This document shows positions 1-64,000 of a DNA stretch of 64,000 nt, piece by piece (the stretch's first letter is position 1; every line of letters starts with the position of its first letter). Below the pieces are notes generated by a model, which saw only the letters and a program-made list of their open reading frames with translations, ran no database searches and had not been told where the DNA came from. Position numbers and translations under genes: made by a program. Origin of the DNA: Verrucomicrobiota bacterium (lineage in GTDB: Bacteria > Verrucomicrobiota > Verrucomicrobiia > Opitutales > Opitutaceae); NCBI GenBank assembly GCA_016871595.1, contig VHCY01000002.1, positions 1 to 64,000 of the forward strand, read 5' to 3'.

Positions 1-131
1 AAGAACAGCAGGCAGGTGGTCCAAACCCCCGGTCCGCCCCCGAACCAGGGCAGGATGTACTTTCCGATCAGGGGCTGGACCTGGAACAGGAGGAAGGCGC
101 CGGTGAAGATCGTGAGCGCGAAGGGAAGCAT
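1..131 (-). CDS. Fused MFS/spermidine synthase-like membrane protein (5' fragment)
   Basis: This gene reads leftwards out of the window, so only its first 43 or so codons are visible. It is not in the ORF track because it has no stop here. The start is the ATG complementary to 129-131, giving MLPFALTIFTGAFLLFQVQP and then LIGKYILPWFGGGPGVWTTC. That hydrophobic start with 'QPLIGKYILPWFGG..VWTTCLLF' is the hallmark of large inner-membrane proteins with an N-terminal transporter-like half and a C-terminal spermidine-synthase-like methyltransferase half. The substrate is unknown for most members. The gene lies about 70 bp downstream of valS on the same strand. The family call is from memory of the N-terminal signature; the catalytic half cannot be checked. 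Confidence 0.7.
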   Translation of the reverse strand, partial: MLPFALTIFTGAFLLFQVQPLIGKYILPWFGGGPGVWTTCLLF

Positions 132-155
132 ACGGGGAGGCGGGGTAAGGAGGGT

Positions 156-181
156 GCGGGCGCGCCGCGAAACGCGCCCGC
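156..181 (-). terminator. Possible valS terminator hairpin
   Basis: A perfect 9-bp inverted repeat, gcgggcgcg / cgcgcccgc with an 8-base loop, lies 20 bp after the valS stop. There is no clear T-run on the minus strand after it, so it may be a weak terminator, a Rho-independent remnant or just a GC-rich hairpin. Confidence 0.3.
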
Positions 182-200
182 AGGAAGAGAAGGCAGGCGG

Positions 201-2939
201 TCAACGGGCGCCCAGGGCCTGGCGGAGCCGTTCCAGCTCGGCCCGTTTCGCCTGCTGCTCGGACAACTGGCGGCGCGCGCCCTCCAGCACGGCCGGCGGG
301 GCCTTGCTGACGAAGGCGGTGTTCGCGAGCCGCGCCTCGGTGGCGGCGATATGCCGGCCGATCTGCTCTATTTCACGCTCCAGCCGCGCCCGCTCGGCGC
401 CCGCGTCGACGGAGCTCGCGAGGTCGAGGTAGACCGTGCCCAGCGGCGTGACCGCGGCCGGCGCGCCGTCCACCCGCTCGCGGCGGAGCACTTCCGCCGC
501 GCCCACCATCCGCGCCACCTTGGCGAGGTTGGCCTCGAGGATCGCCCACTCGGCGTCCCGAGCGGTCACCAAGAACCGCACGTCGCGACGGCTCGCCAGC
601 TGGTGCTCGGCCTTGAGCGCGCGCACCGCGGCGACCCAGCCCTTGAGCCGCTCTAACGCGGCGATCGCGGCCGGATCCAGATGGAGCCCGAAGGCGCCGG
701 GGGTTGAGACGATTTGCGAGGCGTTCTCTAACCTGGCGTCCTCGATGAACGTGCCCTCTGGTCCGTAGCCCAGCTGCGCCCAGAGCTCTTCCGTAATGAA
801 CGGGATGAAGGGGTGAAGGAGCAGCAGCGTCTGCCGCAGCACGAGATCCTGGATCGCGAGGCAGTTGGCGCGCGTCTCCGGCGCCTGCAGCCGGGCCTTC
901 GAGCCCTCAACATACCAGTCGCAAAAGTCGTTCCAGAAAAACCCGTACAACTGCTGCGCCGCGGCGCTGAACTCGAACTCCTCGAACTGCCGGTTCACCT
1001 CGCGGGTGGTGGCAAGGAGCCGGTCGAGCAGCGCGTGGTCATCGGCGTCAAACCGGGCCGGATCGATCCGCGCGAAGATGGCGCGCAGCGAGGTGTTGTC
1101 GCCGGTCTCCCCGCTCAGCTGGCGGAACCGGCAGGCGTTCCAGAGCTTGTTGCAGAAATTCTTGCCGCTCTCGATCCGGTCTTCCTGGAACCGAATGTCC
1201 TGGCCCTGCGGCGCGATCGAGACGATGCCGAAGCGGAGTCCGTCCGCGCCGTAGCGCTCGATGAGGTCGAGCGGATCCGGCGAGTTGCCAAGGGACTTCG
1301 ACATCTTGCGGCCCTGCGAGTCGCGGATGATACCGGTGAAGTACACGTGCCGGAACGGAATGCGCCGCTCGATCGGTTCCCCGGGGCGCATGAACTCCAG
1401 CCCCGCCATGATCATTCGCGCCACCCAGAAAAAGATAATGTCGGGGCCGGTGACGAGCGTCGTGGTCGGGTAGAAGTGATCGAGGTCGGCCGCGCGCTGC
1501 GCCTCTGGGTCGGGCCAGCCGAGGGTCGCGAACGGCCAAAGCCACGACGACGCCCACGTGTCGAGCACGTCCTCCTCCTGCACCCAGTCGGCGGGATCCG
1601 TGGGCCCCTCCAGCGAGATGTGCACCTTGGCAGGATCGCGCAGGTCCGCCTCCGTCAGCGTCTCGCGGTCGAGGCCGCGGCGGTACCAGACCGGGATCCG
1701 GTGACCCCACCAGAGCTGACGGCTGATGCACCAGTCTTGGATGTTCTCCAGCCAGTGCAGGTAGACTTTGCTCCAGCGCTCCGGGTGAAAGCGGATGTGG
1801 CCGTCGCGGACGGCCGCCTTGGCTTCCTCCACCCGCGGGTAACGGAGCCACCACTGCCAGGTGAGGCGGGGCTCGACGGGGACGTCCGCGCGCTCGGAAT
1901 AGCCCACGTTGTTGGCGTAGGGCTCCTCGGCGACGAGCGCGCCAGACGCGCGGAGCAGCTCCGCGGCAAGCTTGCGGGCGGCGAACCGGTCCTTCCCCGC
2001 GAGTTCGGGACCCGCCAAGTCGTTCATCTGCCCGGTCGCGGTGATGACCTCGACGGCCGGCAGGTGGTGGCGGTTCCCGATCTCGAAGTCCGTCTTGTCA
2101 TGAGCGGGGGTGATCTTGAGCGCACCGGTTCCGAACTCCCGATCTACTGCGACATCCGCGATGACCGGAATCTCCGCTGGCGGGCCGAGCGGGCGCCGCA
2201 CTTTCCGGCCGATCCAGCCAGCGTACCGCGAGTCCTCCGGGTGCACGGCGATGGCGGTGTCCCCGGGAATCGTCTCCGGCCGGGTGGTCTTGACCTCGAG
2301 GAACTGGCCGGGGGCGTCCACCCGCTCATAGCGCACGCGGTAGAGGAAGCCGTTGACGGGCTTCATGATGACCTCCTCGTCGCTCAGGGCGGTCTGGGAG
2401 GCGGGGCACCAGTTCACCATCCGCTTGCCGCGGTAGATGTGGCCGCGGCGGAAGAGCTCCACGAACACCGTCAGCACGGCGCGGGAATAGTGCGGGTCCA
2501 TCGTGAACTGGGTGCGGTCCCAGTCGCAGGAGGCCCCAAGGCGGCGGAGCTGCTCGAGGATGATGTTGCCCTTGTCGTGGCGCCAGGCCCAGACCTGCTC
2601 GAGGAACTTCTCGCGGCCGAAGTCATGGCGCGTCTTGCGCTGCTTGCGGAGCTCGCGCTCGACGACGGTCTGGGTCGCGATGCCGGCGTGGTCGGTGCCG
2701 GGGAGCCAGAGGGCGGCGCGCCCCTCGAGCCGGGCGCGGCGGATGAGGATGTCCTGGAGCGTGTTGTTGAGCACGTGGCCCATCGTCAGCACGCCGGTGA
2801 CGTTGGGCGGCGGGATGACGATGGTGTAGGGCTCGCGGCCGGGCTCGGCGTGGGCGGAGAAGTGGCGGGCCGCCAGCCAGCGGGCGTACCACTTCCGCTC
2901 GACGTCACGCGGTTCGTAGCTCTTGGAAATTTCGGGCAT
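201..2939 (-). CDS. valS: Valine--tRNA ligase
   Basis: Cytoplasmic class I aminoacyl-tRNA synthetase that charges tRNA-Val. The 912-aa product starts MPEISKSYEPRDVERKWYARW, the normal beginning of bacterial ValRS. The open frame continues upstream to 3449, but that part overlaps glnD antisense and has no family similarity, so the ATG at 2939 is chosen. The HIGH-type motif is seen in 'PPPNVTGVLTMGH' (near residue 45), the CP1 editing domain follows with 'TTRPETIPGDTAIAVHPED', and the KMSKS loop is intact in 'GRKMSKSLGN'. The last 65 residues form the charged coiled-coil arm ('AERARLEREIEQIGRHIAATE') typical of ValRS. It is divergent from glnD across 132 bp. Identification is secure. Confidence 0.97.
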   Translation of the reverse strand: MPEISKSYEPRDVERKWYARWLAARHFSAHAEPGREPYTIVIPPPNVTGVLTMGHVLNNTLQDILIRRARLEGRAALWLPGTDHAGIATQTVVERELRKQRKTRHDFGREKFLEQVWAWRHDKGNIILEQLRRLGASCDWDRTQFTMDPHYSRAVLTVFVELFRRGHIYRGKRMVNWCPASQTALSDEEVIMKPVNGFLYRVRYERVDAPGQFLEVKTTRPETIPGDTAIAVHPEDSRYAGWIGRKVRRPLGPPAEIPVIADVAVDREFGTGALKITPAHDKTDFEIGNRHHLPAVEVITATGQMNDLAGPELAGKDRFAARKLAAELLRASGALVAEEPYANNVGYSERADVPVEPRLTWQWWLRYPRVEEAKAAVRDGHIRFHPERWSKVYLHWLENIQDWCISRQLWWGHRIPVWYRRGLDRETLTEADLRDPAKVHISLEGPTDPADWVQEEDVLDTWASSWLWPFATLGWPDPEAQRAADLDHFYPTTTLVTGPDIIFFWVARMIMAGLEFMRPGEPIERRIPFRHVYFTGIIRDSQGRKMSKSLGNSPDPLDLIERYGADGLRFGIVSIAPQGQDIRFQEDRIESGKNFCNKLWNACRFRQLSGETGDNTSLRAIFARIDPARFDADDHALLDRLLATTREVNRQFEEFEFSAAAQQLYGFFWNDFCDWYVEGSKARLQAPETRANCLAIQDLVLRQTLLLLHPFIPFITEELWAQLGYGPEGTFIEDARLENASQIVSTPGAFGLHLDPAAIAALERLKGWVAAVRALKAEHQLASRRDVRFLVTARDAEWAILEANLAKVARMVGAAEVLRRERVDGAPAAVTPLGTVYLDLASSVDAGAERARLEREIEQIGRHIAATEARLANTAFVSKAPPAVLEGARRQLSEQQAKRAELERLRQALGAR

Positions 2940-3071
2940 CGGCTCGGGAAGAACGGTGGGGCGGGGAGCCAACCGGCGGCGCGGGGGGGTGGCAAGTGGT
3001 TTAAGCCCGGGCGGCGCATTCCGGCTTTGGACGTTGAAAGCGCGGGCGAAGCCTGTCCGATAACTGGGTTT

Positions 3072-5870
3072 ATGCCCGAAGAGATCCGCGCCCGCGCCGC
3101 CGCGCAGCTCGCTTTCCCCGGGGAGGTGTCCCTGCCGGAGCGGGTCGCGGCCTGCCGGGAGTTCCTGCGCCGCGAGCAGGCGGGGCTGCGCGCGCGCCAC
3201 GCCGCGGGCGGCGGCGGCCGGCAGATTTGCCGGGAGCGGTCGCGGCTGCTGGACGCCCTCCTCGGCCACCTGTTCGAGTACGCGCTGCGCTCGTACGCGG
3301 GCCCCGGGGCGGGGTCCTCCTTGCCGGTCACTTTGGTGGCCCTCGGCGGTTACGGGCGGGAAGAGCTCTCGCCGTGGAGTGACGTCGACGTGATGTTTCT
3401 CTGCAGCCAGAAGATCGCGCGGAACGCCGCCCAGCCGCTGCGCGAGCACCTATCGCAGGAGATCCTCTACCCGCTCTGGGACTGCGGCCTGAAGGTCGGC
3501 CACTCGACCCGCACGATTGACGAGGCGGTGGCGGAAGCCCGGCGCAACATGCAGAGCAAGACGGCGCTGCTGGAGGCGCGGCGCGTGGCAGGCTCGCAGC
3601 AGCTCTTCGATACCTTCACCCAGGCCTACCGTGCGTACTACACCGGCGAGAACCCCAAGGACTACATCGCCGCCCGCCTCGATGACCAGGCCGGCCGGCG
3701 AGCCAAGTTCGCGGACACCGTCTTCAACCAGGAGCCGGATCTCAAGAACGGCGTCGGCGGGCTACGCGACTACCAGAGCACCGTCTGGATGGCGCGCGTG
3801 CGCCTCGACCTCACGCGGATCGAGGAGCTGGCCGACCTGAACTACGTGCGGGCGGAGGAGGTCGCGGAATTCCAGCGGGCGTACGACTTCCTGCTGCGGG
3901 TGCGCAACGAGCTGCATTTCATCAGCCCGCGCGCGACCGACGTGATGAGCCTGGACCAGCAGCCCCGCATCGCGGAGGCGCTCGGTTTCGCCGGCCCCGA
4001 CCCGCTCGCGCAGGTCGAGGCCTTTATGCAGGAGTACTACCGGGCCGCGCAGACCGTGTTCCGGGTCTCCAAACTGGTGGAGGACCGGCTCGCCCTCAGC
4101 ATCGGCCGCGGCGGCGGCGAGCGGCGCTCCTTCAAGGACACCCTGCTCGCCGCTCGCTTCCAGCGCGCCCGGCGCCTCGACGGCTTCATCGTCCGGGGCC
4201 GGGAACTCGCCGCCGACCAGCCGACGGTCTTCCAGCAGGATCCGGTCCGCCTCATCCGGGTGTTCCGCCACAGCCAGACCCTCGGCGCCCCGCCCGACCT
4301 GCACCTGCGGGAACTCATCCGTGAATCCCTGCCGCTTCTCACCCGCGAGGTGGCGGCCTCCGCCGACGCCACCGTCAGCTTCCGCGCGATCCTGGGCGAG
4401 GTGGGCGCGGTCGAACCTGTGCTCACCCGGATGCACGAGCTCGGCGTCCTCGGACGGCTGGTGCCCGAGTTCGACGGCCTCACCTGCCTCGTGCAGCACG
4501 AATACTACCACCGGTACACGGCCGACGTGCACACCCTGAGTGCGATCCGGGAACTCGACCGCATTTTCACCGCGGCGGAACCGATCACCCTGAAGTACCG
4601 GGAGGCCCTGCACGAGACCAAGGACCCCGCCCTGCTCTACCTCACCCTGCTCCTCCACGATATCGGCAAGGCGGAGGGCATTCGGGGTCACGCTGAAAGC
4701 GGCGTGCGCCTCGCCCTGCCGATCCTGGAGCGATTTGGCGTGGAATCCGTTGATCGTGAGCTGGTTGCTTTCATTATTCAAAATCATCTCGTGATGGCAC
4801 GATTCTGGCAGAAGCGGGATGTCGATGACCCCGGGACCGCCGCCGCCTTCGCCGAACTCGTGGGAGACGCCGAGCGTCTCCGGCACCTCTACGTCCACAC
4901 CTTCTGCGACGCCCGGGGGACGGCTGTGGACCTGTGGAACAGCTACAAGGACACGCTGCACACCGCCCTCTTTCGCGCCACCCTCGACCGGCTCAAGCTG
5001 GGCGAGGAAGCGGACGCCGCCCTGCTCCGGAAAAAAAACATGACGCAACAACAGCTCATCACCCAGACGATCCCGGGCATCAGCGCCGACGAGATCACCG
5101 CCCACTTCGGCCTGCTGCCCGACCGCTACTTCGTGCACACGGACACCGCGGAGATCGCGCTCCACCTGCAGATGGTCAACCGCCTCCTCCGCTCGATCAC
5201 CACCGCGGACTCGGTCGGCTCGCTGCGGCCGGTCATTGAGTGGAAGGATGACCTCAATCGCTCCCTCACCGTGGTAAATGTGGTGACGTGGGACCGGGCG
5301 GGACTGTTCTACAAGCTGGCCGGCGCGTTCAGCGTCGCCGGTCTAAACATTCTCGGCGCGAAGGTGATCTCGCGCACGGACCACATCGCGATCGACACCT
5401 TCTACGTGGTGGAGCCTGGCCTCGGTCCCGTGCAGAGCGCCCCGGCGCAGGAGAAGTTCGCCCGGATCATCGAGGAGGCCATGATGACGAACCGGGAACT
5501 CCTGCCCGACATCCTGGCCCAGGCGCGCAAGATCGCGGCCACCCGCTACCTGCAGGTCTCCTCCGGCGAGACCCTCCAGAGCTCGTTCCCGCCGACGGTC
5601 GACGTCTACCACGAGCTGTCGATGCAGCGCACCATCGTGGAGGTGCAGGCGCGGGACCAGATCGGGCTCCTCTACCGCCTCGCAAAGGCGATCTCAGACC
5701 ACGGGTTCGACATCACCTTCGCCCGCATCGGCACCGAGCGCGGAGTGGCCATCGACACCTTCTACATCGAGGGGGCCAACCACGAGCCCGTCCTGGGCCC
5801 GGAACGCCTCGAGGCGCTCCGGATCTCGCTCAACGAGGTCATCGCCGCCCCGGTGACGACGAGTGCCTGA
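3072..5870 (+). CDS. glnD: [Protein-PII] uridylyltransferase / uridylyl-removing enzyme
   Basis: Bifunctional nitrogen sensor that adds UMP to PII signal proteins when glutamine is low and removes it when glutamine is high. The 932-aa product starts at ATG 3072 (MPEEIRARAAAQLAFP); the longer ORF from 813 is only the antisense of valS. Nucleotidyltransferase motif 'GGYGREELSPWSDVD' sits at about residues 92-106. The HD phosphohydrolase motif 'HDIGKAEG' begins at His529. Two C-terminal ACT domains that bind glutamine start at about residues 733 ('VVTWDRAGLFYKLAGAFS') and 853 ('VQARDQIGLLYRLAKAIS'). Length matches the usual 850-940 aa. The 3' end overlaps the next gene, a histidine kinase, by 8 nt, so the two are probably translationally coupled. 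No glnB or amt gene is in the window. Confidence 0.96.
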   Translation: MPEEIRARAAAQLAFPGEVSLPERVAACREFLRREQAGLRARHAAGGGGRQICRERSRLLDALLGHLFEYALRSYAGPGAGSSLPVTLVALGGYGREELSPWSDVDVMFLCSQKIARNAAQPLREHLSQEILYPLWDCGLKVGHSTRTIDEAVAEARRNMQSKTALLEARRVAGSQQLFDTFTQAYRAYYTGENPKDYIAARLDDQAGRRAKFADTVFNQEPDLKNGVGGLRDYQSTVWMARVRLDLTRIEELADLNYVRAEEVAEFQRAYDFLLRVRNELHFISPRATDVMSLDQQPRIAEALGFAGPDPLAQVEAFMQEYYRAAQTVFRVSKLVEDRLALSIGRGGGERRSFKDTLLAARFQRARRLDGFIVRGRELAADQPTVFQQDPVRLIRVFRHSQTLGAPPDLHLRELIRESLPLLTREVAASADATVSFRAILGEVGAVEPVLTRMHELGVLGRLVPEFDGLTCLVQHEYYHRYTADVHTLSAIRELDRIFTAAEPITLKYREALHETKDPALLYLTLLLHDIGKAEGIRGHAESGVRLALPILERFGVESVDRELVAFIIQNHLVMARFWQKRDVDDPGTAAAFAELVGDAERLRHLYVHTFCDARGTAVDLWNSYKDTLHTALFRATLDRLKLGEEADAALLRKKNMTQQQLITQTIPGISADEITAHFGLLPDRYFVHTDTAEIALHLQMVNRLLRSITTADSVGSLRPVIEWKDDLNRSLTVVNVVTWDRAGLFYKLAGAFSVAGLNILGAKVISRTDHIAIDTFYVVEPGLGPVQSAPAQEKFARIIEEAMMTNRELLPDILAQARKIAATRYLQVSSGETLQSSFPPTVDVYHELSMQRTIVEVQARDQIGLLYRLAKAISDHGFDITFARIGTERGVAIDTFYIEGANHEPVLGPERLEALRISLNEVIAAPVTTSA

Positions 5871-7602
5871 CTCCGCCGCAGGACCAGCGCCAGACTCCGG
5901 CCCGCCCGACGCGCGCCGGCTGGCGGCCCTGCATGCCATCGCGACGCTCGCGGGCCGGGACTTGGCCCCGGATTCGCTCCTGCAGTCCGTGCTGGACGTC
6001 TGCGTCCGGAACTTCGCGGCCGACGCCGGGGCGATCGCGCTCTTCAATCCCGAGACGGCCACGCTGGAGACCGCCGCGCAGCGGGGCAACTTCGGCGAGG
6101 CCGGCGGCCCCTACGCGCTCCCAGCCGGCCACGGTGTGACCGGCTGGTGCGCCCAAAACCGGCGTGCCCTGCTCGTCCCGGACGTCCGCGCGGAACCCCG
6201 CTACATCGCGGCGCGCCCCGGGGCCCGCTGCGAGCTCGCCGCCCCGCTGCTGGACGGCGAATCACTCATCGGCGTGATCGACCTCGAGAGTGACCGGCCC
6301 GGCGGTTTCCAGCCCGCGGATCTCCCGCGCCTCGAGGAACTGGCCACGGAGGCCGCGCGGGTGCTAGCACTCCGCTGGCGCCAGGGACACCTCGAAGCCA
6401 AGGCCCGCCAGCTGGAATCCCTAATCGCGGCCGGACAGTCCCTCGTGGCCAGGCTGGAGCCGGGTGACCTGTTCCACGCGTTCACCCGGGAGGCGCGACG
6501 GATGTTCCCCGAAGCCGCCTGCGCGCTTTACCTGCACGATCCCGCGCTGGGCATCCTCCGGCGCGCGTCGCTTGAGGGCGGGACATGGGATCCGGAGGCA
6601 CCCGCAGAGGTGCCGCTTGAGGACTGCCTCTGCGCGACCGTCATCCAAACGCGCCGCGCCGTCTGGTTCCCGGAGGTGGCGGACCTCGACCACGCCGAGC
6701 TGCGGGACCTGCCCCGCGAACCCGCCCGGGGATCCCTGCTTGCCACCCCGTTGACCTTCGAGGGGGAGGTCGTCGGCGTGATGGCCGTGTTTAGCGGGCG
6801 AACGCACCGCTTCGACAACGATGAGAAGCGCCTCTGCGCGGCCTTCGCCGCCCTCGGGGCCGCGGCGGTGCAGAACGCCCGCCTGTATTCGCGCGTGTTC
6901 CAGACCGAGGACGCCCTCCGCCGTAACGAGCGGCTGACCACACTGGGACTCCTCGCGGCCGAGATCGCCCACGAGATCCGCAATCCGCTCACGGTCATCA
7001 AACTGCTTTACCAAGGGAGCCTCCGGATCGACTACCCCGAGGGCGACCCCCGCAGCACCGACCAGAGGGTCATTGACGAAAAGCTGGTGCAGTTGGAGGC
7101 CATTGTCACCCGCGTGCTGGGTTTCGCGCAAGCGCCGACCAACCTGCACTCCCGCTGGCCGCTGGCGGACGTCGTCACCGACACGCTCGCGCTAGTGCGG
7201 CTCAAGTTCGCGCAGCAAAAGGTGACGGTGGAGTTCGCCCCTCCCCCCCCCCCGCTCTTCGTTGAGGGCCACAAGGGGCAGTTACAGCAGGTGCTGCTGA
7301 ACCTGCTGCTGAATTCGGCGCAAGCGATGCCCGCAGGCGGCCGCATCACGGTGCGCGCGGAGTTGGATGCGGCACCGGCCGGACCCGCCGTCACGCTGGA
7401 CGTGGAGGACACCGGCGGGGGCGTGCCGGAAGCGCTGCGCGCGCGGATCTTCGACTCCTTCCTGTCCGGGCGACCGGATGGCACGGGGCTCGGCCTTGCC
7501 ATCGCCAAACGCATCCTTCGATCCCACCACGGGGACATCCAGCTGCTGCGCACGGGCCCGGAGGGCACGACCATGCGGATCCGCCTGCCGCTCGCGCCGT
7601 GA
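5863..7602 (+). CDS. Double-GAF sensor histidine kinase
   Basis: A soluble-looking 579-aa sensor kinase with a GTG start inside the end of glnD. Two GAF domains cover about residues 15-170 and 185-345; between them is a short helical linker. The dimerisation/phosphoacceptor domain has 'IAAEIAHEIRNPL'-type sequence (seen as LLAAEIAHEIRNPLTVIK), with the phosphorylated His at about residue 370. The ATPase domain has an N box 'VLLNLLLNSAQAMP', a G1 box 'VEDTGGGVP' and a G2 box 'GTGLGLAIAKRIL'. No membrane segment or signal peptide is seen, so it should sense a cytoplasmic cue. No response regulator is adjacent; the nearest receiver protein is 30 kb away. Overlap with glnD suggests a link to nitrogen status, which is inference. 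Confidence 0.9.
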   Translation: MPDSAAGPAPDSGPPDARRLAALHAIATLAGRDLAPDSLLQSVLDVCVRNFAADAGAIALFNPETATLETAAQRGNFGEAGGPYALPAGHGVTGWCAQNRRALLVPDVRAEPRYIAARPGARCELAAPLLDGESLIGVIDLESDRPGGFQPADLPRLEELATEAARVLALRWRQGHLEAKARQLESLIAAGQSLVARLEPGDLFHAFTREARRMFPEAACALYLHDPALGILRRASLEGGTWDPEAPAEVPLEDCLCATVIQTRRAVWFPEVADLDHAELRDLPREPARGSLLATPLTFEGEVVGVMAVFSGRTHRFDNDEKRLCAAFAALGAAAVQNARLYSRVFQTEDALRRNERLTTLGLLAAEIAHEIRNPLTVIKLLYQGSLRIDYPEGDPRSTDQRVIDEKLVQLEAIVTRVLGFAQAPTNLHSRWPLADVVTDTLALVRLKFAQQKVTVEFAPPPPPLFVEGHKGQLQQVLLNLLLNSAQAMPAGGRITVRAELDAAPAGPAVTLDVEDTGGGVPEALRARIFDSFLSGRPDGTGLGLAIAKRILRSHHGDIQLLRTGPEGTTMRIRLPLAP

Positions 7603-7856
7603 ATCCCGCCCCGCCCTCCGATTCCCGCCGTCGCCGTCTCGGCCGGCAGTTACTCTGGCTCGGCCTCGGCCTGGTTCTGGCCGGGCTCGCCCTCCTGTTT
7701 CTCGCCCGCCCGGTGCCGCTACCGGCCCGATTGCTCACGGGGGCCGTGGACGTGATCGCTGGCGCGGTGCTCCTCGTGGTCTGGAACCAGAAATTCCGGG
7801 AACGCGGGCCGCTCCGCGGGGCGCGGGTCAGCGATTCGTCGCCGGCTTCACGTTGA
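7599..7856 (+). CDS. Small two-helix membrane protein
   Basis: An 85-aa protein of unknown function. Its GTG start overlaps the histidine kinase stop (gtga), which argues that it is translated with the kinase. After an arginine-rich start (DSRRRRLGRQ) there are two hydrophobic stretches, 'LLWLGLGLVLAGLALLFLA' and 'LLTGAVDVIAGAVLLVVW', both long enough to cross the membrane. The N-terminal positive charge predicts the N terminus inside. Its end overlaps the convergent decarboxylase gene by 29 bp. It could be an accessory subunit of the kinase, but nothing in the sequence proves that. Confidence 0.6.
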   Translation: MNPAPPSDSRRRRLGRQLLWLGLGLVLAGLALLFLARPVPLPARLLTGAVDVIAGAVLLVVWNQKFRERGPLRGARVSDSSPASR

Positions 7857-8979
7857 CGTGAATGACCCGCGCGGGCGGGAAGCCGTTGAACCAAGTCGCC
7901 GACGCATTGCTGTAGGCGCCGATGTTCTCAGCGTACACCAAATCGTCCAACTCGAGTTCGGGCAGCTCCTCAGAGAGCGAGAGCACATCGAGTCCGTCGC
8001 AGGTCTGGCCGAACACCGCGCAGATCTCCTTCGGTCCTTTGCGGAACGCCTGCAGCGGGTACTTGCAGTGATCGAAGATGATGCCCGAGAACGTGTGGTA
8101 GACGCTGTCGTCGATATAGTAGCAGGGCTTGCCGTCCCGGCGCGCCTTGCCGATCACGCTCGCCACCGACATCGCGGCGTTGGCCACCATATAACGACCC
8201 GGCTCGGCGATGATCTCCACGTCCCGCGGGAAGAGCCGGTCAATCTCGGCGTTGATCTTGCGCGCGAGCAACTCGATGGGCGGGACATCGCGGTGGTAGG
8301 GCGCGGGGAAGCCGCCGCCGATGTCGAGAATCTTCATCGGCTGCCCGCGGCTGCGGGCCTCCGCCACCACGGCGGCCGCGAGGTTCAGCGACTGGACGTA
8401 GTTCTCGAAATTGCAGCACTGGCTGCCGACGTGGAAGCTGACGCCCTCGGCGACCAAGCCGAGATCGGCGGCCGCAATCAGCAGATCCACCGCCTCGGAG
8501 GCCTCGCAGCCGAACTTGGAGGACAGCTCGACGACCGAGCCGGTATTCGGCACCCGCAGGCGCAGCACCACCCCCGCGTCGGGGGCGTAGCGGCGGATCT
8601 TCCGGAGCTCCGTCAGGTTGTCGAAGGTGACTAGTGGCTTGTAGCGGTTGAGGGCCTCGAGGGTCTGCCGCGGCTTGGTCGGGTTCGCGTAGATGATCTT
8701 GTCCCAGATGAACTGCTGGCGCTCGCGCGCCGGCAGCTTCCGGATGTTCTCGTAGACCAGCATGAACTCCGGCAGCGACGCGACGTCGAAGCTGGCGCCG
8801 GCCCGGTAGAGGGTGCGGATGATCTCCGGCTCCGCGTTGGCCTTCACGGCGTAGTAGGCCTGCACCTTCGGAAAGTGCTTCCGGAAGGCGGCGTAGTTAC
8901 GGCGGATCACCGCGTGGTCGATGACCACGAGGGGCGTGCCGTACCGGCGGGCAAGGGTCTGGAGCTGGCGTGGATTCAC
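7828..8979 (-). CDS. Ornithine decarboxylase-like fold-III PLP enzyme
   Basis: Probable polyamine-forming decarboxylase (ornithine to putrescine is the likeliest reaction). The 383-aa product has the fold-III alanine-racemase-like barrel: the PLP lysine is in 'YYAVKAN' at residue 46, the glycine-rich phosphate loop is 'ILDIGGGFP', and 'IIAEPGRYMVANA' forms another PLP-contacting segment. Near the C terminus 'FGQTCDGLD' carries Cys327 and the following Asp, matching the catalytic Cys and substrate-binding Asp of eukaryote-type ODC rather than biosynthetic arginine decarboxylase, which is much longer. Start is GTG at 8979. It is followed upstream on the same strand, 55 bp away, by a deoxyhypusine-synthase-family gene. 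Carboxynorspermidine or lysine decarboxylase activity cannot be excluded. Confidence 0.85.
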   Translation of the reverse strand: MNPRQLQTLARRYGTPLVVIDHAVIRRNYAAFRKHFPKVQAYYAVKANAEPEIIRTLYRAGASFDVASLPEFMLVYENIRKLPARERQQFIWDKIIYANPTKPRQTLEALNRYKPLVTFDNLTELRKIRRYAPDAGVVLRLRVPNTGSVVELSSKFGCEASEAVDLLIAAADLGLVAEGVSFHVGSQCCNFENYVQSLNLAAAVVAEARSRGQPMKILDIGGGFPAPYHRDVPPIELLARKINAEIDRLFPRDVEIIAEPGRYMVANAAMSVASVIGKARRDGKPCYYIDDSVYHTFSGIIFDHCKYPLQAFRKGPKEICAVFGQTCDGLDVLSLSEELPELELDDLVYAENIGAYSNASATWFNGFPPARVIHVNVKPATNR

Positions 8980-9034
8980 GGTGGCGTCCGGGCCGCCCAG
9001 AGGCGGCCCGCGGAAATGCGTCGGCGGCCCGGGG

Positions 9035-10246
9035 TCAGCCCAAGTCCGGCTCGGAGCCGTCGATCATCTTCACCTTGTTATGCGCGAAATACTCGCGGGT
9101 GAGTGCCTTCATGCAGGCGGCACGCTGGTCGTACAGCCGGCGCAGTTTGCGGCGCTTACGGCGGGCCAGCGCGTAGTGGGTCATCAGCGGCAGCGCAATC
9201 GTGCTGTCCGTGTAGCACACCACCGCGTCCGGCAGGCGCGCGGGATCGACCTTGCCCCAGGAGACGGCCTCGGAGGGTGTCGCGCCGCTCAGGCCACCCG
9301 TGTCCGGACGGGCATCGGTGATCTGCAGGAAGAAGTCCTGGCCGAATTCCTTGATGCGGAGCACCTCCTGGATCTGAGGCTCCGTCTGCAGCATGAAGTT
9401 CTTCGGGCTGCCGCCGCCAAGCAGGACCACCGCGCTGCGGCCGCCGCCACGCTTGGCGGCAAGGACAAAGCTGGTCGTCTCATTGACGTCGATCGAAGGG
9501 TTGATGCGGAGTTTGCTGCCGCGCAGTTCCACGCCCGCCACGTTCATCCCGATGGTGGAGTCGCCGGGCGAAGAGGTGTAGCAGGGGACCCCGGCGCGGT
9601 AGGCGGCGGCCATCACGGAGACGTCCTTCAGGCCGTTCTTGCGCTCCCACTCGGCCGCGTACCGGCCGATGAGGTGGTGCAGCTCCGCGGTGCCCATCTC
9701 CTTCTGGAATTCCGGCTGGAGCATGATCTCGCGCAGGATCTCGTCGGTCGCCATCAGGCCGTCGCTGTACGGGATGACCACATCGTAGATGCGCACGAGG
9801 TCGTTGTCGCGCAGGTCAGTGTCATCGAACTTCGGGCTGCCGGCGTGCACCGGGAAATTCAGGGCGAAGTGCAGGTCGTGGTAGAGGTTGGCGCCCGTGG
9901 AGACAATCCAGTCCACGAAGCCCGCCTTGATCAGCGGGATGATGCTGGAGCAGCCGAGGCCGGCGGGGGTGAGCGCGCCGGAGACGCTCAGGCCGACGGT
10001 GACGTCGGGCTCGAGCATCCGGTTGGTGAAGAGCTGGACGCCCTCGCGCAGCCGGGCGCCGTTGTAGGCGAGGAAGGTGGCGTCGATCAGGTCGGGCAGC
10101 TTCTCCTTGCCGGTGATGTTGCGCGGCTGGATCCGCGGCCCGGCCATATACTTGGCCTTGTGGGGGCATTGCTTCTGCTTGAGCCAGTCCGGGGTCTCGA
10201 AGAGCTCTTCCCGCTGCCTCAGGTTCCGACGTTCGGTGCGCGCCAT
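9035..10246 (-). CDS. Deoxyhypusine synthase-family protein (polyamine enzyme)
   Basis: A 403-aa NAD-dependent enzyme homologous to archaeal and eukaryotic deoxyhypusine synthase. Seen in the sequence are '[16 protein letters not shown]', the dinucleotide-binding region with '[15 protein letters not shown]', '[13 protein letters not shown]', and 'SEAVSWGKV', in which Lys332 aligns with the catalytic lysine that forms the enzyme-imine intermediate with the butylamine group. Bacteria have no eIF5A, so such homologues are thought to make free polyamines such as homospermidine or spermidine instead. The gene lies directly upstream of the ODC-like gene on the same strand and divergent from agmatine deiminase, which supports a polyamine role. 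ATG at 10246 is the only sensible start. Exact product is inference. Confidence 0.85.
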
Positions 10247-10406
10247 AAGTGAAGGTTTCGCGATGAGTTCGGCCGGCGCGCTTCCCCATGCAAACCTTTT
10301 TGCGCGCCGCGCACGCCATTAGGCGGTCCGCCGCGAGCTCGTCGGCCGCCCGCGCGCGTTCCGGGCTTGAGCCCCGGCGCGCGGCGAGCCCATATCCGCG
10401 GCCGCC

Positions 10407-11489
10407 ATGCCCACTCCCGCCGCCTCCCCTTCCCCCACCCAGCTCGGATTCGCGATGCCCGCCGAATGGGAGCGCCACGAGGCCACCTGGCTTGGCTGGC
10501 CCCATCACCCGACCGACTGGCCCGAGAAGCTCTCCACCATCCACTGGGTCTACGGCGAGATGGTGCGCAAGCTCACCGCGGGGGAAATCGTCCGCATTAT
10601 GGTCAATGACCGCCGCGAGGAACGCCAGGCCCGCCGGGTGCTGAGCCGCGCGCACGTCGACCTCACGCGGGTAGAGTTCGTCCTGCACCGCACCAACCGC
10701 GGCTGGACGCGGGACAGCGGCCCCATCTTTGTGCAGCGGCCGCGTGGCCGCGGGCGCGAGACCGCGATCGTCCACTTCCACTTCAACGCCTGGGCCAAGT
10801 ACCGGGACTGGCAGCACGACCGCCGGGTGCCGGAGATCGCGGCCCGCCGGCTGGGCCAGACCCTCTTCGAGGCGACCCGCGACGACGGCCGCCCCTTCGT
10901 GCTCGAGGGCGGCGGGATCGACGTGAACGGACGCGGCACCCTTCTCACCACGGAGGAGTGCTACCTCCACCCCCAGGTGCAGGTGCGCAACTCCGGCGTC
11001 GGCCGCGCGGAGTTCGAGCGGGTGGTGAAGGCGAACCTCGGCGTGACCAACGTCTTCTGGCTCGGTGACGGGCTCGTCGGCGACGACACCCACGGCCACG
11101 TCGACGACCTGTGCCGCTTCGTGAACCCGCGCACCGTGGTGCTGATCCGCGAGGAGAACCGACGGGATGTGAACTACCGGCCGCTCGCCGAGAATTGGGA
11201 ACGTATCCGTGACCTGCGGCTGGAGGACGGCTCCAAGCCCGAGGTGATCGCCCTGCCGATGCCCGGGCCCCAGCAGTTTGACGGGATGCGGCTGCCGGCC
11301 AGTTACGCGAACTTCTACATCGGGAACGCCTACGTCCTCGTGCCCACCTTCAATGACCCGAACGACCGGATCGCGCTCGGGACCCTCGCCGAGCTGTTCC
11401 CGGACCGGAAGGTGGTCGGCATCCACGCTGCCGATCTCGTGCTCGGCTTCGGCACCTTACACTGCCTGACGCAGCAGCAACCGGCCTAG
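10407..11489 (+). CDS. aguA: Agmatine deiminase
   Basis: Hydrolyses agmatine to N-carbamoylputrescine and ammonia, a step from arginine to putrescine. The 360-aa protein has the pentein fold with all signature pieces: 'MPAEWERHEATWLGWPH' at the start, 'NRGWTRDSGPIFV', 'FVLEGGGIDVNG', 'GDDTHGHVDD' and the C-terminal 'GTLHCLTQQQP' with the nucleophile Cys353. Length is normal for the family. The neighbouring minus-strand ODC-like and DHS-like genes give two routes into the diamine pool in one locus. No N-carbamoylputrescine amidase gene is in the window. Putrescine-agmatine deiminase identity is well supported. Confidence 0.94.
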   Translation: MPTPAASPSPTQLGFAMPAEWERHEATWLGWPHHPTDWPEKLSTIHWVYGEMVRKLTAGEIVRIMVNDRREERQARRVLSRAHVDLTRVEFVLHRTNRGWTRDSGPIFVQRPRGRGRETAIVHFHFNAWAKYRDWQHDRRVPEIAARRLGQTLFEATRDDGRPFVLEGGGIDVNGRGTLLTTEECYLHPQVQVRNSGVGRAEFERVVKANLGVTNVFWLGDGLVGDDTHGHVDDLCRFVNPRTVVLIREENRRDVNYRPLAENWERIRDLRLEDGSKPEVIALPMPGPQQFDGMRLPASYANFYIGNAYVLVPTFNDPNDRIALGTLAELFPDRKVVGIHAADLVLGFGTLHCLTQQQPA

Positions 11490-11569
11490 CGGGGCGCGGG
11501 GACCGGGCTTGCGTCGCTTCCGCGCGCAACCTCATCGTGCCGGCCGGCGTCTCGCTGCGCCAGCACCCC

Positions 11570-13489
11570 ATGACCTTCCCCGCCCTCGTCCGCCGCGCCC
11601 TGCCCTTCGCCCTGCTTGCCCTGACGGCCCTCGCCGCGGACCGGCCCAACATCCTCTGGCTGACCAGCGAAGACCACGGGATCGAGATGGGCTGCTACGG
11701 GGACCAGCTGGCGCGGACGCCCAACGTCGACGCGCTCGCGGGCAAGGGGATGATTTTCCGCCGGGCGTGGTCCGTGCATCCCGTGTGCGCCCCGGCGCGC
11801 ACCGCGATTATCTCGGGCCTCTACGCGCAGAGCAGCGGCGGGTTGCATATGCGCTCGATGGTCACACTGGGGGCCGGCCAGCGGATGTATCCCCAGTTCC
11901 TGCGCGAGGCAGGCTACTACGCGACCAACAACAGCAAGGAGGACTATAATCTCCGCAAGCCTGAGGGCGTCTGGGATGACTCCTCCGGCCAGGCCCACTG
12001 GCGCAACCGTCCCGCGGGGCGCCCGTTCTTCGCCATCTTCAACTCCACCAAGAGCCACGAGAGCCAGATCCGGACGCGGCCGCACCAGGCAATCACCGAT
12101 CCGGCGAAGGTACGCGTGCCGGCTTACCACCCGGACACCCCGGAGGTGCGACAGGACTGGGCGCAGTACTACGACCAGGTGAGCGAGGCCGACGCCGACG
12201 CGGGCGCGCGCCTGCGCGAGCTGGAGGCAGCGGGTCTCGCCGAGGACACGATCGTGTTCTACTACGGGGACCACGGGAGCGGGATGCCCCGCAGCAAGCG
12301 CTGGCCCTCGAACTCCGGCCTGCACGTGCCGATGGTCGTTTATTTCCCGCCCAAGTGGCGGCCGCTGGCGCCGAAGGAGTACCAGCCCGGCGGGCGCTCG
12401 GACCGCCTCGTCAGCTTCGTCGACCTCGCGCCGACCGTGCTGAGCCTCGCGGGGGTCAAGCCGCCGGCCTGGATGCAGGGACACGCCTTCGCCGGGCCGC
12501 ATCAAGTCGCGGGCCCCGCGTTCCTCCACGGCGCGCGCGGGCGGATGGACGAGCGGATGGACGCGGTGCGCAGCGTGACGGACGGCCGCTACGTCTACCT
12601 GCGCAACTTCCACCCGCACGTCTCCCAAGGCCAGCGGGTGGACTACCAGTTCCAGACCCCGACGACCCGCATCTGGCGGGAGCGCTTCGACGCCGGACAG
12701 GCTACCGAGGCGCAATCCCTCTTCTGGCGGACGCCGAAGGCGCCGGAGGAGCTCTACGACCTGCAGAGCGATCCCGACGAGGTGCGCAACCTCGCGGGCT
12801 CGGCGGCCCACCGCGCCATTCTGGAGCGGTTGCGCGCCGAGATGCGCGGCCACGCGGAGCGGGTGCGCGACCTCGGCTTCCTGCCGGAGGGCGAGATCCA
12901 CAGCCGCGCCGCCGGCACGACCCCGTATGACTTCGCACGCGATGAGGCACGCTTCCCGTTCGGTCGTATCTACGCCGCGGCGGACCTCGCCTCGGGGCTC
13001 GATCCGGCCGCGACTCCGCGTCTGGTCGCGTTGCTCGCGGACGGCGACTCGGCGGTAAGGCACTGGGCCGCGCTCGGGCTGCTGATGCGGGGTCCCGTCG
13101 CCGTCAACGCCGCAGTCGCCCCGCTGCGGGAGGCGCTCCGCGACGGCTCCCGTCTGGTGCGGATCGTGGCGGCACAGGCGCTGGCGCAGAACGGCCCCCC
13201 GGCGGAGTTGCCGGGTGCCCTGGCCGCGCTCCGCGAGTTGCTCCCGCCCGCGCAAAACGGGTTTTTCGTCTCCACGTCCGCCCTCGCCGCCGTCGAGGCA
13301 CTCGGCGCCAAGGCCGCGCCGCTGCACGAGGTGGTGCGCACGATGAGTCCCCAAGGTCCCGCCCCGGACGCTCGCTACGACTCATACATCCCGCGCCAGA
13401 TCGCCAACCTCACCGGCGCGCCTGCCGCCGCCCCCGAAGGCGAGGGCGCGCGCAAGGCCAAGGGCCGCCGCAAGAACACCAAGGACTGA
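11570..13489 (+). CDS. Secreted sulfatase with HEAT-like C-terminal repeats
   Basis: Type I sulfatase of about 639 aa, probably acting on sulfated polysaccharide or glycan in the periplasm. ATG 11570 is preferred over 11537 because it gives a clean signal peptide (MTFPALVRRALPFALLALTALAA). The metal-binding start is 'PNILWLTSEDHG', and the formylglycine motif CxPxR is 'VCAPARTA' with Cys73, so it would need oxidation by a maturase. 'YYGDHGSGM' gives another active-site metal segment. From about residue 490 the protein continues past the sulfatase fold into helical repeats ('TPRLVALLADGDSAVRHWAALGL') resembling HEAT repeats, possibly for substrate or partner binding. It ends in a lysine/arginine-rich tail. 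It is first of three sulfatase genes in a row. Confidence 0.9.
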   Translation: MTFPALVRRALPFALLALTALAADRPNILWLTSEDHGIEMGCYGDQLARTPNVDALAGKGMIFRRAWSVHPVCAPARTAIISGLYAQSSGGLHMRSMVTLGAGQRMYPQFLREAGYYATNNSKEDYNLRKPEGVWDDSSGQAHWRNRPAGRPFFAIFNSTKSHESQIRTRPHQAITDPAKVRVPAYHPDTPEVRQDWAQYYDQVSEADADAGARLRELEAAGLAEDTIVFYYGDHGSGMPRSKRWPSNSGLHVPMVVYFPPKWRPLAPKEYQPGGRSDRLVSFVDLAPTVLSLAGVKPPAWMQGHAFAGPHQVAGPAFLHGARGRMDERMDAVRSVTDGRYVYLRNFHPHVSQGQRVDYQFQTPTTRIWRERFDAGQATEAQSLFWRTPKAPEELYDLQSDPDEVRNLAGSAAHRAILERLRAEMRGHAERVRDLGFLPEGEIHSRAAGTTPYDFARDEARFPFGRIYAAADLASGLDPAATPRLVALLADGDSAVRHWAALGLLMRGPVAVNAAVAPLREALRDGSRLVRIVAAQALAQNGPPAELPGALAALRELLPPAQNGFFVSTSALAAVEALGAKAAPLHEVVRTMSPQGPAPDARYDSYIPRQIANLTGAPAAAPEGEGARKAKGRRKNTKD

Positions 13490-13503
13490 ACCCGATTCCC
13501 CCG

Positions 13504-14976
13504 ATGCGCCTCCTCCTCACCCTTGCCCTGTGCGGCACCCTCGCTGCGACCGCGGCCGAGCGTCCGGCCAAGCCCAACGTGCTGTTCTTTGCCGTGGACG
13601 ACCTCCGGCCGGAGTTCGGCGCCTACGGCGCGGGATATGTGCACAGCCCCAACCTCGACCGCCTCGCCCGCGCGGGCGTGACCTTCACCCGGGCGTACTG
13701 CCAGCAGGCCGTCTGCTCCCCATCCCGGACCGTGGTGATGACCGGCACCCGTCCCGACACCAGCAAGGTCTGGGACCTCGAGACGCACTTCCGCAAGGCG
13801 CTGCCGGACGTCGTGACGGTCGGCCAGCACTTCAAGCAGCACGGCTATTTCGTGCAGGGGATGGGCAAAATCTTCCACGGGGGCTTCGACGACGCGCCCA
13901 CCTGGTCCGTGCCGTGGCAGACCCCGCGCGCCAGCGGGGCCTACGCGCGCCCCGAGAACGTGGCTCTCACACAGCGGGCGCCGGCCGCGGCCGCACCCGG
14001 CGACCGGAAAGCCGCGCGGAAGGCGGCGAAGGGGCCCCGTGGTCCGGCCTTCGAGTCGGCGGACGTGCCCGATAATTACTACACCGACGGCCGCACCGCG
14101 GAACTCGCGGTGGAGACCCTGCGCGAGCTCGGAAAGAAGGGCGCCCCCTTCTTTCTCGCCGTCGGCTTCGCCAAGCCGCACCTGCCGTTCGTGGCGCCCA
14201 AGAGATACTGGGATCTCTACGATCCCGCGAAGATCACGCTCGCGCCCAACCGCTTCCGCCCCCGCGGCGCGCCCGACTACGCGATTTTGCCCGGCGGGGA
14301 ACTGCGCTCCTACCACGGGATTCCCGAGGGCCCGATCCCCGATGACCTCGCCCGCCAGCTCAAACACGGCTACTATGCCGCGATCAGCTATATGGACGCC
14401 CAAATGGGCCGCGTGCTCGACGAGCTCGAGCGCTCCGGCTTGAGGCAGAACACGATGATCGTCCTCTGGGGCGACCACGGCTGGAAGCTCGGGGAGCACG
14501 ATGCTTGGTGCAAACACTCGAACTCCGAGAACGACACCAACGCCCCGCTCCTGCTCTCCGCCCCTTGGCTGGGCACGGCCGGGGCCAAGTCGCGGGCGCT
14601 GGTGGAGTTCGTCGACATCTATCCGACCCTCGCCGACCTCGCTGGCCTGCCACTGCCGGGCCACCTCGAGGGCCTGAGCTTCAAACCCGTCCTCGAGCAA
14701 CCCGACCGCCCGTGGAAGACCGCCGCCTTCAGCCAGTATCCGCGCTCGAATGGCGGCCGCAACCTGATGGGCTACTCGATGCGGACCGAGCGCCACCGCT
14801 TCACGGTCTGGGTCGAGCGGGGGAACCCCGCGAAGGTGGAGGCCCTCGAGCTCTATGATCACCAGTCCGACCCGCAGGAGAACCAGAACCTCGCGGCCGC
14901 GCCCGGGCAGCAGCCGCTCGTTGAACGCCTGATGACGCAGTGGCGGGCCGGCTGGCGCGGCGCGCTCCCCCGCTGA
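13504..14976 (+). CDS. Secreted sulfatase, iduronate-2-sulfatase-like
   Basis: A 490-aa sulfatase with a signal peptide (MRLLLTLALCGTLAATAAE). 'PNVLFFAVDDLRPEFGAYG' and 'VCSPSRTVVMTGTRPDTSKVW' are typical of the iduronate-2-sulfatase-like group; Cys71 of CSPSR is the residue that becomes formylglycine. 'LAVGFAKPHLPFVAPKRYWDLY' and 'LWGDHGWKLGEHDAWCKHSN' are the other conserved blocks of that group. It begins 14 bp after the preceding sulfatase and ends 11 bp before the next, so the three are probably one transcript. The true sulfate ester substrate is unknown; marine or plant polysaccharide, or host glycosaminoglycan, are all possible. Confidence 0.92.
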   Translation: MRLLLTLALCGTLAATAAERPAKPNVLFFAVDDLRPEFGAYGAGYVHSPNLDRLARAGVTFTRAYCQQAVCSPSRTVVMTGTRPDTSKVWDLETHFRKALPDVVTVGQHFKQHGYFVQGMGKIFHGGFDDAPTWSVPWQTPRASGAYARPENVALTQRAPAAAAPGDRKAARKAAKGPRGPAFESADVPDNYYTDGRTAELAVETLRELGKKGAPFFLAVGFAKPHLPFVAPKRYWDLYDPAKITLAPNRFRPRGAPDYAILPGGELRSYHGIPEGPIPDDLARQLKHGYYAAISYMDAQMGRVLDELERSGLRQNTMIVLWGDHGWKLGEHDAWCKHSNSENDTNAPLLLSAPWLGTAGAKSRALVEFVDIYPTLADLAGLPLPGHLEGLSFKPVLEQPDRPWKTAAFSQYPRSNGGRNLMGYSMRTERHRFTVWVERGNPAKVEALELYDHQSDPQENQNLAAAPGQQPLVERLMTQWRAGWRGALPR

Positions 14977-14987
14977 GGACCCTCCTG

Positions 14988-16421
14988 ATGCCCCGCCTCC
15001 TGCGCCTGCTTCCGCTCGGCCTGCTCGTCGCCTCCGCCTGGGCGGCGGCACCGGCCCGGCCCAACGTGCTGCTGGTCGTCGTCGACGACCTCAACACCCT
15101 GCTCGGCGCGTACGGCCACGGGCACGTGAAGTCCCCGGCGATCGACCGCCTGGCGGCGCGGGGTGCCCGCTTTGAGCGCGCGTACGCCCAGTACACGCTC
15201 TGCAACCCGAGCCGCGTGTCGTTCCTGAGCGGCCGCCGGCCGGAGACCAGCGGCGTCTACATCCTGGGCACCCCGGCGCGGACGGCGCTCCCGGACGCGG
15301 TGCTGCTGCCGGAGCACTTCCGCCGCCAAGGCTACTACACGGCCGGCGCGGGCAAGGTCTTCCACAACGTGCGCACCAGCGATCCCGCGGCGTGGGATCA
15401 CTACGAGGACGGCGCGGGCGACGACGCGGAGGAGCAGGCGGCGATCGACGCCCGTTACGGCGGCGGCGACGGCCGGCCCCGCGCGCACGTCCTCAGCTCG
15501 GACGGCTCCCGCACGCGCGACGGCCTCAACGCCCGCACCATCCGCCGTCTGCTCGGGGAGCGCGCGGCCGCGGGCGGATCCTTCTTCCTCGCCCTCGGCT
15601 TCCACAAGCCGCACCTCCCGTGGACGGCGCCCCGCCGGTTCTTCGACCTCTACCCTCCTGCCAGCATCCCCATCCCCGCGGAGCCACCGCTGCGCGAGGT
15701 GCCGCCGATCGCGTTGCAGACGGAGCTAACCGGTTTCGCCCAGCCTGACTCCCGCGCCGCCGCCATCCAGGGCTACCTCGCCTGCGTCTCGTTCATCGAT
15801 GAGCAACTGGGATTGGTCCTCGATGAGCTGGACCGCCTTAAACTCACGGAGAACACCCTCGTGGTGCTCTTCAGCGATCACGGATTCCACCTCGGGGACC
15901 ACGGGGGCCTGTGGGCGAAACTCACCGCCTTTGATGCCTCCACCCGCGTGCCGCTCCTCGCCGCCGGCCCCGGCATCCCGCGCGGGACGGTTGTTTCCAC
16001 CCCGGTCGAACTGCTCGATGTCTACCCCACGCTGGTGGACCTCGCCGGCCTGCCGAAGCCAGCGGGCCTCGAGGGCCGCTCCCTGCGACCGCTCCTCGCC
16101 AATCCCGGCGCCGCGGGAAACGCCCACAGCCTCGTCTATCACTACGACGTCGGACGCCGGCTCGATGTGGCGGGTCGCACCGTGATCGGGCCCCGGTGGC
16201 GCTACACCGAATGGGGCGGCGGCGAATTCGGTCGGGAGCTCTACTGGCGACCCGATGACCCGGAGGAATACCACAACCGGATCGCCGATCCCGCCCTCGC
16301 CCCCACGCTGGCGGAGGCCCGTGCCCAACTGGCGAAGTTGCCCGCGCCCAAACCCGTCCCCGCCAACCGCCCCCGCGCGATCGATCCCGACGCCAAGCGG
16401 GCGAAGCAGAAGCGGAATTGA
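14988..16421 (+). CDS. Secreted sulfatase, iduronate-2-sulfatase-like
   Basis: Third sulfatase of the series, 477 aa from ATG 14988, where a signal peptide (MPRLLRLLPLGLLVASAWAA) begins; the ORF start at 14940 lies inside the previous gene and is less likely. A GGA-containing stretch (tgaggac) sits about 8 bases upstream. Conserved pieces are 'PNVLLVVVDDLNTLLGAYGH', the formylglycine motif 'LCNPSRVSFLSGRRPETSGV' (Cys72), 'LALGFHKPHLPWTAPRRFFDLY' and 'LFSDHGFHLGDHGGLWAK'. It is closely similar in plan to the preceding gene, which suggests duplication. No formylglycine-generating enzyme or radical SAM maturase is encoded nearby, so maturation must depend on a gene elsewhere. Confidence 0.92.
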   Translation: MPRLLRLLPLGLLVASAWAAAPARPNVLLVVVDDLNTLLGAYGHGHVKSPAIDRLAARGARFERAYAQYTLCNPSRVSFLSGRRPETSGVYILGTPARTALPDAVLLPEHFRRQGYYTAGAGKVFHNVRTSDPAAWDHYEDGAGDDAEEQAAIDARYGGGDGRPRAHVLSSDGSRTRDGLNARTIRRLLGERAAAGGSFFLALGFHKPHLPWTAPRRFFDLYPPASIPIPAEPPLREVPPIALQTELTGFAQPDSRAAAIQGYLACVSFIDEQLGLVLDELDRLKLTENTLVVLFSDHGFHLGDHGGLWAKLTAFDASTRVPLLAAGPGIPRGTVVSTPVELLDVYPTLVDLAGLPKPAGLEGRSLRPLLANPGAAGNAHSLVYHYDVGRRLDVAGRTVIGPRWRYTEWGGGEFGRELYWRPDDPEEYHNRIADPALAPTLAEARAQLAKLPAPKPVPANRPRAIDPDAKRAKQKRN

Positions 16422-16428
16422 GAGTCGC

Positions 16429-17763
16429 TCAGGGCCGGGCGCCGACGACGGGCTGCACCCAGGCCGTCTCCCATTCACCAGGCACGCTCCCGTCGGCCTT
16501 GGGCTTGGAGGAGATCACTTTCGCGCGGACGTAGAGTTCGTCCCCCTTCAGGCGATACTCGGCGCGCGGGCCGGTGCTCTCCGCGAGCACGGTCCCGACC
16601 TCCGGGCTGTACCGGCGGTGATTGAGGGTCCGGCGGGCCGGTTTCTCATCGGCGGGTGCGATCATCTCCTCACTGCGGCGGTCGAAACCGCGCCGGGTGC
16701 CGATGAACTGGATGCGGTACGACACGCCCGCCTCCGGCTCCACCTCGACGGCGAGCCGCCCCGGCTCACGCACCACCTCCCGCAGGGTCACCCCGGACGT
16801 GCCGTAGAAATCACCCGCCTCCAGCGCGCGGATCAGCGACTCCGCGGTCAGGTGGCGGGCCCGGACCATCACCCAGCCGCGCCCCGAACTGCTCCGGCCG
16901 GGACCAACCTTGTGGTAGTGGTGCGAATCATCCGTGGCCACGCCGTAGACCACGCCGAAATTGAGCTCGGAGAGACGGAACGCGAGGATCGCGTCCCACA
17001 TCGCGTCCATACTGAGCCGGGTGGCGTCGCCCGCGTTCTCGACTCCGGGATGGCCGTTGTAGACCTCGAAGAACCGGAGCCGCTCGACGCGCATCATTTC
17101 CTCGGCGGTCACGCCCCAGCGGAAGTTCGGGTGATTGAGGTGGGCGAACATCGGCTGGCCGGTCCGCTCGCGCTGGGCATCCACCGCCTCGAGGGTGCGC
17201 TGCATCACGGTGACCGCGTCCGCGGCGTTCACCGCGGGCACGAGATCGCGGGGATTGGTCACATTGATGTGCACGGGGCCGGTGAGCGCGGGAGCCGTTT
17301 CCGACTTTGGCCGGGTCCAGGCGCCGGTGATCTCCTCCGCGGGGATGAGCAGAAACTTGCCCGGCTCGTTCAGCAGCGGGGCAAATTCCACCAGCGGTTT
17401 CAGCCGCACCTCGCGGCGCCCGGAGTTCTCCCGCAGCTCCACCCAATCCGGGCCGAAGCGCCGCAGGTACTTCTGCAAAACCTCGCCGCCGCCGCGCTGC
17501 ACCACCTCACCCTTCAGGGACACCGGGGCCTTCAACTCGAACCAGCGAGTGCCCTCGGAGAGGATGTTGTGGTCCGACAGCGCGAGGAAGTGATAGCCGC
17601 CGCGCTTGTACCAGTCGGCGATCATCTCCGGGTAGTCGTCCCCGTCGCTCCACAGCGAGTGGGTGTGGGTGTTTCCCTTGTACCAGCGGGGCGCCTCGCC
17701 CGCGGGGGCGGCGGCGAACAGGGACGGGAGCAGGAGGGGAAGCAGGTGCAGGGGGATGCGCAT
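16429..17763 (-). CDS. Secreted PHP-domain phosphoesterase/CehA-McbA-like protein
   Basis: A 444-aa exported protein with a signal peptide (MRIPLHLLPLLLPSLFAAAPAG). The PHP metal-binding start is clear: 'YKGNTHTHSLWSDGDDYPEMIADWYKRGGYHFLALSDHN', with the HxH pair and the later His/Asp of the first metal site, and further His residues in 'MFAHLNHPNFRW' and 'DDSHHYHKVG'. Members of this group hydrolyse phosphoesters or act as metal-dependent carboxylesterases; the substrate here cannot be told. It converges on the third sulfatase with only 7 bp between them, so it is a separate unit, divergent from the small membrane protein at 17879. A catabolic role next to the sulfatases is a guess from position. 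Confidence 0.8.
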   Translation of the reverse strand: MRIPLHLLPLLLPSLFAAAPAGEAPRWYKGNTHTHSLWSDGDDYPEMIADWYKRGGYHFLALSDHNILSEGTRWFELKAPVSLKGEVVQRGGGEVLQKYLRRFGPDWVELRENSGRREVRLKPLVEFAPLLNEPGKFLLIPAEEITGAWTRPKSETAPALTGPVHINVTNPRDLVPAVNAADAVTVMQRTLEAVDAQRERTGQPMFAHLNHPNFRWGVTAEEMMRVERLRFFEVYNGHPGVENAGDATRLSMDAMWDAILAFRLSELNFGVVYGVATDDSHHYHKVGPGRSSSGRGWVMVRARHLTAESLIRALEAGDFYGTSGVTLREVVREPGRLAVEVEPEAGVSYRIQFIGTRRGFDRRSEEMIAPADEKPARRTLNHRRYSPEVGTVLAESTGPRAEYRLKGDELYVRAKVISSKPKADGSVPGEWETAWVQPVVGARP

Positions 17764-17878
17764 CGGTCGCGGGGGTTAGCGCGAGCGTGGCGCGCCCGGC
17801 CGCAGCGTCCACGCCAAAGGTTTCCGTGACCCCGTTTTTACCGTGGCGCAGCGGCCCCGGTGGCACCAGCAACGAGGT

Positions 17879-18343
17879 ATGCCGTCCGATCCGCCCACCT
17901 TGCGTGCCCTGCGCTGGTGCGCCCGGCTGCTGGGTGCGTCCCTGGTCGGCCTGATGCTGCTGATCGCCGCCGGCGAGGGCCTCCCGCGCGCGGACCAGTT
18001 GGGCACCCGCGAGTGGATCCTGTTCGCCGCGTTGACCGCGATCGCGGCCGGACATCTGCGACTATGGCTCCGCGAGGGCGCGGGCGCGATGCTGGGCCTC
18101 GCCGGCTACGCGCTCTTCCTGGGGGTGCAGGGCAACCCCCTTTCCCCGCGGCTCGCCTTCGTCCACCTGCTGGCGGTGCCTTCGGTACTTGCGCTGGCCG
18201 CGGCGCGCTGGGCCCGGATCAGGCGAACCGCCGCATCCGGTCCCGCACGTCCGTCTGCAGCCGCTCCAGGTAACCCAGCGTGTACGCCTCCGGGGACAAC
18301 GCGGGATCCTGGATCAACGGGGTCAGGTCCATCGCCCACGTGA
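17879..18343 (+). CDS. Small multi-helix membrane protein (DUF7670-like)
   Basis: About 154 aa from ATG 17879, preceded by 'acgagg', a usable ribosome binding site; the ORF track start at 17843 is less convincing. Three to four hydrophobic segments are seen: 'LLGASLVGLMLLIAAGEG', 'WILFAALTAIAAGHL', 'AMLGLAGYALFLGVQ' and 'FVHLLAVPSVLALAAA'. The pattern 'LLIAAGEGLP...' followed by a glycine-rich second helix resembles a family of small uncharacterised membrane proteins. The last 125 bp overlap the convergent PIG-L gene and encode a low-complexity tail, so the functional part probably ends near residue 125. Function unknown. Confidence 0.55.
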   Translation: MPSDPPTLRALRWCARLLGASLVGLMLLIAAGEGLPRADQLGTREWILFAALTAIAAGHLRLWLREGAGAMLGLAGYALFLGVQGNPLSPRLAFVHLLAVPSVLALAAARWARIRRTAASGPARPSAAAPGNPACTPPGTTRDPGSTGSGPSPT

Positions 18344-19070
18344 TGCCGGCCATCCGGTCCGTCGCGTGGGAGGTGTGGAACGTGGCGTGCGCCTGCCGGC
18401 GGCCGACGGTGGCGAGGTCGTAGCGCTTGCCGCCGGCGACCTGGGAATCGAAGACCTTGAGCAGGTCGAGGGCGAGGTCGGGATGGCGGCCCGCATCCAA
18501 GGCGACCTTGTCGGCATCGACCAGCCAGTCGAGGTCGCGCCAGACCTCGCAGCCGAGCACGCGGCGGGGCCGGCGTGCGGCCGGCAGGCGGCGGAGGGCC
18601 TCGAGGCAGCGCAGGAAGACCGCCACGTGGGTGTCGTGTTTGTCGGCCGGGTTGTGCAGGTAAACCACCTGCGCAGCGCAGCCCCCGAAGATCAGATCGA
18701 GGTCGGCCGCGACGCCCGGGTGCCCGGGTGACTTCACCACGCTGCTGGGATGCGCGAGCTGGAGCTGGATCGCGTACCGCCCCAGCCGCGCGGCGGCGCG
18801 CTGCTCCTCGCGGCGCACCCCCTGCATCTGCGCGTCATCGAGGTGCGCATAGGGCCCGGTGCGCGGGGAACCGGCGCCGTTGGTGACCACGACGCCGCCG
18901 AACGCGAGCCCGGGTTGATCGAGGCAATCGCTGATGCCCGCGTGCGCCATAATCTCAATGTCATCCTGGTGCGCGCCGAGGCAGAGGTGCGTGACCCGGC
19001 CGAGCGCCGCCTCGGCGCTCGGGTCGGTGGCGGAAAACAGGATGTCAGCCTGAGGTTGGGTGAGTTTCAT
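18219..19070 (-). CDS. PIG-L family deacetylase (stand-alone, intact zinc site)
   Basis: A 283-aa metal-dependent N-deacetylase of the LmbE/PIG-L type, which usually removes acetyl from N-acetylglucosamine-containing substrates. ATG 19070 starts MKLTQPQADILFSATDPSAE. The zinc motif appears as 'LGAHQDDIE' (His34, Asp36, Asp37) with Gln in place of the usual Pro, and the second half of the site is 'NPADKHDTHVAV', which has the HxxH pair. No signal peptide is seen, so it is cytoplasmic. It is the last gene of a minus-strand operon with a ROK kinase-like gene only 8 bp upstream and the kinase-NagB-PIG-L fusion before that. Role in amino-sugar processing is inferred from these neighbours. Confidence 0.88.
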   Translation of the reverse strand: MKLTQPQADILFSATDPSAEAALGRVTHLCLGAHQDDIEIMAHAGISDCLDQPGLAFGGVVVTNGAGSPRTGPYAHLDDAQMQGVRREEQRAAARLGRYAIQLQLAHPSSVVKSPGHPGVAADLDLIFGGCAAQVVYLHNPADKHDTHVAVFLRCLEALRRLPAARRPRRVLGCEVWRDLDWLVDADKVALDAGRHPDLALDLLKVFDSQVAGGKRYDLATVGRRQAHATFHTSHATDRMAGITWAMDLTPLIQDPALSPEAYTLGYLERLQTDVRDRMRRFA

Positions 19071-19078
19071 CGATGGAA

Positions 19079-20476
19079 TCAGACCGGGCGGAGGGCGGGC
19101 AGGCTGGCGGCGGCGATCGCTTGGCCGTGGCGTTTGTCCTTCTCGTCCGGGGTGTGCAAGCGGACCCGGGCGGCAAGTTCCGGAAAATCGGCGCGGAGGA
19201 CCTCGCGGGCCCGCTGCAGCAACCGGTCGCCGCCGGCGCCGGAGGTCACGCGGCCCAGCACGAGGAGGTGGCGCAGGGCGTAAAAGTCGGCGTAGTGGGC
19301 GATCGCGTAGCCGAAGGAGGTGCCGATCGACTCGTAGATCCGGGCGGCGCGCTCGTCCCCGGCCGCCATCGCCTCCTGCACGCGGATCAGCTGTTCCGGC
19401 AGGGGCAGGCCGGCGGGAAACTCCAGCCCGGCGACGGGGGCGAGCCGACCGACCGCCTGCTGCGAGAAGTATTGCACCCCGCAACCGGCGTCGCCGGACC
19501 ACTCGTCCCGCGGGGCCTCCGGGTGGTAGTCGACCGGCGCGAAGGCCAACTCGTTCAGCCACGGGGTGATGCCGCCGGAAGGCGTCACGTAGCCCGCGGC
19601 GAGGCTGGTGCCCATCGCGATGCCGAGCACGGCGCCGTCGCCGAGGCTCATCGAACCCGCGAGCGCGGTGACCTCGCCGTCGTTGGCGACCTCGAAGGGC
19701 ACGCCGCCCCAGCGCTCCTGGAGGGTGAAGAACATCCGGCGCACGTGCGCTTCGAACGCCGCGGCCGGCACCCCTCGGAACAGGGAGGCGACCCGCACCT
19801 CGTTGTTCACGTAAATGCCCGCGGCGCTGCCGCCGATCGCATCCACCCGCGGCAGGTGGCGGGCCGCCCGGACGAGGGAGTCGTGGATCCCCTCGAGGTG
19901 GTAGTCCGGGTCCTGCTGGAAGTAGGGATCCCAGGCGATCTCCTCCGAGTAGACCACCTTGCCGTCGATGACCGCGGCGGCCTTGCGGTCGCTGCCGCCC
20001 AGGTCGAACCCGATCCGGCACCCGTCGAGGTGGCGGCCCACCGGCAAGGCGGCGACGGCCTCCGCGGGCAGTTCCGCGAGCGGCTGCGCCTCGATCCGGA
20101 ACGCAGCCCGGAAGGTGCGTTCGCCCATAAAGGCGTGGTCGAAGGCGCGCGCGCCGCCGGGGGCGTACACCGCCGCGAGATGACGGGCGACCTCGTCGGC
20201 CCCGCCCACGGAGACGTGGCAGCCGCCCCGTTGCCAGAGGAGGAACTTGAGCAGGCGCTCGGCGTAAACCAGCGTCAGCGCCGCCTGCGGATGACCCGCG
20301 CCCAGCACGCGACTGTCGTGCCGCGAGACCGCGCCGCCCGGGGAGCGGAGCACGAGCACGAAGGGCCGCGCCCCGGGATCCGCGGCGACCAGCGCCCCGT
20401 AGGCGCGGTTCCAGATGGCGGCCGGGACGAAGTGTCGCTCGAGGGACGGCCGCAGGGAGGGGGCCAGAGCGAGCAT
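19079..20476 (-). CDS. ROK-family sugar kinase-like protein with long N-terminal extension
   Basis: A 465-aa protein whose phosphate-binding motif 'IGFDLGGSDRKAAAVIDGKVV' appears only at about residue 155. The rest follows the ROK plan: 'VDAIGGSAAGIYVNNEVRVA', 'VPFEVANDGEVTALAGSMS' and 'AVLGIAMGTSLAAGYV', the latter forming the second phosphate loop. The first 150 residues contain no domain I can name ('HFVPAAIWNRAYGALVAAD'). ATG 20476 is used; a TTG at 20491 would overlap the previous stop. The gene starts 11 bp after the NagB fusion stop and is followed at 8 bp by the PIG-L gene. ROK proteins phosphorylate hexoses such as glucose, N-acetylglucosamine or N-acetylmannosamine; this one has no DNA-binding domain. 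Confidence 0.85.
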   Translation of the reverse strand: MLALAPSLRPSLERHFVPAAIWNRAYGALVAADPGARPFVLVLRSPGGAVSRHDSRVLGAGHPQAALTLVYAERLLKFLLWQRGGCHVSVGGADEVARHLAAVYAPGGARAFDHAFMGERTFRAAFRIEAQPLAELPAEAVAALPVGRHLDGCRIGFDLGGSDRKAAAVIDGKVVYSEEIAWDPYFQQDPDYHLEGIHDSLVRAARHLPRVDAIGGSAAGIYVNNEVRVASLFRGVPAAAFEAHVRRMFFTLQERWGGVPFEVANDGEVTALAGSMSLGDGAVLGIAMGTSLAAGYVTPSGGITPWLNELAFAPVDYHPEAPRDEWSGDAGCGVQYFSQQAVGRLAPVAGLEFPAGLPLPEQLIRVQEAMAAGDERAARIYESIGTSFGYAIAHYADFYALRHLLVLGRVTSGAGGDRLLQRAREVLRADFPELAARVRLHTPDEKDKRHGQAIAAASLPALRPV

Positions 20477-20487
20477 CGGAGTGGCGA

Positions 20488-23400
20488 TCAATCGAGGTGC
20501 GCGCGGGAGAAGCCCTCGAGGGCCTCGTAGTCGGCCAAACCCAGCTTGTCGTAATTGGCCGCCAAGGCGCGGTTCTGCTGCTCCGCCTGCTGCCAGGGTT
20601 CGCGGAGACCGGCGGCCACCGGCGTCTGGCTGCGCTGGGACTTGTGGTGGAACACGGCTTGGATCTTCTGTGCCAGCTCACGCGGGCTGAGCGGCACCGC
20701 CATTTCGATTTCCGCCGCCTCCCACGGCTGCTCGACCCCGCGGTACGCCCAGATCCGGCAGTCCTTGGCCCATGCCTCGCCGGCCACCTGCCGCCACACC
20801 TGCCGGACCAATTGGTAGCCGACCGCGGTGATCGAAGAAGGGTCGTCCCGCTCGCCCGTGAGGAAAATCTGGTTTGGCGTCAGGTCGCGCAGCAGCTTGG
20901 CCACCGCCGCCAAGTCCTCCGCGCCGGGCGCGAACTGGCGGTAGCGCCCGCGCTCGTAGAACCCGAGGTCGAGGAAGCGGGCCTGGCCCGGACCGTAGCC
21001 GCAATCTCGCAGCGAGGCGCGCGCCTCCCCGCGGCGCAGGAGGCCTTTCAGCCGGCGGATCGAGGTCGAGTCCGCGGCAAAGGCCGCCTTTTCCAGGAGT
21101 TCCTTGCGGGTCGTCCGCGCAAACTCCGCCACCGGACCCTCCGCCCGCGCAAGGGTCTCCGCGATGTCGCCCACGAGGTCCGCCGCCATCACCGCCTCCT
21201 CATCCGGCACGGCGAGATTGCCGGAGGTCAGGTAGACGACCGTGACGGCGTGCCCCTGGTCCTTGAGCCGGCGCAGCGTGCCTCCCATCCCGAGCACGTC
21301 GTGGGAGGGCTCCGGGCTAAAGACCACCACCCGCTTCGGGAACGGCAGGGCCCGCTCGGGGCGAGAGCTGTCGTCCGCGTTGGGCTTGCCGCCGGGCCAA
21401 CCGGTGATCGTGCGCTGGATCTCGTTGAAGATCCTGATGTTCAACCCGTAGCTCGGGCCCTGCTCGGTCAGGAGATCCGCCATCCCGTGCTCGCTGTAAT
21501 CCTCGTCCAGCAGCTTCAGCACCGGTTTCCCAACGGTCTGCGAGAGCCACATCACCGCGCGGCGGGCGAGCACCGGGCTCCATTCGACCGGAGTGACCAA
21601 CCACGGGTGGCGGACCCGGGTGAGCGAAGACGCCGCGGCCGCGTCGAGCAGGAAGCGGACCTGCGGGTGTCCCTGCAGGAAACTGGCCGGCAGGGCATCG
21701 GAAGGCGGGGCCTCGACGGCGGCGGCGACGACGGCGGCCTTGGACTCGCCCCACGCGAGCAGCACGATGCGGCGCGCGTCGAGGATGGAGCCGACGCCCA
21801 GCGTGATGGCGTGACGGGGCACATTGGCCTCGCCGAGGAAGTCGCGGGCCGCATCGCGCCGGGTGAGACCATCGAGGGTCACGAGGCGGGTGCGGGACTC
21901 CCGGCTGGAGCCGGGCTCGTTGAAGCCGATGTGGCCGGTGCGGCCAATGCCGAGCACCTGCAGGTCGAGGCCGCCCGCGGCGCGGATCCGCTCCTCGTAG
22001 CGCCGGCACCACGCGAACACCTCGCCGCGCGGGACCGTGCCATCCGGGACGTTCACGTTGGCCGCCGGGATGTCGAGGTGGTTGAAGAGCTGCTCGTGCA
22101 TGAAGCGCCAGTAGCTCTCTGGGTGCTCGCGCGGGAGCCCGTAGTACTCGTCGAGGTTGAAGGTGATGACGTTGCGGAAGCTCAGGCCCTCCTCGCGATG
22201 CAGCCGGATCAGCTGCCGGTACAACCGGACCGGGGTGGAACCGGTGGCGAGGCCGAGCACCGTCGGCTTGCCGGCGCGGTCGTGGGCGCGAATCAGTTCG
22301 GCGATTTCGCCCGCCAGCCGGGCGCAGGCGTCATCAGCCGCCGGGAAGATCTCGGTCGCGATGCGCTCGCGCTGCTGGGACTCGCTGGAGGTGGGGATCA
22401 TAGGGGCGGAAGCGGTGGCGGTTGAAGTGCGGCGAGTGCGGGCGGCAAGGCGGCGGACGACCGCCTCCATCGCCTCGCGCTGGTCCTCCAGGCTCCGCAC
22501 CAGCGCGAACTGGCTGCGGGCCCGGTCGAGGTTGTGGCCTTCGCGATGGATGCGGAAATAGGCGTCGCCCTCGAGGTGATCGGTCAGGAAGCGCATCCCG
22601 ATCTCGAGGGCGATCAGGCGGCCCGCGAACGCGAGTTGACCGATCTCGGCCTCGTTCAGCAATCCACCCGTGCCCGCCAGGTAGCCCTCGACCAGCGCCT
22701 CGAAGATTTCCGGCCGCGCGCGCACCTTGGCCAGGTCACGCTCGTCCTCGGGCGCAGCGTTCGTCGCGGAACGCACTAGGTCCCCGAAGTCGTAGAGCGC
22801 CAGCCCTGGCATCACGGTGTCGAGGTCGATGACGCAGAGCCCGGCCCCGGTGCGATCGTCGATCAGGACGTTGTTCAGCTTGGTATCGTTGTGGGTGACG
22901 CGTTCGGGCAACTCCCCCCGCGCGTGCAGGTCGAGCAGCCGGTCGACCATCGGCTGGCGCTCGCGGACGAAGGCCAATTCGGCGGCGACCCCCGCCGCCC
23001 GGCCCCGCCGGTCCTCGGATGCGACGCGGACCAGGGCGTCAAAACGGTGCCGCGTGTGGTGGAAATCCGGAATCGTCTCCCGGAGGCGCTCCCCGGGCAG
23101 GTCGCCCAGCATACGTTGGAACTCCCCGAACGCGCGCGCCGCCTCCCGCGCCATCGCGGGGCCCCGGATCACGTCGTGCGAGGTCGCGTCCCCGATGAAC
23201 ACATAGCAGCGCCAAGCGCCGGTCGCGTCCCGCAGCAGGTTTTCCCCGCCCCGGGTCGGGATCAGCGTGAGGACACGCCGTTGCGGGTCCGGCACCCCGG
23301 CGGCGAGCGCCCGCCGCCCGGCGTGGGCCGTGACCCGCGCCACGTTCTCCATCACGGCGTCCACGTCGCGGAAGACGTGCTCGTTGATCCGCTGGAGAAT

Positions 23401-23565
23401 GTAGCGGGTGGCGACGCCGGCCTGCTCGAAGGTGACCGCGAAGGTGTCGTTGATGTGCCCGTTGCCGTGGGGCGCCCCGCCGCAGTAGGTGCCGCCGAGC
23501 CGGAAGGCGGCGGCGACCGAGCGGAGGACGGCGGCGTCGATGGTCGCGGAGGGCATCCCAACCAT
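20488..23565 (-). CDS. N-acetylhexosamine kinase-like / NagB / PIG-L-like fusion protein
   Basis: One uninterrupted frame of about 1025 aa joins three parts. Residues 1-375 are an aminoglycoside-phosphotransferase-fold kinase resembling N-acetylhexosamine 1-kinase: 'GHINDTFAVTF', 'RVTHNDTKLNNVLIDD' (catalytic Asp) and 'CVIDLDTVMPGLALYDFGD'. A 14-residue Arg/Thr/Ser/Ala linker follows. From Met389 (22401) comes glucosamine-6-phosphate deaminase: 'VLGLATGSTP', 'FNLDEYYGLP' and 'GIGRTGHIGFNEPGSS'. From about residue 740 the PIG-L-like domain follows, 'VFSPEPSHDVLGMGGTL', but with zinc ligands replaced. NagB converts glucosamine-6-phosphate to fructose-6-phosphate and ammonia. NagB plus PIG-L in one chain is known; the kinase in the same frame is unusual. 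An internal start at 22401 could also yield separate NagB-PIG-L protein. First frame start is ATG 23565 or 23556. Confidence 0.8.
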   Translation of the reverse strand: MVGMPSATIDAAVLRSVAAAFRLGGTYCGGAPHGNGHINDTFAVTFEQAGVATRYILQRINEHVFRDVDAVMENVARVTAHAGRRALAAGVPDPQRRVLTLIPTRGGENLLRDATGAWRCYVFIGDATSHDVIRGPAMAREAARAFGEFQRMLGDLPGERLRETIPDFHHTRHRFDALVRVASEDRRGRAAGVAAELAFVRERQPMVDRLLDLHARGELPERVTHNDTKLNNVLIDDRTGAGLCVIDLDTVMPGLALYDFGDLVRSATNAAPEDERDLAKVRARPEIFEALVEGYLAGTGGLLNEAEIGQLAFAGRLIALEIGMRFLTDHLEGDAYFRIHREGHNLDRARSQFALVRSLEDQREAMEAVVRRLAARTRRTSTATASAPMIPTSSESQQRERIATEIFPAADDACARLAGEIAELIRAHDRAGKPTVLGLATGSTPVRLYRQLIRLHREEGLSFRNVITFNLDEYYGLPREHPESYWRFMHEQLFNHLDIPAANVNVPDGTVPRGEVFAWCRRYEERIRAAGGLDLQVLGIGRTGHIGFNEPGSSRESRTRLVTLDGLTRRDAARDFLGEANVPRHAITLGVGSILDARRIVLLAWGESKAAVVAAAVEAPPSDALPASFLQGHPQVRFLLDAAAASSLTRVRHPWLVTPVEWSPVLARRAVMWLSQTVGKPVLKLLDEDYSEHGMADLLTEQGPSYGLNIRIFNEIQRTITGWPGGKPNADDSSRPERALPFPKRVVVFSPEPSHDVLGMGGTLRRLKDQGHAVTVVYLTSGNLAVPDEEAVMAADLVGDIAETLARAEGPVAEFARTTRKELLEKAAFAADSTSIRRLKGLLRRGEARASLRDCGYGPGQARFLDLGFYERGRYRQFAPGAEDLAAVAKLLRDLTPNQIFLTGERDDPSSITAVGYQLVRQVWRQVAGEAWAKDCRIWAYRGVEQPWEAAEIEMAVPLSPRELAQKIQAVFHHKSQRSQTPVAAGLREPWQQAEQQNRALAANYDKLGLADYEALEGFSRAHLD

Positions 23566-23605
23566 CCAAGGACCCGCCGCGACCGGCGCAACACGTGTTT
23601 TCGGA

Positions 23606-24238
23606 TCAGGCGGCGAGGGCGTGGCAAGCGAGGAACAGCTCCTCGTCGTCGAGCGCCGGCACGCGGGCGAGCTGCGAGCGGACCGCCGGTTCCCAGAGGG
23701 ACGCCCGGAGGGGGGCGAGCAGCCGCGGCGGCAGATCCGGCTCGGCCACCCGGCGCAGGATCGCGAGCGCCTGGCGGCTGGCCGGCAGGCCGAGCCACTG
23801 CAGCAGCCCGAACGCGCCCTCCCGACCGTGCACCGCCGAGATCTCCGCCCACGCGGCGGCACCGCCGCCCCGCAGCTCGGGATGCGCCGCGAGGAAGCAG
23901 GCGAGCACCGGCGTCTGTTGCAGCTCCGGGATGAGGTCCGGGCACCGCAGGGCCACCAGCAGCGCCGCCATCCGGCCGTGCGAGTAACGGTGGAGCAATC
24001 CCCGCACCTCCGGCGGAACGTACTCCAGGAACCGCCGCCACGCCGCCCCACCCACCCCGAGGGCCGCCGAGGCCAGCGCTCCCGGGGACGGATCCTCCGC
24101 CTCCCAGCGGCCCGGGATCACCTCGCGGTGAAACGCCGCCTCGGGCCAGGCGGTGACGCGGTGGCGGTAACCATCGTGGATCCAGTGCAGGGAACCGGGG
24201 GCAGTGTCGGGGCCGGAAGCGCGGCGAGGGGAGTTCAT
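23606..24238 (-). CDS. Protein of unknown function heading the amino-sugar operon
   Basis: A 210-aa protein that I do not recognise. It starts at ATG 24238 (MNSPRRASGPDTAPGSLHWIHDGYRH) and ends 40 bp before the kinase-NagB fusion on the same strand. The sequence is rich in Leu, Ala, Arg and Pro and looks all-helical from about residue 60, with repeated patterns such as 'RYSHGRMAALLVALRCPDLIPELQQ' and 'LLQWLGLPASRQALAILRRVAEPDLPP' that could be short HEAT/ARM-like helices. No signal peptide or membrane segment is seen. It is divergent from the WYL regulator and shares the small intergenic region that contains an inverted repeat. Reality as a gene is supported by its position and lack of any competing frame. 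Confidence 0.6.
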   Translation of the reverse strand: MNSPRRASGPDTAPGSLHWIHDGYRHRVTAWPEAAFHREVIPGRWEAEDPSPGALASAALGVGGAAWRRFLEYVPPEVRGLLHRYSHGRMAALLVALRCPDLIPELQQTPVLACFLAAHPELRGGGAAAWAEISAVHGREGAFGLLQWLGLPASRQALAILRRVAEPDLPPRLLAPLRASLWEPAVRSQLARVPALDDEELFLACHALAA

Positions 24239-24260
24239 ACCTGCAGCTTAGCACCCGGGT

Positions 24261-24277
24261 GGGACATAGCTTGTCCC
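24261..24277. promoter_or_regulatory. Inverted repeat, candidate operator between divergent genes
   Basis: The 67-bp gap between the unknown minus-strand gene and the WYL regulator contains gggaca-tagct-tgtccc, a perfect 6+6 inverted repeat with a 5-base spacer. Two further copies of the half-site TGTCC follow at about 24291 and 24299 (ctgtccggctgtccg). The location, between a regulator and a divergent operon, is where an autoregulatory operator is expected. Binding by the WYL protein is inference. Confidence 0.5.
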
Positions 24278-24305
24278 AGCCGGCAAAAGCTGTCCGGCTG
24301 TCCGC

Positions 24306-25301
24306 GTGCCCGCCCCCTACCACACCTCCCGGCCCCCGATGGAACGGATGCTGCGGATCCACGACGAGCTGCGCCGCGGCGCCTTCACGAACTGCACCAA
24401 GCTGGCCGCCGCCCTCGAGGTCTCCCGCAAGACGATCGTGCGCGACATCGCCTTTATGCGCGACCGGCTCGACCTCCCGGTCGAGTTCGACCCCCTGATC
24501 AACGCGTACCGCTACACCCACCCGGTCGCCGCCTTCCCCACCGTCAACGTCACCGAGGGCGAGCTGCTCGCCCTGCTCGTCGCGCGCAAGGCCCTCGAGC
24601 AGTACCGAGGCACCCCTTTCCACCGGCAGCTGGAGGCCTCGTTCGACAAGCTGACCGGCGGGCTCAAGGACCGGATCTCCTTCTCGCCCGCCGACGAGCT
24701 ACAGTCCGTGTCCTTCCGCAACACGGGCCTCGGCCGGGCGGACCTTGCGGTGTTCAACGCGCTGAGCACCGCCGTCCTCCGCCAGCGGGCGGTGGAGTTC
24801 GAGTACCGCAAGCCGGGGGAATCCCGGGCCGCGCGCCGCCGGGTCGACCCCTACCACCTCGCGCACCGCGAGAACCTCTGGTACCTCGTCGCCCACGACC
24901 CGGAGCGCGGCGCCCTCCGCACCTTCGCCCTGCCGCGGATCGGGCAGGTGAAGGTCCTCCACGCCCGCTTCACCCGGCCGGCCGACTTCTCGCCGGAACG
25001 CTTCTTCGCCTCCGCCCTCGGGGTGCTCGGCGGCGCCGGCAATTTCCGGGTCGTGGTACGCTTTTCCGCCGCCGTGGCCGACCGGGTACGCGAGCGGGAA
25101 TGGCACGAGTCCCAGGAACTGAGCCCGCTCCCGGATGGAGGCGTGGAACTCACCCTCCGGCTGGGGGCCCTGGCCGAGGTCGCCGGCTGGATCCTTTCCT
25201 GGGGGCCCGATGCCGAGGTGGTGCGCCCGCCGGAACTGCGGCGCCGCCTCGCCGCCGCCGCCACCGCCCTCTCCGCGCGTTATTCCGCGGATTCCGCGTG
25301 A
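24306..25301 (+). CDS. HTH/WYL-domain transcriptional regulator
   Basis: A 331-aa YafY-type regulator. The N-terminal helix-turn-helix is 'GAFTNCTKLAAALEVSRKTIVRDIAFMRDRL' (about residues 25-60). The WYL ligand-sensing domain covers about 145-215 and contains 'RRRVDPYHLAHRENLWYLVAHDPERGALRTF', where the family's W-Y-L triplet is visible. A C-terminal WCX-like extension follows to about residue 320. GTG 24306 is the longest start; ATG at 24339 (MERMLRIHDELRRG) is also possible and would begin closer to the HTH. The gene is divergent from the amino-sugar operon, so it is the likely local regulator of that operon. Such proteins may sense nucleotides, ssDNA or small ligands; the signal is unknown. 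Confidence 0.88.
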   Translation: MPAPYHTSRPPMERMLRIHDELRRGAFTNCTKLAAALEVSRKTIVRDIAFMRDRLDLPVEFDPLINAYRYTHPVAAFPTVNVTEGELLALLVARKALEQYRGTPFHRQLEASFDKLTGGLKDRISFSPADELQSVSFRNTGLGRADLAVFNALSTAVLRQRAVEFEYRKPGESRAARRRVDPYHLAHRENLWYLVAHDPERGALRTFALPRIGQVKVLHARFTRPADFSPERFFASALGVLGGAGNFRVVVRFSAAVADRVREREWHESQELSPLPDGGVELTLRLGALAEVAGWILSWGPDAEVVRPPELRRRLAAAATALSARYSADSA

Positions 25302-25401
25302 CCTTTCCTCGCTCCGCTCGTCAGGGCCCTCCGCCGACACTCTGGTGTTGCAGCCCGCGCTCCGGTCGGCGTCCTTCCTCCCACCGTTCGCCCCCTTCCC
25401 C

Positions 25402-26943
25402 ATGGCCAAATCCAAAAGTTACACCGGTCTCGTGCTCATCCTCCTCCTGCTCGCCGCGGGCGGCGGAGGCGCCTGGTATTTCCTCGGCGCGAGGACCGAG
25501 AAAAAGACCGAGTTCCAGACCGTGAAGGTGGCCCGGGGCGACATCGTCCAGTCGGTCACCGCCACCGGCGACCTGCAGCCCGTGGTGACCGTCGACGTCG
25601 GCGCTCAGGTCTCCGGCCAGATCAAGGAGGTGCTGGTCGACTACAATTCCAAGGTGAAGGCCGGCGATGTGCTGGCCAAGATCGACGAATCAACCTTCAT
25701 CCAGCGCCTGCGCCAGGCCGAGGCCGACCTCGAGTCCACCAAGGCGAACAACCAGCTGCTGAAGCTCAACGTGGACCGCACCACCGGGCTGCACCGCCAG
25801 AACCTCGTCTCGCAGGCGGAACTCGACAACGTCCTTGCCCAACTGGCCCAGTCCAACGCCCAGCTCCTCACCCGCGGTGCGGCCGTGGAGAACGCCAAGG
25901 TGGACCTTTCCCGCTGCGTCATCACCGCCCCGATCGACGGGATGATCCTCGACCGCCGCACCGACAAGGGGCGCACGGTCAACGCGAATATGAACGCGCC
26001 CGTGCTCTTCATCTTGGTGAACGACCTTACGAGGATGCAGATCAACGCCGCGGTCGCCGAGGCGGACATCGGCACGATCGCCGAGGGCCAGGAGGTGAAG
26101 TTCACCGTGGACGCGTTCCCCAACCGCACCTTCCCCGGCAAGGTCCGGATGGTCCGCAACGCCGCCAGCGTCCAGCAAAGCGTGGTCTCCTACGCCACCA
26201 TCATCGACGTGGCCAATGAGGACCTCCGGCTCAAGCCCGGGATGACGGCCAATGTCTCCATCATCGTGCAGCAGCGGCCCAACGTCCTCCGGGTGGCCAA
26301 CGGCGCCCTGCGCGTGCGCGTGCCCCAAGAACTCCTCGCCCCGGCGCCACCCGGCGAGACCAAGGCCGGGGGCAAGACCGGCGGCGCCCCCCAGACGATG
26401 ACGGACGAGGAGCAGATGACGGCGATCTTCGGCATCATCCGCGCCGTGGGCTGGGAGCGCGGCTCCCCTCCCTCCCCCGAGCAGATCGAGAAGGCGAAAG
26501 CCCTCGCCAAGGAGAAGGGCCTCGACCCCGACCTCGTCGCCGCGCGGATGGCGATGGGCGCCGGGCGCAAGGGCGGCTCGGGTGGCGGTCCCGGCGGTCC
26601 CGGAGGCGGCAGCCGTGGCGGTGGCCCCTCGCGCGGGCCCTCCAGCGGCGGCGGCGCCGGCGAGCGCGGCTTCAACAACACGGTGGTCACCCGGACCCTC
26701 TACGTCTTCGCCGACCCGGAGGCGGTCGAGAAGAAGCTGCGGCCCGTCACCGCCCGGCTGGGCGTCTCCGACGGATTCTTCACCGAGGTGCTCGAGGGCC
26801 TGAAGGACGGCGACACCGTGATCACCGGCGTGATCCTCCCCGGCGCCGCGCCGGTGCCGCAGGGCCCGCCCGGCGGCTCCTCCAACCCCTTCAGCGGACG
26901 CAGCAGCTTCGGTGGCAGCAGCCGCGGCGGCCCCCCGCGCTGA
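25402..26943 (+). CDS. MacA-type periplasmic adaptor (membrane fusion protein) with Gly-rich insertion
   Basis: Adaptor subunit of a tripartite export system, 513 aa from ATG 25402. An N-terminal signal anchor 'SYTGLVLILLLLAAGGGGAWYFL' is followed by the lipoyl/barrel-sandwich half 'VDVGAQVSGQIKEVLVDYNSKVKAGDVLAKID', a coiled-coil hairpin rich in Q/N/L, the second lipoyl half 'VITAPIDGMILDRRTDKGRTVNANM' and a beta-barrel ending 'DLRLKPGMTANVSIIVQQRPNVLRV'. It then departs from the family: about 110 residues (roughly 320-430) include a helical charged stretch and a run of Gly/Ser/Pro/Arg ('GGSGGGPGGPGGGSRGGG') before a last barrel-like strand set. The C terminus is again Gly/Ser-rich. The ABC ATPase and permease follow immediately. 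Confidence 0.9.
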   Translation: MAKSKSYTGLVLILLLLAAGGGGAWYFLGARTEKKTEFQTVKVARGDIVQSVTATGDLQPVVTVDVGAQVSGQIKEVLVDYNSKVKAGDVLAKIDESTFIQRLRQAEADLESTKANNQLLKLNVDRTTGLHRQNLVSQAELDNVLAQLAQSNAQLLTRGAAVENAKVDLSRCVITAPIDGMILDRRTDKGRTVNANMNAPVLFILVNDLTRMQINAAVAEADIGTIAEGQEVKFTVDAFPNRTFPGKVRMVRNAASVQQSVVSYATIIDVANEDLRLKPGMTANVSIIVQQRPNVLRVANGALRVRVPQELLAPAPPGETKAGGKTGGAPQTMTDEEQMTAIFGIIRAVGWERGSPPSPEQIEKAKALAKEKGLDPDLVAARMAMGAGRKGGSGGGPGGPGGGSRGGGPSRGPSSGGGAGERGFNNTVVTRTLYVFADPEAVEKKLRPVTARLGVSDGFFTEVLEGLKDGDTVITGVILPGAAPVPQGPPGGSSNPFSGRSSFGGSSRGGPPR

Positions 26944-26963
26944 GCAACCCGCGCGCCGGCCCA

Positions 26964-27746
26964 ATGTCGCCCGTCGTCAAAATCCAGGACCTGCACAAGA
27001 TCTACGAGTCCGGCGAGGTGCCGGTCCACGCCGTGCGCGGCGTGAGCCTCGAGATCCAGCGCGGGGAATTCATCGCCCTGATGGGCGCCAGCGGTTCCGG
27101 GAAATCCACCCTGATGAACATGCTCGGCTGCCTCGACCGCCCCACCCGCGGCACCTATGAGCTCGATGGCATCAACATCGACGACCTCGACCGCAACGAG
27201 CTCGCGGACCTCCGCAACCAGAAGCTCGGGTTCGTGTTCCAGGGCTTCAACCTGCTCGCCCGTACCACCGCGCTCGAGAACGTGGAGCTGCCGATGCTCT
27301 ACGGCCGGCACCGCAAGTTCTCGATGGATAAGATCCGCGAACGGGCGATGCATTGCCTCGAGATCGTCGGCCTCGCCAACCGCTTCGACCACTTCCCCAA
27401 CCAGCTCTCCGGCGGCCAGCAGCAGCGCGTGGCCATCGCGCGCGGCCTCGTCAACGAGCCCCAGGTCCTGCTCGCCGACGAACCCACCGGCAACCTCGAC
27501 TCCAAAACCTCCGTGGAGGTGATGGGGGTGTTCCAGAAGCTCAACGACCAGGGCATCACGATCGTGATGGTCACCCACGAGCTCGACATCGCCAAGTACT
27601 GCCGCCGCAACCTCATCCTGCGCGACGGCGTGGTGGTGCGCGACGAGCTGGTCGCCGACGGCACCATCGCCGAGGAGGAAATGCAGCGCATCAAGGCCGC
27701 CGAGGCCGCCGCCAAACTCACCCTCCAGGCCAAGTCCGAGGCCTGA
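26964..27746 (+). CDS. MacB/LolD-type ABC transporter ATPase
   Basis: Cytoplasmic ATPase of 260 aa energising the neighbouring MacB-like permease. Walker A is 'LMGASGSGKSTLMNMLG' (near residue 40), the Q-loop is 'FVFQGFNLLARTTALENVELPMLY', the ABC signature is 'LSGGQQQRVAIARGL', Walker B is 'VLLADEPTGNLDS' and the switch His is in 'IVMVTHELDIAKYC'. This set is diagnostic of the MacB/LolD/FtsE subfamily. About 30 residues follow the normal domain ('EEEMQRIKAAEAAAKLTLQAKSEA'), a charged helix. In E. coli MacB the ATPase is fused to the permease; here they are separate genes 7 bp apart. Confidence 0.94.
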   Translation: MSPVVKIQDLHKIYESGEVPVHAVRGVSLEIQRGEFIALMGASGSGKSTLMNMLGCLDRPTRGTYELDGINIDDLDRNELADLRNQKLGFVFQGFNLLARTTALENVELPMLYGRHRKFSMDKIRERAMHCLEIVGLANRFDHFPNQLSGGQQQRVAIARGLVNEPQVLLADEPTGNLDSKTSVEVMGVFQKLNDQGITIVMVTHELDIAKYCRRNLILRDGVVVRDELVADGTIAEEEMQRIKAAEAAAKLTLQAKSEA

Positions 27747-27753
27747 CGCCACC

Positions 27754-28962
27754 ATGCACTTCGCCAACACCCTCCGCGTCGCGCTCCGCGCCCTCCGGCG
27801 CAACACCCTCCGCTCCCTCCTGACCGCCCTCGGGATGATCATCGGCGTCGCCGCCGTGATCACGATGGTCAGCATCGGCAGCGGCGCCAAGGCCCAGGTC
27901 GAGGCGCAGGTCGCCTCGCTCGGCCAGAACCTCATCACCGTGATGCCCGGCAGCTTCAGCTCCGGCGGGATGCGCGGGGGGTTCGGCAGCTCCGTCTCCC
28001 TCACGCCGGAGGACGCCGACGCCATCGCCGCCGAGGTCGCCAACATCGACGGCCTCAGCGCCGAGGTCCGCGACCGCAACCAGGTCCTCGCCAACGGCCT
28101 CAACTGGAACACCAACGTCAACGGCGTCGGCCCCGACTACCCCTACGTGCGCAACTGGCCGATGGAGTCCGGCGCGATGTTCACCGAGCAGGACGTGAAG
28201 TCCCTCGGCAAGGTGTGCGTCATCGGCAAGACGGTCGCCGACCAGATGTTCCCCAACGAGGATCCCGTCGGGCAGACGCTGCGCATCCGCAACCTCCCCT
28301 TCCGCATCCTCGGCGTCCTCTCGCCCAAGGGCTTCAGCATCTTCGGCTCCGATGAGGACGATGTCGTCCTCATCCCCTACACCTCGCATATGCGCCGGGT
28401 CTCCCGCCGCACCTCCATCAGCATGATCCGCATCCAGGCGGCCGACGCCGACAAGGTGGCCCAGGTGAAGCAGTCGGTGGAGGACCTGCTCACCCAGCGC
28501 CGCCGCGGCCGCGAACCCGACTTCACCGTCCGCACCCAGGAGGAACTGGCGAGCGCCGCCACCGCGACCGCCAAGACGATGACCGGCCTCCTCGCGGGCA
28601 TCGCCGGGGTCTCGCTCATCGTCGGCGGCATCGGGATTATGAACATTATGCTCGTCTCCGTCACCGAGCGCACCCGCGAGATCGGCATCCGCCTCGCCAT
28701 CGGGGCGCACGGCAGGGACGTGCTGACGCAATTCCTGATCGAGGCCATTTTACTCAGCTCCCTCGGCGGCCTCGTCGGGGTCGCCGTGGGCGTCGGCGGC
28801 TCGCAGGCGCTCTCCTCCTACAACGGTTGGCCCGTGCTCGTGCCCACCACCTGGATCTTCATCTCGGTGGCCGGCAGCGCCCTCGTCGGCATCATCTCGG
28901 GCTTCTACCCGGCCTACAAGGCCGCGCAGCTCGACCCGATCGACGCGCTCCGCTACGAGTGA
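27754..28962 (+). CDS. MacB/FtsX-type ABC transporter permease
   Basis: Inner-membrane permease of 402 aa. An N-terminal helix 'SLLTALGMIIGVAAVITMVSIG' is followed by a large periplasmic domain (about residues 50-275, MacB_PCD type, with 'RNLPFRILGVLSPKG') and three C-terminal helices: 'IAGVSLIVGGIGIMNIMLVSV', 'ILLSSLGGLVGVAVGVG' and 'IFISVAGSALVGIISGFYPAYKAA'. The sequence 'VTERTREIGIRLAIGAHGRDVLTQFLIEA' is the conserved cytoplasmic coupling loop. With the preceding MacA-like adaptor and ATPase it makes an efflux or mechanotransmission pump for peptides, macrolide-like compounds or lipoproteins. No TolC-type outer-membrane channel gene is present here. Confidence 0.93.
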   Translation: MHFANTLRVALRALRRNTLRSLLTALGMIIGVAAVITMVSIGSGAKAQVEAQVASLGQNLITVMPGSFSSGGMRGGFGSSVSLTPEDADAIAAEVANIDGLSAEVRDRNQVLANGLNWNTNVNGVGPDYPYVRNWPMESGAMFTEQDVKSLGKVCVIGKTVADQMFPNEDPVGQTLRIRNLPFRILGVLSPKGFSIFGSDEDDVVLIPYTSHMRRVSRRTSISMIRIQAADADKVAQVKQSVEDLLTQRRRGREPDFTVRTQEELASAATATAKTMTGLLAGIAGVSLIVGGIGIMNIMLVSVTERTREIGIRLAIGAHGRDVLTQFLIEAILLSSLGGLVGVAVGVGGSQALSSYNGWPVLVPTTWIFISVAGSALVGIISGFYPAYKAAQLDPIDALRYE

Positions 28963-29014
28963 CGCGGGCCTTTCCCGCTCGACACCGCCCGCGGGCCTTT
29001 GCCTCCTCGGCCCG

Positions 29015-29782
<768 letters not shown>

Positions 29783-29795
29783 ACGTGATCCGCCG

Positions 29796-30587
29796 ATGCC
29801 CCGCCTGAACCGCCGCCTCCTCCTGCCCGTCGCCACGGGGCTCCTTTTTCTCGGGGTCTGGCAGGGGGTGCACCTGTACCTCTCGGACGATCTCCGGTTC
29901 CTGCTGCCCTCGCCGGGGATGGTCTGGAGCGCGTGGGGCGAGCACGGCGACCTGCTGCGGCGCGCCACCGCGAACACCGCGCAGGGGGCGCTGCTCGGCT
30001 TCTCCCTCGCGGTCGCGGTGAGCGCCGGGCTCTCCCTCCTCCTTTCGCTGTCCGCCTCGATCCGCTCCAGCCTCTACCCGTACCTGATGGCGTTGCAAAT
30101 GACGCCCCTGCCGATCCTCGCCCCGATCTGCGTCATCTGGGTCGGAGCGGGCCTGCGCAGCGTCGCCCTGCTGACCTTCGTCATCGCCTTCTTCCCGTTG
30201 GTGGTGAACACGACGCAGGGCCTGATCGCCACCGACCGCAATCTCGTGGAGCTCTTCCAACTCTACCGGGCGCGCCGCTGGCAGCAGCTGTTCCTCCTGC
30301 GCATCCCGGCCGCGCTGCCGTACTTCTTCACCGGTCTCCGCATCGCCGCGACCATCTCGCCGATCGGGGCCGTGGTCGCCGAGATGAACGCGGGCTCCTC
30401 CGCAGGCGACGGGGGCGGGCTTGGCTTCCAGGCGGTCATCTTCGCCAGCCAGGCGAAGTACGCGGCCCTCTTCGCCACCGCGGCCACCACCTGCCTGCTC
30501 GGCTTCGCCCTCAACGCCGCCGTCCTCGCCCTTTCCTGGACCGCGCTCCACGCGTGGCACGACTCCTACGAGCGGACCGACCGCTGA
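29796..30587 (+). CDS. NitT/TauT-type ABC importer permease
   Basis: A 263-aa inner-membrane permease of the SsuC/TauC/ThiX type. It begins with a signal-anchor helix 'LLLPVATGLLFLGVWQGVHLYL' and has about six hydrophobic segments. The EAA-type cytoplasmic loop is 'EVFRLYRA'-like, seen here as 'NLVELFQLYRARRWQQLFLLRIPAALPYFFTGLRIA', where helix contacts to the ATPase are made. 'SPIGAVVAEMNAG' follows as in other members of this family. It is the middle gene of a three-gene importer operon; the substrate-binding protein gene follows within about 45 bp. Confidence 0.9.
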   Translation: MPRLNRRLLLPVATGLLFLGVWQGVHLYLSDDLRFLLPSPGMVWSAWGEHGDLLRRATANTAQGALLGFSLAVAVSAGLSLLLSLSASIRSSLYPYLMALQMTPLPILAPICVIWVGAGLRSVALLTFVIAFFPLVVNTTQGLIATDRNLVELFQLYRARRWQQLFLLRIPAALPYFFTGLRIAATISPIGAVVAEMNAGSSAGDGGGLGFQAVIFASQAKYAALFATAATTCLLGFALNAAVLALSWTALHAWHDSYERTDR

Positions 30588-30630
30588 CGCCTCCTTGCCT
30601 TTCAACCTTCCCCGGATGCCTTCTCCCTCG

Positions 30631-31584
30631 ATGAAAACCCTCCTTTGGCTCCCGCTTTTGCTCGGCGCCGTCCTCGCCGCCGATCAGCCCGCCCGCATCA
30701 CGGTCCAGCTCGATTGGGTGCCGGAGCCAGAGCACGGTGGCTTCTACCAGGCGCAAGCCAAGGGCTACTTCCGGGAGGAGGGGTTGGAGGTTATCCTGCT
30801 GCCCGGGGGTCCCGGGGCGCAGGTGGTGCCTTCCGTGGCGACCGGCAAGGCCGACGTGGGTCAGGCGGACGACATCAGCACCCTTCTCCAGCAGGCCGAG
30901 GGGCTCCCGCTGGTGCAGTTCGCGGCCGTTTTCCAGGACGATCCCTCGGGCATCCTCGTGCACGCCGACAGCCCCGTCCGGCGCTTCGAGGACCTGCAAG
31001 GCAAGACGATCATCGCGCGGCCCGGCTGGCCCTTCCTTGAGTTCCTGAAGCGGAAGTACGGCCTGACCGTGAACGTCGTGGCGCAGAACTTCTCCAGCGC
31101 CGCCTTCCTCGGCAACAAGGAGGCCCTCCAGCAGGGCTACTACATCGCGGAGCCCTTCCACATCACGCAGGCCGGGGGCAAGATGCCCCGTTTCCTTTCC
31201 ACCTGGGACGCCGGATTCCGCGGCTACGCGGTCCTGATCACCAACCGGCGTTTCGCCCGCGAGCGCCCCGCCGACCTGCGCGCCTTCACCCGCGCGTACA
31301 TCCGCGGCTGGCGCGACTACCTCGAGGGTGATCCCAGCCCCGCCCACGCCGCCCTGAAGCAGGCTAACGCCCAGAACACCGACGCATTTATGGATTTTTC
31401 CCGCCGGATGATCCTCGAGGAGAAGCTCGTCACCGGCCGCGATGCCGACGGCGGCCCGGCCAAGGTCGGCCGCCTCGACCCCGCGCGCTACACCGCGCAG
31501 ATCGCCAAGCTGGAGGAGCTCGGGCTGCTCAAGCCGGGCAAGGTCACCGCGGCAACCGCCCTCACCACCGAGTTCCTTCCCTGA
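30631..31584 (+). CDS. NMT1/THI5-like ABC substrate-binding protein
   Basis: Periplasmic binding protein for the importer encoded just upstream, about 317 aa. ATG 30631 gives a clean signal peptide (MKTLLWLPLLLGAVLAADQ); ATG 30616 adds five residues and is an alternative. The mature start 'RITVQLDWVPEPEHGGFYQAQAKGYFREEGLEVILLPGG' is typical of the NMT1/THI5-like family, which binds thiamine pyrimidine precursors, riboflavin, nitrate or sulfonates in different systems. 'VASVATGKADVGQADD'-like sequence (PSVATGKADVGQADDISTLL) and 'GYYIAEPFHI' are further family features. No thiamine, riboflavin or sulfonate gene is adjacent, so the ligand is left open. Confidence 0.87.
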   Translation: MKTLLWLPLLLGAVLAADQPARITVQLDWVPEPEHGGFYQAQAKGYFREEGLEVILLPGGPGAQVVPSVATGKADVGQADDISTLLQQAEGLPLVQFAAVFQDDPSGILVHADSPVRRFEDLQGKTIIARPGWPFLEFLKRKYGLTVNVVAQNFSSAAFLGNKEALQQGYYIAEPFHITQAGGKMPRFLSTWDAGFRGYAVLITNRRFARERPADLRAFTRAYIRGWRDYLEGDPSPAHAALKQANAQNTDAFMDFSRRMILEEKLVTGRDADGGPAKVGRLDPARYTAQIAKLEELGLLKPGKVTAATALTTEFLP

Positions 31585-31597
31585 GCCGGCCCGCCCG

Positions 31598-32815
31598 ATG
31601 CCCGTATCCCCGCCGCGTGAACGTTTTCTCGGGCTGCTGCGCGCGGCCGTGACGGAGGGCACACTCGCCAAGTTGACCCTCGGCAAGCCCGGCGGCCCCG
31701 ATCCCACCCTGCGCAACCTCTTCGCCCGGCCCGTCCAGCTCCGCGACGGCGCGCGCGTCAGCCTGACCTGGCGGCACGCCACGCGCGAAGTGACCCGCAA
31801 CCTGCCACCCTCGGATGCCGCGGACCTGCTCGCCGGCCTGCTCGGCACGGAATTCCTCGACGCGCACCTCTTCACCGCCACCGGGCACCACCAGTTCGAG
31901 ACGAATCCCGGCGGCCGGCCGCGCCTTCGCTCCCTCCCGCCCCCGCCCGGCCTCAACCCGCCGGCGCAGGGACCGCACGACCGGCCCAAGGATCACGTCC
32001 TGCCCGGGTCGACCCCGTGGCTGCAGGACCTCGGCGTGACCAATCCGGACGGCCGCCCGCGCGCGGGAATGGCGGGCAAGCTGAGCCAGATCCAGCATTT
32101 CGCCGCGCTGCTGCAGCCGCTGCTGCGGACGGCCTTCCCGCCCGAAAACGCGAGGGAGCGTGAAGGCGCGACCCTCGAGGTGATCGACGCGGGCTCCGGC
32201 AAGGGTTATCTCACGTTCACCCTCGCCACCCTGCTGGGCCCCGGGTTCCGCGTGCGGGGGCTCGAGGCCCGCCCCGAGCTGGTGGCGTTCTGCAACCAGG
32301 TCGCCGCGCGCCACGGCCTGCGCGAGCGGCTCACCTTCGTCGCCGGCCGCCTGGATCCCGCCCGCGCCGAGACGTGCGACGTGCTGATCGCCCTGCACGC
32401 GTGCGACACCGCCACCGATGACGCCCTTGCCCTCGGCATCCGCGCCGGCGCGCGCCTCCTCGTCGTGGCGCCCTGCTGCCAGCACGAGCTGCGGCCCGCG
32501 CTGGAGGCCCCGCCGGGGCTGGGGCCCGTCTGGCGCCACGGCATCTTTCGCGAGCGCCACGCCGAGTTTGCCACGGATGCCCTGCGGACCCTCCTGCTGG
32601 AATGGGCCGGCTATGCCACCCAGGTCGCGGAGTTCACCGGGGCGGAACACACCGCGAAAAACCTCCTGCTCTCCGGCCTGCGGCAGCGGCGACCGGGGGA
32701 TGCGGGGAAGGCCGAAGCCGTCCGTGAGTTCGCGGCCGCCTACGGGATCCGCACCCAGGCGCTCGCGCGGCACCTGGGTTTCGACCTCACCGCCATTCCC
32801 GCGGCGCCCCGATGA
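31598..32815 (+). CDS. SAM-dependent methyltransferase (Methyltransf_32-like)
   Basis: A 405-aa protein, start ATG 31598 (MPVSPPRERFLGLLRAAVTEG). The SAM-binding motif I is 'VIDAGSGKGYLTFTLATLL' (about residue 190). It is followed by 'GLEARPELVAFCNQVA', the acidic residue that holds the ribose, and by 'VLIALHACDTATDDALALGI' and 'LLVVAPCCQHEL', which are typical of the Methyltransf_32 group that includes RNA- and protein-modifying enzymes. The N-terminal 180 residues are a separate alpha/beta region with 'KLTLGKPGGPDPTLRNLFARPVQL', seen in these proteins. Its stop overlaps the start of the next methyltransferase by 4 nt (atga), so the two are coupled. Confidence 0.82.
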   Translation: MPVSPPRERFLGLLRAAVTEGTLAKLTLGKPGGPDPTLRNLFARPVQLRDGARVSLTWRHATREVTRNLPPSDAADLLAGLLGTEFLDAHLFTATGHHQFETNPGGRPRLRSLPPPPGLNPPAQGPHDRPKDHVLPGSTPWLQDLGVTNPDGRPRAGMAGKLSQIQHFAALLQPLLRTAFPPENAREREGATLEVIDAGSGKGYLTFTLATLLGPGFRVRGLEARPELVAFCNQVAARHGLRERLTFVAGRLDPARAETCDVLIALHACDTATDDALALGIRAGARLLVVAPCCQHELRPALEAPPGLGPVWRHGIFRERHAEFATDALRTLLLEWAGYATQVAEFTGAEHTAKNLLLSGLRQRRPGDAGKAEAVREFAAAYGIRTQALARHLGFDLTAIPAAPR

Positions 32816-33801
32816 GCTGGGACGAATTGGATTGGCCCGCGCTCGACCGCCTGCGCGCACGATTCCTCGCCGGCCCCGGCTCCGAGCCCTACTGGCGGTC
32901 ACGCTCCGACCTCGCGAGCTATGACCTGACGTTCGGTGAGCGCATCGGCTGGAAGTGGGACCAGGTCCTGCGCGAACTCCGCGGCCGCGGGTGGTCTCCC
33001 CGGGGACGCGCGGTGCTCGACTGGGGCTGCGGGAGCGGCGTCGCCGGCCGCCGGTTGCTGCGCGCCTGGGGGGCGGAGGCCTTCGGTCCCCTGAGGGTCT
33101 GGGACCACTCCCCGCTCGCGATCGACTTCGCCGCGGCATCGGCCCTCCGGGATTTTCCGGGTTTGGACGTCCGGCCGGCCACCGCGGCCTTCCTGGCCGG
33201 GGACGAGCCAATCGGCATCCTGCTGCTGAGCCACGTGCTCAACGAGCTGGCCCCCGCCGCGTGGGCCGAGTTGGGCCGGCTGATCGCGCGGGCGGACGCG
33301 GTCCTCTGGGTTGAGCCGGGGACCCGTGACGTGAGCCGCCGGCTCGGGGCGGAGCGGGAGCGCTGGCGGGAACGATTCTCGCTCGTGGCGCCGTGCACGA
33401 TCGCGGGAGCGTGCCCGATGTTCGCCGCCGGCCAGGATCGGCACTGGTGCCACTTCTTCGCGCCGCCGCCCGCCGAGATCTTCGCGGACTCCCGCTGGGT
33501 CCGCTTCGGCCAGCGCGCGGGCATCGACCTCCGGAGCCTTCCCTACTGTTTCCTCGCCCTCGATCGGACGGCGGCGGCGGATCCCGCGGGGACATCCCGG
33601 GTCATCGGACGCGTCGAGCATTTCAAACCCTACGCCCGGCTGCTGAGCTGCGGTCCCGAGGGCCTGGCCGAGCTCCAGGTTCCCCGCCGCGGGGCACCCG
33701 CTCTCTACAAGGAACTGGAGCGCCAGCGCGGACCGCTCGTCTACCGCTGGCGGCGCGACGGGAACCAGGTGATCGCCGGCGAGATGCCCCGGAACCCCTG
33801 A
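32812..33801 (+). CDS. Rsm22-family putative rRNA methyltransferase
   Basis: A 329-aa protein similar to Rsm22/METTL17, which associate with the small ribosomal subunit. Motif I is 'VLDWGCGSGVAGRRLLRAWG' (about residue 68), then 'LLLSHVLNELAP' and 'VLWVEPGTRDVSRRL' as in the family. The key segment is 'VAPCTIAGACPMFAAGQDRHWCHF', with three cysteines that match the cysteine-rich, iron-sulfur-binding signature described for METTL17. It overlaps the upstream methyltransferase by 4 nt. The target base is not known in bacteria; action in ribosome assembly is inference from eukaryotic relatives. Confidence 0.8.
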   Translation: MSWDELDWPALDRLRARFLAGPGSEPYWRSRSDLASYDLTFGERIGWKWDQVLRELRGRGWSPRGRAVLDWGCGSGVAGRRLLRAWGAEAFGPLRVWDHSPLAIDFAAASALRDFPGLDVRPATAAFLAGDEPIGILLLSHVLNELAPAAWAELGRLIARADAVLWVEPGTRDVSRRLGAERERWRERFSLVAPCTIAGACPMFAAGQDRHWCHFFAPPPAEIFADSRWVRFGQRAGIDLRSLPYCFLALDRTAAADPAGTSRVIGRVEHFKPYARLLSCGPEGLAELQVPRRGAPALYKELERQRGPLVYRWRRDGNQVIAGEMPRNP

Positions 33802-33813
33802 TCGTCCTTCCGC

Positions 33814-35796
33814 TCAGCGGGCCACCGGAGCGAAAACCGGACCCTCGGGCAGCCCGGCACCTTCCGCGTGCAACAGGAAGTCGTCGAAGTTGAGATGCCC
33901 CCAGGCGCCCCCCGCCTGCTCGTCCACCAGCCGGATCGCGACGTCCCGGCCCCGCAGTGAGGTAAGGTCCAGAATCACCGGCTGCATCGTTTCCGTGTTT
34001 CCCGGCACCTTCCGGCGCAGTTCGGCACCCGTGACGCGCAGGAGCACCTCGCCGGAGCCCGCCGCGATCAGCTCGAGCCGCAGCGACTCATAGGCGCCCG
34101 CCGCCAACAGGCAGCTCGCCCGCGGGTGGCTGATGCGGAAGGGCTGGCTGGTCAGGGTGCCCGTCGCGCCATCTCCCCGGCCATCCTCGTAGGAACCCAC
34201 CCAATGACGCCCCACGTGCCCGCTCCGCATCGGCGGCCGGCGGGCGAAGACGGCGTCCCCGCTCACGGGCTGCCGTTCGAACGCGGTCCCCACCGCGGTC
34301 CAGCCGCGCAGGTCGCCGCGCTCGAAACCGGTGTCCAGCGGCTCCCCTCGCCCATCGCGCGGCGCCTCGCCCGCGCCCGGACGGGCCGGATTCTCCACCG
34401 CCGCGCTCCGGGCCTGCGCGACCTCGGCCGAGCGGCGCGTGTGGACCACAAGGTCCGCGGCCCGCAACTCGTGGCGCACCGCGCCCGGGTACAGGACCGC
34501 GGGCTGCGCGCGTTCCCAGGTGGCGCGATCCACCGGCCGCGGCTGGCTCCGGAACAGGAACGTGCCCTTCTTGTTGCCGATCGCGACGTCGGGATGGCCG
34601 TCACCATTGACGTCCCCGAGGGCGATCTGCCGGCCCACGCCGGAGTCGGCATCGATCCGTTGCGGCACCCAGTCCACCTGCCCGCCCGGACCGCGGTGCA
34701 GCCGGAACCAGTAAAGCACCGCGGGCGCGTCGCCGTCCGGGGAGCCCGAGGGGCCGTGCGCCCAGAAGCATTTGCCGGTGATGATGTCCTTCAGGCCGTC
34801 GCCATCCACATCGGCCAGCTCCACCGCGTGCAGCTCGGAGAAGGTCACGCCGTGGCGGTTCTCGTCGGGCCGCTGGTTCATAAAGATGTGCGGGCGGAAG
34901 AGCGGCGAGCCCTGGACGTCCCGCTCCGCCAGCTGCTCGTGCCAGGCGAGGCCGAACCCGTGGGCGGCCAGGGCCGTGATGACGTCCGCGCGTCCATCCC
35001 CGTTGACGTCATAGGCGAACAATTGGGCCGCGGCCGGGGCGAACGGGACGCGGTGCCAGCGCCACTCCGGATCAGCCGCGAGATCGGCGGGCTGCTCCAG
35101 CCAGCCGTCCTTGAAGAGCACATCCAGCCGGCCGTCGCCGTTGACGTCGCCGACGCCCAGCCCGTGCGTGAACCGCTGCCAGTTTCCGGCGCGGGTGATC
35201 GGTCGGAACGGCCACGGCCGGGTCGGATCGCGCGGATCCGGGCGCGCGTAGCCGAAGTTTCCCCCGTTGACGCAAACGATCTCGGGACGCCCGTCGCCGT
35301 CGAGGTCGGCGAGCGTCGGCGATTCGTTGTCGACCTCGCTGAGCACGGTGTGGCGGGGCCAGTGGCCGCCCCGGTCCCGCGGGTTGAGGTAAAGATACGC
35401 GGGAGTGTGCGGGAGACCGTAAGTCAGGACATCGTTCCAGCCGTCCCCATCGAAGTCGTGGATGAACGAGAAGAAATTATCCGTCGAGTAGGCGTTCTTA
35501 AGTCCCATCGCTCCCTCGTAGCCGGGAAACGTGCGGGACCGCCCATCCGGATCCTTCACCGTCGTGGTGCGCGCGGGTGGGTAAAGTTCGCGGCGTTCCC
35601 GGAAGTCCGGTCCCGCCCACCAGTGCGGGCCGGACACGACATCCGGCCGGCCGTCGCGGTTCAGGTCACCGATCGCCGCGCCCTCGCTCCAGTAGTGCGG
35701 GTCGAGCTGAATCCGGGTGTAATCCACCAGCAGGGGATCACGGGCGAGCAGCCCGACGGTCAACAGCGGCAGGGCCCACGGGGTCTTGACGGCCAT
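33814..35796 (-). CDS. FG-GAP/VCBS repeat protein with C-terminal lectin-like domain
   Basis: A 660-aa probably exported protein. The N terminus (MAVKTPWALPLLTVGLLARD) is a short hydrophobic signal. Beta-propeller calcium-binding repeats of the FG-GAP/VCBS kind occur at least seven times: 'DLNRDGRPD', 'DFDGDGWND', 'DLDGDGRPE', 'DVNGDGRLD', 'DVNGDGRAD', 'DVDGDGLKD' and 'DVNGDGHPD'. From about residue 480 a second region, 'FERGDLRGWTAVGTAFERQPVSG' to 'LNFDDFLLHAEG', has the look of the C-terminal module found on secreted glycoside hydrolases, with 'GHVGRHWVGSYEDG'. It could bind carbohydrate or act as an extracellular lyase-like protein. It converges on the methyltransferase pair, 12 bp away. 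Confidence 0.85.
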   Translation of the reverse strand: MAVKTPWALPLLTVGLLARDPLLVDYTRIQLDPHYWSEGAAIGDLNRDGRPDVVSGPHWWAGPDFRERRELYPPARTTTVKDPDGRSRTFPGYEGAMGLKNAYSTDNFFSFIHDFDGDGWNDVLTYGLPHTPAYLYLNPRDRGGHWPRHTVLSEVDNESPTLADLDGDGRPEIVCVNGGNFGYARPDPRDPTRPWPFRPITRAGNWQRFTHGLGVGDVNGDGRLDVLFKDGWLEQPADLAADPEWRWHRVPFAPAAAQLFAYDVNGDGRADVITALAAHGFGLAWHEQLAERDVQGSPLFRPHIFMNQRPDENRHGVTFSELHAVELADVDGDGLKDIITGKCFWAHGPSGSPDGDAPAVLYWFRLHRGPGGQVDWVPQRIDADSGVGRQIALGDVNGDGHPDVAIGNKKGTFLFRSQPRPVDRATWERAQPAVLYPGAVRHELRAADLVVHTRRSAEVAQARSAAVENPARPGAGEAPRDGRGEPLDTGFERGDLRGWTAVGTAFERQPVSGDAVFARRPPMRSGHVGRHWVGSYEDGRGDGATGTLTSQPFRISHPRASCLLAAGAYESLRLELIAAGSGEVLLRVTGAELRRKVPGNTETMQPVILDLTSLRGRDVAIRLVDEQAGGAWGHLNFDDFLLHAEGAGLPEGPVFAPVAR

Positions 35797-35885
35797 CCCG
35801 AACGGTCAGCCGGGGCGCGGCGCCGGGTCAAGCGTGGCGCCGCCGGAACCTTTCGCCGCGCCGGCGCGTCATCCCCCGCGTGACG

Positions 35886-36074
35886 ATGACGACCGCGGAA
35901 AGGGAGGAGTTCCGGGAGGAGGCGACCGAGGTCGCCGCCGCGGCGCGCGCCCGCGGCGAGAACCCGGACGCCGCGCTGGCGCCGCGCTTCGACGTGGCGC
36001 GCCGGCGGCACCCGGAGGACGCCGGATGGCTGCTCACTCTCCGCGACCGCCTCGGCCGGCGGCTGGTGCTCTGA
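35886..36074 (+). CDS. Small charged protein of unknown function
   Basis: A 62-aa ORF from ATG 35886 (GTG 35880 would add two residues). The sequence is rich in Arg, Glu and Ala: 'TAEREEFREEATEVAAAARARGENPDAALAPRFDVARRRHPEDAGWLLTL'. It looks helical and amphipathic, with no membrane segment. No known domain is recognised. It sits between the divergent FG-GAP gene and the small basic protein gene, has coding-like third-position GC and no overlap with a better frame. It could be a regulator or a remnant. Confidence 0.45.
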   Translation: MTTAEREEFREEATEVAAAARARGENPDAALAPRFDVARRRHPEDAGWLLTLRDRLGRRLVL

Positions 36075-36090
36075 GCTCCGCGCGTGGCGC

Positions 36091-36119
36091 TTGACTCGGC
36101 TGGCCGGCATCTGAATCTT
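36091..36119 (+). promoter_or_regulatory. Candidate sigma-70 promoter of the small basic protein gene
   Basis: TTGACT (36091-36096) and AATCTT (36114-36119) are separated by exactly 17 bases. The start codon of the 32-aa gene follows 22 bp after the -10 element. The -35 box is near consensus (TTGACA); the -10 box matches at three of six positions. Confidence 0.5.
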
Positions 36120-36140
36120 CCGCCTCCACCTGAAACCACC

Positions 36141-36239
36141 ATGGGCCAACAACTCAACAAGCACATCAAACGCAAACGCCGTGCCGCCTATCTGAAGCGC
36201 CGCAAAGAGCGGGCCAAGGCCGCCGGCAAGAAGAAGTAA
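36141..36239 (+). CDS. Small basic protein (32 aa)
   Basis: Too short for the ORF track. ATG 36141 to TAA 36239 encodes 32 residues starting MGQQLNKHIKRKRRAAYLKR and ending in RAKAAGKKK, with more than half of residues Lys or Arg. Similar 30-40-residue proteins with an MGQQ.NK..KR.RR.AYLKR pattern occur in other Verrucomicrobiota as far as I remember. They look like nucleic-acid- or ribosome-binding proteins, but no function is established. The gene has its own promoter-like sequence 22 bp upstream and a strong hairpin terminator 26 bp after the stop, so it forms a single-gene unit. Confidence 0.75.
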   Translation: MGQQLNKHIKRKRRAAYLKRRKERAKAAGKKK

Positions 36240-36265
36240 GTCAAGGCCCACTTCCCAGGATCCCC

Positions 36266-36295
36266 GGCTCCGCGCCCGCGGGGCCTTTTCTTTTT
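36266..36295 (+). terminator. Rho-independent terminator immediately before rimO
   Basis: Hairpin ggctccgc-gccc-gcggggcc (8-bp stem with one T-G wobble, 4-base loop) is followed by ttttcttttt, a textbook intrinsic terminator for the small basic protein transcript. It ends five bases before the ATG of rimO, so the T-run occupies the place of a ribosome binding site. Confidence 0.85.
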
Positions 36296-36300
36296 CCCGG

Positions 36301-37713
36301 ATGGTTAAGGTCAGCCTAATTTCCCTCGGTTGCGCCAAGAACCTGGTCGACTCCGAGATCATGGTCGGCCACCTGCAGCAGGCCGGAATGGCGGTCGTGC
36401 CTGGCGCCGACGACGCGGATGTGGTCATCGTCAACACCTGCTCGTTCATCGACTCCTCCAAGGAGGAATCGATCGGGCACATCCTCGAGGTGCACCGGCA
36501 GCGCGGGATGCGGCGCCGCCGGCGCCAGCAGAAGCTGATCGTCGCCGGTTGCATGGCGCAGCGTTTCGCGGGCGACCTGCGCACGGAGCTGCAAGACGAG
36601 GTGGACGCCTTCATCGGCCTCGATCAGGTGACCACCGTCGCCCCAATCATTGAGGGTCTGCTGGCCCAGGAGCGGGCCGCGGACGGTCCGCCAGTCTTCA
36701 TCCAGGGGAGATCCACCTTTATCCCCGATTACGACACCCCGCGCTTCCGGCTCACGCCGCGGCACTTCGCTTACCTCAAGATCGCGGAGGGCTGCAACCA
36801 TCCCTGCACCTTCTGCATCATCCCCCAGATCCGCGGCCGCCACCGCAGCCGCACGATCGAGAGCGTTGTCGCCGAGGCCCGTCAGCTCGTCCGCGAGGGC
36901 GTGCGCGAGATTAACCTCATCTCGCAGGACACGACTTACTTCGGGATGGACACCTGGGAGCAGCGGCCGGGCCCGCGCACCCCGGTCGACTCGAGCCGTG
37001 GCGCCGCCCTCACCAGTCTGTTGCGCCAGTTGAACGCCATCGAGGGCGACTTCTGGATCCGCCTGCTCTACACCCATCCCGCGCACTGGAGCGACGAGCT
37101 GATCGCCACGATCGCCGCCTGCCCGAAGGTCGCCCGCTACGTCGATATGCCGCTGCAGCACATCAGCGACGCGATGCTCGGCCGGATGCAGCGTGAGACC
37201 TCCGGGGACTACATCCGCGACCTCATCCGGCGGATCCGCGCGGGCGTGCCCGGCATCGCCCTGCGCACCACCTTCATCACGGGCTTTCCCGGGGAGACCG
37301 AGGCCGACGTCGATGAACTCTGCGCCTTTATCCGGGAGACCCGCTTCGAGCGCCTGGGCGTCTTCCGCTATTCCCCCGAGGAAGGCACCCGCGCCGTCAA
37401 GCTGGAGGCGCAGGTCCCGGCCAAGGTAAAGGAGGCGCGCTGGCACCGGCTGATGGCGCTGCAACGCACGATCGCGGCGGAACTCAACGCGTCCGCCGTG
37501 GGCCAGCGCCGCCGCGTGCTGGTGGATGAGCCCGGCGTCGCCCGCGCCGAGGGCGACGCGCCCGACATCGACGGTCGCGTCTACGTGCCCCTCACCCTCC
37601 CCGTCGGCGAGTTTGCCGAGGTGCGGATCACCGGCGCCGAGGAATACGATCTGCTCGCGCTGCCCGCGGGCGAGGCGCCCGCCGTCCGCCGGACCGCCCG
37701 CCGGGCGCAGTAA
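36301..37713 (+). CDS. rimO: Ribosomal protein S12 methylthiotransferase
   Basis: Radical SAM enzyme that adds a methylthio group to an Asp of ribosomal protein S12. The 470-aa product begins 'MVKVSLISLGCAKNLVDSE', typical of RimO. The MTTase [4Fe-4S] cysteines are Cys11, Cys47 ('VVIVNTCSFID') and Cys84 ('LIVAGCMAQR'); the radical SAM CxxxCxxC is 'EGCNHPCTFCIIPQIRGRHRSR' at Cys165/169/172. The C-terminal TRAM domain that recognises S12 ends 'GEFAEVRITGAEEYDLLAL'. S12-type rather than MiaB identity is shown by 'NLVDSE' and 'LISQDTTYFGMD'. The start is fixed by the family pattern even though the upstream bases are a terminator T-run and no Shine-Dalgarno is seen. Confidence 0.96.
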   Translation: MVKVSLISLGCAKNLVDSEIMVGHLQQAGMAVVPGADDADVVIVNTCSFIDSSKEESIGHILEVHRQRGMRRRRRQQKLIVAGCMAQRFAGDLRTELQDEVDAFIGLDQVTTVAPIIEGLLAQERAADGPPVFIQGRSTFIPDYDTPRFRLTPRHFAYLKIAEGCNHPCTFCIIPQIRGRHRSRTIESVVAEARQLVREGVREINLISQDTTYFGMDTWEQRPGPRTPVDSSRGAALTSLLRQLNAIEGDFWIRLLYTHPAHWSDELIATIAACPKVARYVDMPLQHISDAMLGRMQRETSGDYIRDLIRRIRAGVPGIALRTTFITGFPGETEADVDELCAFIRETRFERLGVFRYSPEEGTRAVKLEAQVPAKVKEARWHRLMALQRTIAAELNASAVGQRRRVLVDEPGVARAEGDAPDIDGRVYVPLTLPVGEFAEVRITGAEEYDLLALPAGEAPAVRRTARRAQ

Positions 37714-37730
37714 GCGGAGCCCGCCTCCCC

Positions 37731-37748
37731 CTACGTAGGATCACGTAG
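37731..37748. repeat. Inverted repeat upstream of the receiver-domain gene
   Basis: ctacgt-aggatc-acgtag is a perfect 6+6 inverted repeat; its left half also lies inside the 10-bp palindrome cctacgtagg (37730-37739). It sits 17 bp after the rimO stop and 23 bp before the first start codon of the receiver-domain gene. It may be an operator; too short for a terminator and no T-run follows. Confidence 0.35.
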
Positions 37749-37771
37749 CTCGCGGGCCGCTGTGGTCAAAA

Positions 37772-38338
37772 ATGCGTAAAAGCGCAGTTTGTCGCCGCCG
37801 GGCGGAAAAACTGAATCTCGGGGCGTCCCTTCGCATGCCCCTGAAGTCCGAGCTCTCCCGCTGGTTCGTGGACTGGCGCCTCGACGCGCTGGGCGAGGCC
37901 GTGCCTGCGGCACGGAGCGAGCTGCCTCCGCCCGTGGTGGCGACCAGGCCGGCCTCCCGCAGCCCGCGCGTGCTGGTCGTCGACGACCTCGAGACCAATC
38001 GCCTGCTGGTCGAGCTGGCCCTGCAACGCCACGGTTTCCAGACCGAGGTCGCAGAAGGCGGCGAGGCCGCCGTCCGCCGGGCCGCCCGCGGCGGGCTCGA
38101 TGTCATTCTAATGGACCTGCATATGCCGGAGACGGACGGGCTCGCGGCCACCCGGCGCATCCGGGAGGCGGAGCCCCCGGGCCTTCGGGTGCCCATTTTC
38201 GCGCTCACTGCCTCGCTCGACTGTGGCACGCGGGAGCGATCCCTCGCGGCCGGAATGGATGACCACCTGACCAAGCCGCTCGACGTCGAGCGCTTCCGCA
38301 CCCTCGTCGTGCGGTTCCTCCCAGACCCGCGGCGCTGA
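37772..38338 (+). CDS. Response regulator receiver-domain protein
   Basis: A 188-aa protein made of about 65 N-terminal residues of no known type and one receiver domain. The receiver starts 'RVLVVDDLETNRLLVELALQRHG' (acidic pocket DD), has the phosphoacceptor Asp in 'GGLDVILMDLHMPETDG', the Thr in 'IFALTAS' and the Lys in 'HLTKPLD'. No output domain follows, so it works through protein contacts or belongs to a phosphorelay. ATG 37835 (MPLKSELSRWFVDWRLDALGE) is a plausible alternative start because the first 21 residues look like untranslated leader. The SulP transporter gene begins directly after its stop codon. Confidence 0.85.
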   Translation: MRKSAVCRRRAEKLNLGASLRMPLKSELSRWFVDWRLDALGEAVPAARSELPPPVVATRPASRSPRVLVVDDLETNRLLVELALQRHGFQTEVAEGGEAAVRRAARGGLDVILMDLHMPETDGLAATRRIREAEPPGLRVPIFALTASLDCGTRERSLAAGMDDHLTKPLDVERFRTLVVRFLPDPRR

Positions 38339-40210
38339 ATGAACCCTCCGGCCCCGGGGCGCTTGCCTCCCCGCGACCGGTCTGGTTGCGTCTGGCGCGT
38401 GATCGACGCCTCCCCGCTGCTCGACAGCCTGAAGCCCAACTGGCGTCTCCTTCTGCCCCGGCTGGGCGGCGAGTTGCGGGGATACAGCCGCGAAGAGTTG
38501 CGCCGCGATCTGCAGGCCGCGCTGACCGTCACCCTCGTCTCCATCCCCCAGGTGCTCGGGTTCGCGCTCGTCTTGGGACTGCCGCCCACCACGGTGCTGA
38601 TGTGCGCGATCGTCGGCGCCTTCGTCTCCGCGCTCTACTTCTCCTCGCGGGTAATCATCTTCGGCGCGACCAATTCGGTCACGCTGCTCGTCGCCTCCGC
38701 GATCCACTATGGCCGCGCCACCGCGCTCACGCCCCTCGAGCTGGCGGTCGTCCTCGCCGGCCTCATCGGGATTTTGCAGATCCTCGCCGCGCTGCTCCGG
38801 CTCGGCCAGGTGACCCAGTTCATCTCGCGCTCGGTGGTGATCGCGTACTCGGCGGCCACGGGGGTGCTGCTGGTGATCACCCAGCTCCACGGGCTCTTCG
38901 GGATTCCCCGCGACCGCAGCCAGCCGATGCTCATCCAATTCTGGACGGGGCTGCAGCAGATCGCCCGGCTGGATTTCAATTACGCCGTGCCGCTGACCGG
39001 AGGGGCCGCCCTGGCACTTTACCTGTTGCTCCGGGCCGTGCGGCCGAAGTGGCCCGGGCTGCTGCTCGGCCTGGTGGTGATCACCCTGCTCAGCTGGCAC
39101 GTGCCGCAGTTGCGGGGGCTGGGCATCCCGACCCTCGCGGATCAGGGGGCCCTGGACGCCGTGTTGCCCGAGTACGCCGGGGTGCCATTCGGGCCGGAGG
39201 ACCTGCCGCTCCTGCGCACCATCCTGAGCACCGCGCTCGCGATCGCGCTCCTGGGGATGATCGAGGCCGTGTCGCTCGCCAAGGGATACGCGCCGCGGCA
39301 CGGCGACACCATCGACCCGAACCGGGAGGTGATGGGCCTGGGCGCCGGCAACCTCGCGAACGCCTTCTTCGGCACGATCCCGGGCTCCGTCTCGTTCGTA
39401 CGCTCCGCGGTCAACGTCCAGAGCGGGGCGGCCACCCGGGTGGCCGGCCTGGCCGCGGCCCTGCTGCTGCTGGTCGCGCTGCTGCTGTCTTCCCGTTTCC
39501 TCAACCACATCCCCATCCCTGCCCTTGCAGCCTCGCTGGTCCTCGTGGGCCTGCGGATGATTGATTGGTCGCACATCCGGATCGCCGCCCGCGCGACGCG
39601 CTCCGACGCGGTCGTCCTCGCCCTGACCTTCGCCGCCGCGCTGCTGCTCCCGCTGGACACCGCGATCTACCTCGGGATCGGCGCCTCCCTCGCCTTCGCG
39701 CTGCGCAAGGCCTCCACCCCCAAGCTCGTGGAATACACCTTCGACGCGGACGACCGGCTGGCCCAGCTCCCCGCGCAGGGAGTGCGGGCGCACCCGCAGA
39801 TCGCGATCATCCACGTCGAGGGGGAGCTTTTCTTCGGCGCCGCGGACCTCTTCCAGGAGCAGGTCCGACAACGCCTCGAGCAGGAGGACCTGCGGGTCGT
39901 GGTCCTGCGCCTCCGGAGCGCCCGCCACCTCGACGCGACCACGGTCTTCGCCCTGCACGCGCTCGACGACTGGCTGCGCCAGACGGGGCGCCACCTCCTG
40001 ATCAGCGGCGTGCAGGAGGACGTGCTGCGCGTTCTGCGCAACAGCGGGCTGCTCGCGAAGCTCGGCGCCGAGAACGTCTTCCCCTCCGCGGAGAACCCCA
40101 ACCTCGCCACTAAGCGGGCCTTGCAGCGCGCGCAGCAGCTCCTGCAGGCTCCCCAAGCCGAGGTGCGGCTATACTTTGATCGCGACCCCTCCACCCCCAA
40201 CCCCGGTTGA
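38339..40210 (+). CDS. SulP-family inorganic anion transporter
   Basis: A 623-aa inner-membrane transporter for sulfate, bicarbonate or similar anions. The SulP core begins 'LRRDLQAALTVTLVSIPQVLGFALVLGLPP' and contains about eleven to twelve hydrophobic segments, with 'LYFSSRVIIFGATNSVTLLVASAI', 'VVIAYSAATGVLLVITQLHGLFG' and 'GNLANAFFGTIPGSVSFVRSAVNVQSGA' as family blocks. The cytoplasmic STAS domain follows from about residue 475: 'IAIIHVEGELFFGAADLFQEQV' and 'VVVLRLRSARHLDATTVFALHAL'. Its ATG directly abuts the receiver-domain gene stop, so both are probably co-transcribed; a regulatory link between them is inference. Confidence 0.92.
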   Translation: MNPPAPGRLPPRDRSGCVWRVIDASPLLDSLKPNWRLLLPRLGGELRGYSREELRRDLQAALTVTLVSIPQVLGFALVLGLPPTTVLMCAIVGAFVSALYFSSRVIIFGATNSVTLLVASAIHYGRATALTPLELAVVLAGLIGILQILAALLRLGQVTQFISRSVVIAYSAATGVLLVITQLHGLFGIPRDRSQPMLIQFWTGLQQIARLDFNYAVPLTGGAALALYLLLRAVRPKWPGLLLGLVVITLLSWHVPQLRGLGIPTLADQGALDAVLPEYAGVPFGPEDLPLLRTILSTALAIALLGMIEAVSLAKGYAPRHGDTIDPNREVMGLGAGNLANAFFGTIPGSVSFVRSAVNVQSGAATRVAGLAAALLLLVALLLSSRFLNHIPIPALAASLVLVGLRMIDWSHIRIAARATRSDAVVLALTFAAALLLPLDTAIYLGIGASLAFALRKASTPKLVEYTFDADDRLAQLPAQGVRAHPQIAIIHVEGELFFGAADLFQEQVRQRLEQEDLRVVVLRLRSARHLDATTVFALHALDDWLRQTGRHLLISGVQEDVLRVLRNSGLLAKLGAENVFPSAENPNLATKRALQRAQQLLQAPQAEVRLYFDRDPSTPNPG

Positions 40211-40213
40211 ATA

Positions 40214-41044
40214 ATGCTCCGCCGCCACTTCCTGCACGCCGCCGCTTCCGCCGCCGCCCTGGCACCCCGCGCCACCGCCGGCCAATTCACCGGCCGGATC
40301 CGCAAGTCGCTGAAGTGGGGGATGGTCACCGGGGCCAAGGGCCAGCCCCTCGAGGCCGCCTTCCGGCGGCTGCGTGAATGCGGGTTCGACGGGGTCGAGC
40401 CCAGCCTCAGCCACGTGAAGGACGAGGCCGCCTGGCTCGCCGCCAGCCGGGCGAGCGGGCTTTTGATCGACGGCACGGTCGCCGCCCGCACGGAGGCGCT
40501 CGGCGACGGCATCGAGCTCACGCGCCGCCTCGGCGGGGACTCGATGCTCGTGGTCGCCCGTTACGACCAGAAGACTTCGCTCCTGCGCAACTGGGAGCGC
40601 TGCCGGGACCAGCTGCGCGAGGCGGCTCCCCTCGCCGAACGCGCGCGCATCCGGCTGCTGGTGGAGAACGTCTGGGCCACGTTCCTCGTCAGCCCCTTCG
40701 ACCTCGCCCGCTTCATCGACGAGGTCGGCAGCCCGTGGGTCCAGGTGCATTTCGACGTCGGCAACCTGATGCGCTGGGGCGTCGCCGAACACTGGGCCGA
40801 GGTCCTCGGCCGGCGGATCCTCAAGCTCGACGTGAAGGAGTACGACCTCGGCCGGGCGATGCGCGAGGGGATGCAGAAGGGTTTCGATGTCCCGCTGGGC
40901 GAGGGCAGCATCAACTGGCCCGCCGTGCGCGCGGAACTGGCCCGGATCGGCTACACGGGATGGGCCGCCGCCGAGGTCAAGGGCGGCGACTGGGCCTACC
41001 TCGCCGACGTGGCCAGGCGGATGGACCGCGTCCTGGACCTTTGA
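40214..41044 (+). CDS. Sugar phosphate isomerase/epimerase (xylose isomerase-like TIM barrel), Tat-exported
   Basis: A 276-aa TIM-barrel protein. The N terminus '[20 protein letters not shown]' has the twin-arginine pattern RRxFL followed by a short hydrophobic stretch, so it is probably exported folded. The barrel shows '[14 protein letters not shown]', '[44 protein letters not shown]' (metal-binding Glu, Asp and His) and '[12 protein letters not shown]'. It resembles the AP-endonuclease-2-like isomerase/epimerase family found next to Gfo/Idh/MocA genes in polysaccharide-degrading bacteria. The next gene, such an oxidoreductase, starts 10 bp downstream. Substrate unknown. Confidence 0.87.
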
Positions 41045-41054
41045 TCCCACCCCG

Positions 41055-42389
<1,335 letters not shown>

Positions 42390-42416
42390 GGCGGCGGCGC
42401 CCGTCCTAACGGCGAC

Positions 42417-43937
42417 TCAATCCGCCTGCTGGAAGGCCCTCACCGGGCCGAAAAGTCCGCCGACCGCGCGCCCGAGCCCGTCCTGCAGCCGCTGCAGTTC
42501 CGCATAGCGCCGGACCCGCGCTCGGTCCGGCGTGTGCCGCGTCGCCTCCGCGACCTTGACGACGCGATCCGTGTAATGGCGAAGGGGGTGCGCCTTGCCC
42601 GCGCGGTGCCCTTCGCACCAGGCGGCTTGAAGGGCGGCCCCGAGCGCAGCCCCCTCATCCTCCCGCATCCCGACCACCGGGACGCCGAAGATGTCGGCCA
42701 TCATCTGGCGCCAGACGGCGGACCGCGCGCCACCTCCGGTCACGCGGATCTCCCGGGGGCGCACCCCGAGTTCGCCGAGGCGCCGCAGCCCGTAATTCAT
42801 CCCCAGCGTCACCCCCTCCATCGCTGCGCGGGCCAGCGTGCCGCGATCCAGATTCGCGCGGTTGAGGCCCAGCAGGACACCGGAGCCCAACGGGACGTTG
42901 GGGGTGCGTTCCCCGGCGAGGTAGGGCAGCAGGAGCAGTCCCCCGGCCCCCGCGGGAGTCGCGGCGACGACCCGCTCGAAGGCCGGCCGGTCCAAACCGA
43001 GCAGCGCACGCACGCCCTCCGTGACGGACGTCACGTTCATCGTGCACAGCAGGGGCAGCCAGCCTCCCGTGGACGAGCAGAAGCCCGCGATCTCCCCCGC
43101 CGGATCGATGACCGGGGCATCGGAATGGGCATAAATGGTGCCGCTGGTCCCAAAGCTCGCGGAGACGACTCCCGGCACCACATTACCGGTGCCGATCGCC
43201 CCCATCATGTTGTCGCCGCCCCCCGCGCTGACGAGGACCTCGGGGGACACGCCGTACCGTCGCGCGAGATCCGGGCGGATGGTGCCTGCGGAGTGGTGGG
43301 CTTCGATCAGCAGCGGCAGCCAGTCGCCGAGGTTCCGGTCGATGGCGGCGAGCGCCGGGGCGGACCACCGCCGGCGGCGGACGTCGAGCAGCGCAGTGCC
43401 CGAGGCGTCGCCTGCCTCCATCGTGTAATTCCCTGTGAGGTGGAAGTTCAGGTAATCGTGCGGCAGGAGCACGTGGCGCAGACGGCGGAAATTTGCCGGT
43501 TCGTGCCGCCGCAACCAGAGGATCTTGGGGGCGGTGAAACCGGGCAGGAACCGGTTGCCCGTCGCCCGCAACGCGCCCCGCGCCCCGCCTAGCCGCCGGG
43601 TCAGCAGTTCGCACTCCTCCGTGGTGCTGGTGTCGCACCAGAGCTTCGCCGGCCGGATGACGGATCCCCGCGCGTCCAGCGGGACAAAGCCGTGCTGCTG
43701 GCCCGAGACCCCAATACCGCGGATCCGCCCGCGCTCGACCCCGGCGAGGGCGGCACGAATGGCCCGGTCCATCGCCCGGACCCAGTCCTCGGGATGCTGC
43801 TCCAGGTGCCCGACGGGCAGGCCGGGAATTAGCCGATGCGGGGCGCGCCCCTCCGCCACCACCCGACCGCGGTCTAGATCGAGGACAACTGCTTTGACGC
43901 TCTGCGTGCCGGAATCGATGCCGAGGAAGAGGGACAT
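42417..43937 (-). CDS. xylB: Xylulokinase
   Basis: A 506-aa FGGY-family kinase that phosphorylates D-xylulose to xylulose-5-phosphate. The ATP-binding start 'FLGIDSGTQSVKAVVLDLDRG' is intact, 'GIGVSGQQHGFVPLD' and 'PAKLWCDTSTTEECELLTRRLGG' are XylB features, and the catalytic Asp region is 'GAGGGDNMMGAIGTGNV'-like (seen as VSAGGGDNMMGAIGTG). The ATPase block 'LGVRPREIRVTGGGARSAVWRQMMADIFGVPV' closes the protein. It converges on the oxidoreductase gene and is divergent from gntP, sharing a 98-bp gap with it. No xylose isomerase gene is present in the window. Other pentulose substrates are possible. Confidence 0.88.
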   Translation of the reverse strand: MSLFLGIDSGTQSVKAVVLDLDRGRVVAEGRAPHRLIPGLPVGHLEQHPEDWVRAMDRAIRAALAGVERGRIRGIGVSGQQHGFVPLDARGSVIRPAKLWCDTSTTEECELLTRRLGGARGALRATGNRFLPGFTAPKILWLRRHEPANFRRLRHVLLPHDYLNFHLTGNYTMEAGDASGTALLDVRRRRWSAPALAAIDRNLGDWLPLLIEAHHSAGTIRPDLARRYGVSPEVLVSAGGGDNMMGAIGTGNVVPGVVSASFGTSGTIYAHSDAPVIDPAGEIAGFCSSTGGWLPLLCTMNVTSVTEGVRALLGLDRPAFERVVAATPAGAGGLLLLPYLAGERTPNVPLGSGVLLGLNRANLDRGTLARAAMEGVTLGMNYGLRRLGELGVRPREIRVTGGGARSAVWRQMMADIFGVPVVGMREDEGAALGAALQAAWCEGHRAGKAHPLRHYTDRVVKVAEATRHTPDRARVRRYAELQRLQDGLGRAVGGLFGPVRAFQQAD

Positions 43938-44035
43938 AGGATCATCCGATACGGGCGCCTCGCCGAGCCCGGGGCAAGCTGGACTTGGCGGCAGGCTTGC
44001 CTCCCCCTCCCGTCACGCCTGAATCCAGGCACCCC

Positions 44036-45448
44036 ATGGATCCCCTCTACCTGCTGCTGCTGGGCGTTGTCGTCGTGATCGGGGGCATCGTCGGGCTGCG
44101 CCTGCATCCCTTCGTGGCGCTGCTGGCGGCCGCGCTGGCCGTGGCGGTGCTGACCCCGGCCGCCACGCTGGAGCGCAACCTGCTGGCGCAGCAGAAGTCC
44201 CCCGCGGAGGCGCGGGCGCGGGCCGAGGACCCGGTGGGCACGCGGCTGGCGGCAAAGTTTGGTTCCGCCTGCGGCAACCTCGGCCTGCTCATCGCGCTCG
44301 CGTCCGTGGTCGGTGCCTGCCTCCTGCACAGCGGCGGCGCGGAGCGCATCGTGCGTTCGGCACTGCGGACCTTCGGGGAGAGGCGGGCCCCGGCGGTGCT
44401 GGCCTTCAGCGGGCTGATTCTGGGGGTACCGGTCTTCTTCGACACGGTGTTCCTGCTGCTGATTCCCATCGCACGGGCGCTCGCCGCGCGGACGGGGCGC
44501 GATTACCTGCTGTACGTGTTGGCGATCGCCGTGGGCACGACGATGACGCATTCCCTGGTGCCCCCGACCCCGGGCCCCCTGTTCGCGGCGACCACCCTGA
44601 AGGTGGACGTGGGGCTGATGATGCTGGCGGGGCTGGCGCTGAGCGCGCTGACCGCCAGCTGCGGCCTCGCCTACGCGGCGTGGGCGAACCGCCGGTGGCC
44701 GACACCGCTGCGCGCCGTCTCGGGCGACGCGGCCAACCTGGCGTCGCCGACCGCGGCCTTTCGCGATGAGGACCTGCCGCCGCTCGCGTTGGCGCTCGCG
44801 CCGATCGTGCTGCCCGTGCTGCTCATTTCGGGTGAGACCTTCAGCGACCTCGGCCTCCTGCCGGCGAGTCTCGTCCCGGCGGCCAGCCTGCTCGGGCACC
44901 CCAACATCGCCCTCGCCCTGGCGGCCGGCATCTCGCTTTTCACCTTGGCCACGCGACCCGGGCTAGGGGCGGATCAAGTCCGCCGGCACGTGCAGTCGGC
45001 GCTCGCGGACGGCGGCACCATCCTCCTCATCACCGCGGCCGGTGGGGTATTTGGCGGCTGTCTCCAGGACACCGGCGTGGGCGAGCGCCTGAAAGAGGTG
45101 GCGCAGGCCTATTCGGTCGGCGTCCTGCCCCTCGCCTTCATCGTGACCGCGCTGGTGCGCGTGGCCCAAGGCTCGGCCACGGTGGCCATGGTGACCAGCG
45201 TCGGAATCGTGGGCCCGCTCGCCGCGCCCGAGACGCTCGGCTGCCACCCGGTCTACCTTGCCCTGACGATCGGGTGCGCGTCCAAGCTCGTGCCCTGGAT
45301 GAACGACAGCGGGTTCTGGGTGCTGTCGCGGGCGGCGGGCCTGTCTGAAAAGGAGACGTTGCGGACGATGTCGGTGATGTTCGCCCTGATGGGCGTGGTC
45401 GGCTTCCTGATCATCCTCGCCGCCGCGCGGCTGCTGCCGCTCATCTGA
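44036..45448 (+). CDS. GntP-family gluconate:H+ symporter-type permease
   Basis: A 470-aa inner-membrane transporter. ATG 44036 (MDPLYLLLLGVVVVIGGIVGLRL) is preferred over the ORF start at 43985, since the first helix begins there. About twelve hydrophobic segments follow. 'FSGLILGVPVFFDTVFLLLIPIARALA' and 'GTTMTHSLVPPTPGPLFAATTLKVDVG' are the hallmark blocks of the gluconate/sugar-acid GntP family, and 'MNDSGFWVLSRAAGLSEKETLRTMSVM' is the conserved C-terminal one. Likely substrates are gluconate, glycerate or other aldonates. It stands next to xylB and the oxidoreductase pair, suggesting a sugar-acid use locus, and converges on clpX with an 8-bp gap. Confidence 0.9.
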   Translation: MDPLYLLLLGVVVVIGGIVGLRLHPFVALLAAALAVAVLTPAATLERNLLAQQKSPAEARARAEDPVGTRLAAKFGSACGNLGLLIALASVVGACLLHSGGAERIVRSALRTFGERRAPAVLAFSGLILGVPVFFDTVFLLLIPIARALAARTGRDYLLYVLAIAVGTTMTHSLVPPTPGPLFAATTLKVDVGLMMLAGLALSALTASCGLAYAAWANRRWPTPLRAVSGDAANLASPTAAFRDEDLPPLALALAPIVLPVLLISGETFSDLGLLPASLVPAASLLGHPNIALALAAGISLFTLATRPGLGADQVRRHVQSALADGGTILLITAAGGVFGGCLQDTGVGERLKEVAQAYSVGVLPLAFIVTALVRVAQGSATVAMVTSVGIVGPLAAPETLGCHPVYLALTIGCASKLVPWMNDSGFWVLSRAAGLSEKETLRTMSVMFALMGVVGFLIILAAARLLPLI

Positions 45449-45456
45449 GCGACCGT

Positions 45457-46746
45457 TCAGGCGGCGTCCTGCGTCGGCTCTGTGCGCCCCGCTCGGCGGA
45501 GCGCCGGACGCCGCCGGCCCGCCACCACGGCGGCATCGATCACTACCTCGGAGACATCATCGCGGGAAGGGAGCTCGTACATCACCTCGAGCATCAGGGA
45601 CTCCAGGATGGAGCGGAGCGCACGGGCGCCGGTTTTGAGCTCCATGGCCCGCAGGGCGATGGCGTGGACCGCGTCCGGCGTGAAGCGAAGGCGGACCCCG
45701 TCCATGGCGAGCAGCTTGGCGTACTGCTTGACCATCGCGTTCTTGGTGCGCAGGAGGATGCGCTCAAGGTCGGGCACGTCGAGCCGATCAAGGACCGAGA
45801 CCACCGGGAGGCGTCCGATGAATTCCGGGATCATCCCGAAGCGGATGAGGTCCTCCGGCGCGAGCGCCTTCATCAGCTTCTCTGGGGTGGAGGCCTCCAG
45901 CGTGGCGGCCGAGCCGGCGCCGAACCCGAGGCTGCGGGCGCTGAGGCGGCGCTGGACGATGCCCTCCAGCCCGACGAACGCCCCGCCGCAGATGAAGAGG
46001 ATGTTCGCCGTGTTGATCTGCACGTACTCCTGGTTCGGGTGCTTCCGGCCGCCCTGGGGTGGCACGTTGCAGGTCGTGCCCTCAAGGATCTTCAGCAGCG
46101 CCTGCTGGACCCCCTCGCCGGAGACGTCACGGGTGATGGAGACGTTCTCGGTCTTGCGGCCGATCTTGTCGATCTCGTCGATGTAAATGATGCCGCACTC
46201 CGCCTTCTTGACGTCGTAATTCGCCGCCTGGAGCAGCCGCAGCACGACATTCTCGACGTCCTCCCCGACGTAGCCCGCCTCCGTCAGCGTGGTGGCGTCG
46301 GAGATGGCGAAGGGAACCTCGAGGATACGGGCGAGGGTCCGGGCGAGGAACGTCTTGCCCGAGCCCGTCGGGCCCGCGAGCAGGATGTTGCTCTTCTCCA
46401 CCTCGACGTCGCTGAACTCCGCCGCGGCTGTGCCCCCGCGGCCGGCATCGGCGTGGAAGCTCAGGCGCTTGTAATGATTGTAGACGGCGACCGACAGGAC
46501 CTTCTTCGCGTGCTCCTGCCCCACCACGTGCTCGTCGAGCGCCCGCTTCAGCTCCGCGGGCTTGACCAACCGGAACGCGGGGCGCGCCTCGCTCGCGGCC
46601 GGCTTCAGCTCCCGGTCCATAATCGTCTTGCAGACGTTGACGCAGGAATCGCAGATGTAGACGCCCGGTCCGGCGATGATCTTGCGCACCTCCGTCTGCG
46701 ACTTGCCGCAGAAGGAGCAGAGGGTCAATCGAGCGGACTTCGCCAT
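45457..46746 (-). CDS. clpX: ATP-dependent Clp protease ATP-binding subunit ClpX
   Basis: AAA+ unfoldase that feeds substrates to ClpP; 429 aa. The zinc-binding domain is '[29 protein letters not shown]' with Cys10, 13, 32 and 35. Walker A is '[18 protein letters not shown]' (about 123), the pore loop is '[12 protein letters not shown]', Walker B is '[15 protein letters not shown]', and 'RSLGFGAGS' is the loop that docks on ClpP (IGF-type). The C-terminal D2 lid includes '[23 protein letters not shown]'. It is third in the order tig-clpP-clpX, with 61 bp after clpP. Confidence 0.97.
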
Positions 46747-46807
46747 CCGGCCAGACTGAACGGGCGGGCGGGTGAGTCGAGGCCGGACTTGGGCCGGCCG
46801 CGCGGGC

Positions 46808-47425
46808 TCAGGCGGCCGACTGGACGGCGGCCTGGGCTTCCCGGGTCGAGACGACGACGTGGTCCACGATCCCGTAATCCTTGGCCTCTGGGGCGCTCAT
46901 ATAGTAATCACGGTCCGAGTCGCGGCCGATCTGGTCGGCGGACTTGCCGGTGTGGCGCGCGAGGGCCTCGTTGAGGGTCTTGCGCCAGCGCAGGATCTCG
47001 CGGGCGGCGATCGCGATGTCCGCGGTCTGCCCCCCGGCCCCGCCGCTCGGCTGGTGGATCATCACCCGGCTGTTCGGCAGGGCGAAGCGCTTGCCCTTCG
47101 TGCCGGCGGCGAGCAGCACGGTGCCCATACTGGCGGCCATCCCGACGCAGTAGGTCACGATGTCACACTGCAGGAAGTTCATCGTGTCGTAGATGGCCAT
47201 CCCGCCCGTCACCACCCCGCCCGGCGAGTTGATGTAGAGGTGGATGTCCTTCTTCGCGTCCTCCATCTGGAGGAACAGCATCTGCGCGATGACGAGGTTG
47301 GCCACCTGGTCGTCGATCGGCGTGCCGATGAAGATGATGCGGTCCTTCAGCAGGCGGGAGTAGATGTCCATCGACCGCTCGCCGCGGCCGGTGTTTTCCA
47401 GAACGATGGGGACGTAGTAGCTCAC
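46808..47425 (-). CDS. clpP: ATP-dependent Clp protease proteolytic subunit
   Basis: Serine protease that forms the tetradecameric chamber used with ClpX; 205 aa. The catalytic triad is visible: Ser99 in '[16 protein letters not shown]', His124 in 'VMIHQPSGG' and Asp173 in '[19 protein letters not shown]'. The N-terminal '[32 protein letters not shown]' is the conserved axial loop and first helix. Start is a GTG at 47425 preceded on the minus strand by a purine-poor region; translation probably depends on the tig gene 17 bp upstream. Membership in the tig-clpP-clpX operon is classical. Confidence 0.97.
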
Positions 47426-47442
47426 GGGAGGTGGCGGGAGCC

Positions 47443-48765
47443 TCAGGAGGCGGGCGCCGCGACGGTAACCTTGGCCTTGGCGACCACGAAATCAACCGCC
47501 TTGTCGAAGATGATGGACTGCTGGACCGAGCGGAGCTGGGCGCGGTCGGCCCCGAGGGCCTGCGCCAGCTTGTCCGGCTTCTGCTGGGTGCGCATCGCCT
47601 CGCGGTAGATGAAGTTGTTGAGGTCCTCGTTGGTGACCTCGAGCTTCTCCTGCTCGGCGATGCGCCCGAGGATGAACTGCAGCTTCACCCGGTTGGTGGC
47701 CGCCTGCCGGGCACCCTGGAAGAGCTCCTTCTTGTCCTTTTCGAACTGCTCGGCCGCGACCCCGCGGCGCATATTCTCCTCGATGAACTGGCGCAGGAGT
47801 CCCTTGGTCTCGGTGTCCACGAGCGACTCCGGCACCGGAAAGTCCACCGCCGCGGCCAACTTCTCCGTGATCTGGCGACGCTGGGCCTGACGGTTCTCGT
47901 AGTCCTTCTGGAGCTTCAGGTTGGCGCTGATCTTGGCCTGGAGGCCGACAAGGTCATCCACCTGCTGCGCCTTGAAGAAGGCCTCGTCGAGGGCCGGCAG
48001 CACCCGCTCACGGATCTCCTGCACCTCGACGGCATACGCGACCGCCTTGCCCGCCAGGGCGGGAACCGGGGCGAAATCCGCTGGGAACGTAACGTTGACG
48101 GTCCGCTTCCCGCCGGCCTCGAGGCCGGCCAGTTGACGGCCGAGGCCCGGGATGACGCCATCGTGCTCGCCCTCAACCTCCTCCCAGGTCTGCGGCGCCT
48201 GCGCGTAAAGCTGCTTGTCGCCCGCCAGCTCTGTGATCGGCTGGCCGTCGATCGCTCCCGCGTACGAGAGCTTGACGTAGTCACCCTTGGCGGCGGGCCG
48301 CGCGGCCGCCTTGAAGTCGGCCCGCTCCGCGCGCAGCCCCTCGATCACCTTGCTGACCTCGGCGTCGGACACGTCCGTGGGCGCGACCTCGGTGGGCAGA
48401 TCCGTGTAGGCGGGCAGCGTGAACTCGGGGCGCACGTCGAGGGTCAGCGTGATGGTCGCGGCGGCGCCGGCCTTGATCTCACCCTCCTCGACCTTGACCA
48501 CGTTCACGACCTCCAGCTTCTGCTGCTCCTGCGCGGCCTCGTAGGCCTTGCTGACGACCTTCTGCTTGAGCTCGGCGGCCACTTCCTTGCCGAAGCGCTT
48601 GAGCACCATCGCCGCGGGCGCCTTGCCCGGCCGGAATCCCGGGATCCGCGCCAGCTGGGAAATCTCCCGCGCCACCCCGGCAAGCTCGGCGTCAACCTCG
48701 GCCGCGTCGAGCGCGACGACGACGGATTTGCGGGTGGCGGTCAGGTGATTGAGTTGGACGTTCAC
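47443..48765 (-). CDS. tig: Trigger factor
   Basis: Ribosome-bound chaperone with prolyl isomerase domain, 440 aa. The ribosome-docking loop is '[21 protein letters not shown]' (about residues 41-60), with the signature GFRxGxxP. The PPIase domain (about 150-245) contains '[17 protein letters not shown]' and '[29 protein letters not shown]'. The helical C-terminal arms follow. GTG 48765 is the start ([21 protein letters not shown]). It is the first gene of tig-clpP-clpX and has a candidate promoter about 35 bp upstream. Confidence 0.95.
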
Positions 48766-48801
48766 GGCAAGGGCGGGCGTTGAAGGAAGGTAAAGGGTCG
48801 C

Positions 48802-48829
48802 ACCGTAGGCCGGCGTTTCCCTCGGTCAA
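48802..48829 (-). promoter_or_regulatory. Candidate sigma-70 promoter for tig-clpP-clpX
   Basis: On the minus strand TTGACC (48829-48824) and TACGGT (48807-48802) are 16 bases apart, in the 121-bp gap between the ABC ATPase stop and the tig start codon. The -10 element matches the consensus at three of six positions. Confidence 0.4.
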
Positions 48830-48886
48830 TGCCGATTCTCGCCGCCATCCGCCGACGCGCAATCGCGCCCGCGCCGGGAGCCGCGG

Positions 48887-49972
48887 TCAGCGGGCGGCCC
48901 GGACGAGCAGCGTGTTGACGTTCCGCTCCCCTTCCCGCGCGTACCGGACCTCCTCCGTGCGGCCGCGGATCAGGCGAATGGCGAGGTCATCCGCCCCGCT
49001 CCCCGGGGCCAGCACCTCGGCCGGTTCCCCGCGGGCGGAGCAGACCAGCTCGACCCGGCCGTCGCGCTCGGCGTAGGCCAACTCGAGCCGGACGTCGGCG
49101 CGGGAGGGTTGCAGGGCGAGCAACTCCTCGACCAACGAGAGCAGGTCCTCCGTGGTGCGCGGCGGCAAGACGTGGCGCGCGCCGAAGCGCTCGATCTCCG
49201 CGTTCAGGGCGTAAAGGTCGTAGGCGTCGTCCGTGATCTGCAGCGTCAGGCGCCGGATTCGCCGGATGAAGGCCTGCGTGAGCGGGCGGCGTGGCTCGCC
49301 GAAGATGACCGCCGGGGGCCCCTCCTCGTGGATCTCCCCACCGTCCATATAGAAAACGCGGGTGGAGATGGCCTCGGCGAAGGCCATCTCGTGCGTGACG
49401 ATGACCATCGTCATCCCGTCGCGCGCGAGGTTGCGGATGACGGCGAGCACCTCGCTGACCATCGTGGGGTCGAGCGCGGACGTGGGTTCGTCGAAGAGGA
49501 TGATCTCCGGGTCCATCGCGAGGCAGCGCGCGATCGCCACGCGCTGCTTCTGCCCGCCGGAAAGCTGGTCGGGATAGGCCTCGGCCTTGTGGGCGAGGCC
49601 CACCAGCGCCAGCAACTCGCGCGCGCGCGCGGTGGCGGCCGCGGGTTCGCGGCCGAGCAACCGCACGGGGCCGAGCGTGATGTTCCCGAGGACGGTCAGG
49701 TGCGCGTAGAGGTTGAAGTGCTGGAACACCATCCCCATCCGGCGGCGGAGGGCCGGCACGTCCGTGGCGGGGTCCAGCAGCGGTTGGTCGCCGATGAGGA
49801 TCTCGCCGGCGGTGGGGCGCTCGAGCAGGTTGAGGCACCGCAGGAACACGCTCTTGCCGGTCCCGGAGGGGCCGATCAGCGAGATGACCTCGCCCTTGCG
49901 GATCTCGCAATTGACCCCCTTGAGGACCTCAAGGTCCCCGAAGCGCTTCCGCAGCCCGCGCACGGTGATCAC
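48887..49972 (-). CDS. Polar amino acid ABC transporter ATPase with extra C-terminal domain
   Basis: A 361-aa ATPase. GTG 49972 overlaps the upstream permease stop (gtga) and begins [19 protein letters not shown]; the longer ORF would start inside the permease gene. Walker A '[22 protein letters not shown]', signature '[20 protein letters not shown]', Walker B '[20 protein letters not shown]' and '[24 protein letters not shown]' identify the GlnQ/ArtP subclass. Residues 245-361 are additional to the usual 240-aa ATPase: '[35 protein letters not shown]' onward resembles a degenerate HATPase/anti-sigma-like fold and ends '[14 protein letters not shown]'. It works with the frameshifted binding-protein/permease gene upstream. 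Confidence 0.88.
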
Positions 49973-51502
49973 GGGGCCACCCCCGTTCCCTGCCGCTGAT
50001 GCGGCGGCGTCACCTGGAGCTCGACCCGCTCCAGCGCCCACGCGATCAGCCAGGCGAGCACCAGATAGATGGCGGCGGTGACCAGCAGCGGGATGAAGGC
50101 GTCGAAGGTCCGGGAGCGGATGATGTCACCCGCCTTGGTGATGTCCTGCACGGCGATGTAGCCGACCACGGAGGTCATCTTGAAGAGCGAGATCACCTCG
50201 CCCTTGTAGACCGGCAGGACCTGACGCAGCGCCTGCGGCAGCACGATCAGCCGGAACGCCTGCGCGCGGGTGAAGCCACCCGCCACCCCCGCCTCCAGTT
50301 GGCCGCGGTCGACGCTCTGGATCGCCGAACGGAGCATCTCCGCGATGTAGGCGGCCGCGTTGAGGCCGAACGCGACGGCCGCGACCAGAATCGGGCTCAC
50401 GTGGAAAGACGCGAACACGACGTAATAAATGATCATCAGCACCACCAGCACCGGCACGCCGCGGAGGCACCAGATGTAGACCGCCGCCGCCTGCCGCAGC
50501 AGCGGCCGCGGGGACATCCGGCCCGCGCACACCACCCCGCCGAAGACCGTGCCGAAGAGCGTCGCGAGCACCGAGATCACGCACGTCACGAACAGCCCCT
50601 CCAAAATCAGCCGGTAACGCCCCTCGTCGACCAGGTTGGCACGGATCCGCAGCCCCAGCGGGAGCCCGGCCTCGGGGGGCGGCGTGGCCGTGGCGGCCGG
50701 CGCGGCGCCCGCGATGCGGTCCTGTCGGGTGACGACGCAGGCCACGAAGGCGATCAATTCGTCGGAAAACGCGACCCGCTTGCGGCGTTCCTCCGTCATC
50801 ACCAGCAGGCAGGCGATGGCCTCGATCCGGCCGCTGGCCAGCGCGGCGATCTGACCCGACACGTCCAGATCCCTCCAATTCCAGCGGCCGGCCGAGGCTG
50901 GCCGCAAAGCGCTCCGCGAGTTCCACCTCGAAGCCCGTGAAGGCGCCGTTGCGCACTCCCGTCCACGGCAGGCCCTTGGAGGCGGTGATGCCCAGCCGGA
51001 GCACCGGCCCCTGTCCCCGCGGCGGCAGCGGGGGCAGGTCCCGCGCGGCCTCCTTGAACCAGCGTTGCTGCATCGCCTCGTACACGCCGCTTTCCCGGAG
51101 ACCGCGCACGAACGCGTTGTACGCCGGTCGCAGCGTGGTGTCGTCCGGGCGGAAGGCGGCCCCCATCGGGCTGCGGTAGGCCTCCGGCACCAGGATCGCG
51201 AGGTTCGGCGTCGTGCGGAAGATCTCGCGCACCGATTCCAGGGCGAGGAAGGCCACGTCGGCCTTGCCGGTGGAGACCGCCAGCACGACGTCGGGCGTGG
51301 CCTTGAACTGGAGGACCTGCGCCTGCGGGTAGCGCCGCGCGACGTGCTCATCGTGCGAGGACCCCGCCACGAGGGCGATGCGGGCGCGGGTGAGGTCGTC
51401 GAGCCCGCGCAAAGTCCCGGGTTCCGCGGCGCCCACCCCGGCCACGAGCAGCAGCGCGGCCAGCAGCAGGTGGACGGCGGGTCGGAGGGGAGACGACAGC
51501 AC
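49969..51502 (-). pseudogene. Amino acid ABC transporter substrate-binding/permease fusion, frameshifted
   Basis: Two overlapping minus-strand frames together encode one protein of about 510 aa. The first (from 51502) has a signal peptide 'LRPAVHLLLAALLLVAGVGAAE' and binding-protein sequence up to 'GFEVELAERFAASLGRPLELE'. The match then jumps to a second frame with 'DLDVSGQIAALASGRIEAIACLLVMTEERRKRVAFSD', then a GlnP-type permease ('IYIWCLRGVPVLVVLMIIYYV'-like, 'EMLRSAIQSVDRGQLEAGVAGGFTRAQAFRLIVLPQALRQVLP') to 49969. Skipping one base of the ccc run at 50871-50873 restores the frame (LELEDLDV). So it is either a recent frameshift or a sequencing error. The binding-protein part also looks like two partial lobes in tandem. 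The ATPase gene overlaps its stop. Confidence 0.8.
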
Positions 51503-51594
51503 GCGTCCTTGTCGCGGCGGGCCTTTCGCGGGTCAAGTCCGGCGGAATAGCCTTGGGGTCGGGCGCGCGCCGGCTTTCGCTTTCGCGTCCCCTG

Positions 51595-52971
51595 ATGAAC
51601 CCCGCCGAACGCCGCCCGCCTGACGCGCTGCTGATTCTGTTCTCCGTCCTCGCGTTGGCCGTGGCACTAACGTGGCTGGTGCCCGCCGGGGAATTCCGGC
51701 GGGAGCGCGCGAACGGCCGGCAGGTCGTGGTCGCGGGCTCCTATCAGGAGGTCGCGGCGGCCCCGGCTCCGTGGCACCGCCTGTTCACCGCCCCGGTGGC
51801 GGGGTTCGCCGACCGAGACACCGCGCGGATCATCGCCTTTGTGCTGCTGATCGGCGGGGCCTTCGGCGTGGTCGAGGCCACCGGCGCCGTCGCGGCGGGG
51901 ATCGGCGCGCTCGCCCGGGGCGCGGTCCGGCATCCGGCCCGTCGCTGCTGGCTGGTCGCCGCGCTGATGCTCGCCTTCTCGATCGGGGGGAACACCTTCG
52001 GGATGAGCGAGGAGGTGCTCGTGTTCGTCCTGCTCACGCTCGGGCTGGCGCGGCGGATGGGCTGGGATCCGCTGACTGGGGTCGCGATCCCCTTCATCGG
52101 CGCCGGCGTGGGGTTCGCGGCCGCGGCGTTCAACCCGTTCACGGTCGGCATCGCGCAGGGGATCAGCGGACTGCCGTTGTTCAGCGGCTGGGCGTTCCGG
52201 CTCGCGATGTGGGCCGCCCTCACCGCGATCGCCATCGGGTTCGTGCTGCGCCACATCGCCCGCCTCGAGGCGGCACGGGACGCGGGGACCTGGAACGCAC
52301 CGGACCCCGGGGCGGAGCCGCCGGCGCTGGACGGTTCGCGGCGGGCCGTGCTCGCGCTGTTCGCGCTGGGGATCGTGACGCTGGTGGTGGGGGTGGCGCG
52401 GTGGGACTGGTACATCGACGAGTTGGCCGGGTTGTTCCTCGGGCTCGCGGCGGGTGCCGCCCTCCTGGGGCGGATCCGCCCGAACCGGGCCGCGGGAGCC
52501 TTCGCCGATGGCGCGCGCGCGATGGTGATCCCCGCCCTTTTCGTGGCCCTGAGCAAGGCGGTGCTCGTCGTCCTCCAGGAGGGGCGTGTCATCGACACCC
52601 TGCTCCAGCACGCGAGTTCGAGCCTCGGCGGCCTGCCGCCCGCGGTTTCCGCCCAGGGGATGTTCGCGGTGCAGTTCGGGATCAACTTCCTCGTGCCAAG
52701 CGGCAGCGGCCAGGCGGCGCTCACGATGCCGATTATGGCACCGCTCGCGGACCTGCTGGGCATCCCGCGCCAGGCGGCGGTGATCGCCTTCCAACTCGGA
52801 GACGGGCTGTGCAACTTCGTGATCCCGACGAGCGGCGTGACGATGGGCATCCTCGCGATCGCGGGCATCCCGTTCGGCACGTGGCTGCGTTGGGTGGCCG
52901 CGCTGATGCTGTGGCTGGTGGGCGCGGGGGCGTTCTTCCTCTTCCTCGCCACCACCGTGGTCCGCTGGTAG
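51595..52971 (+). CDS. YfcC-family membrane transporter
   Basis: A 458-aa inner-membrane protein of the YfcC/DcuC-like ion transporter group. ATG 51595 (MNPAERRPPDALLILFSVLALAVALTWLVPAGEF) is preferred; the ORF start at 51553 lies in leader. The 'LTWLVPAGEFRRE' block right after the first helix, 'FGVVEATGAVAAGIGAL', 'SIGGNTFGMSEEVLVFVLL', 'PFIGAGVGFAAAAFNPFTVGIAQGISGLPLFSGW' and 'NFLVPSGSGQAALTMPIMAPLADLLGI' are characteristic. About twelve membrane segments. Substrate is unknown; arginine/ornithine or C4-dicarboxylates are suggested for relatives. It is divergent from the frameshifted amino acid importer and converges on the VOC gene, 16 bp away. Confidence 0.88.
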   Translation: MNPAERRPPDALLILFSVLALAVALTWLVPAGEFRRERANGRQVVVAGSYQEVAAAPAPWHRLFTAPVAGFADRDTARIIAFVLLIGGAFGVVEATGAVAAGIGALARGAVRHPARRCWLVAALMLAFSIGGNTFGMSEEVLVFVLLTLGLARRMGWDPLTGVAIPFIGAGVGFAAAAFNPFTVGIAQGISGLPLFSGWAFRLAMWAALTAIAIGFVLRHIARLEAARDAGTWNAPDPGAEPPALDGSRRAVLALFALGIVTLVVGVARWDWYIDELAGLFLGLAAGAALLGRIRPNRAAGAFADGARAMVIPALFVALSKAVLVVLQEGRVIDTLLQHASSSLGGLPPAVSAQGMFAVQFGINFLVPSGSGQAALTMPIMAPLADLLGIPRQAAVIAFQLGDGLCNFVIPTSGVTMGILAIAGIPFGTWLRWVAALMLWLVGAGAFFLFLATTVVRW

Positions 52972-52987
52972 GCGACCGCGGGCGGAC

Positions 52988-53920
52988 TCAGGGGTCCAGA
53001 GGCGGCAGGGCCGCGACGATCGCCGACCGCGCCGCCTCGTACGCCGGGGGCAGCATCAGGCCCGAGCCGAGCGTCTCCATCGTCTCGTCCACGAGGAAAC
53101 CGGGGCCGTCGGTCGCGATCTCGAGCAAAATGCCGCCGGGTTCACGGAAGTACACCGAGCGGAAGTAGGTCCGGTCGATGAGCGGCGAGGGCGCGGCCCC
53201 GGCGGACGCTAGGCGTGCGCGAAGCCGCTCGGAAACGCCCGCATCCGCCGCGCGCAGGGCGAGGTGATGCACGGTCCCGGTCCCCGGCCGGCCCGGCTCC
53301 GCGCCCGCGTCCCCGACAAGATCCAGCCAGTGTCCGGGCTGCGCCGGCCCGGCGACCAGGCGGTGGCGGCCATTCTCGGCGCGCTCTTCCCGCCATCCCA
53401 GCAGTTCGCGCAGCACCCGTAAGGTCCGGCCCGGCTCGCGCACGCGCAGTTCAGCGCCGGCCATCCCGCGGAGCTGGTGCGGCGAAGGAATATCGGCGCC
53501 CGACCAACCCGGGCGAGGATCCTGACCGCAAGCGAGGATTTCCACCGTCATCCCGTCGGGGTCGGCCGTGCGCACCAGCGGCTCGCCGAACCGCCGGTCC
53601 GCCTCGGCCGGGAATCCGGCCGTCCGCAGCCGGTCGGCCCAATGGTCGAGACTGCCCTCGGCGGTTGATAACTGGATGCCCGCCACCTGGCCCGTCCCCA
53701 CCCTGCCCCGCGGCGCCCCGGGCCAATGGAAAAAAGTCAGGAGCGTGCCCGGCGTGCCGGCCGTGTCGCCGTAGTACAGGTGATAGGCGGACGGATCGTC
53801 GAAGTTCACGGTGCGCTTGATCGGGCGAAGGCCGAGCACGCGCGCGTAGAAACCGACATTGGCCCGCGGATCCGCGGTCACGGCGGTCAGGTGGTGCAGG
53901 CCGGGCGCGGCGACTTCCAT
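52988..53920 (-). CDS. VOC-family ring-cleaving dioxygenase-like protein
   Basis: A 310-aa protein made of paired vicinal-oxygen-chelate modules, like the MhqA/MhqO hydroquinone dioxygenases. ATG 53920 (MEVAAPGLHHLTAVTADPRANVGFYARVLGL) is the true start; the longer ORF runs into the promoter region of the neighbour. First module: 'HHLTAVTADPRANVGFYARVLGLRPIKRTVNFDDPSAYHLYYGD', ending with Glu in 'DPDGMTVEILACG'. Second: 'GTVHHLALRAADAGVSERLRARL' and 'YFREPGGILLEIATDGPGF'. The His and Glu residues for metal binding are present in both. It may detoxify quinones or cleave hydroquinones; exact substrate unknown. Confidence 0.85.
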   Translation of the reverse strand: MEVAAPGLHHLTAVTADPRANVGFYARVLGLRPIKRTVNFDDPSAYHLYYGDTAGTPGTLLTFFHWPGAPRGRVGTGQVAGIQLSTAEGSLDHWADRLRTAGFPAEADRRFGEPLVRTADPDGMTVEILACGQDPRPGWSGADIPSPHQLRGMAGAELRVREPGRTLRVLRELLGWREERAENGRHRLVAGPAQPGHWLDLVGDAGAEPGRPGTGTVHHLALRAADAGVSERLRARLASAGAAPSPLIDRTYFRSVYFREPGGILLEIATDGPGFLVDETMETLGSGLMLPPAYEAARSAIVAALPPLDP

Positions 53921-54042
53921 CCCGCGCAGCGTGCGGCGGCCGCCCTTGGGCGCAACACCCCAGGCGGCGACGGCTGACATTTGCTTCGACATCCATCCGT
54001 CGCACTTCGCAACCTCGGACCCACCTGACGCCACCCAGACCA

Positions 54043-57000
54043 ATGAAGCTGCCCTTCCTTCCCCTCCTCGCGCTCGCCGCGCTGTCGATCCACCCGCGCC
54101 TCGCGGCCCAGGCCGCGCCCGCCGCCCCGCCCGCGAAGCCGGCGGATGGCACCGTCAAGCTGGAGGCGTTCACCGTGACGGGCTCCAATTTCAAGCGGCT
54201 CGACCAGGAGAAGGTGCTGCCCGTCACGGTCTTCAACCTCGAGGCGATGGAGGCCCGCAACGCGCTCACGCCGGTCGAGATGCTCACGGCGCTGCCGCAG
54301 ATCACCAACCTGCCGCTTAACGAGAGCCAGAACGGCGGCGCCAACGCGCGCGGCGACAACGCGAACGTCAACCTCCGCGGCATCGGCGCGGGCAGCACCC
54401 TCGTCCTGCTCAACGGCCGGCGCATCGCCCCGCATCCGATCACCTCCAACGACGGTGGCGTGCCCGCCTTCTACGCGAACGTCAACCAGCTGCCCACCCA
54501 GGGCATCGAGCGGATCGACGTCCTGCGCGACGGCGCCTCCTCGATCTACGGGTCGGACGCGGTTGCCGGCGTGATCAACTACATCACGCGGCGGGACTTC
54601 CGCGGCACCGAATTCCGGCTGCGCCTCGGGGCGCCGGAGCGCGGAGGCGGGGAGAGCGTGCAGGCCACGCTGACCCACGGGCGCGACTTCGCCGGGGGCC
54701 GCGGCCGGCTCCTCGCCACCTTCGATCACTTCCAGCGGGAGGAGATCGGCTATTCCGAGCGCAGCTACACCCGCGAGGCAAACCACACCGCGCAGGCGCC
54801 GGCGGGCTTCAACGCGATCGGCGGCTCCTTCGACGGGCGTTCGGCGGTGAGCGTCTACCCTTCCTTCCGCATCGGCACGGCCACGGCCGCGAACTTCTTC
54901 CGGCCGATCAACGGCGCCCTCACCCTGACGACGTCCTCGCCCACCGCGAGCGTGGCGGCCCGCGCCGCGAGCCCGGAATTCTTCACCAACATCAACCAGT
55001 ACCAGAACACCGGCCACAACCGCTCCAACCGGCAGAACTTCTTCACCGGCCTCGAGTACGACCTGAACGACCGCGTGACGGCCTTCGCCGACTTCTCCTT
55101 CTACCACGCCCAGGCGAAGATCCGCCGGCAGCCCGTCCAGCTCAACGCCCCCGGCTCCGACCAGTTCGCGCCGATGAGCGTCGACAACCCCTTCAACCCG
55201 TACGGTAGCCGCTTCTACCACCCGGCGGGCGCGCCCAACGCGGACGGCACGGCCCGGCTCACCGGCAACCCGCAGCAGATCGTGATGGTGTCGGTGCTGC
55301 TGAAGGACATCGGTCCGGAGCTAATCGAGGTCAATTCCGGCGTCTACCGCGGGGTTGCCGGCCTGCGCGGCCGCTTCCTCGACGGCTGGACCTGGGAAGC
55401 CGCCTTCCTCCACACGCGGGCCTACACGGCGGACGTGTCCAACAACGCCGCGCGCGAGTCCCTGTTCCAGCGTGCCCTGATGCGGACCGACGCCTCCGCG
55501 TTCAACCCCTTCGGCGCGACGTTCCGCGTCGCCGGCAACGCCGTCGTCTATGACCGGCCCTACGTCAACCCGGCGCCGGTTCTCGACACCTTCGTGCAGA
55601 AGTGGCGGCACGACGGCTTCAGCGCCCTGACCAGCGGGGACGTGCGCGTGGGCGGGCCGGTGTTCCGCTTCTGGGGTAACACCGTCTCCGTCGCCGCCGG
55701 CGCCGAGTACCGCCGCGAGCAGTTCCTCGACCTGCGCCCGCCGTACGTGAGCAGCAACCCGCCCGGCTCGGGCCTGAACGAGAATGACAACGATTACCTC
55801 GTGGCCTCGTACGCGCCTGACTCGACCGGCAACCGCGGCGTCTCCAGCGCCTACGCCGAGGCCGTCCTGCCGCTCGTCTCCCCACGGCACAAGGTGCCGC
55901 TGCTGCACTCCCTCGAGCTGACCGGCTCGGCCCGCCACGAGCGTTACAGCGATTTCGGCAACACCACCCGCCCCAAGCTGGGCGTCAACTGGAAGCCCTC
56001 CGCCGGCGTGATGGTGCGCGCCTCCTACAACGAGGGTTTCGCCGCGCCGAACCTGCCCACCCTTTACGCGCCCACCCGCTTCATCGTCGACAGCGCGCCG
56101 GGGCAGACGGACGTCTACCGCAATCAGACCGTGGGCAACGCCACCTACGTGATGCGCCGTTACTCCACCGGCAACCTCGCCCTGCAGCCCGTGGAGTCCG
56201 AGGGCAAGAGCGCCGGGCTGGTGGTCGAGGTCCCGGGGGTGAAGGGGCTCACGCTCACCGCCGACTACTGGCAGATCGACCAGACGAACATCATCGGCAG
56301 CTACACCGACGCGCAGCTGTTCAACAGCGATGCTTCCAAGCTGAACGCCTACACGCAGTCCCAGCTCGCGGCCGGCCGCACCGTCGCGCAGATCGACCTC
56401 GGCTCCGGCACCGCCGCCTACAAGGGCGACCCGGCGATCGTCCGCACGGCCCCGACCGCCGCGGACGTGGCCGCGTTCGCCGCCTACAACGCGGGCAAGC
56501 CGCCGGCCCAGCAGGCCGCGGTCGTGGGCAACATCCTCTCCCGCAGCATCCAGTTCCAGAACCTCGCGCAGTCGTACGCCAGCGGCGTCGACCTGAGCCT
56601 GGCCTACCAGATCCCGTGGGACCGCCTCGGGAAGTTCACCCTCGCGGCCGACTGGTCCTACCTCGCCCGCAACTACCAGCGGCGCGAGGTTCCGGGCGGC
56701 GCGCCTCAGTTCATTGAGCGGATGGAGAACGACGGCAACACGCGCTGGCGCGGCACCACGGGGGTGACTTGGCGCCAGGGCGCCTGGACCGGCGGCCTGA
56801 GCGGCTACTACATCGGCCGCTTCGCCGACTCCGCCACGACGACCGCGGCCACCTACACCAGCCTCGGGGAGCCCCGCTACATCGCCAAGCAGTTCGACAG
56901 CGGCCGCTTCCTCTACCGGTACGTCGTGGGCGAGGTCATCACCTACAACGCCTTCGCCGGATACCGCTTCGGCCGCGAGGCCAACGCCCTCGTGCGCAAC

Positions 57001-57141
57001 ACCAATGTCCGCCTCGGCGTCGTGAACCTCCTCGACCGCGACCCGCCCCTCACCTCCGGCGCCCTCGGCTACTCGCCCTCCGTCCACGGCACGATGTTCC
57101 CAGGCCGCACCTGGACCCTCGAGTTGTCGCGTCGGTTCTGA
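54043..57141 (+). CDS. TonB-dependent outer-membrane receptor
   Basis: A 1032-aa outer-membrane receptor for active uptake of a large substrate. Signal peptide 'MKLPFLPLLALAALSIHPRLAAQ' is followed by 'DGTVKLEAFTVTGSNFKRL', the plug start typical of Verrucomicrobia receptors. The plug continues 'VEMLTALPQITNLPLNESQ' and 'NVNLRGIGAGSTLVLLNGRRIAPHPI', with 'IERIDVLRDGASSIYGSDAVAGVINYITRR' closing it. The barrel ends 'GRTWTLELSRRF' with the C-terminal aromatic residue needed for insertion. No carboxypeptidase-like N-terminal domain is present. It stands alone, with a terminator after it, and is divergent from the VOC gene across 122 bp. Substrate unknown; no SusD partner is seen. Confidence 0.93.
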   Translation: MKLPFLPLLALAALSIHPRLAAQAAPAAPPAKPADGTVKLEAFTVTGSNFKRLDQEKVLPVTVFNLEAMEARNALTPVEMLTALPQITNLPLNESQNGGANARGDNANVNLRGIGAGSTLVLLNGRRIAPHPITSNDGGVPAFYANVNQLPTQGIERIDVLRDGASSIYGSDAVAGVINYITRRDFRGTEFRLRLGAPERGGGESVQATLTHGRDFAGGRGRLLATFDHFQREEIGYSERSYTREANHTAQAPAGFNAIGGSFDGRSAVSVYPSFRIGTATAANFFRPINGALTLTTSSPTASVAARAASPEFFTNINQYQNTGHNRSNRQNFFTGLEYDLNDRVTAFADFSFYHAQAKIRRQPVQLNAPGSDQFAPMSVDNPFNPYGSRFYHPAGAPNADGTARLTGNPQQIVMVSVLLKDIGPELIEVNSGVYRGVAGLRGRFLDGWTWEAAFLHTRAYTADVSNNAARESLFQRALMRTDASAFNPFGATFRVAGNAVVYDRPYVNPAPVLDTFVQKWRHDGFSALTSGDVRVGGPVFRFWGNTVSVAAGAEYRREQFLDLRPPYVSSNPPGSGLNENDNDYLVASYAPDSTGNRGVSSAYAEAVLPLVSPRHKVPLLHSLELTGSARHERYSDFGNTTRPKLGVNWKPSAGVMVRASYNEGFAAPNLPTLYAPTRFIVDSAPGQTDVYRNQTVGNATYVMRRYSTGNLALQPVESEGKSAGLVVEVPGVKGLTLTADYWQIDQTNIIGSYTDAQLFNSDASKLNAYTQSQLAAGRTVAQIDLGSGTAAYKGDPAIVRTAPTAADVAAFAAYNAGKPPAQQAAVVGNILSRSIQFQNLAQSYASGVDLSLAYQIPWDRLGKFTLAADWSYLARNYQRREVPGGAPQFIERMENDGNTRWRGTTGVTWRQGAWTGGLSGYYIGRFADSATTTAATYTSLGEPRYIAKQFDSGRFLYRYVVGEVITYNAFAGYRFGREANALVRNTNVRLGVVNLLDRDPPLTSGALGYSPSVHGTMFPGRTWTLELSRRF

Positions 57142-57154
57142 CCTCCGACCGTTG

Positions 57155-57191
57155 CAGGGGCGGACCACTCGGTCCGCCCCTGTCTGTTTAT
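57155..57191 (+). terminator. Terminator between the two TonB-dependent receptors
   Basis: A perfect 12-bp stem, caggggcggacc / ggtccgcccctg with a 4-base loop (actc), starts 14 bp after the first receptor's stop and is followed by tctgttta. The stem is strong and the T-tract short. It separates the two receptors into different transcripts. Confidence 0.75.
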
Positions 57192-57244
57192 TGCGGGCTT
57201 GGCGGCGGGAGAGGCGTCGGCCCATCCTTGGACTCTACCCCCCT

Positions 57245-60232
57245 ATGCCCCGCACCCGCGCCTCCGCCCTGTTGCTGCTGCTTGGCCTGCTCGCGCCGTT
57301 CGCCGCGGCCCAGACCGCCGGCACCATCACCGGCCGCATCCTCAACCCCGCCTCCGGCGAATACGTCCGCCACGCGCGGATCAGCGTGGAGGGCACCTCC
57401 CTGCAGGCGGTCTCGGAGGACGCCGGCGCCTACACGCTCACCGGCGTGCCCGCGGGCACCGTGCGCCTGAGCGTGACCTTCACCGGCTACCGCACCGAGA
57501 CCGCCGCCGTCACGGTCGCGCCGGGCGCGATCGTCACCCGGGATTTCGAGCTGATCAGCGCCCTCCAGGCCGCGGCGACCGATGGCACGGTCCGCCTTGA
57601 GCGCTTCGTGATCAGCTCAGAGCGCGAGGGCAACGCCAAGGCGATTATGGAGCAGCGCAACTCGATGAACATCACCAACAGCGTCGCCTCGGACGTCTTC
57701 GGGGACGTGGCGGAGGGCAACGTCGGCGAGTTCCTCAAGCATATGCCCGGGGTCGAGCTCGACCTGGTGCAGGGCGAGATCCGCACCATCCGCCTCCGCG
57801 GCCTCGACTCGGAGTACACCCAGGTGACGCTCGACGGCGTGTCGCTGGCCAGCGCGGACGCCAACCAGGGCGCCTCGGGCAACGCGCGCGCCTTCAGCTT
57901 CGAGCAGGTCTCCCTCGCCAGCATGGAGTCGATCGAGGTCTCCAAGACCATCAGCGCGGACGTGGACGCGAACGCCCCGGCGGGCACGATCAACCTGAAG
58001 ACCAAGCGGGCCTTCGACCGCGCCGGCCGCCGCGTGTCGGTGCAGGCGAACCTCACCGCGTTCTCGACCCGGTTCAACTTGGACGAGTCCCGGGGCCCCG
58101 ACGACCGCCTCTCGCGGAAGATCCACCCCGGCGGGATCATCGACTACTCGGACGTGTTCCTGAACCGGCGGCTCGGCGTGAACCTGAACATCAGCGAGTC
58201 GATGGCCTATTCCGCGAACGCGCGCACGACCATCACCTACAATTACACGCCGACCGCGGCCGACCCCCGGCCGGTGGTGCCGACGTCCCTCGCCTTCCTG
58301 CACGCGCCGCGCACCAACCGGCGCTCGACCGTGAACCTGACGTCGGACTTCCGCGCCACCCCGGAACTGGTCCTCTCGCTCGGCCTGCTCTACAATTACG
58401 CGGACCTGAACAACCCGCAGCGCGCCCTGACCTTCGGCACCGGCGCGCGCAACACGGTGCTCGGCGGGAATCCGTTGCTCGAGTTCCTCACCAGCGCGCC
58501 CAACGCGACCGTGACCGCCAACCCCGCCGCGATCGTGAAGCAGGGCCAGACCATCACGGCGGTGCCCCGCTTCGAGTTCCGCCGCGGCGCCTTCACCCTC
58601 GAGGGCAAGTTCTCGGGCTCCAACTCGATCAGCTGGTACGACCCCCGCGGCCGGCGGGGCTCGATCCGCGATGCCGGCGGTCCCGTCGCGACCGGGGTGA
58701 CCTTCTCCGCCCGCCGGACCGACCACAAGTCGGCCGACTGGAAGCTGATCCAGGTGGCGGGGCCGGACTGGGACCGAGGGGCCAGCTTCTCGAATCCCAC
58801 CATCACGATCGACGACGGGCGCTACGCCCTCACTGATGTCTACGGCGGTGAGCTGATCGCCTCGCTGCGCACGACCCGGGGGTTGCCGGTCAACTGGAAG
58901 GCGGGGCTCAAGCGCCGGCTGGAGATCCGGGACTTCCGCCTCGATACGGAGTCCCTGCGTTACAACCTGAACGGCGCGCCGGCGCTGGGCGCGTGGGCCG
59001 ACTTCAAGTCGCCCTTCGACTTCGATATGGGCGCCACGAACACCGACTCCTCCGTGCGCTCGCTCAACTGGGGCACCGTGTGGATGCCCGACCTGGTGCG
59101 GATGGGCGCCTTCTACCGGGATAATCCGGCCCGCTTTAGCCAGACGATCACCGCGGCCAACTTCTACAACGCCTTCATCGGCAACCGCCGGAACTACGAG
59201 GAGACCATCGACGCGGCGTTCCTGATGGGCACGGCCACCCTCGGCCGCTTCATTTTGCGCGCGGGCCTCCGGCGCGAGGAGACGCGCACAGACTCCCTCG
59301 AGTTCAACCCCCGCTCGGTGCGCGAGCTGGCCGCGGCGGGCTTCGCCGAGACCAACGGCCGCGCGACCACCATCGACGGGCTCAAGTACCAGTTCTTCAG
59401 CCAGCCCAAGATCCACCGCACGGGCGCGTACGACAACCTGTTCCCCAGCGCCTCCCTCAAGTTCAAGGCCGGGCCCAACCTCGACGCGCAGCTCGGCTTC
59501 AGCTCCACCATCCGCCGCCCGACCTTCCGCGACGTCGCCGGCGTGTGGGTGATCAACGATGACAACCTCACCGTCAGCGCGCCCAACACCGGGCTGCAGC
59601 CGGAGACCTCGCGCAACCTCGCGGCGCGGCTGGCCTACTATTTCGAGCCGGTGGGCATCCTCGCGGCCAACGTCTACCAGAACAACGTGAAGGGCCTCTT
59701 CATCACCAGCCGCCTGACCGCGGCGGAGTTCGGGTACCAGGGGGACCTCGACCTCTCCAACTACGAGTTCATCACCACCACCCCCAGCGCGAACGACGTC
59801 ACCGTCCGCGGGATGGAGCTGGAGTACTCGCAGAGCCTCTCGTTCCTGCCCGGCGTCTGGCGCGGGCTGAACGTGCGCGCCAGCTACACCCGCAGCTACG
59901 CGAGCCTGCGCCGCGCGAACCTGATCCCCCACTCGGTCAACGGCGGCCTCAGCTACGCCCACCGCGGCTTCAACGTGTACGCCTCCGCGACCTGGCGGGA
60001 CAACTACCCGACCACCGTGACCGGCAACCCCCGCTTCTACCGGCACCGCGCGAACGTCGACCTCGGCGGCGGCTACCGGCTGACGCCCCGCTACAGTCTC
60101 TTCTTCTCGGCGCGCAACCTGTTCAACGAGCCCTACCGGATAATGGAACAGGTCGGCGCCAACGCCCCGGTGGTGCAGTTCTACGAGGTGAACGGCACCA
60201 ACTGGACGTTCGGCATCAAGGGCACCTACTGA
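57245..60232 (+). CDS. TonB-dependent receptor with CarboxypepD_reg-like N-terminal domain
   Basis: A 995-aa receptor. ATG 57245 begins a signal peptide (MPRTRASALLLLLGLLAPFAAAQ). A carboxypeptidase-regulatory-like beta-sandwich of about 90 residues follows: 'GTITGRILNPASGEYVRHARISVEGTSL' to 'TGYRTETAAVTVAPGAIVTRDFEL'. The plug has 'RLERFVISSEREGNAKAIMEQRNS' and 'NVGEFLKHMPGVELDLVQGEIRTIRLRGLDSEYTQVTLDGV', and the barrel ends 'GTNWTFGIKGTY' with a terminal Tyr. The 'EFLKHMPGV..' plug is of the CirA-like/FecA-like glycan-type subgroup common in Opitutaceae. It follows the first receptor by about 100 bp that contain a terminator, and converges on gpmI. Probable substrate: oligosaccharide or metal chelate. 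Confidence 0.93.
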   Translation: MPRTRASALLLLLGLLAPFAAAQTAGTITGRILNPASGEYVRHARISVEGTSLQAVSEDAGAYTLTGVPAGTVRLSVTFTGYRTETAAVTVAPGAIVTRDFELISALQAAATDGTVRLERFVISSEREGNAKAIMEQRNSMNITNSVASDVFGDVAEGNVGEFLKHMPGVELDLVQGEIRTIRLRGLDSEYTQVTLDGVSLASADANQGASGNARAFSFEQVSLASMESIEVSKTISADVDANAPAGTINLKTKRAFDRAGRRVSVQANLTAFSTRFNLDESRGPDDRLSRKIHPGGIIDYSDVFLNRRLGVNLNISESMAYSANARTTITYNYTPTAADPRPVVPTSLAFLHAPRTNRRSTVNLTSDFRATPELVLSLGLLYNYADLNNPQRALTFGTGARNTVLGGNPLLEFLTSAPNATVTANPAAIVKQGQTITAVPRFEFRRGAFTLEGKFSGSNSISWYDPRGRRGSIRDAGGPVATGVTFSARRTDHKSADWKLIQVAGPDWDRGASFSNPTITIDDGRYALTDVYGGELIASLRTTRGLPVNWKAGLKRRLEIRDFRLDTESLRYNLNGAPALGAWADFKSPFDFDMGATNTDSSVRSLNWGTVWMPDLVRMGAFYRDNPARFSQTITAANFYNAFIGNRRNYEETIDAAFLMGTATLGRFILRAGLRREETRTDSLEFNPRSVRELAAAGFAETNGRATTIDGLKYQFFSQPKIHRTGAYDNLFPSASLKFKAGPNLDAQLGFSSTIRRPTFRDVAGVWVINDDNLTVSAPNTGLQPETSRNLAARLAYYFEPVGILAANVYQNNVKGLFITSRLTAAEFGYQGDLDLSNYEFITTTPSANDVTVRGMELEYSQSLSFLPGVWRGLNVRASYTRSYASLRRANLIPHSVNGGLSYAHRGFNVYASATWRDNYPTTVTGNPRFYRHRANVDLGGGYRLTPRYSLFFSARNLFNEPYRIMEQVGANAPVVQFYEVNGTNWTFGIKGTY

Positions 60233-60256
60233 GACGCGCCCGCGGCCCGGGCCGGC

Positions 60257-61849
60257 TCAACCGAGGATCAGGTTGCGCCCGGTCATCTCCGGCGGCTGGG
60301 GCAGTCCCAGCAGCGCGAGCACGGTGGGGGCGATGTCCGCCAGACGGCCGCCCTCGAGCAGGCGCGTCCGGCCCGCCGCGAACTCCTCGCCCACCACGAA
60401 CGCCTCGACCAGGTTCAGCGTGTGCGCGGTGTGCGGTCCGTTGACCGACGGATCCCACATCTGCTCCGCGTTGCCGTGGTCGGCGACCACCAGCGCCTTG
60501 CCCCCGCGCGTGGCGAGCGCGCCGAGGAGTTCCCCCACCCCGGCGTCCGTCGCCTCGACGGCGCGGATCGTCGCGGGCAGGGAACCCGTGTGCCCGACCA
60601 TATCCGGGTTGGCGTAATTGACCACGATGAGCCCGTGCCGGCCGCCGAGGATCGCCTCGCGGGCGAGCCGGGTGACCTCCGCCGCCGCCATCTCCGGCTG
60701 CAGGTCGTAGGTGGCGACCTTGGGGCTGGCGGGACAGGCGCGCGCCTCGCCGGGGAAGGGATCGCCCCGGTAATTGTTGAAGAAGAAGGTCACGTGCGGG
60801 TTCTTCTCCGTCTCCGCGCAGCGGAACTGGGCGATGCCCGCGCGGCTCACGACCTCGCCGAGGATGTTGCGCAGGGCGGGCGGCTTGCCCGAGATGACCT
60901 GCACGGGAAGGCCCTTCTCGTACTCGGTCATCGTCGCGAAATGCAGGTCGAGCAACGGGCCCCGGTCGAAGGCCGCGAAATCCGGCTGCACGAACGCGCG
61001 CGTGATCTCGCGCGGCCGGTCGCCCCGGTAGTTGTAGAACACGACCGCGTCCCCGTCCCGGATGAAGCCGCGCGGGGCGCCGTCCGCCCCGAGGACCGCG
61101 GTCGCCGGGACGAACTCGTCCCCCTTCTGGGTCTCGCTCAGGGGGGCGTCGTAGTAGGCCTGCACGGCGGCCTCCGCGCTGGGCGCGGTGGCGCGGACCA
61201 CGCGGCCGGTGAGCACCTCGTAGGCCTGCCGCACGCGCTCCCAGCGGTGGTCGCGGTCCATCGCCCAGAAGCGCCCGCACACGGTCGCGATCGCGCCGAT
61301 CCCCAGTTCGCGGCAGCGGGCCTCCACCTGGCGGATGTAACCGAGGCCGCTCATCGGGGGCGTGTCCCGCCCGTCGGTGAACGCGTGGATCAGCACCTGC
61401 TCCGGCCGCAACCCGTCCGCCTTGGCCTGGGCGAGGATGCCATAGAGGTGCTCCAGCATCCCGTGCACCCCGGCGTCGCTGACGATGCCCATCAGGTGGA
61501 GCCGCGCGGTGGCGCTGCCCCGGACCCGCGCGATCGCCCCGCGCCACGCGGGGTTGCCGGCCAGCAGGCCCTCCTCGAACAGCTTGTTGAGGCGGACCAG
61601 CTCCTGGTCGACGATCCGGCCCGCGCCGATGTTCTCGTGGCCGACCTCGCTGTTGCCCATCACGCCGTCGGGCAGGCCGACGTCCCGGCCCGAGGCCCGC
61701 AGGAGGGCGTGGGGGTAGCGCGACCGCAGCAGGTCATCGCAGGGCTTGCGCGCGAGGGCCACGGCGTTGGTGGCGTCCTGGGCGCGGTCGGGGTTGCGGC
61801 CCCAGCCATCGCGGATGACCAGCAGCACGGGGGGACGGGAGCAGGACAT
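60257..61849 (-). CDS. gpmI: 2,3-bisphosphoglycerate-independent phosphoglycerate mutase
   Basis: Glycolytic enzyme that interconverts 3- and 2-phosphoglycerate using two Mn ions; 530 aa from ATG 61849 (MSCSRPPVLLVIRDGWG). The metal/phospho-Ser segment 'DGVMGNSEVGHENIGAGRIVDQ' carries Ser67, 'FTDGRDTPPMSG' and 'DRDHRWERVRQAYE' follow, and the second metal site has 'VVNYANPDMVGHTGSLPATIRAVEATDAGV' and 'VVADHGNAEQMWD'. The last block 'HTLNLVEAFVVG' ends as in the family. The open frame beyond 61849 overlaps the hemH leader and is not used. Divergent from hemH. Confidence 0.96.
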   Translation of the reverse strand: MSCSRPPVLLVIRDGWGRNPDRAQDATNAVALARKPCDDLLRSRYPHALLRASGRDVGLPDGVMGNSEVGHENIGAGRIVDQELVRLNKLFEEGLLAGNPAWRGAIARVRGSATARLHLMGIVSDAGVHGMLEHLYGILAQAKADGLRPEQVLIHAFTDGRDTPPMSGLGYIRQVEARCRELGIGAIATVCGRFWAMDRDHRWERVRQAYEVLTGRVVRATAPSAEAAVQAYYDAPLSETQKGDEFVPATAVLGADGAPRGFIRDGDAVVFYNYRGDRPREITRAFVQPDFAAFDRGPLLDLHFATMTEYEKGLPVQVISGKPPALRNILGEVVSRAGIAQFRCAETEKNPHVTFFFNNYRGDPFPGEARACPASPKVATYDLQPEMAAAEVTRLAREAILGGRHGLIVVNYANPDMVGHTGSLPATIRAVEATDAGVGELLGALATRGGKALVVADHGNAEQMWDPSVNGPHTAHTLNLVEAFVVGEEFAAGRTRLLEGGRLADIAPTVLALLGLPQPPEMTGRNLILG

Positions 61850-61955
61850 AAGGAATGCAGCGGGGACCGTGGCGCGCGGGCGACGGCGGTCAAAGGCAAT
61901 TCTCCATCGCCGCCTTGCGCCGCGGGGACCTCCCCGTTTCCCTCCCCGCCATCGC

Positions 61956-62990
61956 ATGCCCAAACGCGCCGTCCTGCTGGTCAACCTCGGTTCCCCCGAA
62001 TCCACGTCCGTGCCGGACGTCCGCCGCTACCTGCGCGAGTTCCTGGGCGACGAGCGCGTGCTGGATCTGCCGGCCCCGCTGCGCTGGCTGCTGCTGGAGG
62101 GCATCATCCTGCGGACGCGGCCGAGGAAGTCCGCGCACGCCTACGAGGAGATCTGGACGCCCGAGGGCTCGCCGCTGATCCTAACCTCGCGGAAGGTGCA
62201 GGAGAAGCTGGCGGCCGACCTCGGGGCGGACACGCCGGTGTATCTCGCGATGCGTTACGGCCGGCCCGCGATCAAGGACATCGTCGCCCGGATGGCGGCC
62301 GACGGGGTGACCGAGGTGCTGCTGTTCCCGCAGTACCCGCATTACGCGATGTCCTCGTGGGAGACGGTCGTCGTGAAGGTGTACGCGGAGGCCGCGCGGC
62401 TCGCCCCGGGGATGCGGATCGCGTGCGTGCAGCCATTTTACCAGGACGCCGACTACATCGAGGCGCTGCACACCGTGTCGGCCCCGTACTTGGCGCAGCC
62501 GCACGATTACGTCCTTTTCAGCTACCACGGCATCCCCGTGCGTCACCTGCGCAAGGGCGACTCGTCCCAGGCCCACTGCACCCTGGTGCCCGACTGCTGC
62601 GCGACCTGCTCGCCGCTCCACGCCACCTGCTACAAGGCGCAGTGCCTCGCCACCACGCGGGCCCTCGTCGCCCGGGCGAAGCTCGCGCCGGAAAAGTACA
62701 GCGTCTCGTTCCAATCACGGCTGGCCGGGGAGCCGTGGCTCTCGCCGTTCACCGACCACGAGCTGGAGCGGCTCCCCAAAGAGGGCCGCAAGCGGCTGCT
62801 GATCCTCTGTCCCGCGTTCGTCGCGGACTGCCTCGAGACGATCGAGGAAATCAGCGGCGAGGGGAAGGAGACGTTCCTCGAGGCGGGGGGCGAATCCTTC
62901 ACCCAGATCCCCTGCCTGAACGATCATCCCGCCTACATCGGATTCCTCGCGGGCCGGGTCCGCCGCTGGCTGGAGCACGGGACGGTCTAA
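61956..62990 (+). CDS. hemH: Ferrochelatase
   Basis: Inserts ferrous iron in protoporphyrin (or coproporphyrin) in the last part of heme synthesis; 344 aa from ATG 61956. 'AVLLVNLGSPESTSVPDVRRYLREFLGDERV' is the typical start. The catalytic His191 lies in 'VLFSYHGIPVRHLRKGD' and the conserved Glu294 in 'LCPAFVADCLETIEEI'. 'VYLAMRYGRPAIKDI' and 'LFPQYPHYAMSSWETV' are further family blocks. Five cysteines cluster at residues 214-230 (CCATCSPLHATCYKAQC), as seen in ferrochelatases of Bacteroidetes-like bacteria; they may hold an iron-sulfur cluster or metal. Divergent from gpmI, with the PAS sensor starting 11 bp after its stop. Confidence 0.95.
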   Translation: MPKRAVLLVNLGSPESTSVPDVRRYLREFLGDERVLDLPAPLRWLLLEGIILRTRPRKSAHAYEEIWTPEGSPLILTSRKVQEKLAADLGADTPVYLAMRYGRPAIKDIVARMAADGVTEVLLFPQYPHYAMSSWETVVVKVYAEAARLAPGMRIACVQPFYQDADYIEALHTVSAPYLAQPHDYVLFSYHGIPVRHLRKGDSSQAHCTLVPDCCATCSPLHATCYKAQCLATTRALVARAKLAPEKYSVSFQSRLAGEPWLSPFTDHELERLPKEGRKRLLILCPAFVADCLETIEEISGEGKETFLEAGGESFTQIPCLNDHPAYIGFLAGRVRRWLEHGTV

Positions 62991-63001
62991 GCCCCCCGTC
63001 C

Positions 63002-64000
63002 GTGGCCTCCCCTCGTTCCTCCGCCACCCCGGCCGCGCTGCTGGTTGCGGCCGATGGCCGCGTCCTCACCGCCGCCGGTGCGACCGCCGCGTTCTGGCCG
63101 GGTGCGGCCTTGGCTGGCCGGCCGGTCGCCGAGCTATTCCGCTTTGAGCTGGAGGCGGATGATCCTGCCTTCCAGGCCGCGCAATGGGAGGCGCTGCAGA
63201 CCGCCGCGCGGGCGGGCTCGGTCCGGTTGGCGACGCGCGGCGGTGACCGTTCCGGCGGGGAGGTCGACTTTTCTCTCGCGGCCGGGCCCGCCGCAGGCAC
63301 GTGGCTGGCGCTCCTCCTGCCGGCTGGCGCGACTGACGCCCCCAGTCCCGCCGCGGAGCCGATCGGAGCAGACCGCAGCCTAGGAGCGGAGCCATTCGCC
63401 GCGGCGCCCGACCTAGGTTTTTTCGAGCTGGATCCGCGCCGGGCACAAGCTCGCTTCTCCGCCGGCTGGAAGGCGATGCTCGGTTACGGGCCGGACGAGC
63501 TCGCAGATTCCCTCGAGACGTGGCGCAGCCTGCTCCATCCGGATGACAGCGGCGCCGCGCCGGATGTGGCGGCCGGTCCCACCGGGGCCGGAACCCGCGC
63601 CGCGACCGCCGAGTATCGCCTGCGTCACCGCGATGGCACCTGGCGGTGGGTGCAGGGTATCACCGTGCGGCAGACGGGCGGGGATGGGACTTTGGAGCGC
63701 ATCGTCGGCCTGCACCTCGACCTGACGGAGCGCAAGGAGCTGGAGGAGTCGCTACTCGCTGCGGAGGAGCGCCTCGGGGCGATCGCGGGTGCCGAGGAGG
63801 TGGCGTTGTTCGACCTAGACGCGTGGAGCGGCGTCGCCTGGGTCTCCCGCGGCTGGCACCGGCTCCTCGGGCGCGACGACGACGCCGGACCGCTCCCCTC
63901 CGGTTCCTTCGCGGGCGACCTGCCCACCGGGGCGGAGGATGAGGGCGCCGCCGTCTGGCTGGATGCCCTGAGTGGTGAATCTCCTGGTTTCCTCGTGGCC
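63002..64000 (+). CDS. PAS-domain sensor protein (3' end beyond window)
   Basis: No stop codon falls inside the window, so this frame is absent from the ORF track. GTG 63002 opens a continuous frame of at least 333 codons with coding-like composition. It begins VASPRSSATPAALLVAADGR, a possible first PAS-like domain. A clear PAS/PAC unit lies at about residues 145-245: 'RFSAGWKAMLGYGPDELAD', 'TWRSLLHPDD', 'YRLRHRDGTWRWVQG' and 'ERIVGLHLDLTERKELEESL'. A third PAS-like start, 'EEVALFDLDAWSGVAWVSRGW', follows before the edge. Such proteins usually go on to a histidine kinase or GGDEF domain. No signal peptide or membrane segment is visible. Confidence 0.8.
   Translation, partial: MASPRSSATPAALLVAADGRVLTAAGATAAFWPGAALAGRPVAELFRFELEADDPAFQAAQWEALQTAARAGSVRLATRGGDRSGGEVDFSLAAGPAAGTWLALLLPAGATDAPSPAAEPIGADRSLGAEPFAAAPDLGFFELDPRRAQARFSAGWKAMLGYGPDELADSLETWRSLLHPDDSGAAPDVAAGPTGAGTRAATAEYRLRHRDGTWRWVQGITVRQTGGDGTLERIVGLHLDLTERKELEESLLAAEERLGAIAGAEEVALFDLDAWSGVAWVSRGWHRLLGRDDDAGPLPSGSFAGDLPTGAEDEGAAVWLDALSGESPGFLVA

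Follow-up and report, generated by a model that had tools for sequence, protein, structure and literature searches.

The window analyzed here, a 64,000-nucleotide stretch of DNA from a member of the Opitutaceae, carries on its minus strand an open reading frame (23565 to 20488) of 1,025 codons with zero internal stops, which joins a NahK-type kinase, a NagB domain, and a PIG-L domain in one chain (Table 1). Pfam searches of the fused protein returned APH (residues 32 to 276), Glucosamine_iso (410 to 632), and PIG-L (748 to 908). In NCBIfam, residues 383 to 1022 matched the whole of PRK02122 (NagB plus PIG-L; NF002557, "glucosamine-6-phosphate deaminase-like protein") at 805.5 bits (cut-off, 384), and the top match of the first third of the protein in a PDB search was the N-acetylhexosamine 1-kinase NahK. 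Pfam, NCBIfam, and PDB matches thus agree on the three-domain chain that a preliminary description of this DNA had read from the sequence, and we regard the chain as genuine. That description had also reported the absence of a stop between kinase and NagB and had placed Met389 at 22401; its coordinates proved correct. Its estimate of a product of ~110 kDa was close to the mass that we computed (113 kDa), and the pairing of NagB with PIG-L in one chain, which it had described as occurring in other bacteria, is indeed known.

Table 1. Coordinates of the fused gene, its domains, and the genes downstream of it
Feature	Position in window	Strand	Evidence
Fused gene for NahK-type kinase, NagB, and putative pseudo-PIG-L domain (1,025 aa)	20488..23565 (stop codon included)	(-)	Open frame; Pfam, NCBIfam, and PDB matches; fusion in eight further genomes
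N-acetylhexosamine-1-kinase-like domain, residues 1-376	22438..23565	(-)	phmmer (NahK 4ocu); Foldseek (4wh2)
Ala/Ser/Thr/Pro-rich linker, ~residues 376-393, holding Met389 (ATG 22401-22399)	22387..22440	(-)	AlphaFold2 pLDDT; pN/pS
NagB (glucosamine-6-phosphate deaminase) domain, residues 389-653	21607..22401	(-)	phmmer (E. coli NagB); Foldseek (2bkv)
PIG-L-fold domain without zinc/catalytic motif, residues 736-1025	20491..21360	(-)	Pfam PIG-L; motif table over relatives
Gene for ROK-like sugar kinase (464 aa from ATG 20473; 470 aa from TTG 20491)	19079..20473	(-)	Foldseek; kept next to nagB-PIG-L in relatives
Gene for separate PIG-L deacetylase (AHQDDIE and DTH motifs both intact)	18219..19070	(-)	Pfam PIG-L (4e-10); sequence; kept in operon of relatives

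The AlphaFold2 model of the fused protein (30 sequences; mean pLDDT, 85.7) consists of folded domains with a disordered linker between them. Values of pLDDT fell below 50 at residues 380 to 393, and a second low-confidence hinge was located at residues 727 to 731. Among five close genomes, the pN/pS values of the three domains were 0.08, 0.07, and 0.075, indicating strong purifying selection.

The kinase domain matched NahK over residues 14 to 373 in the PDB search (E about 1e-78). It was aligned to NahK (PDB 4ocu) by phmmer over residues 14 to 371, essentially full length (E = 3e-78), and to 4wh2 by Foldseek (TM, 0.96 by target; 40% identity). The NahK motifs HND and IDLDT are present in the phmmer alignment (THNDTKLNN and IDLDTVMPG). 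Compared with NahK/LnpB of Bifidobacterium longum (PDB 4ocu and 4wh1; 40 to 41% identity; TM up to 0.96 by target), the kinase of the window differs in being fused to NagB. The NagB domain matched E. coli NagB (phmmer; E = 8e-60) and TIGR00502 (263.2 bits, above the curated cut-off of 236.9). In Foldseek comparisons, it resembled NagB of B. subtilis (2bkv; 43% identity; TM, 0.95 by target) and of E. coli (1dea; 42%; 0.88 by target), although it is an internal domain of a longer chain, unlike either of these. The DEY, GH, and FNEP motifs are retained. At the positions of E. coli Asp141, His143, and Glu148, the domain has Thr, His, and Glu; its GRTGHIGFNEP motif therefore carries Thr in place of the Asp of E. 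coli NagB and the Asn of B. subtilis NagB. This Thr was found in all PRK02122-like proteins examined. Because B. subtilis NagB, a deaminase according to its PDB entry, has Asn there, this residue is not decisive, and the Thr is no argument by itself for inactivity of NagB.

The PIG-L domain presents a different picture. It matched Pfam PF02585 at 32.5 bits (cut-off, 28.2; 1e-7). The SPHPDDD and DPHGTH segments of intact relatives read SPEPSHD and DDPSSIT here, such that the zinc/catalytic HPDD motif and the distal His motif are missing and are replaced by EPSH and DPSSIT. From the general mechanism of PIG-L enzymes, we take these substitutions to eliminate the catalytic Asp as well as zinc ligands. 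Motif loss was observed in every close relative (at least 58% identity) and in most members sampled in the class, whereas the motif is intact in a second Opitutaceae paralogue and in the NagB-PIG-L proteins of Balneola and Mucilaginibacter. The protein of the window thus departs from PRK02122 both in its additional N-terminal kinase and, as across its whole subfamily, in the missing PIG-L motif. Despite this loss, the domain has a pN/pS of 0.075. The fused PIG-L domain is probably a dead deacetylase and probably has a structural or regulatory role. The "three-part enzyme" of the preliminary description consequently stands as a chain of three domains and falls as a set of three activities, given that the HPDD and DPHGTH motifs are lacking. 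The annotation "NagB + PIG-L" can mislead for this subfamily, where the deacetylase domain has probably lost its activity and its task seems to fall to a separate gene. A class-wide sample (L140 to L159) comprised two kinds of NagB-PIG-L proteins, distinguished by an intact PIG-L motif in the first and a degenerate SPEP motif in the second. The second kind seems to be a pseudoenzyme lineage that is widespread in the class.

Motif loss with retention of the fold in the PIG-L domain of this subfamily offers a precedent for a scaffold, in which one catalytic half of the fusion would be inactive or regulatory and the fusion would serve stoichiometry or oligomer assembly. The Thr at the Asp141 position of NagB points in the same direction. 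We nevertheless judge a scaffold very unlikely, because the kinase retains HND and IDLDT and can be aligned with NahK along its length, while NagB retains DEY, GH, and FNEP and has a deaminase counterpart in B. subtilis that also lacks the Asp.

We compared 27 genomes of the genus to which the window belongs (family Opitutaceae). The in-frame fusion, without stops, was present in nine of them, including that of the window; the most distant fused protein (G212) was 69% identical to the protein of the window. Two of these fusions (G194 and G212) were met again in an independent GTDB scan (as L001 and L002). The nine fused kinase domains formed one clade (SH-aLRT, 91) and the fused NagB-PIG-L parts clustered in their tree (94/56; L135 and L136 in that tree are G194 and G212), and therefore a single origin fits. 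No fusion was found outside the genus in a sample of 200 genomes of the family, in 384 genomes of the class, or elsewhere in GTDB by a pattern-limited scan. A candidate second fusion in Kiritimatiellae (L014 and L015), with kinase and NagB in the same frame, was rejected because stops separate the genes. The fusion genomes are draft assemblies (that of the window is in 444 contigs), which raises the question of an assembly or sequencing artefact; the recurrence of the joint in nine genomes of differing sequence, two of them from the independent scan, makes such an error vanishingly improbable. On this genomic evidence, the fusion is real and inherited, and it is probably of single origin. In an open-access literature search, we found no paper on a kinase-NagB-PIG-L fusion or on NagB-PIG-L proteins.

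An open frame was not accepted as proof by itself, given that shuffled linkers remained open in 62 to 86% of cases; the preliminary description had likewise considered openness alone to be weak. Such chance openness would suit a functionless read-through, in which drift in GC-rich DNA removed the stop, NagB-PIG-L is made mainly from the internal ATG, and the kinase is merely tailed or the fused form is a minority product. Unfused nagB genes are similar in this respect, as the 15 upstream codons are free of stops in 17 of the 19 scored; in all 19, an ATG lies no more than 15 codons from the ESQQRE-type motif. The ATG at the NagB start is kept in seven of the nine fused genomes (the window and six others), and the linker has a high pN/pS (0.54 in the five close genomes and 0.92 in all nine), its core evolving fast compared with the domains; both observations also fit read-through. 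Three lines of evidence go beyond chance, however: the joint recurs in nine genomes, persisting across lineages at 69 to 80% protein identity; linker lengths among the fusions vary in whole codons (21, 19, and 16), i.e., the indels preserve the frame; and the internal ATG has been lost in two lineages. In G205, GCG replaces this ATG and only a GTG is nearby. G194 has no ATG, GTG, or TTG between residues 370 and 404, and therefore its NagB, which is otherwise well conserved, could hardly be made except within the long chain. Functionless read-through is thus unlikely. The nine-genome joint and the two losses of the ATG contradict the version of it raised in the preliminary description, a recent stop loss after which NagB would come solely from the internal ATG. 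Upstream of the internal ATG in the window, pairing with the anti-Shine-Dalgarno sequence was poor, as it also was at several further starts of the window. A shorter NagB-PIG-L protein of 70 kDa could also be made in genomes that keep the internal ATG.

Comparison with homologues placed kinase and NagB in separate genes in most Opitutaceae. Outside the genus, these genes are often ordered kinase-epimerase-nagB, and in five loci from related genera, three consecutive genes encode the kinase, an NAD-dependent epimerase, and NagB-PIG-L. G122, a genome of the genus of the window, has the kinase directly before a separate nagB (71 bases between the matches) with no epimerase; a second genome, G049, likewise has separate, directly successive genes and no epimerase. 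Near the fusions, no epimerase match was obtained in the loci examined. Given the gene order in the relatives, the joint is best accounted for by epimerase loss combined with disappearance of the kinase stop, and we infer epimerase loss followed by stop loss as the simplest route. The genes for kinase and NagB are also found close together, unfused, in Kiritimatiellota (L014 and L015), Lentisphaerota (L030 and L037), and Bacteroidota (L010). The two Kiritimatiellota loci encode a canonical NagB (GSDGHIAFNEP), with stops between the kinase and NagB genes. In L037 (Lentisphaeria), ~1 kb separates the kinase and NagB genes, which share a strand, and an epimerase match occurs somewhere in the locus.

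In the related operons, the kinase with its adjoining epimerase gene is reminiscent of the NahK-GalE pair in the lacto-N-biose cluster (PMC8106489). In 26 of the 27 genomes of the genus, the galacto-/lacto-N-biose phosphorylase family (PF09508) was not found, and galacto-N-biose phosphorylase was rejected as the sugar source on this ground.

Directly downstream of the fusion lies the ROK-like kinase gene, followed by the gene for the stand-alone PIG-L protein; both recur beside nagB in relatives. The ROK-like protein had no sequence match in Pfam, NCBIfam, or PDB. Its top Foldseek matches were ROK kinases (E = 1e-6), obtained from a low-confidence model of the 470-aa form and taken here as no more than a hint. 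It is 70 to 77% identical between species (two full-length comparisons) and possibly represents an undescribed family.

We consider it probable that a true fusion of single origin gave rise to a bifunctional hexosamine kinase-deaminase with a noncatalytic tail. In one event in one Opitutaceae lineage, a NahK-type 1-kinase gene would have been joined to the neighboring nagB-PIG-L of an amino-sugar operon, after the intervening epimerase gene was lost and the kinase stop codon vanished. The product would be a single chain of 113 kDa, its two functional sites connected by a flexible tether of ~18 residues. The kinase domain is predicted to phosphorylate N-acetylhexosamine (GlcNAc or GalNAc) at C1 and the NagB domain to convert glucosamine-6-phosphate to fructose-6-phosphate and ammonia, while the PIG-L domain would be a conserved noncatalytic part, structural or regulatory. 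The separate downstream PIG-L enzyme probably carries out deacetylation and the ROK-like kinase 6-phosphorylation, with NagB finishing the route. The data directly support the fusion, its conservation, the domain identities, the loss of the PIG-L motif, and the gene neighborhood; from these, we infer the activities, their substrates, and a shared pathway for the reactions. The nagA model, which we tried as a guide to the deacetylation route, scored below its curated cut-off in nearly all genomes.

NahK produces GlcNAc-1-P or GalNAc-1-P, and the substrate of NagB is GlcN-6-P. As textbook enzymes, the two would therefore not catalyze consecutive steps: the product of one is not the substrate of the other, and a prokaryotic enzyme converting GlcNAc-1-P to GlcNAc-6-P was stated in 2022 not to have been described to date (PMC9599254). 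Most likely, kinase and NagB belong to one salvage program at nonconsecutive steps; otherwise, there is either a further step between 1-phosphate and 6-phosphate or a domain specificity not yet described. It seems quite unlikely that the fusion marks a catabolic route not yet described, with the NahK-type kinase and the NagB-type deaminase processing connected intermediates through a new 1-phosphate to 6-phosphate step or through altered specificity of one domain. If such a route existed, glycolysis would be fed by way of sugar-1-phosphates.

Fixation of a gene fusion provides good evidence for cooperation between the joined proteins, and the present fusion ties a NahK-type 1-kinase to NagB, enzymes whose textbook substrates are unconnected. 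The link between them can be assayed in one protein. The architecture is new and the chemistry, as far as can be told, is ordinary; the fusion rearranges known enzymes in a modest way.

A 210-aa protein without a Pfam or NCBIfam match is encoded immediately upstream of the fusion, at 23606 to 24238 (minus strand); its matches next to a fusion were confined to the closest relatives of the window. Near the operon, at 11690 to 16421 and 16429 to 17763, are sulfatase genes and a gene for a CehA/McbA-like metallohydrolase (score below the curated cut-off), which suggests a sulfated-glycan context.
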